NCBI GenBank assembly: GCA_036244855.1
Contig: BQKZ01000036.1
Span: 154,795 to 218,794, forward strand
Source: Temnopleurus reevesii
Lineage: Eukaryota; Echinodermata; Echinoidea; Temnopleuroida; Temnopleuridae
DNA: 64,000 nucleotides
Reading direction: 5' to 3'
Shown here: piece after piece, positions 1-64,000 of the stretch
How positions within the stretch are numbered: the stretch's first letter is position 1
Layout: the number at the start of each line of letters is the position of its first letter
The notes under the pieces: generated by a model
The model's input: the letters and a program-made list of their open reading frames with translations, nothing else
Told to the model about the DNA's origin: nothing
Database searches by the model: none
Translations under genes and position numbers: made by a program

Positions 1-571
1 AAAATCAATAAATGGTTTTGTATATACTTTAGATACTTAGATTTTGAATTATGAATCAAGTTTCATAAGAAAAAAATCCCACCAAATCACACATATGGGA
101 CTGACCTGATTAATAAATAGACATTTAATGCAATAGCTATCTCATAGCTATTATAACTTTATCAGACAATCTGAATTTACACTGGGATCTAATTTTGTAT
201 ATAAATACATTTAAGAATAGTTAAGAATCAAAATTACTGCAACTTTGTAAGAAAACAAAATCAATTTTAAACTCACCGCTAGAACTTAGATCGCCGAGTG
301 GCAGGCACTTTCAACACTTTCATCGCAGCAGGATCACACACACACCTGGGCCCTGGTTATGTACAATTCTGGTTTGTGTGTGTATGTGTATTATGACAAG
401 CCGTGTGTGCGTATAGACATATGGGGTGATTAAGATTCCCGTAACAAATTGTTATGGGAATCTTAGTGCCGATCAGATTCCCATAACAAATTTGCGAGAC
501 TGCCCCATCTCTCGTGTAGAAAAGTAAGATGAATATGACAAGCAAGTAAGATTCCCGTAACATGTGCAATC

Positions 572-572
572 A

Positions 573-603
<31 letters not shown>

Positions 604-604
604 G

Positions 605-648
<44 letters not shown>
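572..648 (+). repeat. CT microsatellite
   Basis: (CT)n with a few interruptions (TTTCT, CTCG). Read on the other strand it creates RE-repeat frames. Confidence 0.95.
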
Positions 649-3600
649 CACACACTTTCTAACCTTCCTTTCTCGACTTTTGTTTCACTATTTCCAAACT
701 TAGGGGTGAGGGCATTGTTATGAACTTCTGACTCCATCACCAAAGTTGTTTTTCGAACGACTGTTTCGTCCTCTGGAAAAAAAGATGAGAGACCAATTGG
801 AAGAAAGAATCCGCAAAAGATGTGTTCTGCGTAAAAGGTGTTATATTTCCAACTATCATCCATGGGCTCTTGTAAAGTTGAATGCACTAATGATACCCAA
901 GGAATGAAAGTTATTGCCGAATATCACAGATAATAATATCTAAAGTGAATTAATTTGCTCTCGCCAAATAATCGGTCGTTTATAATTGTTCGGGATACCT
1001 CAGAAATTAACTAGCAGAGTTTAACGGGTGAGGTAAAGGATTATAATTATAATGAATACCTGAAAGCAGACAATGGACGGCAAATGATTTGCAAATCGTT
1101 TCACCTAACCTGACTGAACTTGACAGATATACCACATGACCGAGTACAGAAAAGGAAGATTTTAGCAATATAATGTCATGACGATATCACAGGGATTGTG
1201 GTCATCAAAGCTGTATGTTTAATGAATTATAAATTACCAGCCTTATCGACTGTCAGATTAACATTTTCCAATCTTCGACTTCATGAACTTGACACTTTGC
1301 CATGTATCTCGTGGTTTGCCACGTGATTTTCTGCGATGTCCCCAAATAAAACTGTGTGATACCCTCCATGTCACATTTATTGACATTAAATACATAAATA
1401 ATCCTAAAACCCCCCACGCAAAGATTATTGCAAATAACGGGACTCCGTTACCCCCGTGCCTTTGTTTGCGATAACAATAGAACCACTGATCTTCAGTTCA
1501 CGGACCGATCGTCGGAGATGAAGAGTCATCTATTATAAAAATGATGCTCCTACATTATTCTAGACTGCAAAAGAGCATCATTGTCGACTATTCCTTTCAT
1601 ATCTTTTGGAACTGAAAAGAAAGCTTATTGTCGCATTAATCTTCCAGTAATTATCAGACCACAATAATACAAAACTTCTGATCTCTGATTGCTCTCTTGA
1701 TGACAATACCCGACTGCTCAATCATAAAGCTTGCTTGCTGGAGCGTGTACGTGGTGAAGGGCGTTTCCATTTGTACAACCAAACTTCACAATTTTGAGTA
1801 AACATGTTTACTCACCCCAAATGGATCAAACCCATGCCTGATGCCTGTTTTTCACAACGTATTTGTCTTTTATTTTGCGAACTTTTTAAGTTGCAATATC
1901 GTTAAATTATCAAAGTTATGTTTTGGGAATGAAAATGGGTTAGGTCAAACTCACAAAAGTAAATTCATGTGTCAGAGTCAGATAATACAAAACGATTGTT
2001 CGTTTGATCTCGCTTATCTATTTTGTTCATCTATTCATTAGCCTCATGATTTATGGATTTCTTTAATTATTGTTTTATTCATGCATTATTTATCAATTCG
2101 TTTCAATTCTATTCGTCGCATATCCTGCAGAAACTGATGGGTTTGTTAATGGTTTTCAGATTTGCTTTCATTTTTTTTAATTAATGAAACAATTTCGGAT
2201 CATGTTTATAAACAAATGGACCATGGAACCAGAAATGGGCTATGTGGGGCTGTAAATACGTGCAATGAATACCATACTCTGTAAATGTTTAACCTCTCCA
2301 CTTTTCAAGACGTTTCGGTTTTTCGCCTCAGTAATATTTTTTTTTTATTAAAAAGTAGTGATATATAGTTTATGTTTATCAGGGGCCACAGAACCGGTGG
2401 GGATGCAACCAACCCCTTTTATCCGAAACTTCTTAGCCTATTAAAGTGTATGAAAATACATATCCACAGCCCCCTGTTCCACCATACCCCCCCCCCCCTC
2501 CCATCACCCCCCAATTTTCAATTAGTTCCACGGCCACTGTTTATTATGTTAAATTTCACTTTAAATCTGTAATACCATTTATGTATACACACATGATAAA
2601 CACAAGTACAGGCCTCCTCATCATTGCTGTGTTATACAGAACAAAAAACTGAATTAAACAAAAATAGGTTACACAATCTAAAGACATGATTGACGTTTAG
2701 AATGACGGGGAAAAAATTCATACCAGGGTATCATTTATAGGACTTTAAAAAATCTTATGCCCATTAATTCGTACCCATCTCCATGTTGACATGTCAACAT
2801 CTACGTAAACATCCATTTGAATATACATCCTAGAGCACAAACTGTTACCAAGCAAGGTTCAAATACACAAACTAAGTACTCTCATGGCAACCTATTTTTC
2901 CTGAACAATGTACAAAATTATCAGCACATAAAAATGATACGCTAAATCGGCTAATTATTGGCAGATATCCAAGTAAGTGGTGCAATGAGGCAGAAACTGA
3001 ATTATTTAAGGATGAAATGTAATTGATATCGCATTGATAATCTTATTTATGATGCAAAATTAAGGTTGTCACCCTCCATCGCCCCCCCCCCCCCCAATCG
3101 CACACCATCATTTTTCTCAACCCGATCACCATTCGCATCGCCCACTCTCTCAGCGTACAGTAATAAAAAAAAAAATAAAACATTTGAAGATATAAATTTC
3201 ATTCGGGGGTGTGCGAGGCTCGTGCCAAAATGGTATTAAGAATCATCGATGGAGGGGTCAGAGTATGAAGATACAATTCGGCGAAAAATCAGTAATATGA
3301 TCTTTTACCATGGTAACACAAGCCGTGCACAAAGCCACAAATGTTAGCATTAATCATGCCTCTTTTTTTCACCAGTTGGAAAACCCCAATGATGACATTG
3401 ATAGTTGCTTTGTTTTTATTTCAATTATCATTCACATGATTGTAACGGTAAAAAGAATCGTTCATTTAAGTACGAAAATCACAAACAATGTCGACACTCT
3501 TGATTGTTTTTGGAATGTATCTAGAATAAACACGATATAAACTATTTCCTAAAAGTTAACTAGAACTCAGACAATAGATCCGTACACCGTGTATTGAAAT

Positions 3601-4181
3601 GTGCGGACACAACAATGACAAGCCGGTACCGAATTCAATATCATTACAAAGGAGCATTGAAATTGCGTTCGACTTAACTTTTCGAAAATACTTTATATCG
3701 TGTTAATATAAAATCATGAAATCGACAATCAGCAGTTCAATGCCAATATCCCACCTAACCTATCCAAAATTAATGGTTACAAATAAAAAAAATCTTACTG
3801 TCAACTTTTTGTCGAAATTAAAAAAAAAATGCATAAGCGATGTTCACCCCGATAGAGATCATTGTAACAGCTCTCTACATCGTAATAGCAACTTCCAACA
3901 GAGACATCAGGAGGAATAACATAACACCACAAGCAGCACCATTGTAACAAAAACAACACAAAAATGCCAACACTCACACCACCACACCAAATGACTATGA
4001 ACATTACCACCAACATAGTCGTGGCAACCGTTTCCACTAATTCACCGACAGCATCAATGCCTCCACATTCGCAATAACCATTAGCAACAGCATCATCACC
4101 AATACCCAACATCATCAAATACATTACCAGCAATAAAAAAAAAAAAAGCTATCAATCATCTATACCACCATCGTTGCCACA

Positions 4182-4275
4182 ATGATCACAACACCATCGC
4201 CAAAACCATTATCATTCCCACCACCACCATTATCAACACCATCACCACAACCACTATCATCACCACCACCACAAC

Positions 4276-4310
<35 letters not shown>

Positions 4311-4580
4311 ACAACAACAACACCATCACCACAACCACTGTCATCACCACCACCACCATCATCATCATCATCAACAACAACAACACTATCACCACAACCA
4401 CTATCTGACTATAATCACTTCCACCACCACCACCACCATCATCATCAACACCATCGCTACAACCACTATCATCACCACCACCACCAACATTATCATCATT
4501 ATCAACACCATCACCACAACCACTATCATCACCACCACCACAATCATCATCACCAACCCTATAACCACCAAATTTCGCTC
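4182..4580 (+). repeat. CAC/CAT/CAA trinucleotide-type low-complexity array
   Basis: Dense mix of CCA, TCA and ACA triplets with a larger irregular repeat (CACCATCACCACAACCACTA). Gives open frames on both strands rich in Pro/Ser or Asp/Gly; not a gene. Confidence 0.9.
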
Positions 4581-4679
4581 TCACTAAGCATCATGGGATT
4601 GGTTCTATATTTAGCATGAACCGTGCTTTTACCAGGGAAATGGGATTTATCCCTATATACTATTTTCTTACCATAACCA

Positions 4680-4970
4680 TTACCACAGCCACCTTCACCA
4701 CCGTCTTCATCATCACCATCACCATTGCCATCATAATCATCATCGTTTTTTACGATACCACCAACAACATCGCCACCAACGTCGCGTCGTTACGACGACG
4801 ACGACCATCACCACCACTACCACCACCATCTCCATGCCCGATACCACTATCACAACCACTATCACTACCACAAGCACTACCAGGCTATCGCTACCACTAC
4901 CACTACCTCTACCACTACCACTACCACCACTACCACCACCACCACCACCACCACTTTTTATTCTCGATCT
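4680..4970 (+). repeat. Second CAC/TAC-type low-complexity array
   Basis: Continuation of the same class, with ACCACTACCACCACC-like triplets most regular at 4895-4955. Confidence 0.85.
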
Positions 4971-6954
4971 TCCTCAGAGCCATCATCATCGTGACCTTCT
5001 TGGATCAGCCCTATATTCACTATGCCTATTCTTAGATGTTGCTACCAATAACGATTTATATGCTTACAACAATGAATTCAACATTTCGATGAGATATCCG
5101 TCAATAAGTGGCTTAATTCGTTCTACCCGAAGTGACAAGATCCCTCGATCCCAATTATCACCCCTCCCCCTCTCTGAGCCCATCAAGCGATGTGGCACGC
5201 GATGCCTAGCCAGGTGAAACAAGACCCAAATTACTACTCATAATCATAATGAGAAAACGAGCTGTTTAGGGGTGAAAATAATGGGTTTGATAGTCACAAT
5301 CAAGTTAAGTTATCTCTTTAAAGCCTATATACAGTTCAATCAAACGCTGCCAGGTCTTTACTCGATTTCCATGTGTTCCTCGTGCCGATCTGATGAGATA
5401 ATAGTCAAACAAAATCAAATTTGCTGTACTTTTCCACAACGAAATAGTGAATTTAAAAGATCAGATCTCACAAAGTGACTTTTGTTGACCAAGAAACAGT
5501 TCTCTGACAATAATATTAATGGTATATGAATGAAGCATACGTAATGTCATTATGAATAACTCGTATAATGATCATTGTTACCCCTATGACCCGACCCAAT
5601 TAAAGGCCAGAGTATAAAACAGTCCCTGAGATTGGTTTTGTTGCCAAATAAATAGCTGTCAATTATGACGAAAACAGAATATTCTCGATGAACATTCAAG
5701 AAGCAAAGTAGATCACCAAATATAGCCAGTGAGTGACAATCTGACTCGAAGAGAACTTTACCGATATTGCGCAACGTTGGTGTATAATGGCGTCATATTT
5801 ATACCTCATTGTTAAAAAGACTTCGGGTATTTTGGGGTAAACATCGACGATTAACATAACGCCAGGAAAATCGGTGTTCCAGTTCACGTGATCCTTGCAC
5901 AGAGCTGCTGAATTTGTAAATAAGATTGTATCGCTCGTAGGCTGCAGATGAAAAAAACAACAACAAACAAACTAATGTAAAATCTAACAAAGCTGTCATA
6001 AAATAGAAATATTGAGTTGTTTTCTTTCAGGAATCATAAGTTGAGGGTGGTATAGATACATTGTGTGAATTGAAAATATGTATTGAGGTAGATGGCTTAT
6101 CGTTTTGTTTTGATTTTGTTGTGTTTGGGTCAAAGCGAAGATTCCCCTCGATGCCTCGTGTTTATGACACGTATCTTTCATCAGAGGGTGAAGTGCAGCT
6201 AACCTTTAGGTTCTATAGTTAAGCATACCCCCTCCCCCTCATCCTCGGCTACTATATATAATCATGAAAATATAATTATCTAAAAGAATAAAAAGCTGAA
6301 AACCATGGTTAATATTTTCCACACATGTCACCTTTAATCGACAGGTCCAGAAAACATAATCAGACCTGCAGACGGTCACAGATGTTGTTTTCGTTCAATG
6401 TGGAGCCTTGATGACTGATTTCGCGCGCTTTTTCACTTAGTCATTCCCGCCAAAACTAGCCTCCTACTCACAGACACACGTGACAATGTAATCAAGTACA
6501 TTATGATCATGATGATTTTGTGATTATTGACATTCCCACAGAGATAAGCTTATAATGTACATTTGATCGCAAACACTTGGTTATCACCGAAAATAGGACG
6601 TATCCAAAAGGTTTCTGAACTAAACGAAATGAAAAAAAAAATTGAACAAAATGCGTGGATTCCTTTTTTTCTTTCGTATTATATGTTGACATCCTGAGTA
6701 GAAATCAAAGTCATGTTTGCAAGATAATTATCATTATTTTCTCCGGTGTGACGCTAATTTTTTCCGCGTTATTTTTAGGTTACCATCTTATAAATGGTTC
6801 ATTTTTAAGTTTTTTTTAATTCAATAGTATCTTAAATTTTGTTTCATAGCCACTCAGTTGTGAATCAATCAGATGTTCTCGATATCTTATAAATCAGTAA
6901 TAAATCTAGCAATCAATGTATGGTAAATCAACCAAAAGACAAATCGATTCCGGC

Positions 6955-7705
6955 ACCATTCAATCAATCGATTCCATAACCAATCAGGATATCAATCAAA
7001 CCCAGCACATTTCAATCAATCAGCCAATTATTCACCACAATTCAATCAATAAACAAATCATATCCAGAGCAATTCAATCAACCAATCATTCAGCAGAATT
7101 CAATCAATCCACCAATCATTCACCACAATTCAATCAATCAACCAATCATTTTTAACCCAATTCAATCAATCAGCCAATCATTCAGCACAATTCAATCAAC
7201 CAACCTATTATTTCCATCACAATTCAATCAATCAACCAATAATTCAGCAGAATTCAATCAATCAACCAATCATTCAGCAGAATTCAATCAATCATCCAGC
7301 CATTCATCACAATTCAATCAATCAACCAATCATTCATCACAATTCATTCAATCAACCAATCATTTCCAACCCAATTCAATCAATCAACCAATCATTCATC
7401 ACAATTCAATCAATCAACCAATCATTTTCAACCCAATTCAATCAATCAACCAATCATTTAGCAGAATTCAATCAATGAACCAATCATTCAGCAGAATTCA
7501 ATCAATCAACCAATCATTCAGCAGAATTCAATCAATGAACCAATCATTCAGCAGAATTCAATCAATCAACCAATCATTCAGCAGAATTCAATCAATCAAC
7601 CAATCATTCATCACAATTCAATTAATCAACCAATCATTCATCACAATTCCATCAATCAACCAATCATTTCCAACACATTTCAATCAATCAACCAATCATT
7701 TCAAC
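6955..7705 (+). repeat. 30-bp minisatellite, about 25 copies
   Basis: Unit close to ATTCAGCAGAATTCAATCAA + TCAACCAATC. Left copies are diverged; copies at 7450-7650 are nearly identical. Because 30 is a multiple of three, a repetitive open frame (period-10 peptide FSRIQSINQS) arises; no start context or splice sites support coding. Confidence 0.9.
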
Positions 7706-7739
7706 CAAATTATGAGACATGATCATAAATCACAATGAA

Positions 7740-10700
7740 ATCTAATTTAGGTTTGATGATTTTTATTATTTCGTGTCATTTTCACAAAAGCATCATTTTG
7801 TTATTTTTTCTTCAAATTTTTCAGCTTTATTTCATTATTTACAGAGACAAAAACACATAATCATTAGCATAGTTTAATATCTACATACATCTCTTCAAGT
7901 AACAAATCAAAGTGAATACTACAGAGTATTCTGTCAGATCAAGTTTAGAAGCGTTGTACTCCTTTGTCAGAGTATCATAAGGTTTCATTCAAGACAAACC
8001 TGCGTCATTTAAACAAAGAAAAGAGGAAAATCTTACGATCATGACGTTTAGGAAAGTGAAAACAGAAACTCTTAATAATACACTGTGCTGATGAAATACA
8101 GGGCGCCAAACAAACTGATCCATGATCCTTAACATACTAGCGGTGGAAACCCCCTAATAAATAACATTGCACTTTTATCCAGATAAATCTTACACGAGGT
8201 AAGTCTTTGCACCATTTAAATATCTTGACTCTAAAGAAACCACCTTTGTAGAGTTAAGTTTCGATTCTGTTAAGTAATAATACTTTAAACCTAGCTGACA
8301 AGCACATCTTGTATTTTCATCTGTCCCTTCACATTTTCAGAAGTTAAAACCAAAGCTATTCCCACCACACATCTTCGAAGAATGCCCCGTTTCATATTAG
8401 AATCTTTGTTGTATTGTATGCATAACTATTTACAATGTGAAGTAAATTCTTAAAACATCTACAATTACTCATTTTAAGCTTAAAAATAACATGGAAATGA
8501 GCATTATTAAACTTACATTTGTGGGACTTACAAATCTTTCTTGTACCAAAAGGAATTCATATCCCAAAGCATGTGTTCTGCTTAACCATAACTAAATTCT
8601 CAGAAAGACAATGGTGCAAATAAAAATTCAACAGCTCATGAATTTTAAAATTGTAAGTTGATGAAAATGTTGATTATATTCTCATAAATTGGTAAAGATA
8701 GTGCATGTAAAGTGGAACACACATTGCAGCATTCAATGTGACAGACATAGATTCACACACGAGCACAAGATCATGGACCCTCTTGCATGTACCAACATTA
8801 ACGCATTTAAATGTATCAATTCATAGTCAGGCGGGTACTCATGTCAAAGAATGATTCATGATCTTGGGCCTTTCTGTGAATCTAAGTACAAAAGGTGTGA
8901 ATTATTGTATATAAAGTTGATTGATAGTTCCTAGCAGCATACAGGCTCACAATACAGGACTCAAATCATAACAGATTAGTGTTTCATGTTTCGTCAGTAA
9001 AAAAAGGTTTTGTGAAGTTGCAAATACTGCAGCATCTATCCCAATGCAAAATGGATGACATGTTTATAATACTCTGAATGATATGATGAACAGCATTTAT
9101 TCAACAACGTTGCTTGACACACTCTTGGCTGAAATAGTCACAGCTGATGGAATTCTAAATTCTCAAGACAAATATAACGCTAAATTTCAGGAGTTTGCAG
9201 CAAAAAGTCAAAGCTTATATGCTTGATCACTAAGTACATTCGTGAAAAAGGACAAAAAATTATCTCAGCTGTAATACAAATCAGCCATTTTTCCATATGA
9301 TGTTATCAAATCAAAGTATTTTGACAATTATAGCATGGATTACCATTATATTAAGCGCTGAGACTGAACGACTGAATGTTGGTAACAATGAATACATTGC
9401 TCTTATATTAGTATGCTGGAAATTTCAGATATTATTTTTTATAAGGATAAGGTGACATTCTTTTTAAAAAAGCAATCAAGGATAAATCAATAGTACTTCA
9501 TTTTTTCCATTAATATCATGTTTCATGTAGTAGTACTATTGATTTGAATATTAAACTCACTAGAATAGTACCCACTGAATCTAGTAAGCAGATTGGCAAT
9601 TCAAGACTAATGCAATTCTCTGAATGAAATGCTGAAATTATAATCCATAATAAGTATTTTTTTCAATAAGACAGAAAGATTGGAGCACATCCATGTAAAC
9701 CATATTGTGATTTGACCACATTGCTATCAAACCTGAGGTTCATTGCTATATGATACTCAATCATATCATCTACCTCATTTTGTTAAGTGTTAGAGATCAC
9801 ATGTATTTTGTATCACTTATTGATAATATTGTTGAATATCAAAATAAAATTTCATCTAAATTTCCCCCTGGATATTGAATTCATTCATGCCTTTGGAGGT
9901 CTACATATATTGAAATAAATGTTTATCTTTTCATTTTGGATTAATCTTCATAAATAATTTTGATCTCATTAATGTTAAATCAAAATATACAAACTTTTAA
10001 AAAGTTTTTCATTTTTATCTTAGTAGCTTTCTTTAAATATTCTCTGCTTTGTAAACATATTGAACAATCAATGTAATTTATTACTACATCATCATCATTT
10101 AGAAAAGAAAAATTTGCATTCCTTTGAATAGAATACACATCTTTACACAATTAAGTTGTAATGACTATTTAAAGAGAAAGTAGCCGCAATGAAAGAAACA
10201 TGCCTGAAATATCTTGACAAAAAAGAAAACATTATACTTCGAATCATGTATCTACAGATGAAAAGAAAATGATTATTACAATTCATAAAAGCCTGCTTTT
10301 TGTAGATTATTCATCATCTTTTTTTCATTCAAAAAAACAAGGCAGCATTCTCAGGAACATACAAAGATTCCAAAGGACACTTGAAGAAATGAAGCAAATA
10401 AAAAATAAAAGGAAAAACACAACCCCAAATATTCTTGGATATCCATAATATAAAATGGGAAGAAAGAAACCACCTATGAAACTGCTCTGCTTTGGCTCTT
10501 GAATAACAACAAAAAACTTTGGTTCTCACTGTTTGTCTGTGCTCCAGATTGGATGCTACATCCATACATGTATAACATACAAGTACCACTCATATTCTCG
10601 CAAGGGACATTGTATATAGCAAACTTCACACAGGCACAGAGAGTAATTTGACTTGCATTCATGGAAATTAAAAAAAAAACAGCTTAGCATATTTGAAAGC

Positions 10701-12981
10701 AAAGAATCAGATATTATGACTTTTGAGACTAGATTGATGTTTGATTTTATCAATAGTATAAATGCAAACAAAAGGCAAATGCTTGTCTTTTTATCAAATC
10801 ATTTGGTTTCCTATTTTCAAACTCTATGAGCTACATTGATGGATGTGACGGCGTAAGACATGGTCCTGAAACTATGCACTCTGAAAATAAAATTTATCAT
10901 ATTCCAAAGTACATACTATTGCAAGTCCTATGGAAACAATGAGCAATTAGTTTGGTTGTGACTTAAGGTCAGACTAAATATAAGTGCTTAATAATGAAGA
11001 TAATAAGGTCTAATTAAGTATGTCAAACTGATTGTTAATGGAATGTTGTTTTTTTCTTCAGAAAGATTGCAATTAATGGATATCAGTATTATGCTGGTCT
11101 AAGGGACACTATCCTTGTCGTTATACAATCACTATGGTAACCTGACAAATACACACTTTATCTTGTTTAAAACATGTAAACACACACTTTTAGCACCATC
11201 TTCTCTTTACCTCAATAAAAAATTGCAAGATCTCATGGCATTTTGCACGATACTGAACAGAATCTTATTTTAAATTTCAAAATAATGAGTATTTGTAAGA
11301 AGTGAGGGAATCTCACAATCCATATGTTCAATCAAGTTACACTGGAAAACGTGCAGAGTCTATCTATTATTTCACACATTGATTCTTATTGCAAGAGTGG
11401 AATTAAGTATTTATATGGCAAGTATATGTAAAATATGAAAGTAAAAATAAAACTTTCTGTAGACACATATTCATTGTCAGAAAAGTCACTAAAAATCATA
11501 CTTTTCTCAAAAACAAATGTAGAGCAGCATTTTCTCTTCAGTTAATCAAAGAAAATATACAAATCAAATCAATATTTTGGCAAAAAAAAAAAGATTAATA
11601 TGTTGTTATAATGTTTTTGATTGAACTATCATCCCAAACTAAATTCAGAATATTATACATGACTGTAATCTATAAAAATGGAGGGATTTCATCACAGAGA
11701 AAATTATTTTTAAAAAACCTAAAATGCTATTTGAAAATGACCCAAGAAATAATAGTTGTGTTTTTATAATTAAGCCAATAATTTCTTTTCAAATCAAGAT
11801 AAAATTGGCAAAATTGTTATTTGTTTCATAGTCTCAGTAAAGATGAAAGGGCTACAGTGAAAACTTAGTTTTTAAAAGAATTTTGTTTCTCAAATGTCAA
11901 GAGAAATAATACATAAATATTGTGACTACCCATCTCAATATTTTTCACACAGTATTGCAACACTACCATTTATCAATAAGAGTTGTGTAATTAATCAATC
12001 AAATGGGAAAACCAGGGTTGTGAGATTTCAAGGAGCCATGTTTCCCTTTTCTGCCAATATAATTTGTGAGAAGTTAAGAAATTCATTTCATCGGTTTCAT
12101 TAATCTTGTCTTATCCTGAGTTCAATTCTTGACAACATCTAAAACAAAAAAGCATCCTTTCAATCAAGCACTCTATTGATGTCTGCGCATCAATAACAAT
12201 TAGCAATGGAAGACTTTTTACTTCATTGGTTCATTTCTACCATCAAGAATCTTCTAAATCAAGCCACAAGATTTCTTCCCAAATAAATGTATTCATTACT
12301 CCACATCTCTGCTCTGATAAATTCATGCTTCCCTCTCCATTCAAAAAGTGAAGTTCGCAGCGAGGTGCAGAGTTTTTAAAGATGAAAAATAAGTAGAGCA
12401 AATTGTGCAGAGCTAATAGCGATTGTTCATGTGAAATTGTTTGTTTCTTCTTTAAAGCATACGGCTCCATCTGCTGAAAAATACAAGGACCACACGCAGT
12501 CTCCAACCAGTCGTGAGATGAATCTCTTTTCACATGACAGCTCTGTATAATCCTCCACGTTGCTCCCATTCTATCCCCTTCCATCATCTTCAAGAAGGAA
12601 ACTTCACATTGATTTTGAGAGATGGAGTTCTTTCAAAATGGCAAACTCCAAACTCTGTTCTTTGTCCTGATACATCAATTGCAAAATATTCATTGCGTGA
12701 CTCGGCAGTTGTTTCGCAATTTAGAAAAGTTTGACGAAAGCAAGAAAAAAAAGCGAGTTCACGAATCACACTTCAAGACGGCATTGCCTCGCACACACGG
12801 ATCCACAGGAATGACGGCTTTGTGTCAAGAGCAAAAAATAAAGAGAAAGGGCAAAAATTGAGTGTCTTGGTTGGTACGAAAATGGCACAAATGCTCAGTA
12901 TTCCTCTTTCTCTCTTTAATTTTGTCTCTAGTTCTTTCCATTTTCTGTCCCTTCAATAAATGAAATGTCTGGCACTTTAAT
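7740..12981 (-). other. AT-rich stretch, probable 3' UTR and flank of the BIM-like gene
   Basis: No supportable coding exon on either strand. The sequence is strongly AT-rich and free of obvious repeats from about 7.9 to 12.9 kb, unlike the repeat-laden flanks. It lies directly downstream of the stop codon of the minus-strand gene. AATAAA occurs on the minus strand at 10077-10082, and another near 7824-7829. A long 3' UTR ending at either is plausible, but the transcript end cannot be fixed without cDNA. Confidence 0.35.
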
Positions 12982-13125
12982 TTATACCAAACTACCGTCC
13001 CTGACGTCCCTGACGTTTGAAGAGGTACGGGTGGGAGATGTCTCAGAGATGGGTGAATTCACAGACCAGCTATCAAGCAATCGTCGTATCAGTGATCGTC
13101 TGTTTGGGGCATTCCTCTTCAGACT
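12982..13125 (-). CDS. BCL2L11-like: BIM-like gene, terminal coding exon
   Basis: Acceptor gtctttatattacag|AGTCTG at 13126/13125, then 47 codons and TAA at 12984-12982. It is in phase 0, exactly as the BH3 exon requires. The encoded tail begins SLKRNAPNRRSLIRRLLDSW and ends Ser/Thr-rich (SPISETSPTRTSS...GSLV). Vertebrate BIM ends in a hydrophobic membrane-targeting segment; here only a short basic amphipathic stretch (NRRSLIRRLLDSW) is seen, so membrane binding would have to be peripheral. Candidate poly(A) signals on this strand are ATTAAA at 12915-12920 (only about 60 nt past the stop) and AATAAA at 10077-10082. A less likely alternative is that this is one of several alternative last exons. 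Confidence 0.8.
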   Translation of the reverse strand, partial: SLKRNAPNRRSLIRRLLDSWSVNSPISETSPTRTSSNVRDVRDGSLV

Positions 13126-15353
13126 CTGTAATATAAAGACAAACATTAGAGGAAAACTGAAATTAATCATTAAGTTCCATAAGAAAATATTAACAAATTT
13201 CCACTTTTTTTCACTTCTCTTTCAGAGCTGTATTTTTACACGTTTCTTTGGTTCTTTTATTTCTAAACTCCCTCACACTCTGACATGCAACTATTATGAA
13301 AGGGGTAACAGCTATTTTTTTTTATTGTGGTGGATGATCACCTTTGTGAACTTTTCAACAATGGAACATTAAAAAAAATTCTCAGGGTTAGCATGATTTC
13401 AAAAATTAAGCCATCAGCCATTACCAAGTTACCATATCAACAAACAAAGACATGATACAAACAAAAACCAGCTTCGAGTTTAACCTTGTCAACCCTCAAT
13501 CATCTTTTAGACCCATTCTATTTCAAGTCTATTCAAAAGCATTAGGCCTGTAAATCACAGTTTCACAATGTAAGCATGATATTCCTATACAAATATTACA
13601 AACAATAACCATAAAGAGCAGATCTTTTTTTATTTTGGGCATTCAATTAACACAGCTAGAACGCATTTCAAACATAAAAGGGTGCAATGAACTAGGAAAG
13701 ATTCGGGTCAGAAATTGTTGCATTTGTGTATCATCTAAAAATTGTTTGTATCACTTCAATTTGAGCATGGCATTTAAAGTATATTCCCATTCACCATTGA
13801 AAAGGTAATCATTTTGAATATATAAGCTGGCAGACACCTTTTATTTATTGATTGAGAGTGAAAATGCAATTCAAATTTTGGGGAGCATCCAAGGACTAGA
13901 AAACAGTTTAGAAGTAAAAACTATTACTACATTGATGGAAGTGGTGAAAACAACGTACCCTTTGGCCTTCAAATAACGCCACAAACTCATCTCCAATCCG
14001 CCTTAGTTCCCGTCCAGTAGCGATCTCCGGGGCAACGGGTCTCGCTGGAGCAGAGTTGGCTCGACTTCGACGGAATGCCACAACATCCGGAAGGGAGTCT
14101 TGTAATGCTTCATCACCTCTCACTGGTTCTGGTGGAGGGACAGACTCCTGTTCCGCACTACCCTCGGAGAAGAAACGTGTTCTTCTTGATTCTGAAAGAT
14201 ATAAATGATACATGAAAAGAATTTATAATATATGACAGCTATGATCTTTCAAGAATTAATTGGTACATTGAAATCAGAATACGCATCAAAAATATGCAGA
14301 CATGACTACATATCTAACAATCATAATTTCAGTTGCAATTATAAAGTAAATATACTCTCTGATGAGATGAAAGGTCAGTGTTAAGTGTCTATTAAAAGAT
14401 TACACATTCAATAATAGCATATTCCAGTGCTATTAATACAACAGACGTACTTCCAGTTATCTCCATATTTGATCTTCCATCCACTGATATACAAGCGCAA
14501 ATAGGTGGCCGTAACTTCATCCTGCTAAGCAATAAAAACACTACCTCACACCGGTAGAATCATAAACTAAAATGACAATGATTCTAGCCTCGTCCTCCAA
14601 CTACCCACACGCAGCCTATTGTTACACCCCCACGCCCTTCTACCAATGGTGACTTATGACTAATCATTGGAACAAAAATAGCCCCATTACACGGAGTGCC
14701 CAAGACGAGCGTAGAGTGGACGTGGCCAGCGCACCTTTTGACTCTGCTCCCATTGTTAATCGATAGTGTGTTGGATCCAGTGGCATCACCACTGAACCCC
14801 TCTCCTCGCCAGACCAAATCTTTGCGTCTGACAGGCGACGCAGAAAAAGTTCAGTAAATCCAATTGTCTCTGGTAAATTCTCCGCAAGACGTCTAGGAAA
14901 TGATGAAATATTTACCCCGTAAGATAAATCCAAGGCAGTTCCAGGTTCTTGAGTCGAGAGTTGAGGTAAAAGTTTGAACCACAAGAAATCAGTCACAGTG
15001 TGATTGTTTTGGAAGTAGGCAGGTCACTAGACGAGAGGGTACTCCTCTTCCTGCCACTGTTACAAGTTTAACTGAGGTGACTCACTGTGAGTTGGTTCTG
15101 TAGTATTGTTTTGGTCCTAGTGTCACAACAAAAAAGACCTAGGCTTTATGTCATTCCCAGGGATAAGGGGAATCCCTATGATGCAAGAAAACAAGCCCTA
15201 TCACACCACAGTTAGCCCTCACCTGTATTCTACACACTATATCAATAGGGATTTCAAATGCCTGTCCAAACTTGCCCTCATTTCTCTTGCACAAAGACCA
15301 TGCAATAATTGATCAAACATCAAACGAAGGAGGGAAGCGATTGAAAGAGGGAA

Positions 15354-15398
<45 letters not shown>

Positions 15399-18300
15399 AG
15401 CAGCCCAACAAAAGGATGAAGAGCAAAAAACATATTGATCCACTCTTATTATGCAAATGAACTCATCACCACAAGGTTTTACTTTTTTCTATTACCAATC
15501 AAATAAACAAAGATCATTAAAAACTCCGCTGTATATATTTCCTGGCTCGTTCCAAGCTTCCCATTGGTCAATACTTTTCACCTTCATACACACCTCTACT
15601 ATTTCTGAGAGGTGTTTACCTGCTGTGTGTAGTCAAGTCTGTCAATCAATAACATAAGCCTAGTCTTACATGCAGTCCTTCTTTTTGAAAATATTTGCGC
15701 TAAGTCATAACAATTTTTAACAATTTTCTAACAATTGATTAGATGTTTAAGATTAATTCTTTTTTTCCTCTCATGAATTTTGCTATGTAGGTTATTATTT
15801 TCCTCATACAGTGTTATAAGTTTACTTTGCTATTGTCTAATTGAAAAGACTACCATTAATATTGTGTTGTGGTATAGCAAAGCGGATAAAGCCGTTGTGT
15901 ACGAATACAACTGGATGATTTAGCGATATCATGGTTGGGCTGCCTGACTCATTAGCATACAATGATGCATGGAGACAGATGGGCGTGACCCCGCCCCAGC
16001 CTCTGCTCCACTGGAAGACCAGAGTACTACCAAACACTCTACCAATCAACTGTGACCTACTTCAGCAGGATGAAAACATCCTCTTTCTCTCCTGCTCTTC
16101 TTTTTCCGTCTTCCTCTCAATCTGTCCCATTCAATTTGCCTGTTGATTCATCTCAACTAGTTGATCAATTATTACTTCATGTCAGAAACTGATCAGGAAC
16201 TTTAGAGGAAGTGAATTAACCATCTCAAAGCTAAAAACATCATTAGTTTTTCCACTTTTTTTAATGAGAAAAAAATGGGAAAGTGGTTCTTTCATTGACT
16301 AGAAATGCACTTACTTATTCCTTGTATCATTTCAGATACTTAGAGTGCCGCATGCATTCAAATTTGGAGAGCCTTATGAGGGAGAAGTGGGCCATCTACA
16401 AATTTTTTTTGTTGAGGTTCCTTTGAATACATGGAAGATACCCTTCAAAATAGCTAGTTGCCAGATACAGCAGGAATGATAAAATAATCATTTCATTGGT
16501 GCGCAAAAGCTCAAAGGACTGGATAAAACAATGGAACACACTAGAATATATTTGCTCCAATAAAATCATAACAATCAAATACCTAAAGATTAAGACAAAG
16601 TAACTTCCTGCCCTGTATACCTGCAAGTTTATTTTCAAAGTCAACTGTGCTTAACCTACCTGTACAATGGAACTCAATGACAATACTCAAATAAACCCTG
16701 CCTAAAAATTCTGTTTATTTCAAAATTTAAAAAAAAAATGAACACAGAAAAGAAGCAATCATGAAAATGTTATTGCTCTGTTTTGCTATTAGATACAAGA
16801 GACCCGAATATACAATGCAAATGTCCTTATATTCAAGGTGGGCTCGAGCTTGCCTCAACAATATCAACACAGCTTCTCCATAACAAGTCTGGAGTGAATG
16901 TATTTACATGTGAATTGGCGGACGCAGAGAGCACTTTAAAAGCACTGTGTTGATCAATAACAAATAATACCTTCCTGCTATTATGACCATGTACCCCAAA
17001 CACGAGTCACAGCTCCAACTTCTATTGATTACCTAGTCTAGTACAATAGTAGTCTCCGTATCAATAAAAGGACTTTGATTGCAGTGTGGGCCAACTTCGC
17101 ATTGCTCGCAAAGGCGTTGCCTACTGAATACCTAGATTTGTCAGAAGCCAAATATTCCCTCTTCTGTTTTGAAAATGCAAACTAAATCACCAAGCCATTT
17201 TTAGTCGATTTCATTGAGCAGAATTATTGATTTTCTATGATATGATGCATACCACAGACTGCTGTCATAGTCTGTCTGCATATTTCAACGATTAATTTCA
17301 TACTTGTGATGATTAACTACTCAGACAAATTCCTTTAATCTGAGTGTATTTGGAATGACAGTCCTGCAATGATGTGTCTTGTTTACAGATGATGTAATGC
17401 CTACATGTATCTTCATTGCGGGTGTAATTAATTAATGAGGAAATGTGATTTTCCCCTTTCTTGGCATTAAACCAAAGAGGAGTCATGATCAAACTCTAAA
17501 TGTCTCATCCGAAGTGAGGTTTCATCAAACACTGTTTCAGAAGTGACTAGTCATGATTGAATAATGATTAATGCATACCATCATTAATTAAAATAGGTCA
17601 GACACATTGTAACTTTGTTACTAATGTGAGTTTACAGCAAACACTGTTTATTTTGTAGATGGAATAGTTGTACTATTTCTGAGACTCCTGATATTGTTGT
17701 GTGGTTTGATCTATTTGAAACAAAAGCCCAAAGGTGTGGGGGGGGGGGGGACATGATTTCTGTACTTGGATGTTTGCCAAAAAAGAATTATTTGCACTTT
17801 AGATAGGTAAATATGATAGCTTAAAATAGAAGTTAAGCTTCTTATTCTTGGATAAGCATCACCTAAATCCAAAACACAAATAGCCTTGACCTTGCAAAAT
17901 AAGTTAAACTAACCCTGTTTGCGTTGTCTAATGATAGATGTAGAAATTAGATTGCTCTAAAAGATCAAAGGGTTAATTGATACCACAAGGAGCAAAATTT
18001 GTTGGAAAAAGATTATATTATGAAATAAAAAATATGATACCCATCTTGTTTTGTATGAATTTAAGTTCCATTGCGTTCATTTATGGTTCTGCTTTTTGGT
18101 ATACTCCCTACGGTATTTTTATGAAGTGGAAATAAAAATAATGACCTTAATAAATCATATAGTGATTGTAATAAAAGACAGAAATTTTATCAAATATCCT
18201 TACTCATCAGAGCCATTCATTTATCAAGCTACATGTATAAATAACTCTATGACGAAGGCATCCATTACCAATTGAAAGTACTTTGACATTTGAAATGTAA

Positions 18301-20300
18301 CCATATTTTGAGAATTTGAACTCATAACATAAATAGGCTCGTCCCCTTTTTAAGGTCAAAATAGATGCAAGAAAATCTAATATAATAAGAAATAATAATA
18401 ATAAGAAAATCTCTAAAACGTCACAGAATGGAGATAAAAAGAGAGAAAAAAAAAAACGACTGTCCCTGTCATAACAAAAACTACTTCAAGGAGAGAGGGG
18501 AGGGGGAAGGGGGCAGGGGCAATAGGAGTGTTGAAGGGAGAAGTCTAGGGGAAATTTAACTGGTTGGAGAAAGAGTGAAGATGAGGGAGATTTTGGTGAA
18601 GCAAGAAAGTGAAGGATGAAGGGAGAAAGTGAAGGATGAAGGGAGAAAGTGAAGGAGGGAGGGAGAAAGTGAAGGAGGGAGGGAGAAGAGAGACACAGAC
18701 AATAGAATAGAGAATGAGAGTTTTGAGCAGATTCAAAATATAATAGACCATCAGGTTGAGATATAATAATTTTGAAGAGTAAATCATTCATGCAAAAGGA
18801 TGCCATCCCCACTGCATCCTCATTCAATTCCCGTGAGTATCTACAATGTACAGAAGCATGATACAATTGCCAATTTGAAACTCGACAATTTGATTAGATG
18901 AAGCATCGATCGCAAATCGGTACTCAAGATCAGATGCAATAAAAGTCAAATATACCTATTGTTAGTTCCATGGTTTAAATTCAACCTGCTGGAACCATTT
19001 CGATCTTCATGAGTACAATCTCATTCCTGCCATCATCCATTTTCTATGCAAATTACAAATATTTCTTGTGTACACTTTCAACATAAAAACAGATAAATGT
19101 ACAGTAATGATCTATATAGACAAATACAAACTAGTCTTCGCACGGCACCCCTTGGAATCATTGCACTCAATAGGAAATTTAAAAAAAATCCTAAGTATCA
19201 AATATAACTCCATTTGTAGTATCCTGGAGTTGAGAGTGGATCAAGTAGCCCATTTGTTTGGTAAGGATGATGCATTACTCAACCAGTACCAGTTAAGAAA
19301 AGTAGGTCATGTTTGTTGACCTCAGTGCTGCATGCGTTCCGATTCAGGTGACAATGCACAAGCGATTGAAATTCAACAATAGCTTTCAAGACGGTTTTGG
19401 TTCTTTGAATCTGCTCATAGCTGGTTTCTTCTTTTTTTAAATTGAAAAATCCAATGAATGGGTAGAAAGGCAAAAGAATATTTTGTATTTCATTCCAAAT
19501 GTTTATCGTATTATCAGTCAAACCCTTGACCCATGCCTCAATAAAATTGACTTTGGGAATAGATTTTGTCAATGAGCATACCTTTGGTAGTGTTTACATT
19601 GTTTTTATGAGAACTTAAATTTTCTCATCAACTTGGTTAACATAATGGTATATAATAAACTGAGTGTTGAGAACATACCTTCACAGTATCTTTGCCTCCT
19701 GAGTCTCACTTGTTCCTGAGGAGTCATAGTTGAGTCTGCTTCTGTCTCAAACAGTCGTAAACTAATGGACGTCTCCAGCAGGACAGGCGAGAGGGGCGGA
19801 GTCTGTGTTGAGGTACTCTGGAAGAACCGCGGCGCAGACCCGTATCCCGATGACATCGGAGAAGTCTCTTCCGGCGAAGAGAAACGGTAGAAATGACTGA
19901 AGGAGCTACTGCGGGTTGGAGTTCCAATGAAACCACCTGTCCCTATTGGACTGAGTCTCGGGATCGGGATGGGTGGGGACGTCCCAGTGGTGATGGGCGT
20001 CTCTGGACGAGAGTTCGTCATGTCGAATGGCATGTTATCTCTAAAGACGTCCAGCTCTTCATCAATGATCTCATCATCAACACCACTCTCATCTTCTGCT
20101 GCAAGCTTCATTTTCATGCTTGCTTGGTCCATCTGATCAGGTTCAACGATACGGGCAGAGGGCGCCCCAGGGCCGTTGCATACATCAACGATCAGCTTCC
20201 TGCACGACTGATCGCCACTCCTACCTCTACTAAACACGGACACCTCCACGCTGTTGATACCACGCAGTGGAGTGCTTACATGGATTTCAAGTTCACTCAT
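12982..20300 (-). CDS. BCL2L11-like: BIM-like BH3-only protein, complete spliced CDS (3 coding exons, 332 aa)
   Basis: Joined coding sequence 20300-19679, 14191-13959 and 13125-12982 (622+233+144 = 999 nt including TAA). Phases agree at both junctions (1, then 0) and every boundary is GT-AG. Domain order: acidic N-terminal region (about 66-95), Ser/Thr-Pro cluster (98-172) with SSGYGS at 150-155, LC8-type TQT motif at 165-167 (STSTQTPP), 14-3-3-like RANSAP at 251-256, BH3 helix at about 263-283 with core LRRIGDEF at 270-277, and a basic tail with SLIRRLLDSW. Human BIM has the same order: an RSSSGYFS stretch, KSTQTP, then PEIWIAQELRRIGDEF. BH3-only proteins insert this helix in the groove of pro-survival BCL-2 proteins and activate BAX/BAK; LC8 binding ties BIM and BMF to motor complexes. 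No BCL-2 fold (BH1/BH2) is visible. BMF also has TQT, but its BH3 differs more. The C-terminus lacks BIM's hydrophobic anchor. Orthology is inferred from motifs and order, not from a tree. Confidence 0.85.
13959..14191 (-). CDS. BCL2L11-like: BIM-like gene, BH3-domain exon
   Basis: Acceptor tatctttcag|AATCAAG at 14192/14191; donor CAAAGG|GTACGT at 13959/13958. Enters in phase 1 and leaves in phase 0, coding residues 208-285. The BH3 segment PEIATGRELRRIGDEF aligns without gaps to human BIM PEIWIAQELRRIGDEF, with ten identical consecutive residues from Glu to Phe. The invariant Leu270, Gly274 and Asp275 are present, with Ile273 and Phe277 at the h3 and h4 pockets; the h1 position is Thr266 instead of Ile. 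RSRANSAP at 249-256 just before the helix fits both an RxRxxS basophilic kinase site and an RxxSxP 14-3-3 site. Placing the BH3 on its own exon, separate from the LC8 motif, resembles vertebrate BCL2L11. This exon alone identifies the family. Confidence 0.92.
15356..15394 (+). repeat. GA microsatellite
   Basis: Uninterrupted (GA)n in the intron before the BH3 exon. Confidence 0.95.
18601..18690 (+). repeat. 20-bp purine-rich tandem repeat, about 4 copies
   Basis: Unit GAAAGTGAAGGATGAAGGGA and variants with GGAGGGAGGGA; all purines with a few T, inside the BIM-like gene intron. Confidence 0.85.
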
Positions 20301-20317
20301 AATACAGCAACAGATCT
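19679..20317 (-). CDS. BCL2L11-like: BIM-like gene, first coding exon (start codon, LC8-binding motif)
   Basis: The exon begins at 20317, after a pyrimidine-rich acceptor (ttctctttgacag, minus strand), so an untranslated 5' exon must exist upstream. Coding starts at ATG 20298-20300 (MSELEIHVST), 17 nt inside the exon. An in-frame ATG further upstream lies in the intron and is not used in this model. The exon encodes residues 1-207 plus one base and ends at a consensus donor, GAAG|GTATGT, at 19679/19678. Visible features: a hydrophilic, probably disordered chain; an acidic stretch, DESGVDDEIIDEELD, at about 70-84; many Ser/Thr-Pro sites (TSPP, LSP, GTP, SSPEETSP, TPPLSP), which would suit proline-directed kinases; SSGYGS at 150-155; and TQT at 165-167. 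ERK and beta-TrCP control are known for vertebrate BIM-EL; here they are inferred. Confidence 0.85.
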
Positions 20318-21029
20318 CTGTCAAAGAGAAAAAAAATAGAACAGGAAGAATGTTATGATGAAATAATTGCAAGTGTTTTTTTTTCAAAGAATGCGCAATG
20401 AGGTTAGTTCCTTTCTGTCATAAATGTGAATTCTTTCCGAAATGATACTTGTCTCTGCTCAAATCTCTGTTCAAGAAGTATGGCACTTAAACCAGAAAAC
20501 TGTAGTACTGCGGTCACTTACTGTTGTCATTTTCCAATGATGTCGCAGGGGATTTCATTACACAAGGAAAAAGAAAGTACTTAAACCATCAAAACAAATT
20601 CATCATGCACATGTAATTACCATCATGAGGTATTATTGAGATGCCATAAGCTCAGATATCAAGTTCAACATTGCATAGGGTGATTAGTGCGTGATAGAAG
20701 TTCACATTCATAGTCACGACCGATAAGAATATGATGAAAGATTCCCATGAGTTACAAAATTCTCAAATTTCCAGCTCAAATGCATACATGCTCTTTATAA
20801 TGCCCTTCCCATCACTGAGACTTGTGCAATGGTCCAATATTGCATTAATGTGATCAATTTTCACCCCTTTTCAACTGTGACGTAGATGGTATACTCCATC
20901 TGAATATTTATTTTCTTTCGTTTCTATTAAGCTCTAGCCTTGGAATTCATGTCTGGACTTGTCCATGTTGGGCACGAGCCATCATTGTTCTCAGAGTGTG
21001 ACTACAAGATCATGAACTTTTAGCACACA

Positions 21030-21955
21030 ACTACAATTCTTTCTACTACTGGCAAGTAATGTTCAAATTATGTAAACAGAGCTCAATGAACCTGCGGTTT
21101 TATTCTTTTTATAAAACTGAAACATAATACATATAATAAAGTGGATATAAAGGCAATGTTTTATTTATAATCCTCCCTAAGTTTGTGTAACAAATGAAGG
21201 CAGACAAGAAACAAGTATACTTTAGAGAGACAAAAATTTCCCCATTTCTCAACCAATTCGTCCATGAATATTTCATAGAAAATGACACCAAAACATTGTC
21301 TTATATTTTAGTTTATCAAACATTGTACACAATCTCACTTTGGGTAGACTGCAATTTGACATGAAGAGCTCATAAATCCCGGATTGCCCAGCTCGCATCA
21401 CCAAAACATAAACTACCGAGCAAAGAAAGAACATCTGATTGTAAATGCCCTGGACCTCATTTCCTTTGCGTGCTTCCCTTCTTGACCCAAACCGGTTGGC
21501 ACAAATCCAAGAATCTTTTGTAGTTTGGAGGTGAAGTTATCAAAAAGGTTTTATCAGGTTGCTTTTAGCTATTGTCCATTATTCCCCTAACTTTTGAAAA
21601 GATGGATGAAAAGATTTGTATGAAACCGCAGTGAAGTTTTAAAAAAAGAGGCAGAACCATTAAATTTGCGTACATGTTCATAACAAAACCATTATATTAT
21701 TCTGACAACTTTGATTTTTAATTCTCATTTCATTGTTGCGAAAAGAAATCACATGACCCATACAAGTATACATGATGATGATTAGCTTCCTTGAATATGG
21801 AATACTAAATCTGGTTCGTAGCTGGATGGACAAGTGTAAGAAGAATCAACAAGATCAAAATATATTATTTGGTTTAAGGTTACAACACTCCAGATTATAT
21901 TTCCAATGCTGAATGTTTGTTATGTCCTGTCTTATGCAAAAGATGATTACAGTAC
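21030..21955 (+). repeat. Copy 1 of ~0.93-kb duplicated block (probable haplotype duplicate)
   Basis: Nearly identical to 24834-25766, starting ACTACAATTCTTTCTACTAC and ending GATTACAGTAC, with scattered substitutions and small indels (for example AGAGAGAC versus TATAGAGAGAC). The left end of the second copy is set by the gap. Similarity is at the level expected of alleles in a highly polymorphic marine animal. Confidence 0.85.
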
Positions 21956-22571
21956 TGTTATGTGATGATTCTCATAATATCACATATTCTTTTAGTAATC
22001 AATATGTAATCAATAATTTTATCATAATTACAAGAGGAAGTTAATGATGTCATACTTCTCATGAAATGTTTACAAGATTCAATTCCACTCAAGTATATGA
22101 CGTACATCCCAATTCCCAATAATAGTAATTTTTATGGCTTCACCCAGACAAGGAGTACAATAGGACCAGTACGAAAAAGGCCTTGACCAAACCCTCACTG
22201 CGGAGAAAGTTTATGACGTAGAGAGTTGAATGGTCAGCTGTTGAGATGACTCAACACACTGCCAAGGTCTTGAAGCCAAAGTTCCCTCTATATAAGGAGA
22301 AGCGATTTTGACCAAAAAGAAGAGACAAGACTAAGAGACATTCGGACGGACAAACTTAACTTCTACCCAGCATAATTTCAACCCAAGATAAATTACTCTT
22401 CAATCTCAACACTGTTAAATGACTTGTTCTGAGTTTGCTACTGAATAAAATATGGAACTTTAATTCCAGTGCTATATTGAGTTCATCATTTCATATATGT
22501 TGTACCTCTTCGCTACCAAGTGAGCATGGTATTAAGTTGCTCCCTTTAACTCATCCGATCCCAACACGACA
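21956..22571 (+). mobile_element. LTR of a retrotransposon (5' LTR)
   Basis: Starts TGTTATGTGATG exactly where homology to the other copy stops and ends CAACACGACA, so it has TGT...ACA termini and is about 616 bp long. Inside are a TATA-type box, CTATATAAGG, at about 22289 and AATAAA near 22445, in the order expected for U3-R. Immediately after the CA end comes TGGTGGAGACCCTTGGG, in the place and with the TGG start of a tRNA primer-binding site. No second LTR is seen because the internal part runs into the gap. Confidence 0.6.
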
Positions 22572-24259
22572 TGGTGGAGACCCTTGGGCTTCTAAAAATT
22601 TAGAAGAACATTTTACCGAACCGAAAAATTAGGAACCAAGGAAGACATTCAAAGTGCGATTGAGATCAAGAAGCCACCAGATTTCGGGATTGAGAGACTG
22701 ATTAATCATACTCCACGCAGAACACAGGAACTGACAACCCGAAGTTTATAAGCATTTCTACGCCTTATGACAACAACGATGACGACGATGACTTCCGGGC
22801 ATGCTTGGACAACCTTCCCCTGCCAACATGGTAAACTCTGCGACGACGACAACAAGATCGGCTTCGTGAAAAAGGACGAAACGGACGACCACCATATTAT
22901 GACGCTCCAGGACCCCATGCTCACCTCATCCGATGATGACGACGATGAGCTCCACTGAGATGACATCACTGAGAACACGGCCACATCAACGACATTGGGA
23001 ACGACATCGGGAACGACATCAACGACATTGGGAAGGACATCAACGACATAGAAAACCACATCAATGATGACTCCATATTAATGATTGTATGAACGCTTTC
23101 CAGAATTTATTTGCATAAATGGATCATAGTTGACTGATAATCCTTAGCTCAGTTGTTTAAAATGATTTAGGATCCCAATTCGCATCATCCAGCCCTGTTA
23201 CCGAATTCGGTAAGTGAAACCAAATTATATTGTTCCACATGCAAGAGAGAATGAGTGATTGAGTATACATCCCAAGATAATTCAGTATAATGACAATTCT
23301 TCTTTGAAATATAGGTCTAATGAAAGAAAATATTATGTTTTACAGCGATATCGATGTGTAATTAAATCAAACCAGTATAATGTCATAAAAATTGCGGTTG
23401 ATGTGCTAAGCAAAGTGAAACTATCCGGTTGGAATGATACTGGAATATGCACTTACAGAAAAATAGTGTACAGGAATACAATATATGAAGTATTCCAACT
23501 CTTTGTGAAATGCATGCAATAATTTAAAACAAGTTTGAATACTTGAAATAACCGTAGACGTTATCAGAGCAATTAGGAGTGAAACTCATATAGGACAAAT
23601 ATTAAAAGTGCATTAACCTATGAACAGATATAGTAGCACAAATCTATGATGAAATGAGGACGCCCACAGCTCAAAATGATTGAATTACATGAAAATTTTG
23701 CTGTAGAATGAGATATTTGCTTTATTATTTCCTAGTGTATACTCATTGAAACAAACCTGTAATATTTCACTAAACTGGAAGAATCATGTGAGAATTATAT
23801 TACTGTGGACAAGGTATAAGAGTGCACAAATATGATAAACTTCATCGACAAAAATGATGAAAATTGCTCTATTCAAAGTTACACAGGTATAATTTTCCAA
23901 GATGATTGATTCAGTTAATGCATGTACATGTATGTACTTCAGGTTACCAAATTTGTAGATATATTAAGTTATTCCCCACTCAGACTCATCTCCTGTATAA
24001 AGACCTTTAAGTGTGAACGACCCCTATAAAATACTAATTCTGTGACACACCCTCTTCAAAACACCTGCTTCAATACATAGACCAGACTTTGTTGACAGTT
24101 TTATGACATTAAATGACCATTAGGACTGAATGACCTCAAACTTTCATAACGTAGAGACCACTGACCTCCACTAATAAACATTACTGGAGAAATTGCATTC
24201 CAAACTGGTGACCCAAATATACATTTCTTCTAAACAGACTGACTTACAAAGACCAGACA
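22572..24259 (+). mobile_element. Internal part of the LTR element, cut by the gap
   Basis: Begins with a putative primer-binding site, then leader-like sequence. Around 22960-23050 is a short tandem array of GGGAACGACAT/CAACGACAT-type units. No gag, protease or reverse-transcriptase motif is visible in 1.7 kb, so the element may be non-autonomous or its coding region may lie in the gap. Confidence 0.4.
22960..23056 (+). repeat. Short GACAT-type tandem repeat
   Basis: Variants of AACGACATTGGGAACGACAT and AACGACATCAACGACAT, inside the putative LTR element interior. Confidence 0.7.
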
Positions 24260-24833
24260 NNNNNNNNNNNNNNNNNNNNNNNNNNNNNNNNNNNNNNNNN
24301 NNNNNNNNNNNNNNNNNNNNNNNNNNNNNNNNNNNNNNNNNNNNNNNNNNNNNNNNNNNNNNNNNNNNNNNNNNNNNNNNNNNNNNNNNNNNNNNNNNNN
24401 NNNNNNNNNNNNNNNNNNNNNNNNNNNNNNNNNNNNNNNNNNNNNNNNNNNNNNNNNNNNNNNNNNNNNNNNNNNNNNNNNNNNNNNNNNNNNNNNNNNN
24501 NNNNNNNNNNNNNNNNNNNNNNNNNNNNNNNNNNNNNNNNNNNNNNNNNNNNNNNNNNNNNNNNNNNNNNNNNNNNNNNNNNNNNNNNNNNNNNNNNNNN
24601 NNNNNNNNNNNNNNNNNNNNNNNNNNNNNNNNNNNNNNNNNNNNNNNNNNNNNNNNNNNNNNNNNNNNNNNNNNNNNNNNNNNNNNNNNNNNNNNNNNNN
24701 NNNNNNNNNNNNNNNNNNNNNNNNNNNNNNNNNNNNNNNNNNNNNNNNNNNNNNNNNNNNNNNNNNNNNNNNNNNNNNNNNNNNNNNNNNNNNNNNNNNN
24801 NNNNNNNNNNNNNNNNNNNNNNNNNNNNNNNNN
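24260..24833. other. Assembly gap (574 Ns)
   Basis: An uninterrupted run of N. Long open frames that cross it are artefacts. The flanking duplication suggests the true distance may be meaningless. Confidence 1.
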
Positions 24834-25766
24834 ACTACAATTCTTTCTACTACTGGCAAGTAATGTTCAAATTATGTAAACAGAGCTCAATGAACCTGCG
24901 GTTTTATTCTTTTTATAAAACTGAAACATAATACATATAATAAAGTGGATTTAAAGGCAATGTTTTATTTATAATCCTCCCTAAGTTTGTGTAACAAATG
25001 AAGGCAGACAAGAAACAAGTATACTTTTATAGAGAGACAAAAATTTCCCCATTTCTCAACCAATTCGTCCATGAATATTTCATAGAAAATGACACCAAAA
25101 CATTGTCTTATATTTTAGTTTATCAAACATTGTACACAATCTCACTTTGGGTAGACTGCAATTTGACATGAAGAGCTCATAAATCCCGGATTGCCCAGCT
25201 CGCATCACCAAAACATAAACTACCGAGCAAAGAAAGAACATCTGATTGTCAATGCCCTGGACCTCATTTCCTTTGCGTGCTTCCCTTCTTGACCCAAACC
25301 GGTTGGCACAAATCCAAGAATCTTTTGTAGTTTGGAGGTGAAGTTATCAAAAAGGTTTTATCAGGTTGCTTTTCGCTATTGTCCATTATTCCCCTAACTT
25401 TTGAAAAGATGGATGAAAGGATTTGTATGAAACCGCAGTGAAGTTTTAAAAAAAGAGGCAGAACCATTTAATTTGCGTACATGTTCATAACAAAACCATT
25501 ATATTATTCTGACAACTTTGATTTGTTATTCTCATTTCATTGTTGCGAAAAGAAATCACATGACCCATACAAGTATACATGATGATGATTAGCTTCCTTG
25601 AATATGGAATACTATATCTGGTTCGTAGCTGGATGGACAAGTGTAAGAAGAATCAACAAGATCAAAATATATTATTTGGTTTAAGGTTACAACACTCCAG
25701 ATTATATTTCCAATGCTGAATATTTGTTATGTCCTGTCTTTTTATATGCAAAAGAGGATTACAGTA
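24834..25766 (+). repeat. Copy 2 of ~0.93-kb duplicated block, begins at the assembly gap
   Basis: Direct copy of 21030-21955 in the same orientation. Its first base is the first base after the N run. After the shared GATTACAGTAC it continues into CTCATTACCC, whereas copy 1 continues into an LTR. Confidence 0.85.
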
Positions 25767-28700
25767 CCTCATTACCCCCCCCCCCCCAATTGCTCTCATT
25801 GCTTATGAACATGTACATTATCCCAATCCAATCCACTCCTTCTAAAAAATCACAACAACCAACAGGATGAATGATGATGATGACATGAACAAGAATCATG
25901 TTCAAGACCCATGGGTACATAACATTTATGATGTAGGGTAATACAACACCAATTTGGCATTGTGAGCCTGTTTACGCTTCTTGTCATTGCTTGATCACCT
26001 ACCCCTATCACACCTATGGAGCATCTCTGCATTACAAAAATAAATAATCAAACGAATCATGGAAGAATTTTTGCATTTGAACTGATCTTGCTGCTACAAG
26101 TAGATCATGATGCTGATGTTGAAATACACTGTACAATGGACAATTAGTTGTGAAAAGTATGATACATGTAGACTAAGATCTTCATGACCTGATGTAAAAC
26201 AGAAGACAAGTGGCAGTGGCAACTGATCAAACTTCATTCATTCATTTAAGATTAGAAGCTTGAATTGTTGTTCATGCAGGTACACAGAGTGGTGTAAAAT
26301 GGAGAAAACAAGGAGATTTGTGTATTTGCTTCCAAGTCTCTAGCCTACAGCAAAATATTGTCAATCATCCGCAGCATTAAAGTTCAAACTTGACTTTGAC
26401 ATTAAGCATGCGAGTGAGCTTCTTTCACTCCAGTGCATAGATCACTCCGCATCTGGACTCCACTGTGACAAGTGAAGCTCACTGTCACGATGCCAAATTT
26501 GTGAAGACAGACAGAAGACGCAAGAAAGAGGGTCGCCAGCCTTACGAGGTGAAAACCCCATGCAAGGCACGCTCCTCACACTCTCCGTCTTGGAAGGTGT
26601 ATTCTTCAAAACCTTTTTTTTTGCTGTTTTTCGGCTCCAGACAATAACAGTGTGAGAGCTGTAGGGGGCATCGATGGGGTCTCCCTGTCAACAATCCGAC
26701 CTGACAGCTGCCACTTCCCAGGGTAGATGTGAAATCGGAGGTTTATGTCCAGCAAAATCTATACTTTATAATGTTTTGGGGGACCACTCGGCCCATTCAA
26801 ATATTGGGGGGGGGGGGGGGGGTCTCATTATAACATGCATTTTCCATAGGAGAGTGATTCCATAGACATAGTATAATGTTTGGCCAATTTTTATCTCCCG
26901 CCCCCTTATAATACATGTAGGCTCAATGAAAAGTATACTGTTTACAACAAATGCAGGGACATTTTGCAACACACTTAAATTAAATAAATTATTTTATGTA
27001 TATACGTGTATAAAACTTATTTTTCCAATTGTTCTATCAGTATAGATCTGAAGATTGTTCATAGCAAACAAAAAATAGACCTGCACCAAACTTGAAAAAC
27101 ATCATAACACATCTGAGCACCCAGGGTCCTTCTATTATATCCAGGGGTGATAAGAGGAAGGACTAACTAAAAGAACGTCTGACTCTCCATTTCTCTTTGT
27201 CTGAAAGTCTTGCGGTCAGACCAAGGACTCTCAAGGGGTAACCCACAAAAACAAGTTGAATGCATGGAAGGAAACACCCCACCTCACCGTAACGCGCTAA
27301 CAAGGAAGTATATCTCACTGATCTTACAAGTCAATTTGACGAAAAACAAATCCCTCGCTAAAAAGGGGTGACAAACAAGTTTGAACAAATTTAGTGATAA
27401 AAAGCTGCTTACAGAGTTAGGTATTTTTTTCTTATAGAAGGTATTAATATGTGACCAAAGTTATATTCATGGAGGACAACATGATAATTGCATGTCAAGT
27501 TTACAACAGCAAGTAAGAAAAGGACACTAAAGATTATATTTACGTCTTAAAGTCAATTGACGGGATTCTTTTCCTGATCTGTCAACGATTCTTCAATCAT
27601 GCTGCTTTCTCAAAAATCAAACATATAGCCTACATCATATCCGTCAACACAAACAAATCACAATAGATGCAAAATACAATTATCAATATAAGTACCAATC
27701 CACATGTGAAACGGTAAAAACAAAGGGGGGAAGGCAAGACAGACAGGCATAAATGGAGAAGAGGGGATATAAGGGGGATATTTACTGGATGCTATTCTTT
27801 TATACACCCCCCATAAAAAAATCAATTCTGTGAGTGTCTAGACTGGACTGTTCTGCAATGTTTGAAAAGAGGACATCTGTCTTCAAGACATTAAATAGCC
27901 CCATAGGAATACAAGCATCTACATGTACAAAACAGATTACCTGTCTTTTTAGGCCAGACAAAACATGGCAAAGAAGAACACTTGATAGTCTTTTTGTTGT
28001 GATTGATACATGAAGCACTATCATCAAACAGTTAGTGTGGTTTGAAACAGGATAACAAAAGTTCACAAATCAATTACATGACTTTCCTGTTGATCAAAGG
28101 GAAGCATTTATTACAATACATCTTAAAAATTGTAACTGAAACATGCACAACTTGTATGAATAAATCGATCTCAATCATGTATACCTTCCGTGATGATAAT
28201 TACATTTGTTCAAAATTTTAATTCATCATAACAAAGAATTAAATATTGGGGTTAACCAACTCATCAAAGCAGATCAAAATCAAATCTTTTGACACACATA
28301 TGTCATCAAGAGGGATGTGGTGATGATAACTACTGACCGCAAAATTAATGACTTCTTTAGTCAGCTGAGAAAGAAATAAACACCATAACCCAACAATAAC
28401 TCTTCACAAAGCCATCAGCTGGGTTATTATGAGCTCCACTGATGCAGGTATTGAAACCATAAATCATACAATGCTGTTTACTAGATTATTTGTCTCCAGT
28501 CTGAAAAGTCTGAGAAGTATGACCCACATGTCATAATTTTTCCTTTTTGAGGGGTGGGGGTGGGGGGGGAGGGGGTAGGAGCTTGGTCTAAAAAAGGTAA
28601 AAATCATTTTCTGACACTTTACTGGTACCTAGCAACAAGTCTAATTGATCACTCTCCTGAGCAATGATTCTTCATGTGATACCCTAAGGCTATACTCAAT

Positions 28701-29391
28701 CCAATACACTTGGCCTAATATTTCATATTTTGATTTACATACTCTAAATCTATTTTTAAATATGTTACAATGAAATGAATCACTGGGTAATTCTATGGTT
28801 GTGGTTAACAAATGTCAACAAAGAACGTTTTTAATTACTCTCAAAACCAGAAATGGTTGCCAGAAAGTCTACTTGAAGCTTGGGACACCCACAGTGCTAG
28901 GAGTCATGACATTTAGACATTTAGACAAAAACAATCCTTGAGATGAATGACATTATAGTTATAAATGTGAGGGAGCAATGATTAATAGAATGTGTTAATT
29001 GTTTGATTATTTACCCGCAAATCCATTTCCTCATACAGGCGATACATCAAATAATACAAGAAGCATTGAAAGATTCTAAATCCAATTATCACAAAGGATG
29101 TATCAATGTCATCGTTCTATGAATATTAGACCTTCTCTTGAACTCAGCTGAGGTTGATACCACAAACTAGAAAAGCCACCAAATAAAACCCCACAAACTA
29201 CCCTCAGATGGATGGGGCAAATTGATTGACAACTAAGGTGAACACCACATTTCTTTGTGATGCAATAATCATTTTATTTATACATATTTCAAATGTTTGT
29301 TTTCCATTTATAATTCTTTGTTCTTAAAAATATATTAGTCTGGACTGACAGAACAAGCTAAAATGATCAAATTTCATTATGTGTTGTAGTC

Positions 29392-29428
29392 ATCTTCATC
29401 TCCATCTTCATCTCCATCTTCATCTGTT
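29392..29428 (+). repeat. 12-bp tandem repeat, about 3 copies
   Basis: Unit ATCTTCATCTCC repeated. Confidence 0.8.
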
Positions 29429-29776
29429 GTAGTACATCTTCAGCAAAATAACACCTTGAAACACATCAATTCTTTCTTTAGATGTGAAATCCCTGCAAAA
29501 TCAGTATTCATGAAAAAAAGAAACATACAGCATGTATACACTGTTAGAAAAACTATTACACATATCATATTGTATATAATAAACGTTACAGTGTAACATC
29601 ACCTCAAATGCATGTACAGTGTATCCTCAACCTGCAAACAGGGGACACGCCCCCCGAAATGAACCCCCAGCTGACTGTGTGACCTGACACATGAGGACAA
29701 GGACAAACTTGACTAGTCTTGAAGAACAAACTTAATCCTGATAATTCATTTCAAGATTGTATAAAATAGTGACTTG

Positions 29777-29822
29777 ATTCAACATCAGACAATTCAACAT
29801 CAGACAATTCAACATCAGACAA
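29777..29822 (+). repeat. 15-bp tandem repeat, 3 copies
   Basis: TTCAACATCAGACAA three times, essentially perfect. Confidence 0.9.
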
Positions 29823-32800
29823 CTAATGGATAAAACTGATTGTGTGCAAGGAGCAGCGTTAGACTATGCTCCAAACATAATTTCTCATACTGTTGGTAAC
29901 ACTAAACAAAATGCAATATTGAGTATGTTTTATATCCTACAATGTAGTAGATCAGGACACAAAGTTTCACTACTGATAGATATTCCTGGATAGAATTTAA
30001 TACTCTATTATACAAGCAGTGCTCTTGATCAAAAGTTACATTTCATTTTGTGTCTCTGTAAGTAATTACTTACAGCTACCTGTAGCCAATGGAAATAATT
30101 CTTTTTGAATGAAACATAAAAAATATAGTGAAAACACAAAGTAAGGCCAGTGATATCATATCAATATGATCCTATTACTGTCCCCACAAATAGTACGCCT
30201 CCCATTGTTTTGATTGCTCCTACGTATAGCACATAGCATACCTTTTGAAATGATCTAAGTTCAGATTGATGGATCAATATAAAACTTTATTTAGATTCCT
30301 AGTCATTGTCCATGATTGCATGATAGTGAAATTGTGTAGGCGTAAGCAAACTTTGTTAGGAGTACTGAGTATTAATTATAGGCCTACATTCTTTGAAATA
30401 AGCTTGTTTACTCCTTCCAGCAACATTCAATATCGATAAACCATGACAGATATTATTGAGCATACCCCCAAATAAAACATGATGATACATTTTACTCAGC
30501 TCACTATTAGGCCTATTTCTTGGGCATAGTTTTCTAATCCAGAATACAATGTGTCCACTGGGTGTACTTTAGCATATGACACATAATCTACCAGTAAATG
30601 AGGTAATCAAACTCCAAAAGCCATTGGGCAAGGGTCATTTGGGGTATTTCCCTGAGGAGAATCTGTTTACACCTCAGCTACAGTAAGAGTATGGATCTTG
30701 CATAAAGGAATATGAAATCATAAAAGCCGCTAACAGTGTACAATGGTCAGATGGTAAACTATCTTCTTTCAAGACTGCAATGCAATCTTGCTGCAGTACG
30801 CTGACACACTCTTACAAACTCTTACAAACAATACATGACGTATATTTGGCAGACAAAGATGATGCAATATGTTTATAGAATTGCAGCAAATATAAACACT
30901 ACCCTGGGAAATGAATGTTCTGCACTGTTTAGTTTCACACTTAAAAGCAGCTTGAAACTGGGAACCCCCATTCTACGGACACCTTCCCTAGTACACTTGT
31001 AAATTATGAACAATTCATCGCCCCTCCAACCAGTTCTTGTAGACATCACAGAGAGTCAAATCATACATGGACTAGCATTATCACCGATGACTGGGTTGCT
31101 AATATACCAGATCTCAATCAAGCGTAGTGTTAATATCATGGTCAAGAGGTTAGACTAACCATATGAAACTAATTGCTTGACCGTATGTTCAATGTAAAAA
31201 GCAGTACTTCACATGTATTGTTGCCCGATTGTCAATCCAAAATTAGCAAGTTATGGGTTTCATAAATAGGAACAATTCTTGGTGGTGCCCTGGGGATACG
31301 TGCCAATGTGCTATTTCTAGTTCTAATGCATTCAGCATAGGGTACTTGTATTCCGTTCATGTTTAGTGAATATGATACAAAAACTTGACAGCTTGATTAG
31401 AACTAATCCTGTGTAATTTCTATACACAAGTGTTTTACACGAAGAATAGTTTGACCAATATTGCACATCTAAACTCACAGATGTGAAGGAGTGTATTTAT
31501 AGAGCAGAAATCATTCCCAATTTGGAAGTGCCAACCCTATTAAAATTATCTGGTTACATGCCAACAGAAATTTTAAAAGGAATCATCATTAAAATTCAGT
31601 TCATGGATGGTGATTTGGGAAAATCTATATTAGGTTAAAATTTCAAAACCGACATTGGGTCTGACCTTCTTTTCTAGCTCCCAACATCATTATTTTGTTC
31701 AGGTGCCAATATTGAAATCCACACAATGTACACAAAACTTCCATCTGATATATAATTACTCATGAATATAGGGCAGGGTCAAACATGCCTTCACCAGAGG
31801 ATAAGTGAGGCAAATTATTTGATGGAGAGAAAAAGAAACATGTATTCTCATACTTTTGATCACTTCTCCTCTCCTCAATTTCATTATTTTCTCTCTCCTT
31901 GAAGGGCAATGACCCAGTCGGTACAATGGCTGGTATCATCTATACAGGATTGATATGATTATCTAATCAAGCATTATGATACCCACAATAGATAAAAGAT
32001 AGTTCAAAGGAGAAGAAGACCTAGTTTTACCATGGTTTTATATAAAGGCCGTTGCCCTGCAAATCCACCATTGCCTTTCCTTTTCCCCTCCCTATACTTC
32101 TAATATTCATGACTTTCAAAACTGAAAGCTTTAATATAGCTTATCAATATGATATGACAAGTTCAGACATGTTTTCTTCTAAATTTGTTCAAGTATATTG
32201 ATTATCACATGTGCTAGAGGAGGTGACAAGGTGACCTACTTTCCAGTTACACAAAGCAGTTGAAAGTGAGAATATGCAAATTACATCATAAAAGGAAAGA
32301 AGGCATTTTAAGCATACAGTTATGCTGAAGCCTTGTTTTTTAATGAATCTCATTTTCAGTAAATGAATTTCACAAGATAAATGCAAATCCAATTGTGTTC
32401 ATGTGATGGTAAGTGTTCATTTGCTTACTTTTTAAACAAATAATTTATATACAAATGAGTATTAATTTGATCTCTGTATATTTTGCAGTAAATATCAGTT
32501 TGACAAAAACCTTTCAGACTAGCTAAAGTTACCAGGAATCTGTATCACCCTTGAAGAAAGGCCATAAACAACAAATACTGAAATTCTTCTAGCAAGATAT
32601 TTTCTCAGAAAAGCAGCAGCATTAACAGCTAAGCTTGTTGCAAACAATACCCAATTTCCAGAAAATGCCTAAAAACAATAATCCAATAAATGACAATTCC
32701 TCACTTTCCTATGAATATTTTCAAAGTAACAGTAAGGTTAAATCCTAGAAAACAATAAGTAAGCAGGAAAGGTCAGAAAACCAATGTGAATAACCTAGCA

Positions 32801-33548
32801 ATTATTGCCCTGACAAGGTAACCACACTCCTGACTATACTGATGGGGACATCCTAGGCCAATAGTGAATTCTGAGAATACACCGGTCATGCACTGGGGCG
32901 TTACGAGAAAAACATTTACACGGGCAGTGACAATTACCACATCAATATATTTAGGCACCATGATGTAGATGACAAAGATAATATTACAAAAGGTACTTGG
33001 GGTCTTTGTAGAACCATGACAAAGACCAAATGTTGGCAAGTCTCCCAGATTTGACCTTCCAGTTTTATTGATTGGAGTATTGCACATGGGATCTTTGTTG
33101 ATAGTAAACAACCAAATCTGAACACTTGACTACCACACCTCTTTGTTTCAGGTGATTTCACAAAATACAACATTATCATCAAATAATTAGAAAAACTAAA
33201 ATGATAATAATTTTTTAAATGTGCAAAATTACCACTTGAAGAGTTCTGATGGATATCTTTTATGAACTTGTTCTTCCAACAATTGATGTAACTTAGACAA
33301 TATTAGGCACACAAGTTATCTCGGCTCCTGTGTCAATTTCCACTGGTGAAACTCATGTTTTGGAAATTGAACATCACAAATATACAAATCAGATTTATCA
33401 AAACTTTTTAAAATGCACAGAGGTGTATTAGGTATTTAGGTATACAAATGTTTAATCAGGAATTCAAATAAAAGATACTTCTGACAGTAAACTAAAGAAC
33501 ATATAATAAATATATTTGTTTTCCTTCCCCTATTTTACACCAACTTAC

Positions 33549-34410
33549 CAAGAGAATATTGTAGCTGCTTACACAGGATAAAAGTCTTGTCTCTGTCCTT
33601 AATCTTACGAAAATTTTGCAGCTCTTTGTAAGTTGGCACCAGGATATTTATCTCCCAGAACATTCCAAAAGAGTCTCTCACCCAGCGGCATCAAAGTCCA
33701 TGAGACACCGGCAAAATGGTGAAAATACATCAAAGATTATATGCCCAAGTATCCTACTCACTGGTTCTTATAGTTGTGTCTGCTGGTGAGCTATAGTTTG
33801 AAGCTTTCAGTTTGTAATCCCAATACAATGAATGAATGGAAAGAGATCACAAATCAGCTGAGTACAGGTCAATAGATATATCCACATACTACACGGAGGT
33901 TGCTTGCTAAATGCTGCAGAGCTGATAATGACAGCTTACTACTATACTACTACTATGATTCACTCAACCGGGTATTTTTTTTCTATCCTTTCTACCTGCC
34001 TGATTACTACAATGGCGAGAGCAGTCAAAACACAGTCATCAAGGGCACTGCTTAGATAAACAGACTCATCCACTATGAAGCAGGGGAGAGAAGTGCTTGT
34101 GTTTTTGTTTTCCCCTCACACACGGCCCAGACTGTGTACAGTGCCTCGCTCCGATGCACATAGTCACGTACTCTGAGTCACCCCTCTGCAGGAGTGTTTA
34201 CAACACGGTGGACAAGGCTGGGAAGCCAGCCAATCAGGATGCAGCTCATTTGCATGGTGGAAGCCCCTCCCATTTACTATGTCATGAATTATTCATGTTG
34301 ACAACAGTGAGGAGTACTACCCCACCAATCATGATGAAATCATGTGACCATGTTCTCAGCCAATGGGAGTTGAGATCTGATTGTCTACGTCAGGAGGCGG
34401 GAGACAGGCC
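33549..34410 (-). promoter_or_regulatory. Promoter-like island, candidate first exon of the BIM-like gene
   Basis: In an AT-rich background this stretch clusters CCAAT boxes (plus-strand CCAATCAG 34230-34237, CCAATCAT 34325-34332, CCAATGGG 34360-34367), a perfect octamer ATTTGCAT (34248-34255), a 15-bp palindrome CATGAATTATTCATG (34283-34297, POU-dimer-like), TACGTCA (34386-34392) and GAGGCGGGA (34394-34402). On the minus strand a strong donor, TTG|GTAAGT, sits at 33549/33548. A 5' untranslated exon ending at 33549 and splicing to 20317 would explain the missing first exon of the BIM-like gene. The motifs are seen; promoter function and the splice are inferred. Confidence 0.3.
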
Positions 34411-37023
34411 AAGTTGGGCAGATCAATCTCACAAACAGTTATTATTAACACGTCTATTATGCAAATCCATCTAGCTATGGGGATTAATAACAATGGTCAA
34501 TAATAACACAATCATAGTTACTGGCTACCATGAAAAAAAAATGATCTCCAGATGTTTTATCTAAGTCCTGAAAATATAATCTTTGTAAATATCTACTTTA
34601 ATAACATTGGGCAATCAATACTGCTAAAAAAAACAATGAAATGAAAGTTGAAATTAGTGTCAATCACAACACTTTCTTTTTCTAAACCAACCCGTCAATT
34701 TTTCTCTTTCATCACCAAGCGTGACTCATAAAGCAACAAGCACTCATTAGACACCTGCAATCGGCTAATTTCATTCCCATCATGGTTTTTACCCCTGTAA
34801 TTCTCAGACTAACCACAGATCTCATGAAAAATAAGTTTTTTTTCTTTTGTTGACAAGGAAGGGGTAGTTCTCTGCTCAATTATTAATTCACAAAGGTTAC
34901 TCAAAGTTTAAGTAACTATAAAGACAGTTCTTTCTTCTTTTTTTTGTGTTGAAAACCCTCAGGCCAAGGTTCTGGTTTGGTCTCATAAAGGGTTTAGTCT
35001 TCAGGGTTTTCAAATATTTTGATGGCTGAAATGGCTGAAATGCATTCAGATTAATTAAACTTAATCAAATACATACAACATACTAATTTACAATTGTTGA
35101 TTCATCCTTCTTTTTCTATCGGTTTATTATGTATTAATATGTGAATTGTCAAATTTGCATTTGCACAATCTGACATAGCATACAATATGCAAATATCTTT
35201 TCACCACACAAACTCCTTCCTTATTTAAAGTAAAGTTCAAAAGTCCGAAATCGCTTCAAAGTTGATCTTATGATCAGTAATTTCACAAATCAATTTTGAA
35301 AATCAGTTTAATACTTGTTTCTACTTTTCTTTATTTTTCTAGTCTACTGAAATTGTGTATATGAAAGTAAAAATTGTGATGCTTGCAACAAAAGTGAAAC
35401 TTTTTTACATTTTAAAAGGGAATTTCGAAAATAAAAATAAAGCTTTTGGCACCTTTTTCCTGAAAGAAGAAACAGGGGGAAAAACTTTTCTTTGCCTATT
35501 ATAAAGGTGACTGTGGCAAGTGGATACCCATTAAGGTGCAATTAAAAGAACCACAACTTCAAAATCTCAATAGTATGTACTAGTATGTTGTTTGTTTTGA
35601 AGCAAACTGAAACAAAATATATCATTATTTTCAGCTTGATGCCCTACATCCAACTCTCACTTCATACAAAAAGACTACAAAAGTGTTGAAAAACAGATGC
35701 ACTTGTAATGCTAAACTGTACTGCTAAATGACAAAATGCACAGTATATTATAATTGACAGCCCAAGAGTATGAGTTGGGCGACGATTGAGTGGAAGGGTG
35801 TATGAATGCACCCCACTACCAGCACCAGCCAATCTACCTGTACTGTACCTGCCCTGGCATGAAGCCAAACAATGCTCACCTGTAACTGAGCGTGTTGTTT
35901 GCTCACATAACCCCAGAGAACAAAGGGATTCAGTGTGTTGATCAATTCACTTTACAAAGGTGATGGAGAGAACATGTTATCATTCATCCAGGACATGATA
36001 TATATAACCCATTAATGTCATCATGATTCACCTCATATTTACCACATCAAAGAGGTCATCAAACATGTTACTTTCTTTTCTACCTCCATGGGTATCCCAT
36101 AAGCAAAACGGGTGGGGGTACAGAGGACAGAAGGGCCTGTCCATCATCAGACGAGAAGTAGAATTCAATGAGTAGAGATCACAAATCAATCATCAAGTAA
36201 AAGTGAAATTGGTAACCCAAGAAATGTAATGACAGATTATCTGAAAACACAAAGAATTAATCAACGATGAAGAATATGCCATACAGGGTAAATGAAATAT
36301 ATTTGAAAGTAAGTTGTTTCATTTCGTAATTGTATTTTCACCTCAACTAAACTCTGGAATATGGAAGAAGAAAAAGGAAGTTGAAATAAGAAAGAAAACA
36401 TTTGCTTAATACTCCATAGAATCACATTGAGTTAATCTCTATGATTGGGGAATTATTTGGAAATATATCATATTACAACTTGCACACATCGGTTTGCAGC
36501 GCAACTGAAAATAGCAGCAGATAATATGTCTGTGGTATCAAAACAATATCATCAATAGCCCAATGTTATTGCTGAAAACATTGTCTTGTGAACTTCAGGT
36601 TATCGCTACATGACAGGAAGCTCATTTATGTAACTGAAACTTCAGAGTCAATATCCTCCAATGACTGACATTAATGTTATGTTTTTTTTGTTCTATAAAA
36701 TATTAATTCAAACAAAATTGCATTTAATCAAAAGTATGAAGGATACCAGTTAGCTTTGATCGGAAGTCCTGACAATCCCTTAGAAAGCCATTGTGTCCAC
36801 AAATTTAAAAAAAAATGATCAGAAAACCATTGCCAGGGCCTAAATTAAAACTTATGCCTGAAAATTTGTTTCCCTGAATTATTCAACCCACAAACCATAA
36901 GTTGACCCTGTAGGCAGCAACCAAGGCAAAATCTATTGTTTTAACACCATTAGAAAGAGAAAGAGACTATCAGGATAGAGAAAGGCTGATGGAAGGAAGA
37001 GACAAAGGTTTGGACTAGACCAA

Positions 37024-37042
37024 GAGAGAGAGAGAGAGAGAG
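37024..37042 (+). repeat. GA microsatellite
   Basis: (GA)n followed by a short G-run. Confidence 0.9.
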
Positions 37043-37157
37043 GGGGGGTTAGAGAGAGGCGGATGGGGAGGAAAGAATGGTAAAGAATGTAGAGTGATAG
37101 TGAGGAAGAAGAGAATTTTCTTTGACAAAGTTAGGTGTAAGAGAGATAAATAGTAGG

Positions 37158-37190
37158 AGAGGGAGGGAGGGAGGGAGGGAGGGAGGGAGA
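37158..37190 (+). repeat. GGGA microsatellite
   Basis: (GGGA)n, about 7 units, in a purine-rich stretch. Confidence 0.9.
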
Positions 37191-40100
37191 GAGATAAGGG
37201 GGAGGGGGTAACAGGGGGAATCCTGATTTAAAATTTGTGAAGAGGATGCGACAAGTGAGAGGTGGAGCTGCAGCTGTAAGGGAGGGAGTATGATGCAAGA
37301 CAGGTTCTGGCGGAGGTTTGATCCATGGATCAAATGAGAGGGTATTTTTGTGTCCTTATTGGAGTTGCTGGCATATTAGCTGAAAAAATGCAATTAATAT
37401 AATGCAGGGTAATTGATAAAAAGGCATAAATAATCAAAGCCCACAGAAAATGAAAAATTATGCAAATCCCACTTTTATTGAATTGATCATGATAAGAGTG
37501 CTTGGTAGGATTAAAGTACTTCCCTGATTTGAATACAACTGATAGCAAAGAGCTAGATTATATTATTCCTCCTGACTTAGTAAAACTATTAGAGACTATT
37601 ATTTCACAATGTCACCCTATTAATAGGAGGGTCGGTGAAATTAATGTGTTGTTTTATCTTCTCCTGTTATTATTTCTATTACTGCTTCATTTCAATGCTA
37701 TTCAAAAGAATCCCCCCCCCCCAAAAAAAAAAAAATGAATAGAAAAACATTTCTTTAGATAGGCAAATTTTTTTTTAAAATACAACATTTTTAATAACCT
37801 GATCAACGTAACGTCTTGATTTTCTAAAATATTGCAACTTTAAGATTGACCTTTCAGTCATACTTAGTTGTAACTACACAATTAAAGAATCTACCAACTT
37901 AACCAAGCAGAAAAGTCAATTTGTGCCATGAATATTGAAACAAAAAGCCACTCAATAACTTAGGAAGATAAAAGATTGCAATATCAACTAGGAATTGGTG
38001 AGATATTATTGGAACTATAATAACTTCTTCCTTTCTGCATTTAAACCAGCTGGAGAGAATCTTATCAGTTATCAAGTAATTAGCATCCCATGCATCAACT
38101 CAATAGTTTCCCATCAACTCCCCTGCTCCTCTGTTTCTAACAACAACATATTGTAAGTGACCCTGAAACACAGTTATCTTGAAAATAAAGATAGATAAAG
38201 AGAAAGCAACCTTGCACTTCAATGAAATATTATATGCATTATGGACACTTTTCACTGCTAATCAATCTACAAATGAGGAAAATTACAAATTAGTGTCATA
38301 ATCAGTGTCATAATTTTCTATTAAATTGAAATGGCCATCCTCCTATCTGATAAATGAAGTGCAACCAAGGATGGTAATAAATGGCCTTTATGAGTCTCAC
38401 CATCATTTACACTAATCGGTCAACAGATGATTTAGGACCATTGTCTTACATGGACAATGGGATGAATCTGTCACTTAATTAGGTTCCACTGAATAGTTCT
38501 GTATTGATCTCATTACACCCGTACATCCCAATAGGGGAGAGATGAACAAATGACTAATTGTTTACACTTTTATGGTTGTCAGGAACACACAGTGGTGTCT
38601 GGCTTCAGTCCAAATTCAAATGGAAGGAAATGTTTCAACAAGTGCATTTCAAATCACTATGAAATTTTTGAGTCCATTTAAAGAACAATGAAGTTTATAA
38701 CCTCAAAACAGTTAATATAACAATAAATGTAAAATAAATAATGTGCATGTCTAGTGTTGTAATAAAATCTACATATTTTTTGTCTAGTAAAATTACTGCA
38801 AGGCCAATATTTTTGACATAAATACATTTTAGGGAATAGAATGTCAGACATATTTACAAATCAACAGAACTTTGTCATATTCCCTTTTTGAAAGTTTATG
38901 TCTGAAATTCTAGCAAATTGACGGTCAAGAAATCAAACAGAAAAGTTCAGCAAAATATTAGCTCATACAGCAATCCTATTCAAGATTAACAAGGGGTATT
39001 TTGTACATGAAGGTATCTGCTTACAAATTCAAACAATTTTTAACTCTGATAATTTAGAAATATTACATTTCTGAAAATTAATTAAGTAATGTAATAAAGT
39101 AATGTGTTTTTTTTTATACCCAACTTCAATTTATAAAGCATACATCAATTTTCCACAAAATTTGGCTGAACTTATTCATGTTTCATTTACAACATGTATA
39201 ATGATTATTGTAATGAACTATTAAAGCATGAACCACGAGCATCCATACTCTTAACAATGTATGGAAAACGGTTTTGTCCATTAAATGGTGTGGAAACCAT
39301 TAAGGCTTTGGCGAATCTACACAAAATGTAAAAATAAAAAATGGAACTAAAAACACACTCAACTTATCTTTTAATCATCTGAATCAACATTTCATCAAAA
39401 TTGTTGTTAAATTCAATCTTCCATTGAGAAAACTTGGAAGATTGTTAACCAAATTCTAAAAACATTTTCAGAATTAAAAGGTTAAAAAATCAGTGCTAGA
39501 AATAATTCACTTCATTTCTGTAAATGAAGAATGTACAAATCATCAAAAAAGATGAACACATACCCAAAATGCTGTATTCCATTGCTCCTTATTGATTGCA
39601 ACAGATGGTTGGAAGCATTAGGCACAATAACAAAACCAATACAAGCTGACGGGCAAGCTCAGTGAAAAAGATGTCTGAAACTGTTCTTGTTCTAAATGAG
39701 AGACGACAGGAAGAATTAGAAAATACCATTCCCCATGAGTCTCCATGTTGATGGGCTTCATTAGTAGACATGAGTAGCCTTCTGATGTGGTTACAATGCT
39801 CCACAAAATGATTTGATGCGAGTCAATGTCGTCTATGATAAAGGGTTTAATGAATCCGCATCAGCACACCATCTCAAAGGACCGTCATCAAAGAACGCAC
39901 ACTGAGCATTCGTGTCAGGAGCAGAGAGAACCTTCAACTCATCCACCGAGCACGGAACATGATTTGTGTGCTCTGTGCGGATTCATCCACGTTCGCTTCT
40001 GAGCGGCGCGAGAAGACGGAACACACTCGCATTCATGATTGGGTGATGGATCAACGAACCACTGTGCGCTCTAGAGAAGTAGATCATTTACAAGGAAGAA

Positions 40101-41303
40101 TGGACAAGATCCTCTCTGAGATGCAATGAAAGTTGAGATGAGGGGGCAATTGTTTGCTTTCAACATCACCACCATTAAAGGACTCTGGTGCATTTGCCTT
40201 TGTGTCTAGATATCAATTTCATAGCGGGAAATCCCTCACTATCTGCATCTGTATAAGAATGCTCTGATTAAATTTTAAAGAAAACAAAAGGAAAAAAAAG
40301 GAGGAAGTTCCGAAAGTTGTGAAATTTGAAAAAAAAACGAAGGAGGGAAATTTATCAAGTAGAACTATAAGAAAAGCACAAGAAAAATTAACTGATGAAA
40401 AAGGAAAGTCAGTCAAATGTGAGAAAACAGCAAATAAATGCAATTTATTTCAGCTTCATTGTATTACAAGCAGTATCTAGGTCAGTGAGGTAAATGTCTA
40501 TATTTAGAATTGACATAATTTTCCTTATTTAGAAGATACACGAAAATGAATATAATGTAGTATGAATCACACACAACCAATGACAATTAACCCCCCCCCC
40601 CTCCAATGTCCCTTCACGGTCCAAAAATTAAGAAAATTACTTTCAAATTATTCAAGTGAATGTAAATCTCTTGTAAAGAAAAGGAATATTTGAAAATGTC
40701 CCACACTTAGTCATAGTCGTAGTAAACTGTATTTGTTATTATGACGTCTTTGATAAAACTAGTAAAATCACTTTTATTCATTCCAAACTCTGTTAATGAC
40801 AACCTTATGCTAGGACTGTAGGCTTCCATTATCCCCCATCGTGCAGAGACTACAACCTTTCTTTTTAGCAATACAGTGGACACTCTCTGATTGCATTTGA
40901 GTTTACTACAGGATTGTTTTACATCTTCTCTAGATAGCAAATTTCAGAATCTCCATTTCTAAATAGAAATCCACAACATTTCTGTCAAAAGAAGGATAAA
41001 AAAATAGCTAAATACATGTTTTAATGACATATTTGTGACAATCCACTGTACTGAGGCAATATGATTTACTGCCATTTATTGCATTCCCAATAGTTTCAAT
41101 ACCCCTAATGGCCATTCTGACGTAGTAATGTCCATCTCATGAGTACCAAATTTGGCAAATTTGGAACTATTGTACCACACTTTTACAACTTTCTAGACAT
41201 ATCTGTACATTAACAATGAATTGTTCTACATCTTCAGTAGATATATAGCTTCATACTTCTGGCTAAGAAAGAGGATTGCCAATTTCTTAAATCACTTTTA
41301 TTT

Positions 41304-41756
41304 AATAATAATAATAATAATAGGGGTACTTTTAATGCGCCAGATTCCACACGAATAATGTGCTCAAGGCGCAGTACAGGAAAATTTAAAGAGTAGCAGA
41401 AGCAACAAAGGTACAAAGGTACAACAACAAAAGTACAAATAGATAAGAAATGAGATATATATGTGTAGATACTAATTGAAAGCACTTATAAAAAGATGGG
41501 TTTTTAGTGCATTTTTGAAACATTCAACAGTTTGCACATCGCGTATTTCTTGCGGTAATTGATTCCAGAGATAAGGTGCAGCATGTGCAAAAGACCTATC
41601 CCCCCATGATTTCTTAGTTTTCGGAACAGTGAGCAGTTTAGAATCAGATGATCTCAGCCGTCTAGCAGGATTGTCTAGCCGGTATTTTATACATGTGAGC
41701 AGACCAAGTATAAAGAAAATCATAATGATTTTTAGTCTCAACTCCATGGTATACAT
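41304..41756 (-). mobile_element. 5'-truncated non-LTR retrotransposon (CR1/L2-like LINE), 3' end
   Basis: On the minus strand the frame ending at TAG 41474-41472 encodes a stretch with RRLRSSDSKLLTVPKTK, GDRSFAHAAPYLWNQLP and ECFKNALKTHLF, the characteristic C-terminal tail of CR1/Jockey-clade reverse-transcriptase ORF2 proteins. A 3' UTR of about 150 bp follows, including GCGCCTTGAGCACATT, and ends in (ATT)n at 41322-41304, as L2/CR1-type elements do. The 5' part is missing (homology fades near 41700), so this is a dead copy. Confidence 0.8.
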
Positions 41757-42429
41757 AAGTTGTACAGGAAAAGTGATTTCACAAACAAAGCTGGAATTTG
41801 CTCAGTAAGCATTTCATGATAACACAGAATAATGTACACAGACTTACATCTACATGCATTCCCAGGCCATCAAAAATACTTCTCTTCACATCATATGACG
41901 ATGTTGCTCAAAATATCACATAAATTACACACAAACTAATTTTAGGGTGAAAACACTTTGTCCGTTTTTAAAAGATGCACAAGCATTCACAATTTTGGAC
42001 AAAAATTTGTCAATTGAAGATCCCTACATTATCTTTTCAACCTCTTGTTAAAATTATGATTGAAATTTGAGACACTAATGTTTATATAATTTCTACAAAC
42101 TCATTATCCACCTGTTAAGGAATCGATTAGTCCATTAGTATGAAAATTTATGAAGATTTCCTCCCCAGGCAGATCAAATGCTAATCGCATACAGTGCCTT
42201 TAAACCTACAAGCAACGCATTCCACCCAACATAAATTCCTTCTTACACGCAAAAAATATGAATTCATTAACACTTTCCTGCAGATTGAAAATACATAATG
42301 AGGTATTTTCGCCTCTTTTTAATGCAATCTCGCAAATGCATCATTGCTGCTTTCTAGAACTAGGTTGGGTTCATTCCAAGTTCAGTTACAGTGAGTGTGT
42401 GTTTGTGTATGAGAGTGGATGCAGATCTC

Positions 42430-42560
42430 GCGCTCTGGAATATAGCTGCCTGAATGCAGCACAGCTCTGTGGCCGGCCAGCCGCCACGGCACGACACATT
42501 CACAAAGAGCACACAGCTTACATTCATGGGGGAAAGCATTGTCAAATACAATATCATGAC
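42430..42560. promoter_or_regulatory. Short CpG-containing island, possible regulatory element
   Basis: A GC-rich patch with a GGCCGGCC palindrome and adjoining GCCGCCACGGCACGACAC, isolated in AT-rich sequence. Short ORFs run through it on both strands but no splice-consistent exon was found. Promoter or enhancer is only a possibility. Confidence 0.15.
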
Positions 42561-44957
42561 TGAATGTTCACATTGCTATGCCAACGTCGTGCATCTCATT
42601 ACGGCACTCAGCTGTTCGGCATCTTATTCACTCGTTCAATTGCCGAGGGACGTACTGGCAAATGGGCTGCTTGCCTATTATCAAGGATAGGCTTTGCGCA
42701 GGATTGATTGCAGGATGTTGTATATTGCGAGGACGTACTTTGGCTGCGTTAGTTGAAAAGATAGAATGAATTTTGATTTGTTTGATATTAAAAGGTAAGT
42801 ACCTGCATGTATACGTGAGGAATATTTCTGATTCACTCTTGCTACAATATTTTCAGTTTTGCTGTAACTGAGTTTAATATAAAAACCTCTGAAATTTATC
42901 AATGCCTTTCAAAATACTGTAGATGATGGTATGGGACATATCACAATTAATGATCTTAACAGCTTATAGTCTCAACTTACCCTTCGGGGCCATTCATATT
43001 CTCATCTAAATTATGTGCTCTACAATTTTTTTTTTATAGAATGACCATTGTAAAATTTCAATGCTGGGCAGTAATTTTCTGCTGATATTTTTCAATGAAA
43101 TTTAGTGACAACAATTTGAAGAGATGATTCTGTGTTTGACGTTTTCAATCAATATCAATCAAACATCTACATTCATTTTACTAGATGCTTGCATGTACAT
43201 AATTATTTGAAAGTTACCATTACAGCAAACTAATTCATTCAATATCAGAAATGCTTCTCATATTGATCACGTACATGTATCTCTTTCAATAGATGTGAAC
43301 TAAGTTTTTGAAATGAAGTCTAAAATTCTCTCTCAGCTAGTATGCACCCTTTATTTTCCATTCCAAAGTAAATATCCATTAGTGCACTCAAATTATTGTT
43401 CCCCTATGCCTGGTAAGAATGCATATTCTAGAAATTACGTTTGAAAAGAAAGATCCACATGCATTTTTTAAAGATTCATCTGCAAATTATTTGTTACAAA
43501 GCTAAAGTTCCAAGGGATGTGGTGAATATTAAAATGGGCAAAACATTTTTTTTTTTTGGGGGGGGGGGCAATGAGCTTCACTTGATTTTGTCACATCTTA
43601 TTTTCATATTTTAAAAAGCACAGGTCCTACAATTTTTATTTTTTTTTAGAAAACGGTAAAAACATTTAAAAAATCTTATCACTGATTGACATCATATAAA
43701 AAGATCTTCAAAATTATCATAGAGTTTAACAAAAATAACAATCAAGAATATATATTTGTACAACAACAAAAAATAAAGTATTAAGGAGTTCTGAAAATAT
43801 TCTCAGTTGTGACACACAAAAAGTAGTTTGGGTAACTCAGGGCAATAGTTTTGCAAAGACAGTTATAAAAATGTGATAGAATAAGAAAAAATAAAACATA
43901 ATTACAAACAAAGCACACCAGAATATGAAGATTCACAAGGAACAGCAGAAAAAAACATGACATCTGTGCCTGGTGAGATATCATAAACTTTCAACCTAAA
44001 TTTGCCTAGTTGTGGAAACCAATGTTATTAATTATGTAAACTACATGTACATTCAGGAAAGCTAGGCCTATCACATTTTAAATAACAGGAGAATGTTTCA
44101 TTCTATTTCATTTCAACACATTTCTTTTTAACTTACTCATAAAAAATTGTCAATATTTCCATCTAATTTCAACTTAGATCATGATTAGTAGATTGGTCTA
44201 GGCAAATGACAGTTGCAGTAACGTTATCACCCATTCCCAAGCCAACCACTGTAAATACATTACATTATGTACAATAAAAAATCAAGGGATAAAAAGTGTG
44301 CAATTGGAGCTTAAAAAGACAAATATATTGCATCTGATTACATTATTTTCTTGTTCAAATTAAAAGTAATGAACTTCTTACTTTATCAATATTGTTTAAC
44401 TCCAGTGACCAGTGATGCTTGTAGAATTTACACTTTAACAGCAACATTCCAAATCCAAAATCAGGCTTGGTTATCAATTCCACTTATACTCATAGAAATT
44501 CCTCATCGACGACATGACAAACGAAGTGAACAAAAGTTTAACAGCTTAGAGAAACTTTCTAGGAGATACGAAAACATTTGTTGTTCAGCATTAACTGTTA
44601 TTTTCCAATGCACAAAGATCACCGCCCACGCACTCCTACACTTCTGAGCCCACCACCATGACACGCAAAGACTTGAATAAACTTCTTGGCTGAACTCAAA
44701 TCAGCATCAGTTCTGTGTGAGCAAACGGCCGCCACGTCACGCCGCGAGCGTACACCGTACCTGTCGCACCACCAGTCCATAGCAAAAATCTTGATAAATT
44801 TGCCACGATGAGGTCCAGCAATAAACTGCACTGACCAAAACTTATATTCTGTCTTAGAAGCACAATTAGAACTTAAAACTTTTTCTACACTTCGACTTAT
44901 CTTACTTAGAAAATTTAGTTTGAAAAAAAAATTGCTATAAAGTAAAAGGCAACTCAC

Positions 44958-45420
44958 CGGCGACTTTGTTTTTGTTGAATTGCTCGAAATATTCTCGCAA
45001 TGTTTACATCGGTAGTTTTCCTAATTTCCCGCGTTATAAAACTCCAGCTGAGCTTTTTGTTTGGAATTGCGCAGCGCGGAGCGCCGTTTTTGGAAACTGC
45101 TGTGAAATGATGTCATCCATGGGCTCCCAAATAAGGGACGGCCTCTTCCAAATTTGTGCGCTGGGTTAGTTCAGCAAGCTCCGTCCTTGAAAATAGGAGG
45201 GGAAAAAAACGTTCTCGATTTATTCGACCAATGAAAAAGAAGAGCCCCAAGTATTGCAACATGTCAGGACACGAATTCCCGCGCATTTCTGGCAAGAGCC
45301 CAGGAATGGCTGAGAGTTGTTCTCATTTACCCTTTATACTCGATCACCGGCCGGTCATTTTATAACATTAAACTCGGATGATGGTTCTCCGAGTTTTCTG
45401 ACCTGAGGTGGCGCACTGCC
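44958..45420 (-). promoter_or_regulatory. CpG-rich island with E2F-type sites and a minus-strand splice donor
   Basis: Locally CpG-rich compared with its surroundings. It contains a perfect E2F consensus TTTCCCGC (45025-45032) and a second E2F-like ATTCCCGCGC (45275-45284). On the minus strand the island ends at a good donor, CGCCG|GTGAGT (44958/44957). No coding exon other than those of the BIM-like gene was found downstream on that strand, so this could be an alternative distal first exon of that gene. It could instead start a non-coding RNA. Confidence 0.3.
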
Positions 45421-48400
45421 ATTTGGGCATCAAACTATCTTCATCGCAGCCCATTTTTTTTTAACAAGCGAAAGCAAGCCAATTGCTTAAAGTTAGAAAA
45501 AATATCAACATGATTTAAAAGCTGATGAAACTTGAGAAATTGTATTGTTTTATCTAGCCAGTATATTATTTGTTCAATTAATTAATAGCCAGTAGCGACC
45601 CGAAAATCTGGTCGCTCTCTCTAAACTCTAATTTGTCAAAGGTTAATGACATACTTTAGATCTGGAAGACTCGTCAATAGTTTGTTAAAGTACGGGTATT
45701 TAATCGGCGTGATTGCTACACAAATACTAAATCAAAAGCATTGTAATTCAAATCTCATGGCATGCTTTTGAAAAAGGTTGTTTATAATTATTGAAAACTG
45801 GGAACATTGACTGTCTATCAGCTGAATGAACTGAATTCTAAATGATCAAAATAGCTAAACCAGTACTGAGTATATATCGGCTTTACTATACAGATATACC
45901 ACGAATCTTGATATGCTGGATCATTGAACCCCTGAACTGGTTCATCAGTATGGCGCGCATATTTGACCTAGAAAAACAAAAGGCCGTTCTAAGGCATTCA
46001 CCTATAGTCATGATAGTGTGTGTGTGTTAGAGTCGGATTTGTTTGTTTGTTGACAATTTTGAAAACAAAGCTGACCTCATTTTCCTTTTCATGACAAGCT
46101 ATCCCGATATATTCTGCAGCACATTATAAACAACTGTTATTGAAAAAAAAAAAGAGAGAAGAAGATCATTCCGTGGTCTTAGTTAAATTCATAAGTCTAT
46201 ACTCACAATAACCTACATGCAAACACTTGCTCGAGCCGACCTGATTTTCGAAATATTGTGGAATTCTTATTGTAGTATGGGACAGCACATAAGATCAACA
46301 TAAGAATGTTTGAACCAAATATTTCAGACATTATTATAGGATTTCCAGGCCAAAATCGGAATAATAGCATTGGATTTAATTTTCTTTTATTTCAAATTCG
46401 TCATATTCCGTGAACTCGGAGATATCCCTGGTTTAGATTCCTTTTACTTGCTTATGAATTCATGATGTTTTCATTTGAATGCGTGGTAGTTTCATTCTAA
46501 TTGATGATAATTTGCCTTTTTTAGTGAAGCGGTCGTTCTATTAAGCACAAATCCGTTCTCGTTCTCTCGGCAGCATGACTTTATCGTTCAAATTCATTTC
46601 TAGTATATCAACTTAGCACATTTTGCATTTTAATTTTCCCTAGGGCGTTTTCAGTGCTCATGATATTTTCTCTTTATTTGTATATTCTCTCTTATCTACA
46701 ATATTCTTTTTATTTACTTTTTATACAATCTTTGATCAATTTACTTCTCTCTTTATATTTCGTATGAATTCATGCCATACAACTGTACAATGGTTGATCA
46801 ATGCAAGGATTTCCAATGATGATCAACTTAAGAATGAGATTAATCTTACTTATCAATTAGTCTAAGCACATGAAATGAAAGTAATGAAAATGATGTATAT
46901 ATCTGTCTATATTGTGATTCATCTGACTTATATTCATCGTGGGTGAAGGGGAAGGAAAGGGTTACATAATATGAGTGGGGCTTGGAATACGAGTCTGTAA
47001 AATTGAGTCTTAAGCCATCAATCTGCTGTCGGTCCAAAACTGTACAAAGAAGCTAATTTTCTGAACATTTTCCTAGATTGTAAAACACTTACCATGCATT
47101 CCCCTGTATTACTACCCTGCATTCTTAACTTGAATGATATCTTTCAGAAAAAGAATTCCAGCCGCTAAAATCAAAAGCTAGAAATGACGCTCCGATGATC
47201 ACTGATTATTTTGAATGCTAACTGACTCGTTTCTCAATCGAATGATAAGACCTCACAAATATTCGACAAACGTCGCAAATGTGATGAAAATATAAAAAAA
47301 ATTGAATGACAATTTGCACGGCAAAAACGATCTACGCTAATTCAAATGCAAAAAGTATTGATTCAAATGAAAATCCTGTGAATTTGGCCGGAAAATCCTA
47401 TATTATTAGAGGAATGCAGTGTCTCTTAATATTCACTGAATGTCTAAAACGATAAGAATAACACTAATGCTTCCAAGATCAACAACAAAGAACATTCCTC
47501 CTGCAATAGTTTATTTCATTAAAAAAATTATGGTTCAGTGGTTCAAACATTTCCGATTCTGTTCTTTGAGGAACGATGATAATTATGAAATATAAAAGTA
47601 ACAGAAATTAAAAGTTGATCTGTTTGGCGTCCAAAAAGAATGGAATAGAGACATGTTGAATTGGGCCTGCGGCCGGGCTCACTATATAGCGAATTAATGG
47701 GCAAAAAGAATTTTAGCCACCAACAATTTAAGTAAAATTTTGAGTTGATTAAAAGAGCATTTATCACATTAAAAAACTTATAACAGTTGTAAAATTAGAG
47801 TAAGCCTATCCGCTTTCTATTCGTTGTGCCTCACATAGTGAGTGAAAATAACTGGATTAATCTATCAAATCTCTTCCATAAACGTAACATGCCAAATGAT
47901 ATATGATACTACAAATTATGTAAAATGTGCGTTCTCAGTCTTTTATTTCATGCAGTATAAATTACAACAAATCCATCACACTTTCTCAATGCTGTAATCA
48001 TTGAGGTATTACTATTCATTTACTGTATATTCTATGACAGGCTTGTGTCATCAGATTGTTTTCTCAAAATGGAGGTAGCCTTTGTTCAGTAAGATATAAT
48101 TTACTAGACGAAGAACCATGTGTGCATACACTTGGGAGATACAATATTATCTTTAAGAACTTTTGAAAGATTTTTCAAACAAAGATAACATCATTGATAG
48201 TTACCTCTGATAGATGAACTCTGAGTGTAAACGTCTGCGATTTGAGGGAAAGGTCACAATAGTTGAATCACTTTGGCTTATCAATGAATTTAAAATATAT
48301 TTGATTATTTAACATTTTCAGGCATTCATTATTCATTTGGAGCTTGTTCTCCCCGGAGTGTTTCCAAATTTAATCCGCCCGTGTATCATGTACCCCGTTT

Positions 48401-48482
48401 CGGCCTTTAATATTTTAGGGAAACCCCCGTGGTTAAAAATAGCTTTGTTTACAAACACCGCTGACCTTTTTCTCAGAGCCGG

Positions 48483-48519
48483 TGCATTGTGGGAAGATTT
48501 TACAAACATAATGGCGGCC
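48483..48519 (+). promoter_or_regulatory. ZNF143-like and YY1-like sites at the kinase gene start
   Basis: TGCATTGTGGGAA (48483-48495) differs by one base from the TGCATTCTGGGAA housekeeping-promoter element bound by ZNF143. CATAATGGCGGCC (48507-48519) matches the YY1 consensus and overlaps the start codon, an arrangement known for many housekeeping genes. This supports a TATA-less promoter with transcription starting just upstream, and the ATG at 48511. Confidence 0.45.
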
Positions 48520-48566
48520 AAATCTGTAGATCGCCACGGAAGAAAAGGATTTTCACAACCATTAAA
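48511..48566 (+). CDS. Kinase gene exon 1 (start codon)
   Basis: Encodes 18 codons (MAAKSVDRHGRKGFSQPL) plus two bases and ends at CATTAAA|GTAAGA. The start is chosen because ATGGCGGCC lies in a YY1-like initiation context and the downstream phases require this frame. The frame stays open upstream to about 48337, but that part lacks exon-like composition and is treated as 5' UTR. Confidence 0.65.
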
Positions 48567-51500
48567 GTAAGATATTCCTCATGTATGCCCATATATTTAT
48601 CGTGATTCATTCTCTTTGTTGTGTATACCATTTAATTACTGTCAAATCTTGCATTTCGGGACCTAAAATAGTCGGGAAATGTGTGTTTTGTCGTTACGTG
48701 CTGTTCTTCATTTAGCGGAATCTTACCCACGATCCGCGCCGAAACTCCGGGGTAGAATACTGTTGTGTGAGGGTGTATATTATCAGGCGAGTTGCTGCTA
48801 ATAAAGCCTAACGTTCTTGTCTGGAGGCTGTTCACCCTGATGTCGATTATACTGGTGAATCCAGTTACCGGACACTTTATGATTTCACAATAAATAACTT
48901 TGTCAACATAATTCAATCATTAACAATCACGAACATTAACTTGAGTGTTTTTTATAGATCTCGTGGCCGATCTCATCATTCCAATTCCAACCAATCCATA
49001 TTTGCCGTATTCGCTGCGCTTCAACATGCGCGCATTTTCCTTTAGGTGCGAGATTTCAATACACGTCCGATATTACCATGCTGTCCGGTAATTGGATTTC
49101 CACTATACCTTCTATTACTGTACTAGCAGGTTATGTGGCATTTTATTTTTAATGAAATAGTTCACCAGTTGAATCATACTAGACTTGCATTCATTTCGTC
49201 AGCGGCACTGCTTGTATGACCTCATTCATCTCCATACCGGTAGACTTTGTAGACCTAACTTACGCAACAAGATGTTTAGCGGGACTAGAGGCTAGAGTAT
49301 AGAGGTGGCTTATTTCATGATTTGGATGTTTACGTATTGTAATGAATAAAATGAAAAAGTCTTGCTTTGTATAGTCTACCCCAAATTTATATTTTCATTA
49401 TTCAGTCTCAGCAAGGAATAATGAAATTATCATAAAAAGATCTGTATGTTTCATTTGTGTTCATTTGCATAAAAACCCTACAGTCAGTTGGACCTAGAAA
49501 TATACAGCTTTTACAATTACAGGACCAGAGAATTTATAAAATTCAGGTGGTTACTGTTTTTGTCAGTTTTCTAGTTTAGAAATTGCTGAAGAAGCTACAT
49601 GTACATAAATTTTGATTCTAGGCAGAGATATTCATTGCCTGTATGGCTAGAAAGCATTTGTTTTGTACGAGACAATAAACAGTGTTTTGCACACAAAAAT
49701 ACTAGCTGTTGTGTATTTTTAGCTTGTCATGTTAATTAATTGAGATTAGGTGAATTTATCAAAAGCGGTTAAAGCCCAAGTAAAGTTTTGGTAAAAGTGA
49801 ATATTTTTATCACCAAATTTTGTCTCCAAATCTATGTAAAATGAAATATACATGTAGTGTCATGAACATGTTGCACAAAAGATTATGCGCAAAATGAACG
49901 AGTTTTGGAAAAGCTATTACCTAAAATGTGCAAAATATTTTAGTGTCATGTCCCCCGATACTAATCAATACTTTCTTTCTTGATAAAGAACAACTTCTCA
50001 TGCACAGAGTTGGATGAAAATTTCAAAATTTTATTGTTGTGTATACCTTTTTATCATTCTATTGTCAAATCTCTGAAATAACTTTGTATATGCCCGATAA
50101 CAAGCAGTTGTAACCAAAAGGGGGCGCTAAATATGATTTAACGGTCAAATTCAAATTTTCATAAGAATTAATTCGTTAGAAATGTGCTACGGCCTCAAAA
50201 TGTGCATAAGAATTATATGTCATGATAAACTTCCAAAATATTCACATTTCTTAATCTTTACCAAAATTATACTTGGGCTTTAATTGTAATAAATGTGATT
50301 AGTTTGCCCTCCCCCCATATAAATTCTTCCAAAATTCCAAGCTTTAAAAGTATGTACATAAATCTTCAGTGACACATCATACATGTACGTGTTGTTGTTG
50401 TGATTGTCTGGGCGTTTTACAATCCAACAGGATTATCTACGTCAATTCAGTTCATTCATCGATTTGCAGTACTGGTGATATATCAGGTACAGTAAGGCAT
50501 CATGTATTATATAGTACTTTTATTTTCATCTACATGTATCATAAACAACATTTTTCATTTTGACTTTCATGGATGAAACATTGAAAATTTTCCTGATAAT
50601 CTTTATTGAAACAAATGACTTTTTTTCATTTCCAATTAGAGATATTATGCATATCAATCACGACTTCTATTTCTTCATTTATAGTTTATTTTTTATGTTG
50701 CTCGTTTAATCTGTAGTAATTCACCTGGAAAATGGCAGCCCCCTCCCAAGAAGCATTGCATCGCACAAGTCACAGGAGGACTGGGGGACATTTACACCAA
50801 GCTAGAATCAGGCTGGCACAGCAAAGATGAAGGTAAAGAACATTATCACTTGGTGCGGTCTCATTCTTCAACCTCATTGGTCAATTTGTGATTTTAACCA
50901 AGTAATATGGTACTGTATCACTTGAAAACTACAAGGCGCGCGCATTCAAGAGCGCGTGTAAAATATTACTGTGCACACCAGTACCAGGTTACACTTTAAG
51001 AGATAAAATCGTTGCACCCTGCTTATTCTTACGTAATACGGGAAATATCACCGTTCTGGTTCCATATTCCAAAAGGGTGATATTTCCCGTATTACGTGAA
51101 CAAACAGGGTGTAACTAATAGTATTTACATGTACATGTAGACTACATGTATTAAGTATGAATGTTCTAAATCAAACCTATACAGGAGTGATGTTGCAGTT
51201 ACTAAAGAAAATATTTATGTGAGAACATTAGTTTGCTACCTTTTTTGATAGTGATAAATTTCAAGAAACGTGCAATGGAAAAATTTGCCTTCTTGGTATA
51301 TATGAAATGTGATAATACATACTGTAGTTAGGAAATATGATAGAACTCCTGACTTTTGAGTCACCTAATATCATTTCTCCCTTTGCTCACTTCATGTACC
51401 AAATTGAATTTATCAAACAAACCTATCATATGTTGTTTTATTTTGTTTTTATTAACAGATTATTCAAAGTGTATCAATAAAGACAACTTCTTTCAACCAA

Positions 51501-54403
51501 ACTTTAAAGGTAAGCGCATCATTTTCAAAAATCCATAAACATTTACCCTTACACTATTTATTTAGTAAGATTTTATATTGCTCTTTATTGAGTGTAATGG
51601 TTTTGTCCAGGCAAGGAGCGATGTTGATCCAATACTAGTATTCAATGTGTTGGATTCTATTTGTATCGTGGTATGGAAATTATTTCTATTTATACGGAAT
51701 GTATAATTTATATGTAATTCTAGGCTGGTAAATTAAAAAAAGATTATGAAACACAAAGCACAGATTACTGATATTACCTGGGCTCATAAAGGGATGTATT
51801 TTGTCTTATAAAAGGGGAACTTCACCCAGACATTGATGCACTCTCAGTGAATAAAGAAAAATACAATGATCAAACTGTGAAAATTTAAGTAAAATCTATT
51901 CAAAAGTTATGAATTTTCAAAGTTTTGATTATAAACCCTCAAATTGGCAACGTACAGGCACAAAATGGCTGCCAACATGGAGAACTCTCCATTAACTTTG
52001 TACACAGAATTTCACATTTTCTTCTTTTTCTGGAAAAGTAGACAATAAATCAACAAAATTCATTCCGAAATTTATGCATGCAGAATAAAAAATGTCCATA
52101 TCATACTTGAAGAGAAAAGTACAATTTTGTCTACTTTTCTAGAAAAAGAAGAAAATGTGAAATTCTGTGTACAAAGTGAATGGAAATTTTTCCATGTTGG
52201 CAGCCATTTTGTTCATGTATGTTGCCAATTTGAGGAGCCCATGAGGGGTGTAAATCAAAACTTTGAAAGTTAATAACTTTTGAATGGATTGTCGGATTTT
52301 GCTCAAATTTTCACATGGGTGAAGTGCCCCTTTTAATAAGTACACATATGTACATGAATACTTGAAGATATATCAAATTTGCAGTTTTGTGAATGATTAA
52401 AAAATTATCTCTATTTTTCTTCTTCTTTTTCTTCGTCTTCTTCTACTGTTTGCTAGGAGGGTTGCTGGCAGGCCGCTACCAGGTGATTAGTGTACTTGGC
52501 CGTGGGAACTCGTCAACCATCCTCCTGGCCCAAGACACATTCAGACCAGGTCTCTATGAAGTAGCAATCAAAATACTTAAACCAGAATATTTCAGGTTGG
52601 GATATCAGGTAAGAAATTCTTTATTTTCAAATGACGTGGCAATGTTTTTACTTTGAACTCATTTGATTGATTATGGAATAAGGCACAGTATTATTTTTTT
52701 TAAACAAGTAATAATAGAGAAGTTATTTAACACTTTATTTTAGATACATACACACACTAAATAATGTATTCTAATATATTCTATTCTATCGATTGTACCA
52801 TGAAAGCCCAGTAGTTTCTTTCATTTCAAAATGATTTAAAACTACTCATTAAATATCACATATACCATTGACTTTATATACAATTTGTACTGAATTTGTT
52901 AGCGTTTCATCTTTGAATGGAAATGAAAAAAAAAATGTTTTAAAGCAGAAGTTGAAATTGATGCAGGTTGTAATCAAACATTGGCTTACATTATGAAGAA
53001 AATGCTAAAACCATGACAATTGTAAGAAGCAAAAATACAAGTATAAAATACATACTGTATGTTCTTTTCTTTTAGGAGAGCCACCTTATTGCAGAACTGA
53101 ATAAAGCAGATATCCACAACTTCTGTGGCATAGTGAAACTATTGGTAAGACATCTCTTTTACATGTGTTATATGTAAACAAAAATATGCTTGTTCTTGTC
53201 ACATCTTGTGTTTTACAAGTTATTACATATAGACTTCCATAAACCACAAAAAGTGCAGGTAAATCTTAATTCTATTTCTGGATGGGCTATTTGAATTAGA
53301 ATAAATATTTATGTCAGACTCACATACTGTTTACCAAGCACTTGAAACAACCTTATCATTCTAAATGTACTTCCGCTTGGACAGCTCGAGATTTCTCTTG
53401 TATTTGCAAGCCTGACCTTTCAGGTTTGGTAGAGCATGCATGATTGACACAGATAGTAGTCAACATATCTTTTTACTTCTTCAAAGAGTTGGGTCAATAT
53501 GCCAGCCTGAGGCAACTTTTGTTTTAGATAGTGCAAGGCACCATCCCTCACACAATCAAATAGTTAAGGACATTTTTAATCAACCCCATACCCTCATTAT
53601 AGTCCTCAATACTTGTAAGTATATGACTGAATATATTTTAATTATTATCATTATTATATAATTATTTTGCAAATTCAAAGCAGTTACAGTTTAAGCAAAG
53701 GATACCAAGATACAATAATTAGGCATAGAATAAATAAGAAAGACCTGCATTTGTCTTGAGAGGGCTGCCACGGCGTGGAAAAGGAGAACACAATCTCCAT
53801 AATCCGTAGGTTTTCCATACCAACCCCTCAAAACAAATGCAGTAAATATATAAATGACATTGATCAGATATGTGAGGCTGGAAACATTTGTTGTCGTTTT
53901 TGACGATTTCAAAATAATAATAAATTTCCAATTATTTACATTTATGTGAACCAAGTACATTATACCTAATTGTAACACTGCTTCTGCATATTTACAGGGT
54001 AACTTCATGAAACTTCATCAAACTTTTTTGTCTCCACAAAGACACGTGTAGACAGATATTTGGAAATTTGACTTATTTCCACCTCATAATGATTTCTCTA
54101 TCATAACTTAATAAATCATTAGATATACAAGAATGCATGTAAAGAAATAGATATGCATGGAGGAATTCTTTGTAAACATGCATAATTCACCCAATTGCTG
54201 AGATGTAAAATGTGATAAAACTCTTCGTTTTTAATTGAATTTCAATCTTTACTTGAATTTCCATCTTTAAAAAATTCAAATTTTAATCTTTATTTGTATT
54301 TTAGAACACTTTCACTCTTGGCTCATTCTTCTGTATGACCTTTGAACTCCTGGGACCACTCCCCCTGCATCAAGTTTTCAAGAAGATCACGGAAAAGCCA
54401 GAG
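48511..54403 (+). CDS. DYRK/CMGC-like protein kinase, 5' part of gene (6 exons, 181 aa, continues past window)
   Basis: Exons 48511-48566, 50717-50832, 51459-51509, 52457-52608, 53076-53144 and 54305-54403 join in frame (phases 2,1,1,0,0,0), all with GT-AG ends, giving 181 residues. Residues 1-74 are a basic/polar extension. From residue 82 a kinase N-lobe follows: glycine loop GRGNSS (89-94), VAIK with Lys113, alpha-C Glu126 in ESHLIAELNKAD, and gatekeeper/hinge FELL with Phe161. Spacing and the alpha-C/hinge residues resemble DYRK kinases, whose gatekeeper is also Phe followed by E-[ML]-L. The usual third glycine of GxGxxG is Ser94. The catalytic loop (HxD) and DFG are not in the window, since no matching exon is seen to 64000. 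The subfamily is unresolved; activity cannot be judged. Confidence 0.75.
49769..50283. mobile_element. MITE with ~40-bp terminal inverted repeats, TTAA-flanked
   Basis: The left end TTAAAGCCCAAGTAAAGTTT is mirrored at the right end (AAATTATACTTGGGCTTTAA), and the inverted similarity continues for about 40 bp (TTTGGTAAA, TGAATATT). TTAA is present at both ends, which would fit a piggyBac-type TTAA target duplication. It lies in kinase intron 1 and encodes nothing. Confidence 0.7.
50717..50832 (+). CDS. Kinase gene exon 2 (N-terminal extension)
   Basis: Acceptor ttaatctgtag|TAATTC; donor GATGAAG|GTAAAG. Enters in phase 2, leaves in phase 1. Encodes NNSPGKWQPPPKKHCIA, then a Gly-rich VTGGLGDIYTKLESGWHSKDE stretch (given here in two parts), a conserved-looking but unrecognised segment before the kinase domain. 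Confidence 0.75.
51011..51115. repeat. Hairpin-forming inverted repeat
   Basis: ACGTAATACGGGAAATATCACC (shown as ACGTAATACGGGAAATATCA plus CC, 51031-51052) is perfectly mirrored at 51076-51097, and the outer GTTGCACCCTG is mirrored by CAGGGTGTAAC with a short mismatched bulge. Arms of about 40 nt flank a loop of about 22 nt. In kinase intron 2. It could be a small MITE remnant or a transcribed hairpin. Confidence 0.75.
51459..51509 (+). CDS. Kinase gene exon 3 (short linker exon)
   Basis: A 51-nt exon between acceptor tttttattaacag and donor TTTAAAG|GTAAGC, phase 1 to phase 1. Encodes YSKCINKDNFFQPNFK, which leads into the kinase domain. As a symmetric 51-nt exon it could be skipped without a frameshift. 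Confidence 0.72.
51810..52334. mobile_element. Fold-back MITE with >200-bp inverted arms
   Basis: Left arm 51810-52043 and right arm 52130-52334 are reverse complements over nearly their whole length; ends AAAAGGGGAACTTCACCC and GGGTGAAGTGCCCCTTTT. Inner landmarks such as AAAATGGCTGCCAACATGG and ACTTTGTACACAGAATTTC occur on both arms in opposite orientation. The left arm has about 45 extra bases near its outer end. Spacer about 86 bp. Sits in kinase intron 3, ending about 120 bp before exon 4. Confidence 0.85.
52457..52608 (+). CDS. Kinase gene exon 4 (glycine loop and catalytic lysine)
   Basis: A long polypyrimidine tract (TTTTTCTTCTTC...) precedes the acceptor tttgctag|GAGGG; the donor is GATATCAG|GTAAGA. 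Encodes GGLLAGRYQVISVLGRGNSS and onward to YEVAIKILKPEYF. Tyr82-Gln-Val is beta-1, GRGNSS the nucleotide loop, and VAIK holds the ATP-anchoring lysine. Confidence 0.85.
53076..53144 (+). CDS. Kinase gene exon 5 (alpha-C helix)
   Basis: Acceptor cttttcttttag|GAGAGC, donor CTATTG|GTAAGA, 23 codons in phase 0. Encodes ESHLIAELNKADIHNFCGIV, then KLL. The first Glu aligns with the alpha-C glutamate of DYRK kinases (E-V-R-L-L-E-L-M-N-K). Confidence 0.85.
54305..54403 (+). CDS. Kinase gene exon 6 (beta-4/5, hinge)
   Basis: Acceptor tttgtattttag|AACACT, donor CCAGAG|GTAAGT, 33 codons in phase 0. Encodes NTFTLGSFFCMTFELLGPLP and then a basic stretch LHQVFKKITEKPE. Gatekeeper Phe and hinge ELL are visible. 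This is the last exon of the gene in this window. Confidence 0.85.
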
Positions 54404-54944
54404 GTAAGTGACTCTTTTTTGTGTGGATTTGTTAGCAGTGCTCACTGCACTCATACTGTATTCTGTATTGTATGATTACATTAATAAGTATCATTGTGTT
54501 ATTTTCACGTTTGTTACTTTGTTTGTGCACATGTAAATATGCATCATACAGAGTGGAAATTTCCGCATGGCGAAGACCGCAAAATTCACGAAAATGAAAC
54601 CACTGCAAAAATTTCAGCTCATAGAAAAGAGTAGATTGTATTTTAATTTAAAAACATTAAATTTTGTGTCTGTGTATCAAATTTTTTTGGGGTGATCAAC
54701 CCCTTTTTCCTAATTTTCTAGAAATGTATCCATTGGAACCTAATAATATTTTCTTATGAGATTTTTATCAGAATATGCATTGACTTATAAATCTTAGTTC
54801 TTGCATTTTCTGCCCCATCAATACATTGTATAATTATATATTGGCTGCAGTCCTCCATGATATATTTTGCGGATAGTACAATTAAATACTCTAAAGTGAT
54901 AAAGCATGAATTTCAGATGAAGAAAAAAGAATGATGCAAGAATT

Positions 54945-55195
54945 CTCTCCTCTTAACTAGAGGGTCGGTGGTTCGAATCTCTCCCAGGGCGTTAATTTCC
55001 TTCAACAAGAAATTTACCCATAGTGTGCTGCACTCAACCCAGGTGAGGTGAATGGGTACCGGCAGGAATTTATTCTTCTAAATGCAGAAGCGCCTGCTTG
55101 GCAGCTCTGCCATGGCTGGGTAATAATATCAGATAATTTGTCTCGCGCCTCTGAATAGGTGACTAGAGAGATGGCGTGTTTAAATGCTATATATT
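54945..55195 (+). mobile_element. tRNA-derived SINE, 5'-truncated
   Basis: A perfect pol III B-box, GGTTCGAATCT, at 54970-54980 with flanking GGGTCGGT...CTCCCAGGG like a tRNA T-arm. It is followed by CTGCACTCAACCCAGGTGAG and GAATGGGTACCGGCAGGAAT, which resemble the core shared by SINEs of marine invertebrates. The A-box side is degraded, so this is not a functional tRNA gene. Confidence 0.7.
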
Positions 55196-56249
55196 AAGAA
55201 AAAAAGAAATAATGTGGTTATAAAAGAATGAGAAAGAGAGAGTGTATGAGAGTAAGAGAGTAAGATCTTCAATTTTCAATCGATGTAAGCCTACTTATTA
55301 TTTCAACGTTGTTTTTTAACTTTGTTTTATTATTATAAATACGTATATTTTCAGATGTTATAATTTGTCTTATAGCGTCTCATTTTGAATACTCATTATA
55401 AATATTGTGATACATTTATTCACCTTTTGGACAATCCTTGAGGTACATTTCAATTTCCATCTTAACTAGGTGGACCAACACCCTACAAGCTGTGCTTTTT
55501 AGTTCGTCCTCCTTCCCTTTCGAATTCGTGAAATCAAATCGTTCTGTAGAATTCTATGTGTTTTACTTTGTGATTTGTAATCTATATATAAATTTGTAAT
55601 TATTTNAGACGAACAGATAAAAAAATAGTTTGAAGCAAAACGGACGACAAATAAGGAAGTTATGAATATCTTAATGATGTAACTCAACAATTATTTTTAC
55701 ATGCAAATTGGCAAGTTTTATTCACGTCATGCGCTTCTCTGCAGATAGTTTATTATATCTCATTACTGTAAAACTCTGTATTTCGACCCCTTCACCGAAA
55801 GAAGGACTTCTTTTTTATTCCATAAATACATGGGTGCAGGTGCATGTAATGATTCAACGTTTTGGATGTATTAACAAGTATGCATTTGTGGGTTAAAGCG
55901 GATGCTAAGAAGCCCAATATGTTATGAGAACAGTATAACTTAGGTCATAACACGTGACTCAAATTTGCCAATTCGCATGGAGATCACTGTTCAGTTATAT
56001 TATTGAAGTATGTCCGATTTAGTTCAAACTTTTTCAAATATTTTTCTGATTTGTATAATTTTTAATACAAGTTATATAGATTGTCCTTGCCTAGGCTCAG
56101 TCATGTTTTCCGATTTTCCTCACACTCTTTTCGTCAGTTTATTACTATAATTTTCATTGTTATTATTATTATCTTCATTATTTTATGACTGTTAAAACTG
56201 TTGTTTTTAGGTTTGCTCGTTTTCAAATTGCGATTATCTATCCACTTTG

Positions 56250-56605
56250 ACGCACGATCGTGTTGCGTAACACTTACATGGTGAGTACTTCTCACTTACT
56301 TTGTAAGTACGATTGTTGACAAGCGCACTCCTCACTTGCCACTCACGTACGATTGTCCCACTTATTGAGTGCGCTAGAAGTAGAGCTCGTGCGTGCAGCT
56401 TACTTCTTCCTACTTCCAAAAATGCGCACAGACCACGTGCGGGACGCACTGACCACGTGCGGGACGCACTCTTTGAGCAAGACACACGTATTTATTAAGT
56501 ACTTCCCACTTACTTCTGCTCGAATTTGGAATTGATGCTGCGTCCATTCTGCGCTTTCCAGAAATTGCGAAGGCGCACGTCTTCAAAAGACGCACGCCCG
56601 GTTGT
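56250..56605. promoter_or_regulatory. CpG-rich intronic island, nature unresolved
   Basis: CpG-dense compared with the AT-rich intron around it. It contains CGTACGATTGT twice in variant form, two CACGTG boxes, and a hairpin CGTCTTCAAAAGACG near 56580. Could be an internal promoter/enhancer or an unrecognised transposable element. Confidence 0.3.
56431..56470 (+). repeat. Perfect 20-bp tandem duplication containing CACGTG
   Basis: GACCACGTGCGGGACGCACT occurs twice in direct succession, so two E-boxes (CACGTG) lie exactly 20 bp apart, within a CpG-rich island. Confidence 0.95.
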
Positions 56606-59283
56606 AAGAGAGGCTTTAAATTCAATAGGTTGAAAAGTGAGGAGGGGGTCATAACAATATGATATAATGAACTACTTGCAGAAAAGTGCATGCCATACAT
56701 CATAACACATGATCAAAAGTTGAAAATTTGCATTAAAAATCAGTATCATATTACATAATTGAAATATTTATAACTCTCTTCTATTTTTGTTATAAATGCA
56801 TTTTGCTGCAACTTTTGTTTTCTGTTTGACTGATTTTCCTGATTGCTTGCTTTATATCAATACAAATTTCTTTTCTGGCCCATACCCAGTCTGCAGAATA
56901 TGTTTTCTGCCATATCTGACACAAAACCCTTCAGTACCTTAAATAGGAGTTGGTTGTGTGTTTATGTCTCAAGCATTACATTCTAGACGTATCAATGTCG
57001 ATAGAGAAAGGGGAATAGAGGCATAAAACAATAAAAGACAGTGTAAAATATATTGAATTCACACAAAAAAAAGATGAAAGTGAGAGAAAAAAAGGATGGT
57101 CAGATTACATGAAGATAGATGAAAAAAAATGGAATGAAACAATCTCAATAAAGAATAAAGAAGATGAAATCAGTAAAAGAATTAGGAGGGACAAATCCTA
57201 GTCTAGATCAACTAAGAGCAGATTGAACTAACTCATCATGACCAATGTTGAATAAGTGTTGTTACAGAGGCTCTATTGCGCAGGGTGAAAGGGGCAAGAC
57301 TCGATGGACAATCATTCTACTGTCTCAAGTGGGATTAAATATGGTCATTGGAATAACAATCAAATGTCTTTGTCAAAAAATGACATCGCAATGATGAAAG
57401 GGATTAATGATCTTATTTGAATTTTCATTCTCTTGAATGAGCTATTTGTATTGGTAGTATTGTACCAAAGCATATATATGCTCCATCCTTGTTATTTGTT
57501 TTAGTAGGATATGACTTCAATAGTTGATGTTGTAAACTTTTAATTTGCTTCGGATATCAACTCATAAGAACTAATGAAACTCATTTGACGCATGATTAAT
57601 AGTGTTCTAACAACACAATGAACGTCGAGTTGTTTACTTTAGCAAATTTCTTTGCCCTTCTTGTTTGTGTATGTATACTTACAGTTTTTATTCCCATAAT
57701 TGATATGGAAATGGAATTTTTCTTTGCTGTTATTGTTTTGGTGTCCCATTTCCTGGGCTGGAGCAACAAGACTGGGATTCTAAAGAGGTCTGATATTTTG
57801 ATCATTTTCCATTATATAGTTAAGTTTCAAATGACAGTGTTGATAATTACAATGTATGAAACATAGTACGATACTCATTTGATTATTCAGTATTATAAAC
57901 TTTATGTGAAGATTTGCAAATTTGACCTATTTTTCTAAATTGGTCAAAACAAATGATTAGATTTTACTTTATTATTTATTTAGTACACATTTTAAGTGTA
58001 CATGGGGAATGAAGGGGATCATTGAATCTGGTGTAATGGAACAGCCTATTTTTAGCTATTTGAGTCTTAATTATGAGTGATTATAAAATCTGAATCTTGT
58101 ATTGAATCAATGAGTATATGACCTTAGTATGAATGGAACATAATGAATTTGGAGACTGTGTAATCATTTGGTGTGTTGTCAGATGTAGTCCATATCTTTT
58201 ACAAAGTGGATTTTTGATGGAATATAGGTCAGTCAGTAACTTTTGGTTAAAGTGGAAAGTTTACATGACATTTTCAGGATAAAGCACATGCTTCATGAGG
58301 GCTTTGTCCCAATTATATAAACTTCAATAAAGTGACAGCACTCCAGTAGGGATAAGGAATTTATTGAAACTGGTTGCCTCTTTCAAAACAATTCACATGT
58401 ACTTTAGGTCTGTAAATCCCAACTCCCTGGTTGGAGGACCCTTCCCAGTTTCACGCCCATCTTTTTACATTTCCTGGTGAGATTTTGTTTCTTGGCTTGA
58501 AAACAAATTAGGATTTGTACTGGTCTTATTTGGTTCATTGAAATACAGTGTACTACTGAAATGTAAACTTTATTTTTCCTGAGGGTCCTTGCCCACATGT
58601 TTGACATGATTTTATTCTGTTCTGCTTGTTCGGCGATACTCCTACATGTAGACAGCTTGCTAAAACCTCTACTATCAATATCAGTCCATCATCTTACATT
58701 GCCAGTCTTGTTAGAGAAGGATTGTTTTGCATTTGTCTGTTACATTCAACAACTGTTCACTTTCACATTCCAGTCCCGTCATGTTTCCAATTTTCCAATT
58801 TGCCTTTTCAAAGTTTCTTTCTTGATGTGGTTATTCAGCTCCGTATTTTGAGGTTGATTTACTCACTAGCATTCAAATTTTGCTTCATTTAAGCAGGAAA
58901 TTATGGTATTCATAGGATACATGTTTTGTTTATCGGTTGAAATCCTATAAACAATCCTCTTTAACTTTTTAACTTGAATAAAGCCTTGGTATTATCTGTC
59001 TAGGTATCCCAATGAAACAATTTGAAATCACCTTTTGTATTCATAGTTGATATAGAGGATGTAAAGAAGACACTATTTCAGAAAGAACAGGGGTTTTTTA
59101 CCATGAATTTTTCGCATGACCTTTGTTGATTTACCAGTGAAAGCTTAAAACAGTAGTTTCATATCTTCTTCAGACTTTTACTGGGAAGAAGTTCAAAGTG
59201 TGAAATGTTAAAGAAATGTTAAAGAAATGTATGGAGGAGGAGGAGTAAATGGACATTTAAAGAGAGAGAAAGTGGGACAAAAT

Positions 59284-59288
<5 letters not shown>

Positions 59289-59332
<44 letters not shown>
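59289..59332 (+). repeat. GA microsatellite
   Basis: Uninterrupted (GA)n of about 22 units. Confidence 0.95.
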
Positions 59333-59336
<4 letters not shown>

Positions 59337-62306
59337 TTAATGGACCAAAGCTGACCTGGGAATTTTCACCACAGCAGATGAGATTCAATATCACTTTAAC
59401 TATTCCTTCGGAAATATCCAGGGCAGTGCAAAAATCTAGCAACCTATTTAGATTGCCGCACTAAAGCATACACACAGACACACAAAATAAATCCCATAAC
59501 GTAGTCAAAATCCTTTTCAATACCTCGCTGTCTAAAAAATCATCATGTGATGCCTTAACTCTACCCCTTGCAAATCCCTCTGTTACAAAGCAGTGAGTAT
59601 TTTGACATAGCCTGGAGTAGGGTTTGGAGTTGGCCGAGTGTGAGTCAACAAGAACTAATGACACGTGGAGGTAGGGTGTGGTGGAGAGATGATGACTCAT
59701 ACATTCCATGTAACATCATTCCTCTCTCTTTGTATCTCTCGTTCTTCCTCTCTATCTCTCTATAGATCCTGTGCATTCTTTTCACCTCTTTCTCTATCAC
59801 TCCCTATTGCTCTTCTCTCGTTTTTGTAAGTTCCAATAACTAACACCCTTGCTATATGATATCCTCACTTGCTCTCTCTTGCTCTTCCTCAGAACTGTTT
59901 TACTCTTTACCTAAAAAAAATGCAGATTTTCAGACGGGGGAACTCTGTCCTACTTTCAACCTTTTTTCAAAATCAAATATTAATAGGCATTTTGCTTTAT
60001 GGTGTTCATTTTTTATGAAAGTTTAAACCTGCTTCAAGATGGAGCTGAAGTAGGGATATGGAGTACTGTATGAGCTTAAATTTACGATGTTTTATTTTCA
60101 CAAATATTGAGGTCCTGGCCTCACAAAAAGTTCCAATCTTTTTCTTTTTCTTCAGTGCTCAAGAATCACTAATCATTAATTAGAAATGAATGATAATTGT
60201 TTCTTTTTGAGTTTCCGCTTATGAGAATGATTCAGCATATACAGAGAGAGAGCTAGATCTGAGACTGAATGAAGTCAGATTATAATCAGCATACATATTA
60301 TAATAATATCTTCATTCATTTTTAATTTCTTTCAGATTTCTTTTAATAAATGTAAACTATTTTATTGCATGCTCTTATTTCCATTTTGTATGGAATGATT
60401 GTCTTTTGAATAACCAAGCCATTTAACATTAATGTATTACACATTAAACATTAATTGATGACAACAGATCAGCATTTACATGAGAGAGTATGGATAGACT
60501 GGTAGAAAGCATCCAGGGGACTTTTGAGTTGCACAATGAGGATGGAACATCCTTGGATGTTCATCATGTCAACTAAGTACTGCTCTCATCAATTACTCCG
60601 GTGTGAGGTTTTAGCAAAAGGAACCTAAGGCCAAAGGAAGAGTTGTATGTATGGCTGCTCAATGATAATAGAACAGAAACAATGACCTTGTCCTACAACG
60701 TGAGATAATGGTGAATCTATTACAAATTGGACGAACATAGATCTGAATAATCAAATTGATTTAAATGATATCCTTTTTAGAGTACATTGAGTGATAAGTT
60801 CAGAGTGTTTTTGTCTACATTTGTTTGAATAGAGGTCAAGAGATACTTATTCTTTCTAATAATATCTTTATCAGATAGTGAAAATAATTGATTATGGCAA
60901 AGATTGTAGCTAGAGTGACTCCATAGTATACTTTAGAAGCTTTGATTAGGTAATTTAATAATATACTGGCTTCTTGGAAATACTAAATTGTAACTGCACC
61001 CAAGAGAAGCTACTCCTATAATGGATGATTTATCCCTTATTTGTTTAGCATTAGAAAAACTCTTTTGGCTCGTCCACCAAACAGCATCCCCCTTCCTCCA
61101 ATCTCGTTATTTTAGTTGCGTGTCTTGTTTGAAGTCAACCTGTATTGATTAACAAGGTGTGTCCATGAAGTGCGTACCACCGTCTATCATCCGAGACGGG
61201 GCCTACAGATGGGGGTGGTAGCTTGGAGATGGGATGAAGACTGGGAGAAAGAGAGATATAATGAAAGATCAAGAGGGAAAATGGAAGACTGAAGGAAGGG
61301 AGGGATCGAAGGGGAAGGCGGGTTTAATGGAGAAGGGGTTAGTGGCAGGAGCTAGGGAGAATGATGGTGGGTGGAGGAGGGAGGGAGGGATGGGAAATAA
61401 ATGAAGAGATGAAAAGAGAGGATGGAAGGATCCAATCATGTGAAAAAAAGAAAAAAAACATTTGAAGCAAGATATTGTGTAGGGCAATTTATGAAGACAC
61501 TGTCAGGACAATAGAGAGCAAAGAGAGAGGGAGGAGAATGAAAGAGGTGGAGAGTAAAAGAGAGAGAGGGGGTGAGAAATCAGGAGAGGGAGAATGATTA
61601 GATAAAAGCTCATCTCCTATGCAATGGCTGCATCAATGACAAGCACCAGTGCACAGCTTACCTGGGAATGACCTTGCCCGAAGCGGCAGATACTATCTAT
61701 CCTGCCTGGTCTGCTCTTTCTATCCTAACTAGATCATCTTATCTTATTCTAGCCTTTGGACACCCAGTTTCTGTGATTTTCATCGATCTTATTTTATTCC
61801 TTTAGATGCATTTTATTTATAAATAAAAGGTGATTGATGCTGCATACATGTAGTAATGGTATCAGTTCCACTTATTCTGTCTCTGATAAGGACAAGTTAT
61901 AGTTGGCAAATACAGATTAAGTGGTAGAGTACAGGGGGAGGGGTGTGGCAGAAGCAATAAAGAAAGAACAATGCAGCACCTACATGTATAACAGTCAATT
62001 TACTGAAGTGGCTACACTGGGTTAACAAAGTATGTTATTATTATAATAAATGTACAAGGGAGTTCATTCTTCTTTTCTAAAGATTAGAGGATATGGTCAT
62101 GAACCAAATTGGTAGGCCAAGAATGCCATTAGTCTGTAGGTCTGTCGGTCGGTCAGAAAATATTTTTGTAAAATGGAATACATTTCATATGAAAAATGGA
62201 CCGAAATCTTCAGCTCCACCAAATCAAATGATTTCCTAGAAACAGATGGCTATAGCTGTGAATTTGGAAATAATAATCTAGCAATAAAACACAAAGAGAA
62301 AGGAAC

Positions 62307-62309
<3 letters not shown>

Positions 62310-62337
<28 letters not shown>
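62310..62337 (+). repeat. GA microsatellite with GACA tail
   Basis: (GA)n followed by three GACA units. Confidence 0.9.
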
Positions 62338-62349
<12 letters not shown>

Positions 62350-64000
62350 GAGCAAGATAATGTGAATCATCATTATTCTTTATAATTAGAGCTGAAAAGA
62401 AAATCCCATTCCATATATTGCTAAAAAAACCCAGATCCTCTTATAATTCACCAAAAGCGCAAATGCTGAAAATTTGATGAGTAGAATCAAGAGAATTTGA
62501 GTAAATGACACTGTTAAGAGTCTGTCAAAGTGTTTCATCCAGGGTTCAATTAAGGTGCACAAACGCAAGATCACTTCATGCATGGAAGCCAATGCCGATA
62601 GCAAATAGAGAGTCCGAAGGCTTCGACCATGGTGCGTACGTGACACAATGTCTCTAACTCTACTGTCCCACCCACAAATCAAATCAACTATAAAGTTGAT
62701 CTTATCACCCAATTGAAAATTGGTTGGATGTGGGCAAACATTGAGCACAATAAGTTGAACTGGTGTCCAGAGATATACAGTGATGTCAGGTGTGAAATTA
62801 TGTGATTATAATCATAGCTCCTATATTGGTTTAACATCCATTTGTCAAATTGCTTTGCTTAAAACTGCTCGAAAATTGCAATAAATGAAGAATGAGCTAG
62901 TAAAATTTGTGTTAAGTGTGTTCAATAAGAGTATTGAGATATTTAGGAAGAAATTCAACTGGGCAGAGATGGAAAATTATACAAATTGGCAATGTCAATG
63001 TTTGCACTAGGTATTTTATAGGCAATTTGTAAGTGAGCTCATCAGCTACTTGGTAGTGCAAATTCCCTTCCCATTTTATTGTGAAGGTGAGAATGAAAAT
63101 GCAATAAAAAATTAATGTTATAAAAAGTGAATAAGTAATTTATATTTCTTCTACAAACTGGCTCAGGTGATAAAAGGACACTTATTCATGGAAAATTTGT
63201 CATCTTAGCTAAAGATGATTTACCTAAGAATAGGTGCTGCATTAATATGTGCTGCATTTTTTTTTGGTACTGCCAAATTTACAAACTTATCATACATTTA
63301 CATTCAATCAGTTTGAAATTGTGAAAGCAAAGTAGAACTCACATTTATGTAAGCAGTAATCACCAGATTGACTCATAATTATTGGAAATTTGAGAGTACA
63401 TTTGGCTGTCTTCCAAGTCCAGAGTTCCAAAATGAATTTCTAAGTTGTCAGTCCTTAAAATCGATCCCCTCCTGTTGACTACTGATAGTAGAATGACAGT
63501 CAGTCAGTTAACTTTCATTATTTTAATACTTCAAGACATTGACATTTTGCAGATATGAGAAATAACCCCATCCATCTGAATTCCTATGCTTTTACTGTAT
63601 CATGTGATATCTATTCATATACCCAAGGCCAAACAGTAAGTATCCATAGAAACAGACCTAAACAAATCCTAAACAAAATATAATATAAGCAGCGTGTAAG
63701 ATCCTTAGAATGCTACTTAAATTGCATAATACTTTGAACTGAATCCTGCAATTATTTTGTAAGTAACGCTTTGTTTTACCAATGAACTATGAATATCTAC
63801 CAAGGTCATGCATCGTGTGAGGTAGGAAGCCCATAACCGCTCAGAATGTAGGATGGGAGAGACATACTGAGATGTACTCTCATCACATCTCCATCGTAGT
63901 TTACATTCAAGTATACTCTGGAGGGTTAATGTCTCAGGGGGGGGGGGGCATTTCTTTGGAGATTGAATTTATCACTTTTTACCTCAATCAAAATTTCTAC

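Follow-up and report, generated by a model that had tools for sequence, protein, structure and literature searches.

A probable BIM-like BH3-only gene in the sea urchin Temnopleurus reevesii, with an LC8-type motif and a BH3 core on separate exons

Three vertebrate BH3-only proteins bear on the gene described here: BIM (BCL2L11), BMF and BAD. BMF carries an LC8-type motif upstream of its BH3, and human BAD has a serine (Ser118) within the BH3 core.

In human BIM, the beta-TrCP phosphodegron SSGYFS comprises Ser93/94/98, the LC8-type motif reads DKSTQTP and includes Thr116, and the coding sequence is laid out as exons E2, E4 and E5 (PMC4695108).

Outside the vertebrates, BH3-only candidates from echinoderms, hemichordates and amphioxus have already been listed by Banjara et al. 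2022 (PMC8998228). The echinoderm candidates in that survey came from searches seeded by Bim, Bad and Bmf, among them one of 373 aa in S. purpuratus, one of 350 aa in A. planci and one of 118 aa in S. japonicus, and they are described there as requiring experimental confirmation. Because such candidates are published, the novelty that the initial annotation claimed for the present gene is modest. The words LC8, dynein and DLC1 have no occurrence in the main text of the survey (PMC8998228).

The gene studied here lies on the minus strand of a 64,000-nucleotide stretch of T. reevesii contig BQKZ01000036.1 (the window). It is probably genuine and would encode a pro-apoptotic BH3-only protein that belongs to the BIM/BMF/BAD group and stands nearest to BIM. 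Its features are collected in the table.

Table. Features of the gene, in window coordinates
Feature	Position	Strand	Residues	Remarks
Coding exon 1	19679..20317	-	1-207, plus base 1 of codon 208	acceptor AG 20318-20319, ATG 20300, donor GT 19678-19677
SSGYGS	19836..19853	-	150-155	spacing matches human BIM phosphodegron SSGYFS
STSTQTPP	19794..19817	-	162-169	LC8-type motif, Thr167-Pro inside
Candidate cassette exon	14735..14827	-		93 nt, phase 1-1, from splice score; DAKIWSGEERGSVVMPLDPTHYRLTMGAESKE
Coding exon 2	13959..14191	-	end of codon 208 to 285	carries BH3
RTRFFS	14166..14183	-	211-216	first RxRxxS site
RSRANSAP	14046..14069	-	249-256	RxRxxSxP, Akt/14-3-3-type site
ELRRIGDEF	13983..14009	-	269-277	BH3 core, identical to BIM core
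Coding exon 3	12982..13125	-	286-332 and stop	weakest-supported exon
SLIRRLLDSW	13066-13095	-	296-305	in exon 3

The three exons have GT-AG junctions and join in frame, with phases 1 (exon 1/2) and 0 (exon 2/3), into 332 aa ending in TAA. The initial annotation had proposed this join and had assigned the LC8-type motif and the BH3 to different exons; the join is confirmed, and the two motifs do lie in exons 1 and 2. It had also called the protein complete, which may not hold. Since the exon 1 acceptor lies 17 nt upstream of the ATG, at least one additional 5' exon is implied, and intron 1 contains a candidate cassette exon. The splice scores of this candidate sum to 17.7 bits, compared with 8.9 bits for the second-best in-frame one in that intron, and its inclusion would give a 363-aa product. 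A search for homology support for it found none, and it brought no gain in Pfam score. The suggestion that it is BMF-like was rejected, as 1926/5000 and 3910/5000 shuffles score equally well.

The exon 1 acceptor (10.6 bits) and donor (9.2 bits) are among the top 0.2% and 0.5% of AG and GT sites on this strand. By approximate splice matrices, this acceptor and both donors fall in the best 1%, and the acceptors of exons 2 and 3 in the best 4-5%. Coding signal was ranked with generic codon preferences over 4169 open frames of at least 25 codons in 264 kb (the window and 200 kb of contig). Exon 1 has the top-ranking frame of all and that of exon 2 comes 8th; exon 3 scores only 8.8 bits. A model trained on exon 1 backs exon 2, which is equaled by 1 of 270 null stretches (overlapping and free of stops), and fails to back exon 3, equaled by 74 of 1163. 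Exon 3 is the least certain of the three.

A six-frame translation of the window contains the strict BH3 pattern LRR[ILMVF][GSA]DE[FLM] a single time, and none of 20 mononucleotide shuffles contains it; a looser pattern is unremarkable, with 8 matches against 16 expected. Of the BH3 positions, the hydrophobic residues h2-h4 (L270, I273, F277), the small residue (G274) and the invariant aspartate (D275) are all present, and h1 is Thr266. AlphaFold2 predicts a helix at residues 267-282, with pLDDT 96 for the block 269-278. The BIM-BH3 model PF08945 (Bclx_interact) scores 24.6 bits on the whole protein and 26.5 bits on exons 2 and 3, where its cut-off is 25. No other BCL-2 homology domain is seen: PF00452 is not among the three Pfam families listed for the protein at E up to 10. 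In the PDB, phmmer ranks Bim BH3 peptides at the top, weakly (E 0.11 and 0.033), and unrelated Cdc48 chains equal them (E 0.12-0.14). The degron-LC8 stretch has no PDB match at E up to 10, and a search of the exon 1 peptide against viral contigs found no relative.

The 558-Mb source genome provides a wider test of these matches. A search with the 332-aa sequence recovers nothing beyond the three exons that encode it; the gene appears to be single copy. The same genome has six BCL-2-domain matches, five of them above cut-off. One such protein, containing NWGR and WINKQGGW, matches chains of Bcl-2-like 4, Bcl-xL and Mcl-1, with E as low as 5.5e-16. The earlier identification of a BH3-only-type gene with a BIM core is supported, in a genome that likewise codes for BCL-2 family proteins. 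Around the gene, Pfam gave one weak match below cut-off for ten chosen window ORFs, and one likewise for ten chosen from 190 retained segments, all ten lying in the 200 kb around the window. Rfam had no hit that reached its gathering scores. Near human BIM, BMF and BAD lie BUB1, BUB1B and PLC-beta genes.

The initial annotation held that the ordered motifs reproduce human BIM. The BH3 core is that of BIM, and the LC8-type motif, SSGYGS, their order and the exon plan resemble it. As worded, the statement is not supported. Bim_N (PF06773) has no match in the 332-aa protein at E up to 10, where human BIM scores 69.9 bits. There is also no hydrophobic C-terminus, the highest mean over 19 residues of the last exon being -0.11 compared with 0.75 in the BIM tail, and h1 is a threonine. 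Overall similarity to human BIM is seen by BLAST (35.0 bits, E 6e-7) and by Smith-Waterman alignment (score 82, equaled by 0/2000 shuffles). Once the nine-residue core is masked, exons 2 and 3 lose significance: 242/3000 shuffles equal the score against BIM, 2327/3000 against BAD and 2828/3000 against BMF. BMF was rejected as the closest relative, its BLAST match being negligible and its score reached by 524/2000 shuffles; its model PF15185 has no match in the 332-aa protein at E up to 10.

That the locus is no BH3-only gene at all, its core having arisen by chance in some unrelated protein or from exons wrongly joined, is highly improbable. BH3-like cores do exist outside the family, as the second of the two PF08945 matches listed for the genome illustrates. 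It was considered as a second BIM-BH3 gene (contig C748) and rejected, being an O-fucosyltransferase 2 exon with LRDIGDEF (17.3 bits). The missing coding support for exon 3 would also fit a mis-join. Against a chance core stand nine residues as in BIM, the coding signal seen in the first two exons, the pattern counts and shuffles in the window, and the other PF08945 match, the BH3 exon itself, which lies above the curated cut-off genome-wide (27.9 bits, E 0.0016). A BH3-only protein that arose independently, its LC8-type and phosphorylation sites being convergent short linear motifs, is unlikely. Beyond the core, no part is significantly similar to human BIM, BAD or BMF, and the looser motif patterns are unremarkable: TQT alone appears in 5% of exon 1 peptide shuffles, and [KRSTDE].TQT is counted five times over the six frames of the window, where 3.7 would be expected. 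STQTP and SSGY.S each occur once in those six frames. In 100,000 exon 1 shuffles, a stricter LC8 pattern arises in 0.6%, and [DS]SG..S having TQT no more than 25 residues away in 0.02%, both patterns having been picked after the sequence was viewed. Against an independent origin, the motif order is that of BIM, and spacing and exon plan are similar. The last junction falls 8 residues past the BH3 phenylalanine, compared with 7 in BIM if E5 has 32 codons, which is about one residue from the position deduced for BIM.

A further reading, tentative and on the doubtful side, is that this one non-vertebrate gene represents an undivided pro-orthologue of BIM, BMF and BAD, combining LC8 tether, phosphodegron and an Akt/14-3-3 switch that were later split among the vertebrate paralogues. 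It is a special case of the BIM-like reading and compatible with it. The case comes from BAD-like features that the initial annotation had missed, namely RSRANSAP, placed like the Ser99 site of human BAD, and GRELRR...DEFV at the BH3. RxRxxSxP, a motif chosen after the sequence was seen, falls in the 30 residues that precede the BH3 in 0.56% of shuffles and anywhere in exon 2 in 1.5%. The BAD model PF10514 gives 16.7 bits on the whole protein and 20.2 bits (E 9e-4) on exons 2 and 3, from RSRANSAP through the BH3, below its cut-off of 28.2. Its only match listed genome-wide is this same exon (17.7 bits, E 1.25); among 14 control genomes one, that of a bacterium, matches as well. BAD itself is matched by BLAST (28.9 bits, E 4e-5, 17/34 identical) and by Smith-Waterman alignment (67, equaled by 1/2000 shuffles). 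In the BH3 region 11/16 columns are identical to BAD and 10/16 of the same columns to BIM; in the next register BIM is ahead, at 12/16 with PEI. The flanks do not decide the matter: 428/5000 shuffles equal the score against BAD for the 30 residues before the BH3 (2094/5000 against BIM), and 700/5000 for the stretch after it (675/5000 against BIM). The preceding stretch looks more like BAD, yet not significantly by alignment score.

For the favored BIM-like gene, every binding, phosphorylation and death function of the 332-aa protein is one that we infer, and together they suggest the following route. The protein, probably disordered given its Ser/Arg/Pro/Glu-rich make-up, would be tethered on LC8 through the LC8-type motif. 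MAPK/JNK-type phosphorylation at Thr167-Pro may then release it from LC8. Phosphorylation of SSGYGS would mark it for beta-TrCP, and Akt/RSK-type phosphorylation of RSRANS254AP would let 14-3-3 hold it. When free, its BH3 helix (267-282) is predicted to insert in the groove of a pro-survival BCL-2 protein, with Asp275 opposite the BH1 arginine, and BAX/BAK would be unleashed.

Should the gene prove real and its motifs conserved, the tethering of a death trigger to the cytoskeleton would be older than the vertebrates, and a single protein may at one time have been under both BIM-type and BAD-type control. A BIM-like tether together with a BAD-like phosphorylation switch may hint that separate triggers share one ancestor.

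Among the known systems, BMF shares the upstream LC8-type motif and differs in the BH3 core. BAD has the same RxRxxSAP site, 15 residues before its BH3 leucine compared with 16 here, and both proteins contain GRELRR and DEFVxxF. BAD reads MSDEF in place of IGDEF, so that Gly274 replaces the BH3 serine; the present gene has in addition an LC8-type motif, and its Pfam score is under the BAD cut-off.

BIM differs in its length (198 aa compared with 332 aa), in its Bim_N match, hydrophobic C-terminus and h1 residue, and in that the present gene has extra RxRxxS sites upstream of the BH3. The two share the core ELRRIGDEF, PEI ahead of it, and the order SSGYxS then STQTP. Their exon plans are similar, with N-terminus and LC8 motif, BH3, and tail, the third exon here being a weakly supported prediction. 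The candidates of Banjara et al., compared by description only, come from Bim/Bad/Bmf seeds, are predicted to be disordered and have the BH3 on one exon; that of S. japonicus is shorter, and those of S. purpuratus and A. planci are comparable in length to the present protein (PMC8998228).

The candidate gene is judged to be real, and its product very probably belongs to the BIM/BMF/BAD group of BH3-only proteins. Its three exons, their in-frame 332-residue product and its motifs, all described in the initial annotation, were confirmed in the sequence: the exon junctions have phases 1 and 0, and the joined frame runs for 332 codons to a TAA. Scored with approximate splice matrices, both donors and the acceptor of exon 1 rank in the top 1% of the strand's sites, and the exon 2 and exon 3 acceptors in the top 5%.

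Features of the candidate gene (window positions for exons, residue numbers for the product)
Feature	Position	Strand	Basis
Coding exon 1 (from start codon)	20300-19679	minus	GT-AG junction, in-frame joining
Candidate cassette exon (93 nt, phase 1-1, intron 1)	14827-14735	minus	splice signals
Coding exon 2	14191-13959	minus	GT-AG junctions, in-frame joining
Coding exon 3	13125-12982	minus	in-frame joining, ends in TAA
Motif SSGYGS	residues 150-155	minus	predicted product
Motif STSTQTPP	residues 162-169	minus	predicted product
RTRFFS	residues 211-216	minus	exon 2 of predicted product
RSRANSAP (RxRxxSxP site)	residues 249-256	minus	exon 2 of predicted product
BH3 core ELRRIGDEF	residues 269-277	minus	predicted product

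Generic codon preferences, applied to the 4169 open frames of at least 25 codons in 264 kb, place the frame of exon 1 first, at 80.1 bits, and that of exon 2 eighth, at 33.3 bits; the exon 3 frame reaches only 8.8 bits. Under a coding model trained on exon 1, exon 2 scores 29.5 bits, equalled by one of 270 overlapping null stretches, and exon 3 is unsupported (-0.4 bits, equalled by 74 of 1163). Since its coding scores are low in both models, exon 3 is the weakest part of the gene model. The candidate cassette exon has a splice score of 17.7 bits, compared with 8.9 bits for the next in-frame candidate of intron 1, and its inclusion would give a product of 363 residues.

The BIM-type assignment made in the initial annotation is supported in the BH3 region. 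The Pfam Bim BH3 model (PF08945, cut-off 25) gives 24.6 bits for the whole protein and 26.5 bits for the peptide of exons 2 and 3; the BAD model (PF10514, cut-off 28.2) gives 16.7 and 20.2 bits, both below cut-off. BLAST favours human BIM (35.0 bits, E 6e-7) over BAD (28.9 bits, E 4e-5) and BMF (best E 1.8), and in a separate shuffling test the Smith-Waterman score against each is reached by 0, 1 and 524 of 2000 whole-protein shuffles, respectively. The human reference sequences were checked with Pfam and, for BIM, also against published residue numbers (PMC4695108). Among PDB chains, phmmer places Bim BH3 peptides first but weakly, at E 0.11 in one search (unrelated Cdc48 chains follow at E 0.12-0.14) and E 0.033 with exons 2 and 3.

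Outside the BH3 core, sequence comparison does not support the assignment to BIM. The Bim_N and BMF models are unmatched by the predicted protein at E up to 10, and a hydrophobicity scan of the last exon finds no stretch comparable to the BIM tail, so membrane targeting should differ from that of BIM. Over the full product, 19-residue hydrophobicity peaks in the stretch that starts at residue 170 (mean 0.63). With the nine-residue core masked, similarity is not significant for BIM, BAD or BMF (242, 2327 and 2828 of 3000 shuffles as good). The detectable homology is therefore carried by the BH3, and what remains is motif order and exon plan.

The 558-Mb source assembly, in which the window is C36:154795-218794, was searched with only the best candidates scored, so that a divergent BAD gene could have been missed. 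At E up to 1, the predicted protein matches its own three exons only. The BH3 exon is the better of the two matches listed for the Bim BH3 model (27.9 bits, E 0.0016) and the only match listed for the BAD model (17.7 bits, E 1.25, below cut-off), which also gives a match in one of 14 control genomes. The second Bim BH3 match (17.3 bits) was rejected as a BIM-type gene; it is an O-fucosyltransferase 2 exon (L011:1357-1650, minus strand) containing LRDIGDEF, a natural false positive in BH3 searches. The BCL-2 domain model (PF00452) finds six places, L001-L006, five of them over cut-off. L001 contains NWGR (BH1) and WINKQGGW (BH2) and matches Bcl-2-like 4, Bcl-xL and Mcl-1 chains. L002 appears to be nearly duplicated in L006, the latter interrupted by unknown bases.

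Six-frame translation of the window yields a single occurrence each of the strict BH3 pattern, STQTP and SSGY.S, 8 occurrences of a loose BH3 pattern (16 expected) and 5 of a loose LC8 pattern (3.7 expected). When the exon 1 peptide was shuffled 100,000 times, 5.0% of the shuffles contained TQT, 0.59% a stricter LC8 pattern, 0.04% SSGY.S, and 0.02% [DS]SG..S with TQT at most 25 residues away; these figures flatter the case, because the patterns were picked after the sequence was seen.

Other features lie nearby. DYRK/CLK-type protein kinase exons are found on the plus strand at about 52459-52608, 53076-53144 and 54305-54403 (matching DYRK2 chains at E 7e-9 and, below its cut-off, the Pfam Pkinase model at E 2e-4). 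Possible further kinase exons, read by eye and alone giving no Pfam match, are at L024:3505-3783 and L028:9070-9171; if real, they would make the gene more than 110 kb long. Just upstream of a kinase exon, 51893-52290 is about 78% identical to its own reverse complement. The segments 21030-21955 and 24834-25767 are 98% identical, and the latter begins where a 574-base N gap (24260-24833) ends; the copies are perhaps an assembly artefact at the gap. A repeat array at 7003-7711 translates, in a 252-codon open frame, as an Asn/Gln/Ser/Ile-rich peptide.

Probable deuterostome BH3-only proteins were described by Banjara et al. 2022 using Bim, Bad and Bmf seeds. As parts of that paper present them, the echinoderm candidates (S. 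purpuratus 373 aa, A. planci 350 aa, S. japonicus 118 aa) are predicted to be disordered, with the BH3 within one exon, and confirmation is called for (PMC8998228). Its main text mentions neither LC8, dynein nor DLC1. Literature searches found nothing joining dynein light chain, BH3-only, Bim and echinoderms, and, judging by titles, nothing on such a gene for BCL2L11 and echinoderms. Passages of two papers state that a BH3-only homologue was not found in molluscs (PMC5550854, PMC8917759); a passage of Banjara et al. treats such proteins as potentially present in Lophotrochozoa (PMC8998228).

A mode of control can be proposed. LC8 would tether the protein via STSTQTPP, and phosphorylation of Thr167-Pro would release it; in human BIM, phosphorylation of Thr116 in the dynein-binding domain by JNK detaches Bim from microtubules (PMC4695108). 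Turnover could proceed via SSGYGS, phospho-Ser254 with 14-3-3 might sequester the protein, and the BH3 helix would enter BCL-2 grooves, where Thr266 at the first hydrophobic position (h1) may weaken binding. AlphaFold2, run on the exon 2 peptide as a single sequence (mean pLDDT 76.8, pTM 0.26), predicts three helices, 235-240, 244-252 and 267-282, and high confidence is confined to the third (pLDDT 96 for block 269-278). The weak helix 244-252 overlaps RSRANSAP, which in this model counts slightly against that site being fully open.

Exon 2 also has BAD-like features, which are suggestive but not proof. The RxRxxSxP site lies 16 residues before the BH3 leucine, compared with 15 in human BAD. 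Shuffling produces such a site no more than 30 residues ahead of the core in 0.56% of cases, and at any position of exon 2 in 1.5%. The 30 residues preceding the BH3 do not align significantly with BAD (428 of 5000 shuffles) or BIM (2094 of 5000). Over the BH3 itself, GRELRRIGDEFVALF in the candidate and GRELRRMSDEFVDSF in BAD are identical in 11 of 16 columns, and the same columns give 10 of 16 for BIM; BIM is ahead, at 12 of 16, once the upstream PEI is counted. Judged by its sequence, the candidate gene combines LC8-type and BAD-type control motifs, a pairing worth testing.

The exon plan resembles that of human BIM, in which coding exon E2 carries the N-terminus and the LC8 motif, E4 the BH3 and E5 the tail (PMC4695108). 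The human isoforms include BimS (108 aa) and BimAD (80 aa), and the truncated forms have LEK or GIFE as their last residues (PMC4695108). The human phosphodegron for beta-TrCP (Ser93/94/98) should also lie in E2, because it is located before DKSTQT. From the isoform lengths, E5 should code for 31-32 residues, with the E4/E5 junction directly after the BH3. The last junction of the candidate gene is 8 residues past the BH3 phenylalanine, and that of human BIM 7 if E5 has 32 codons.
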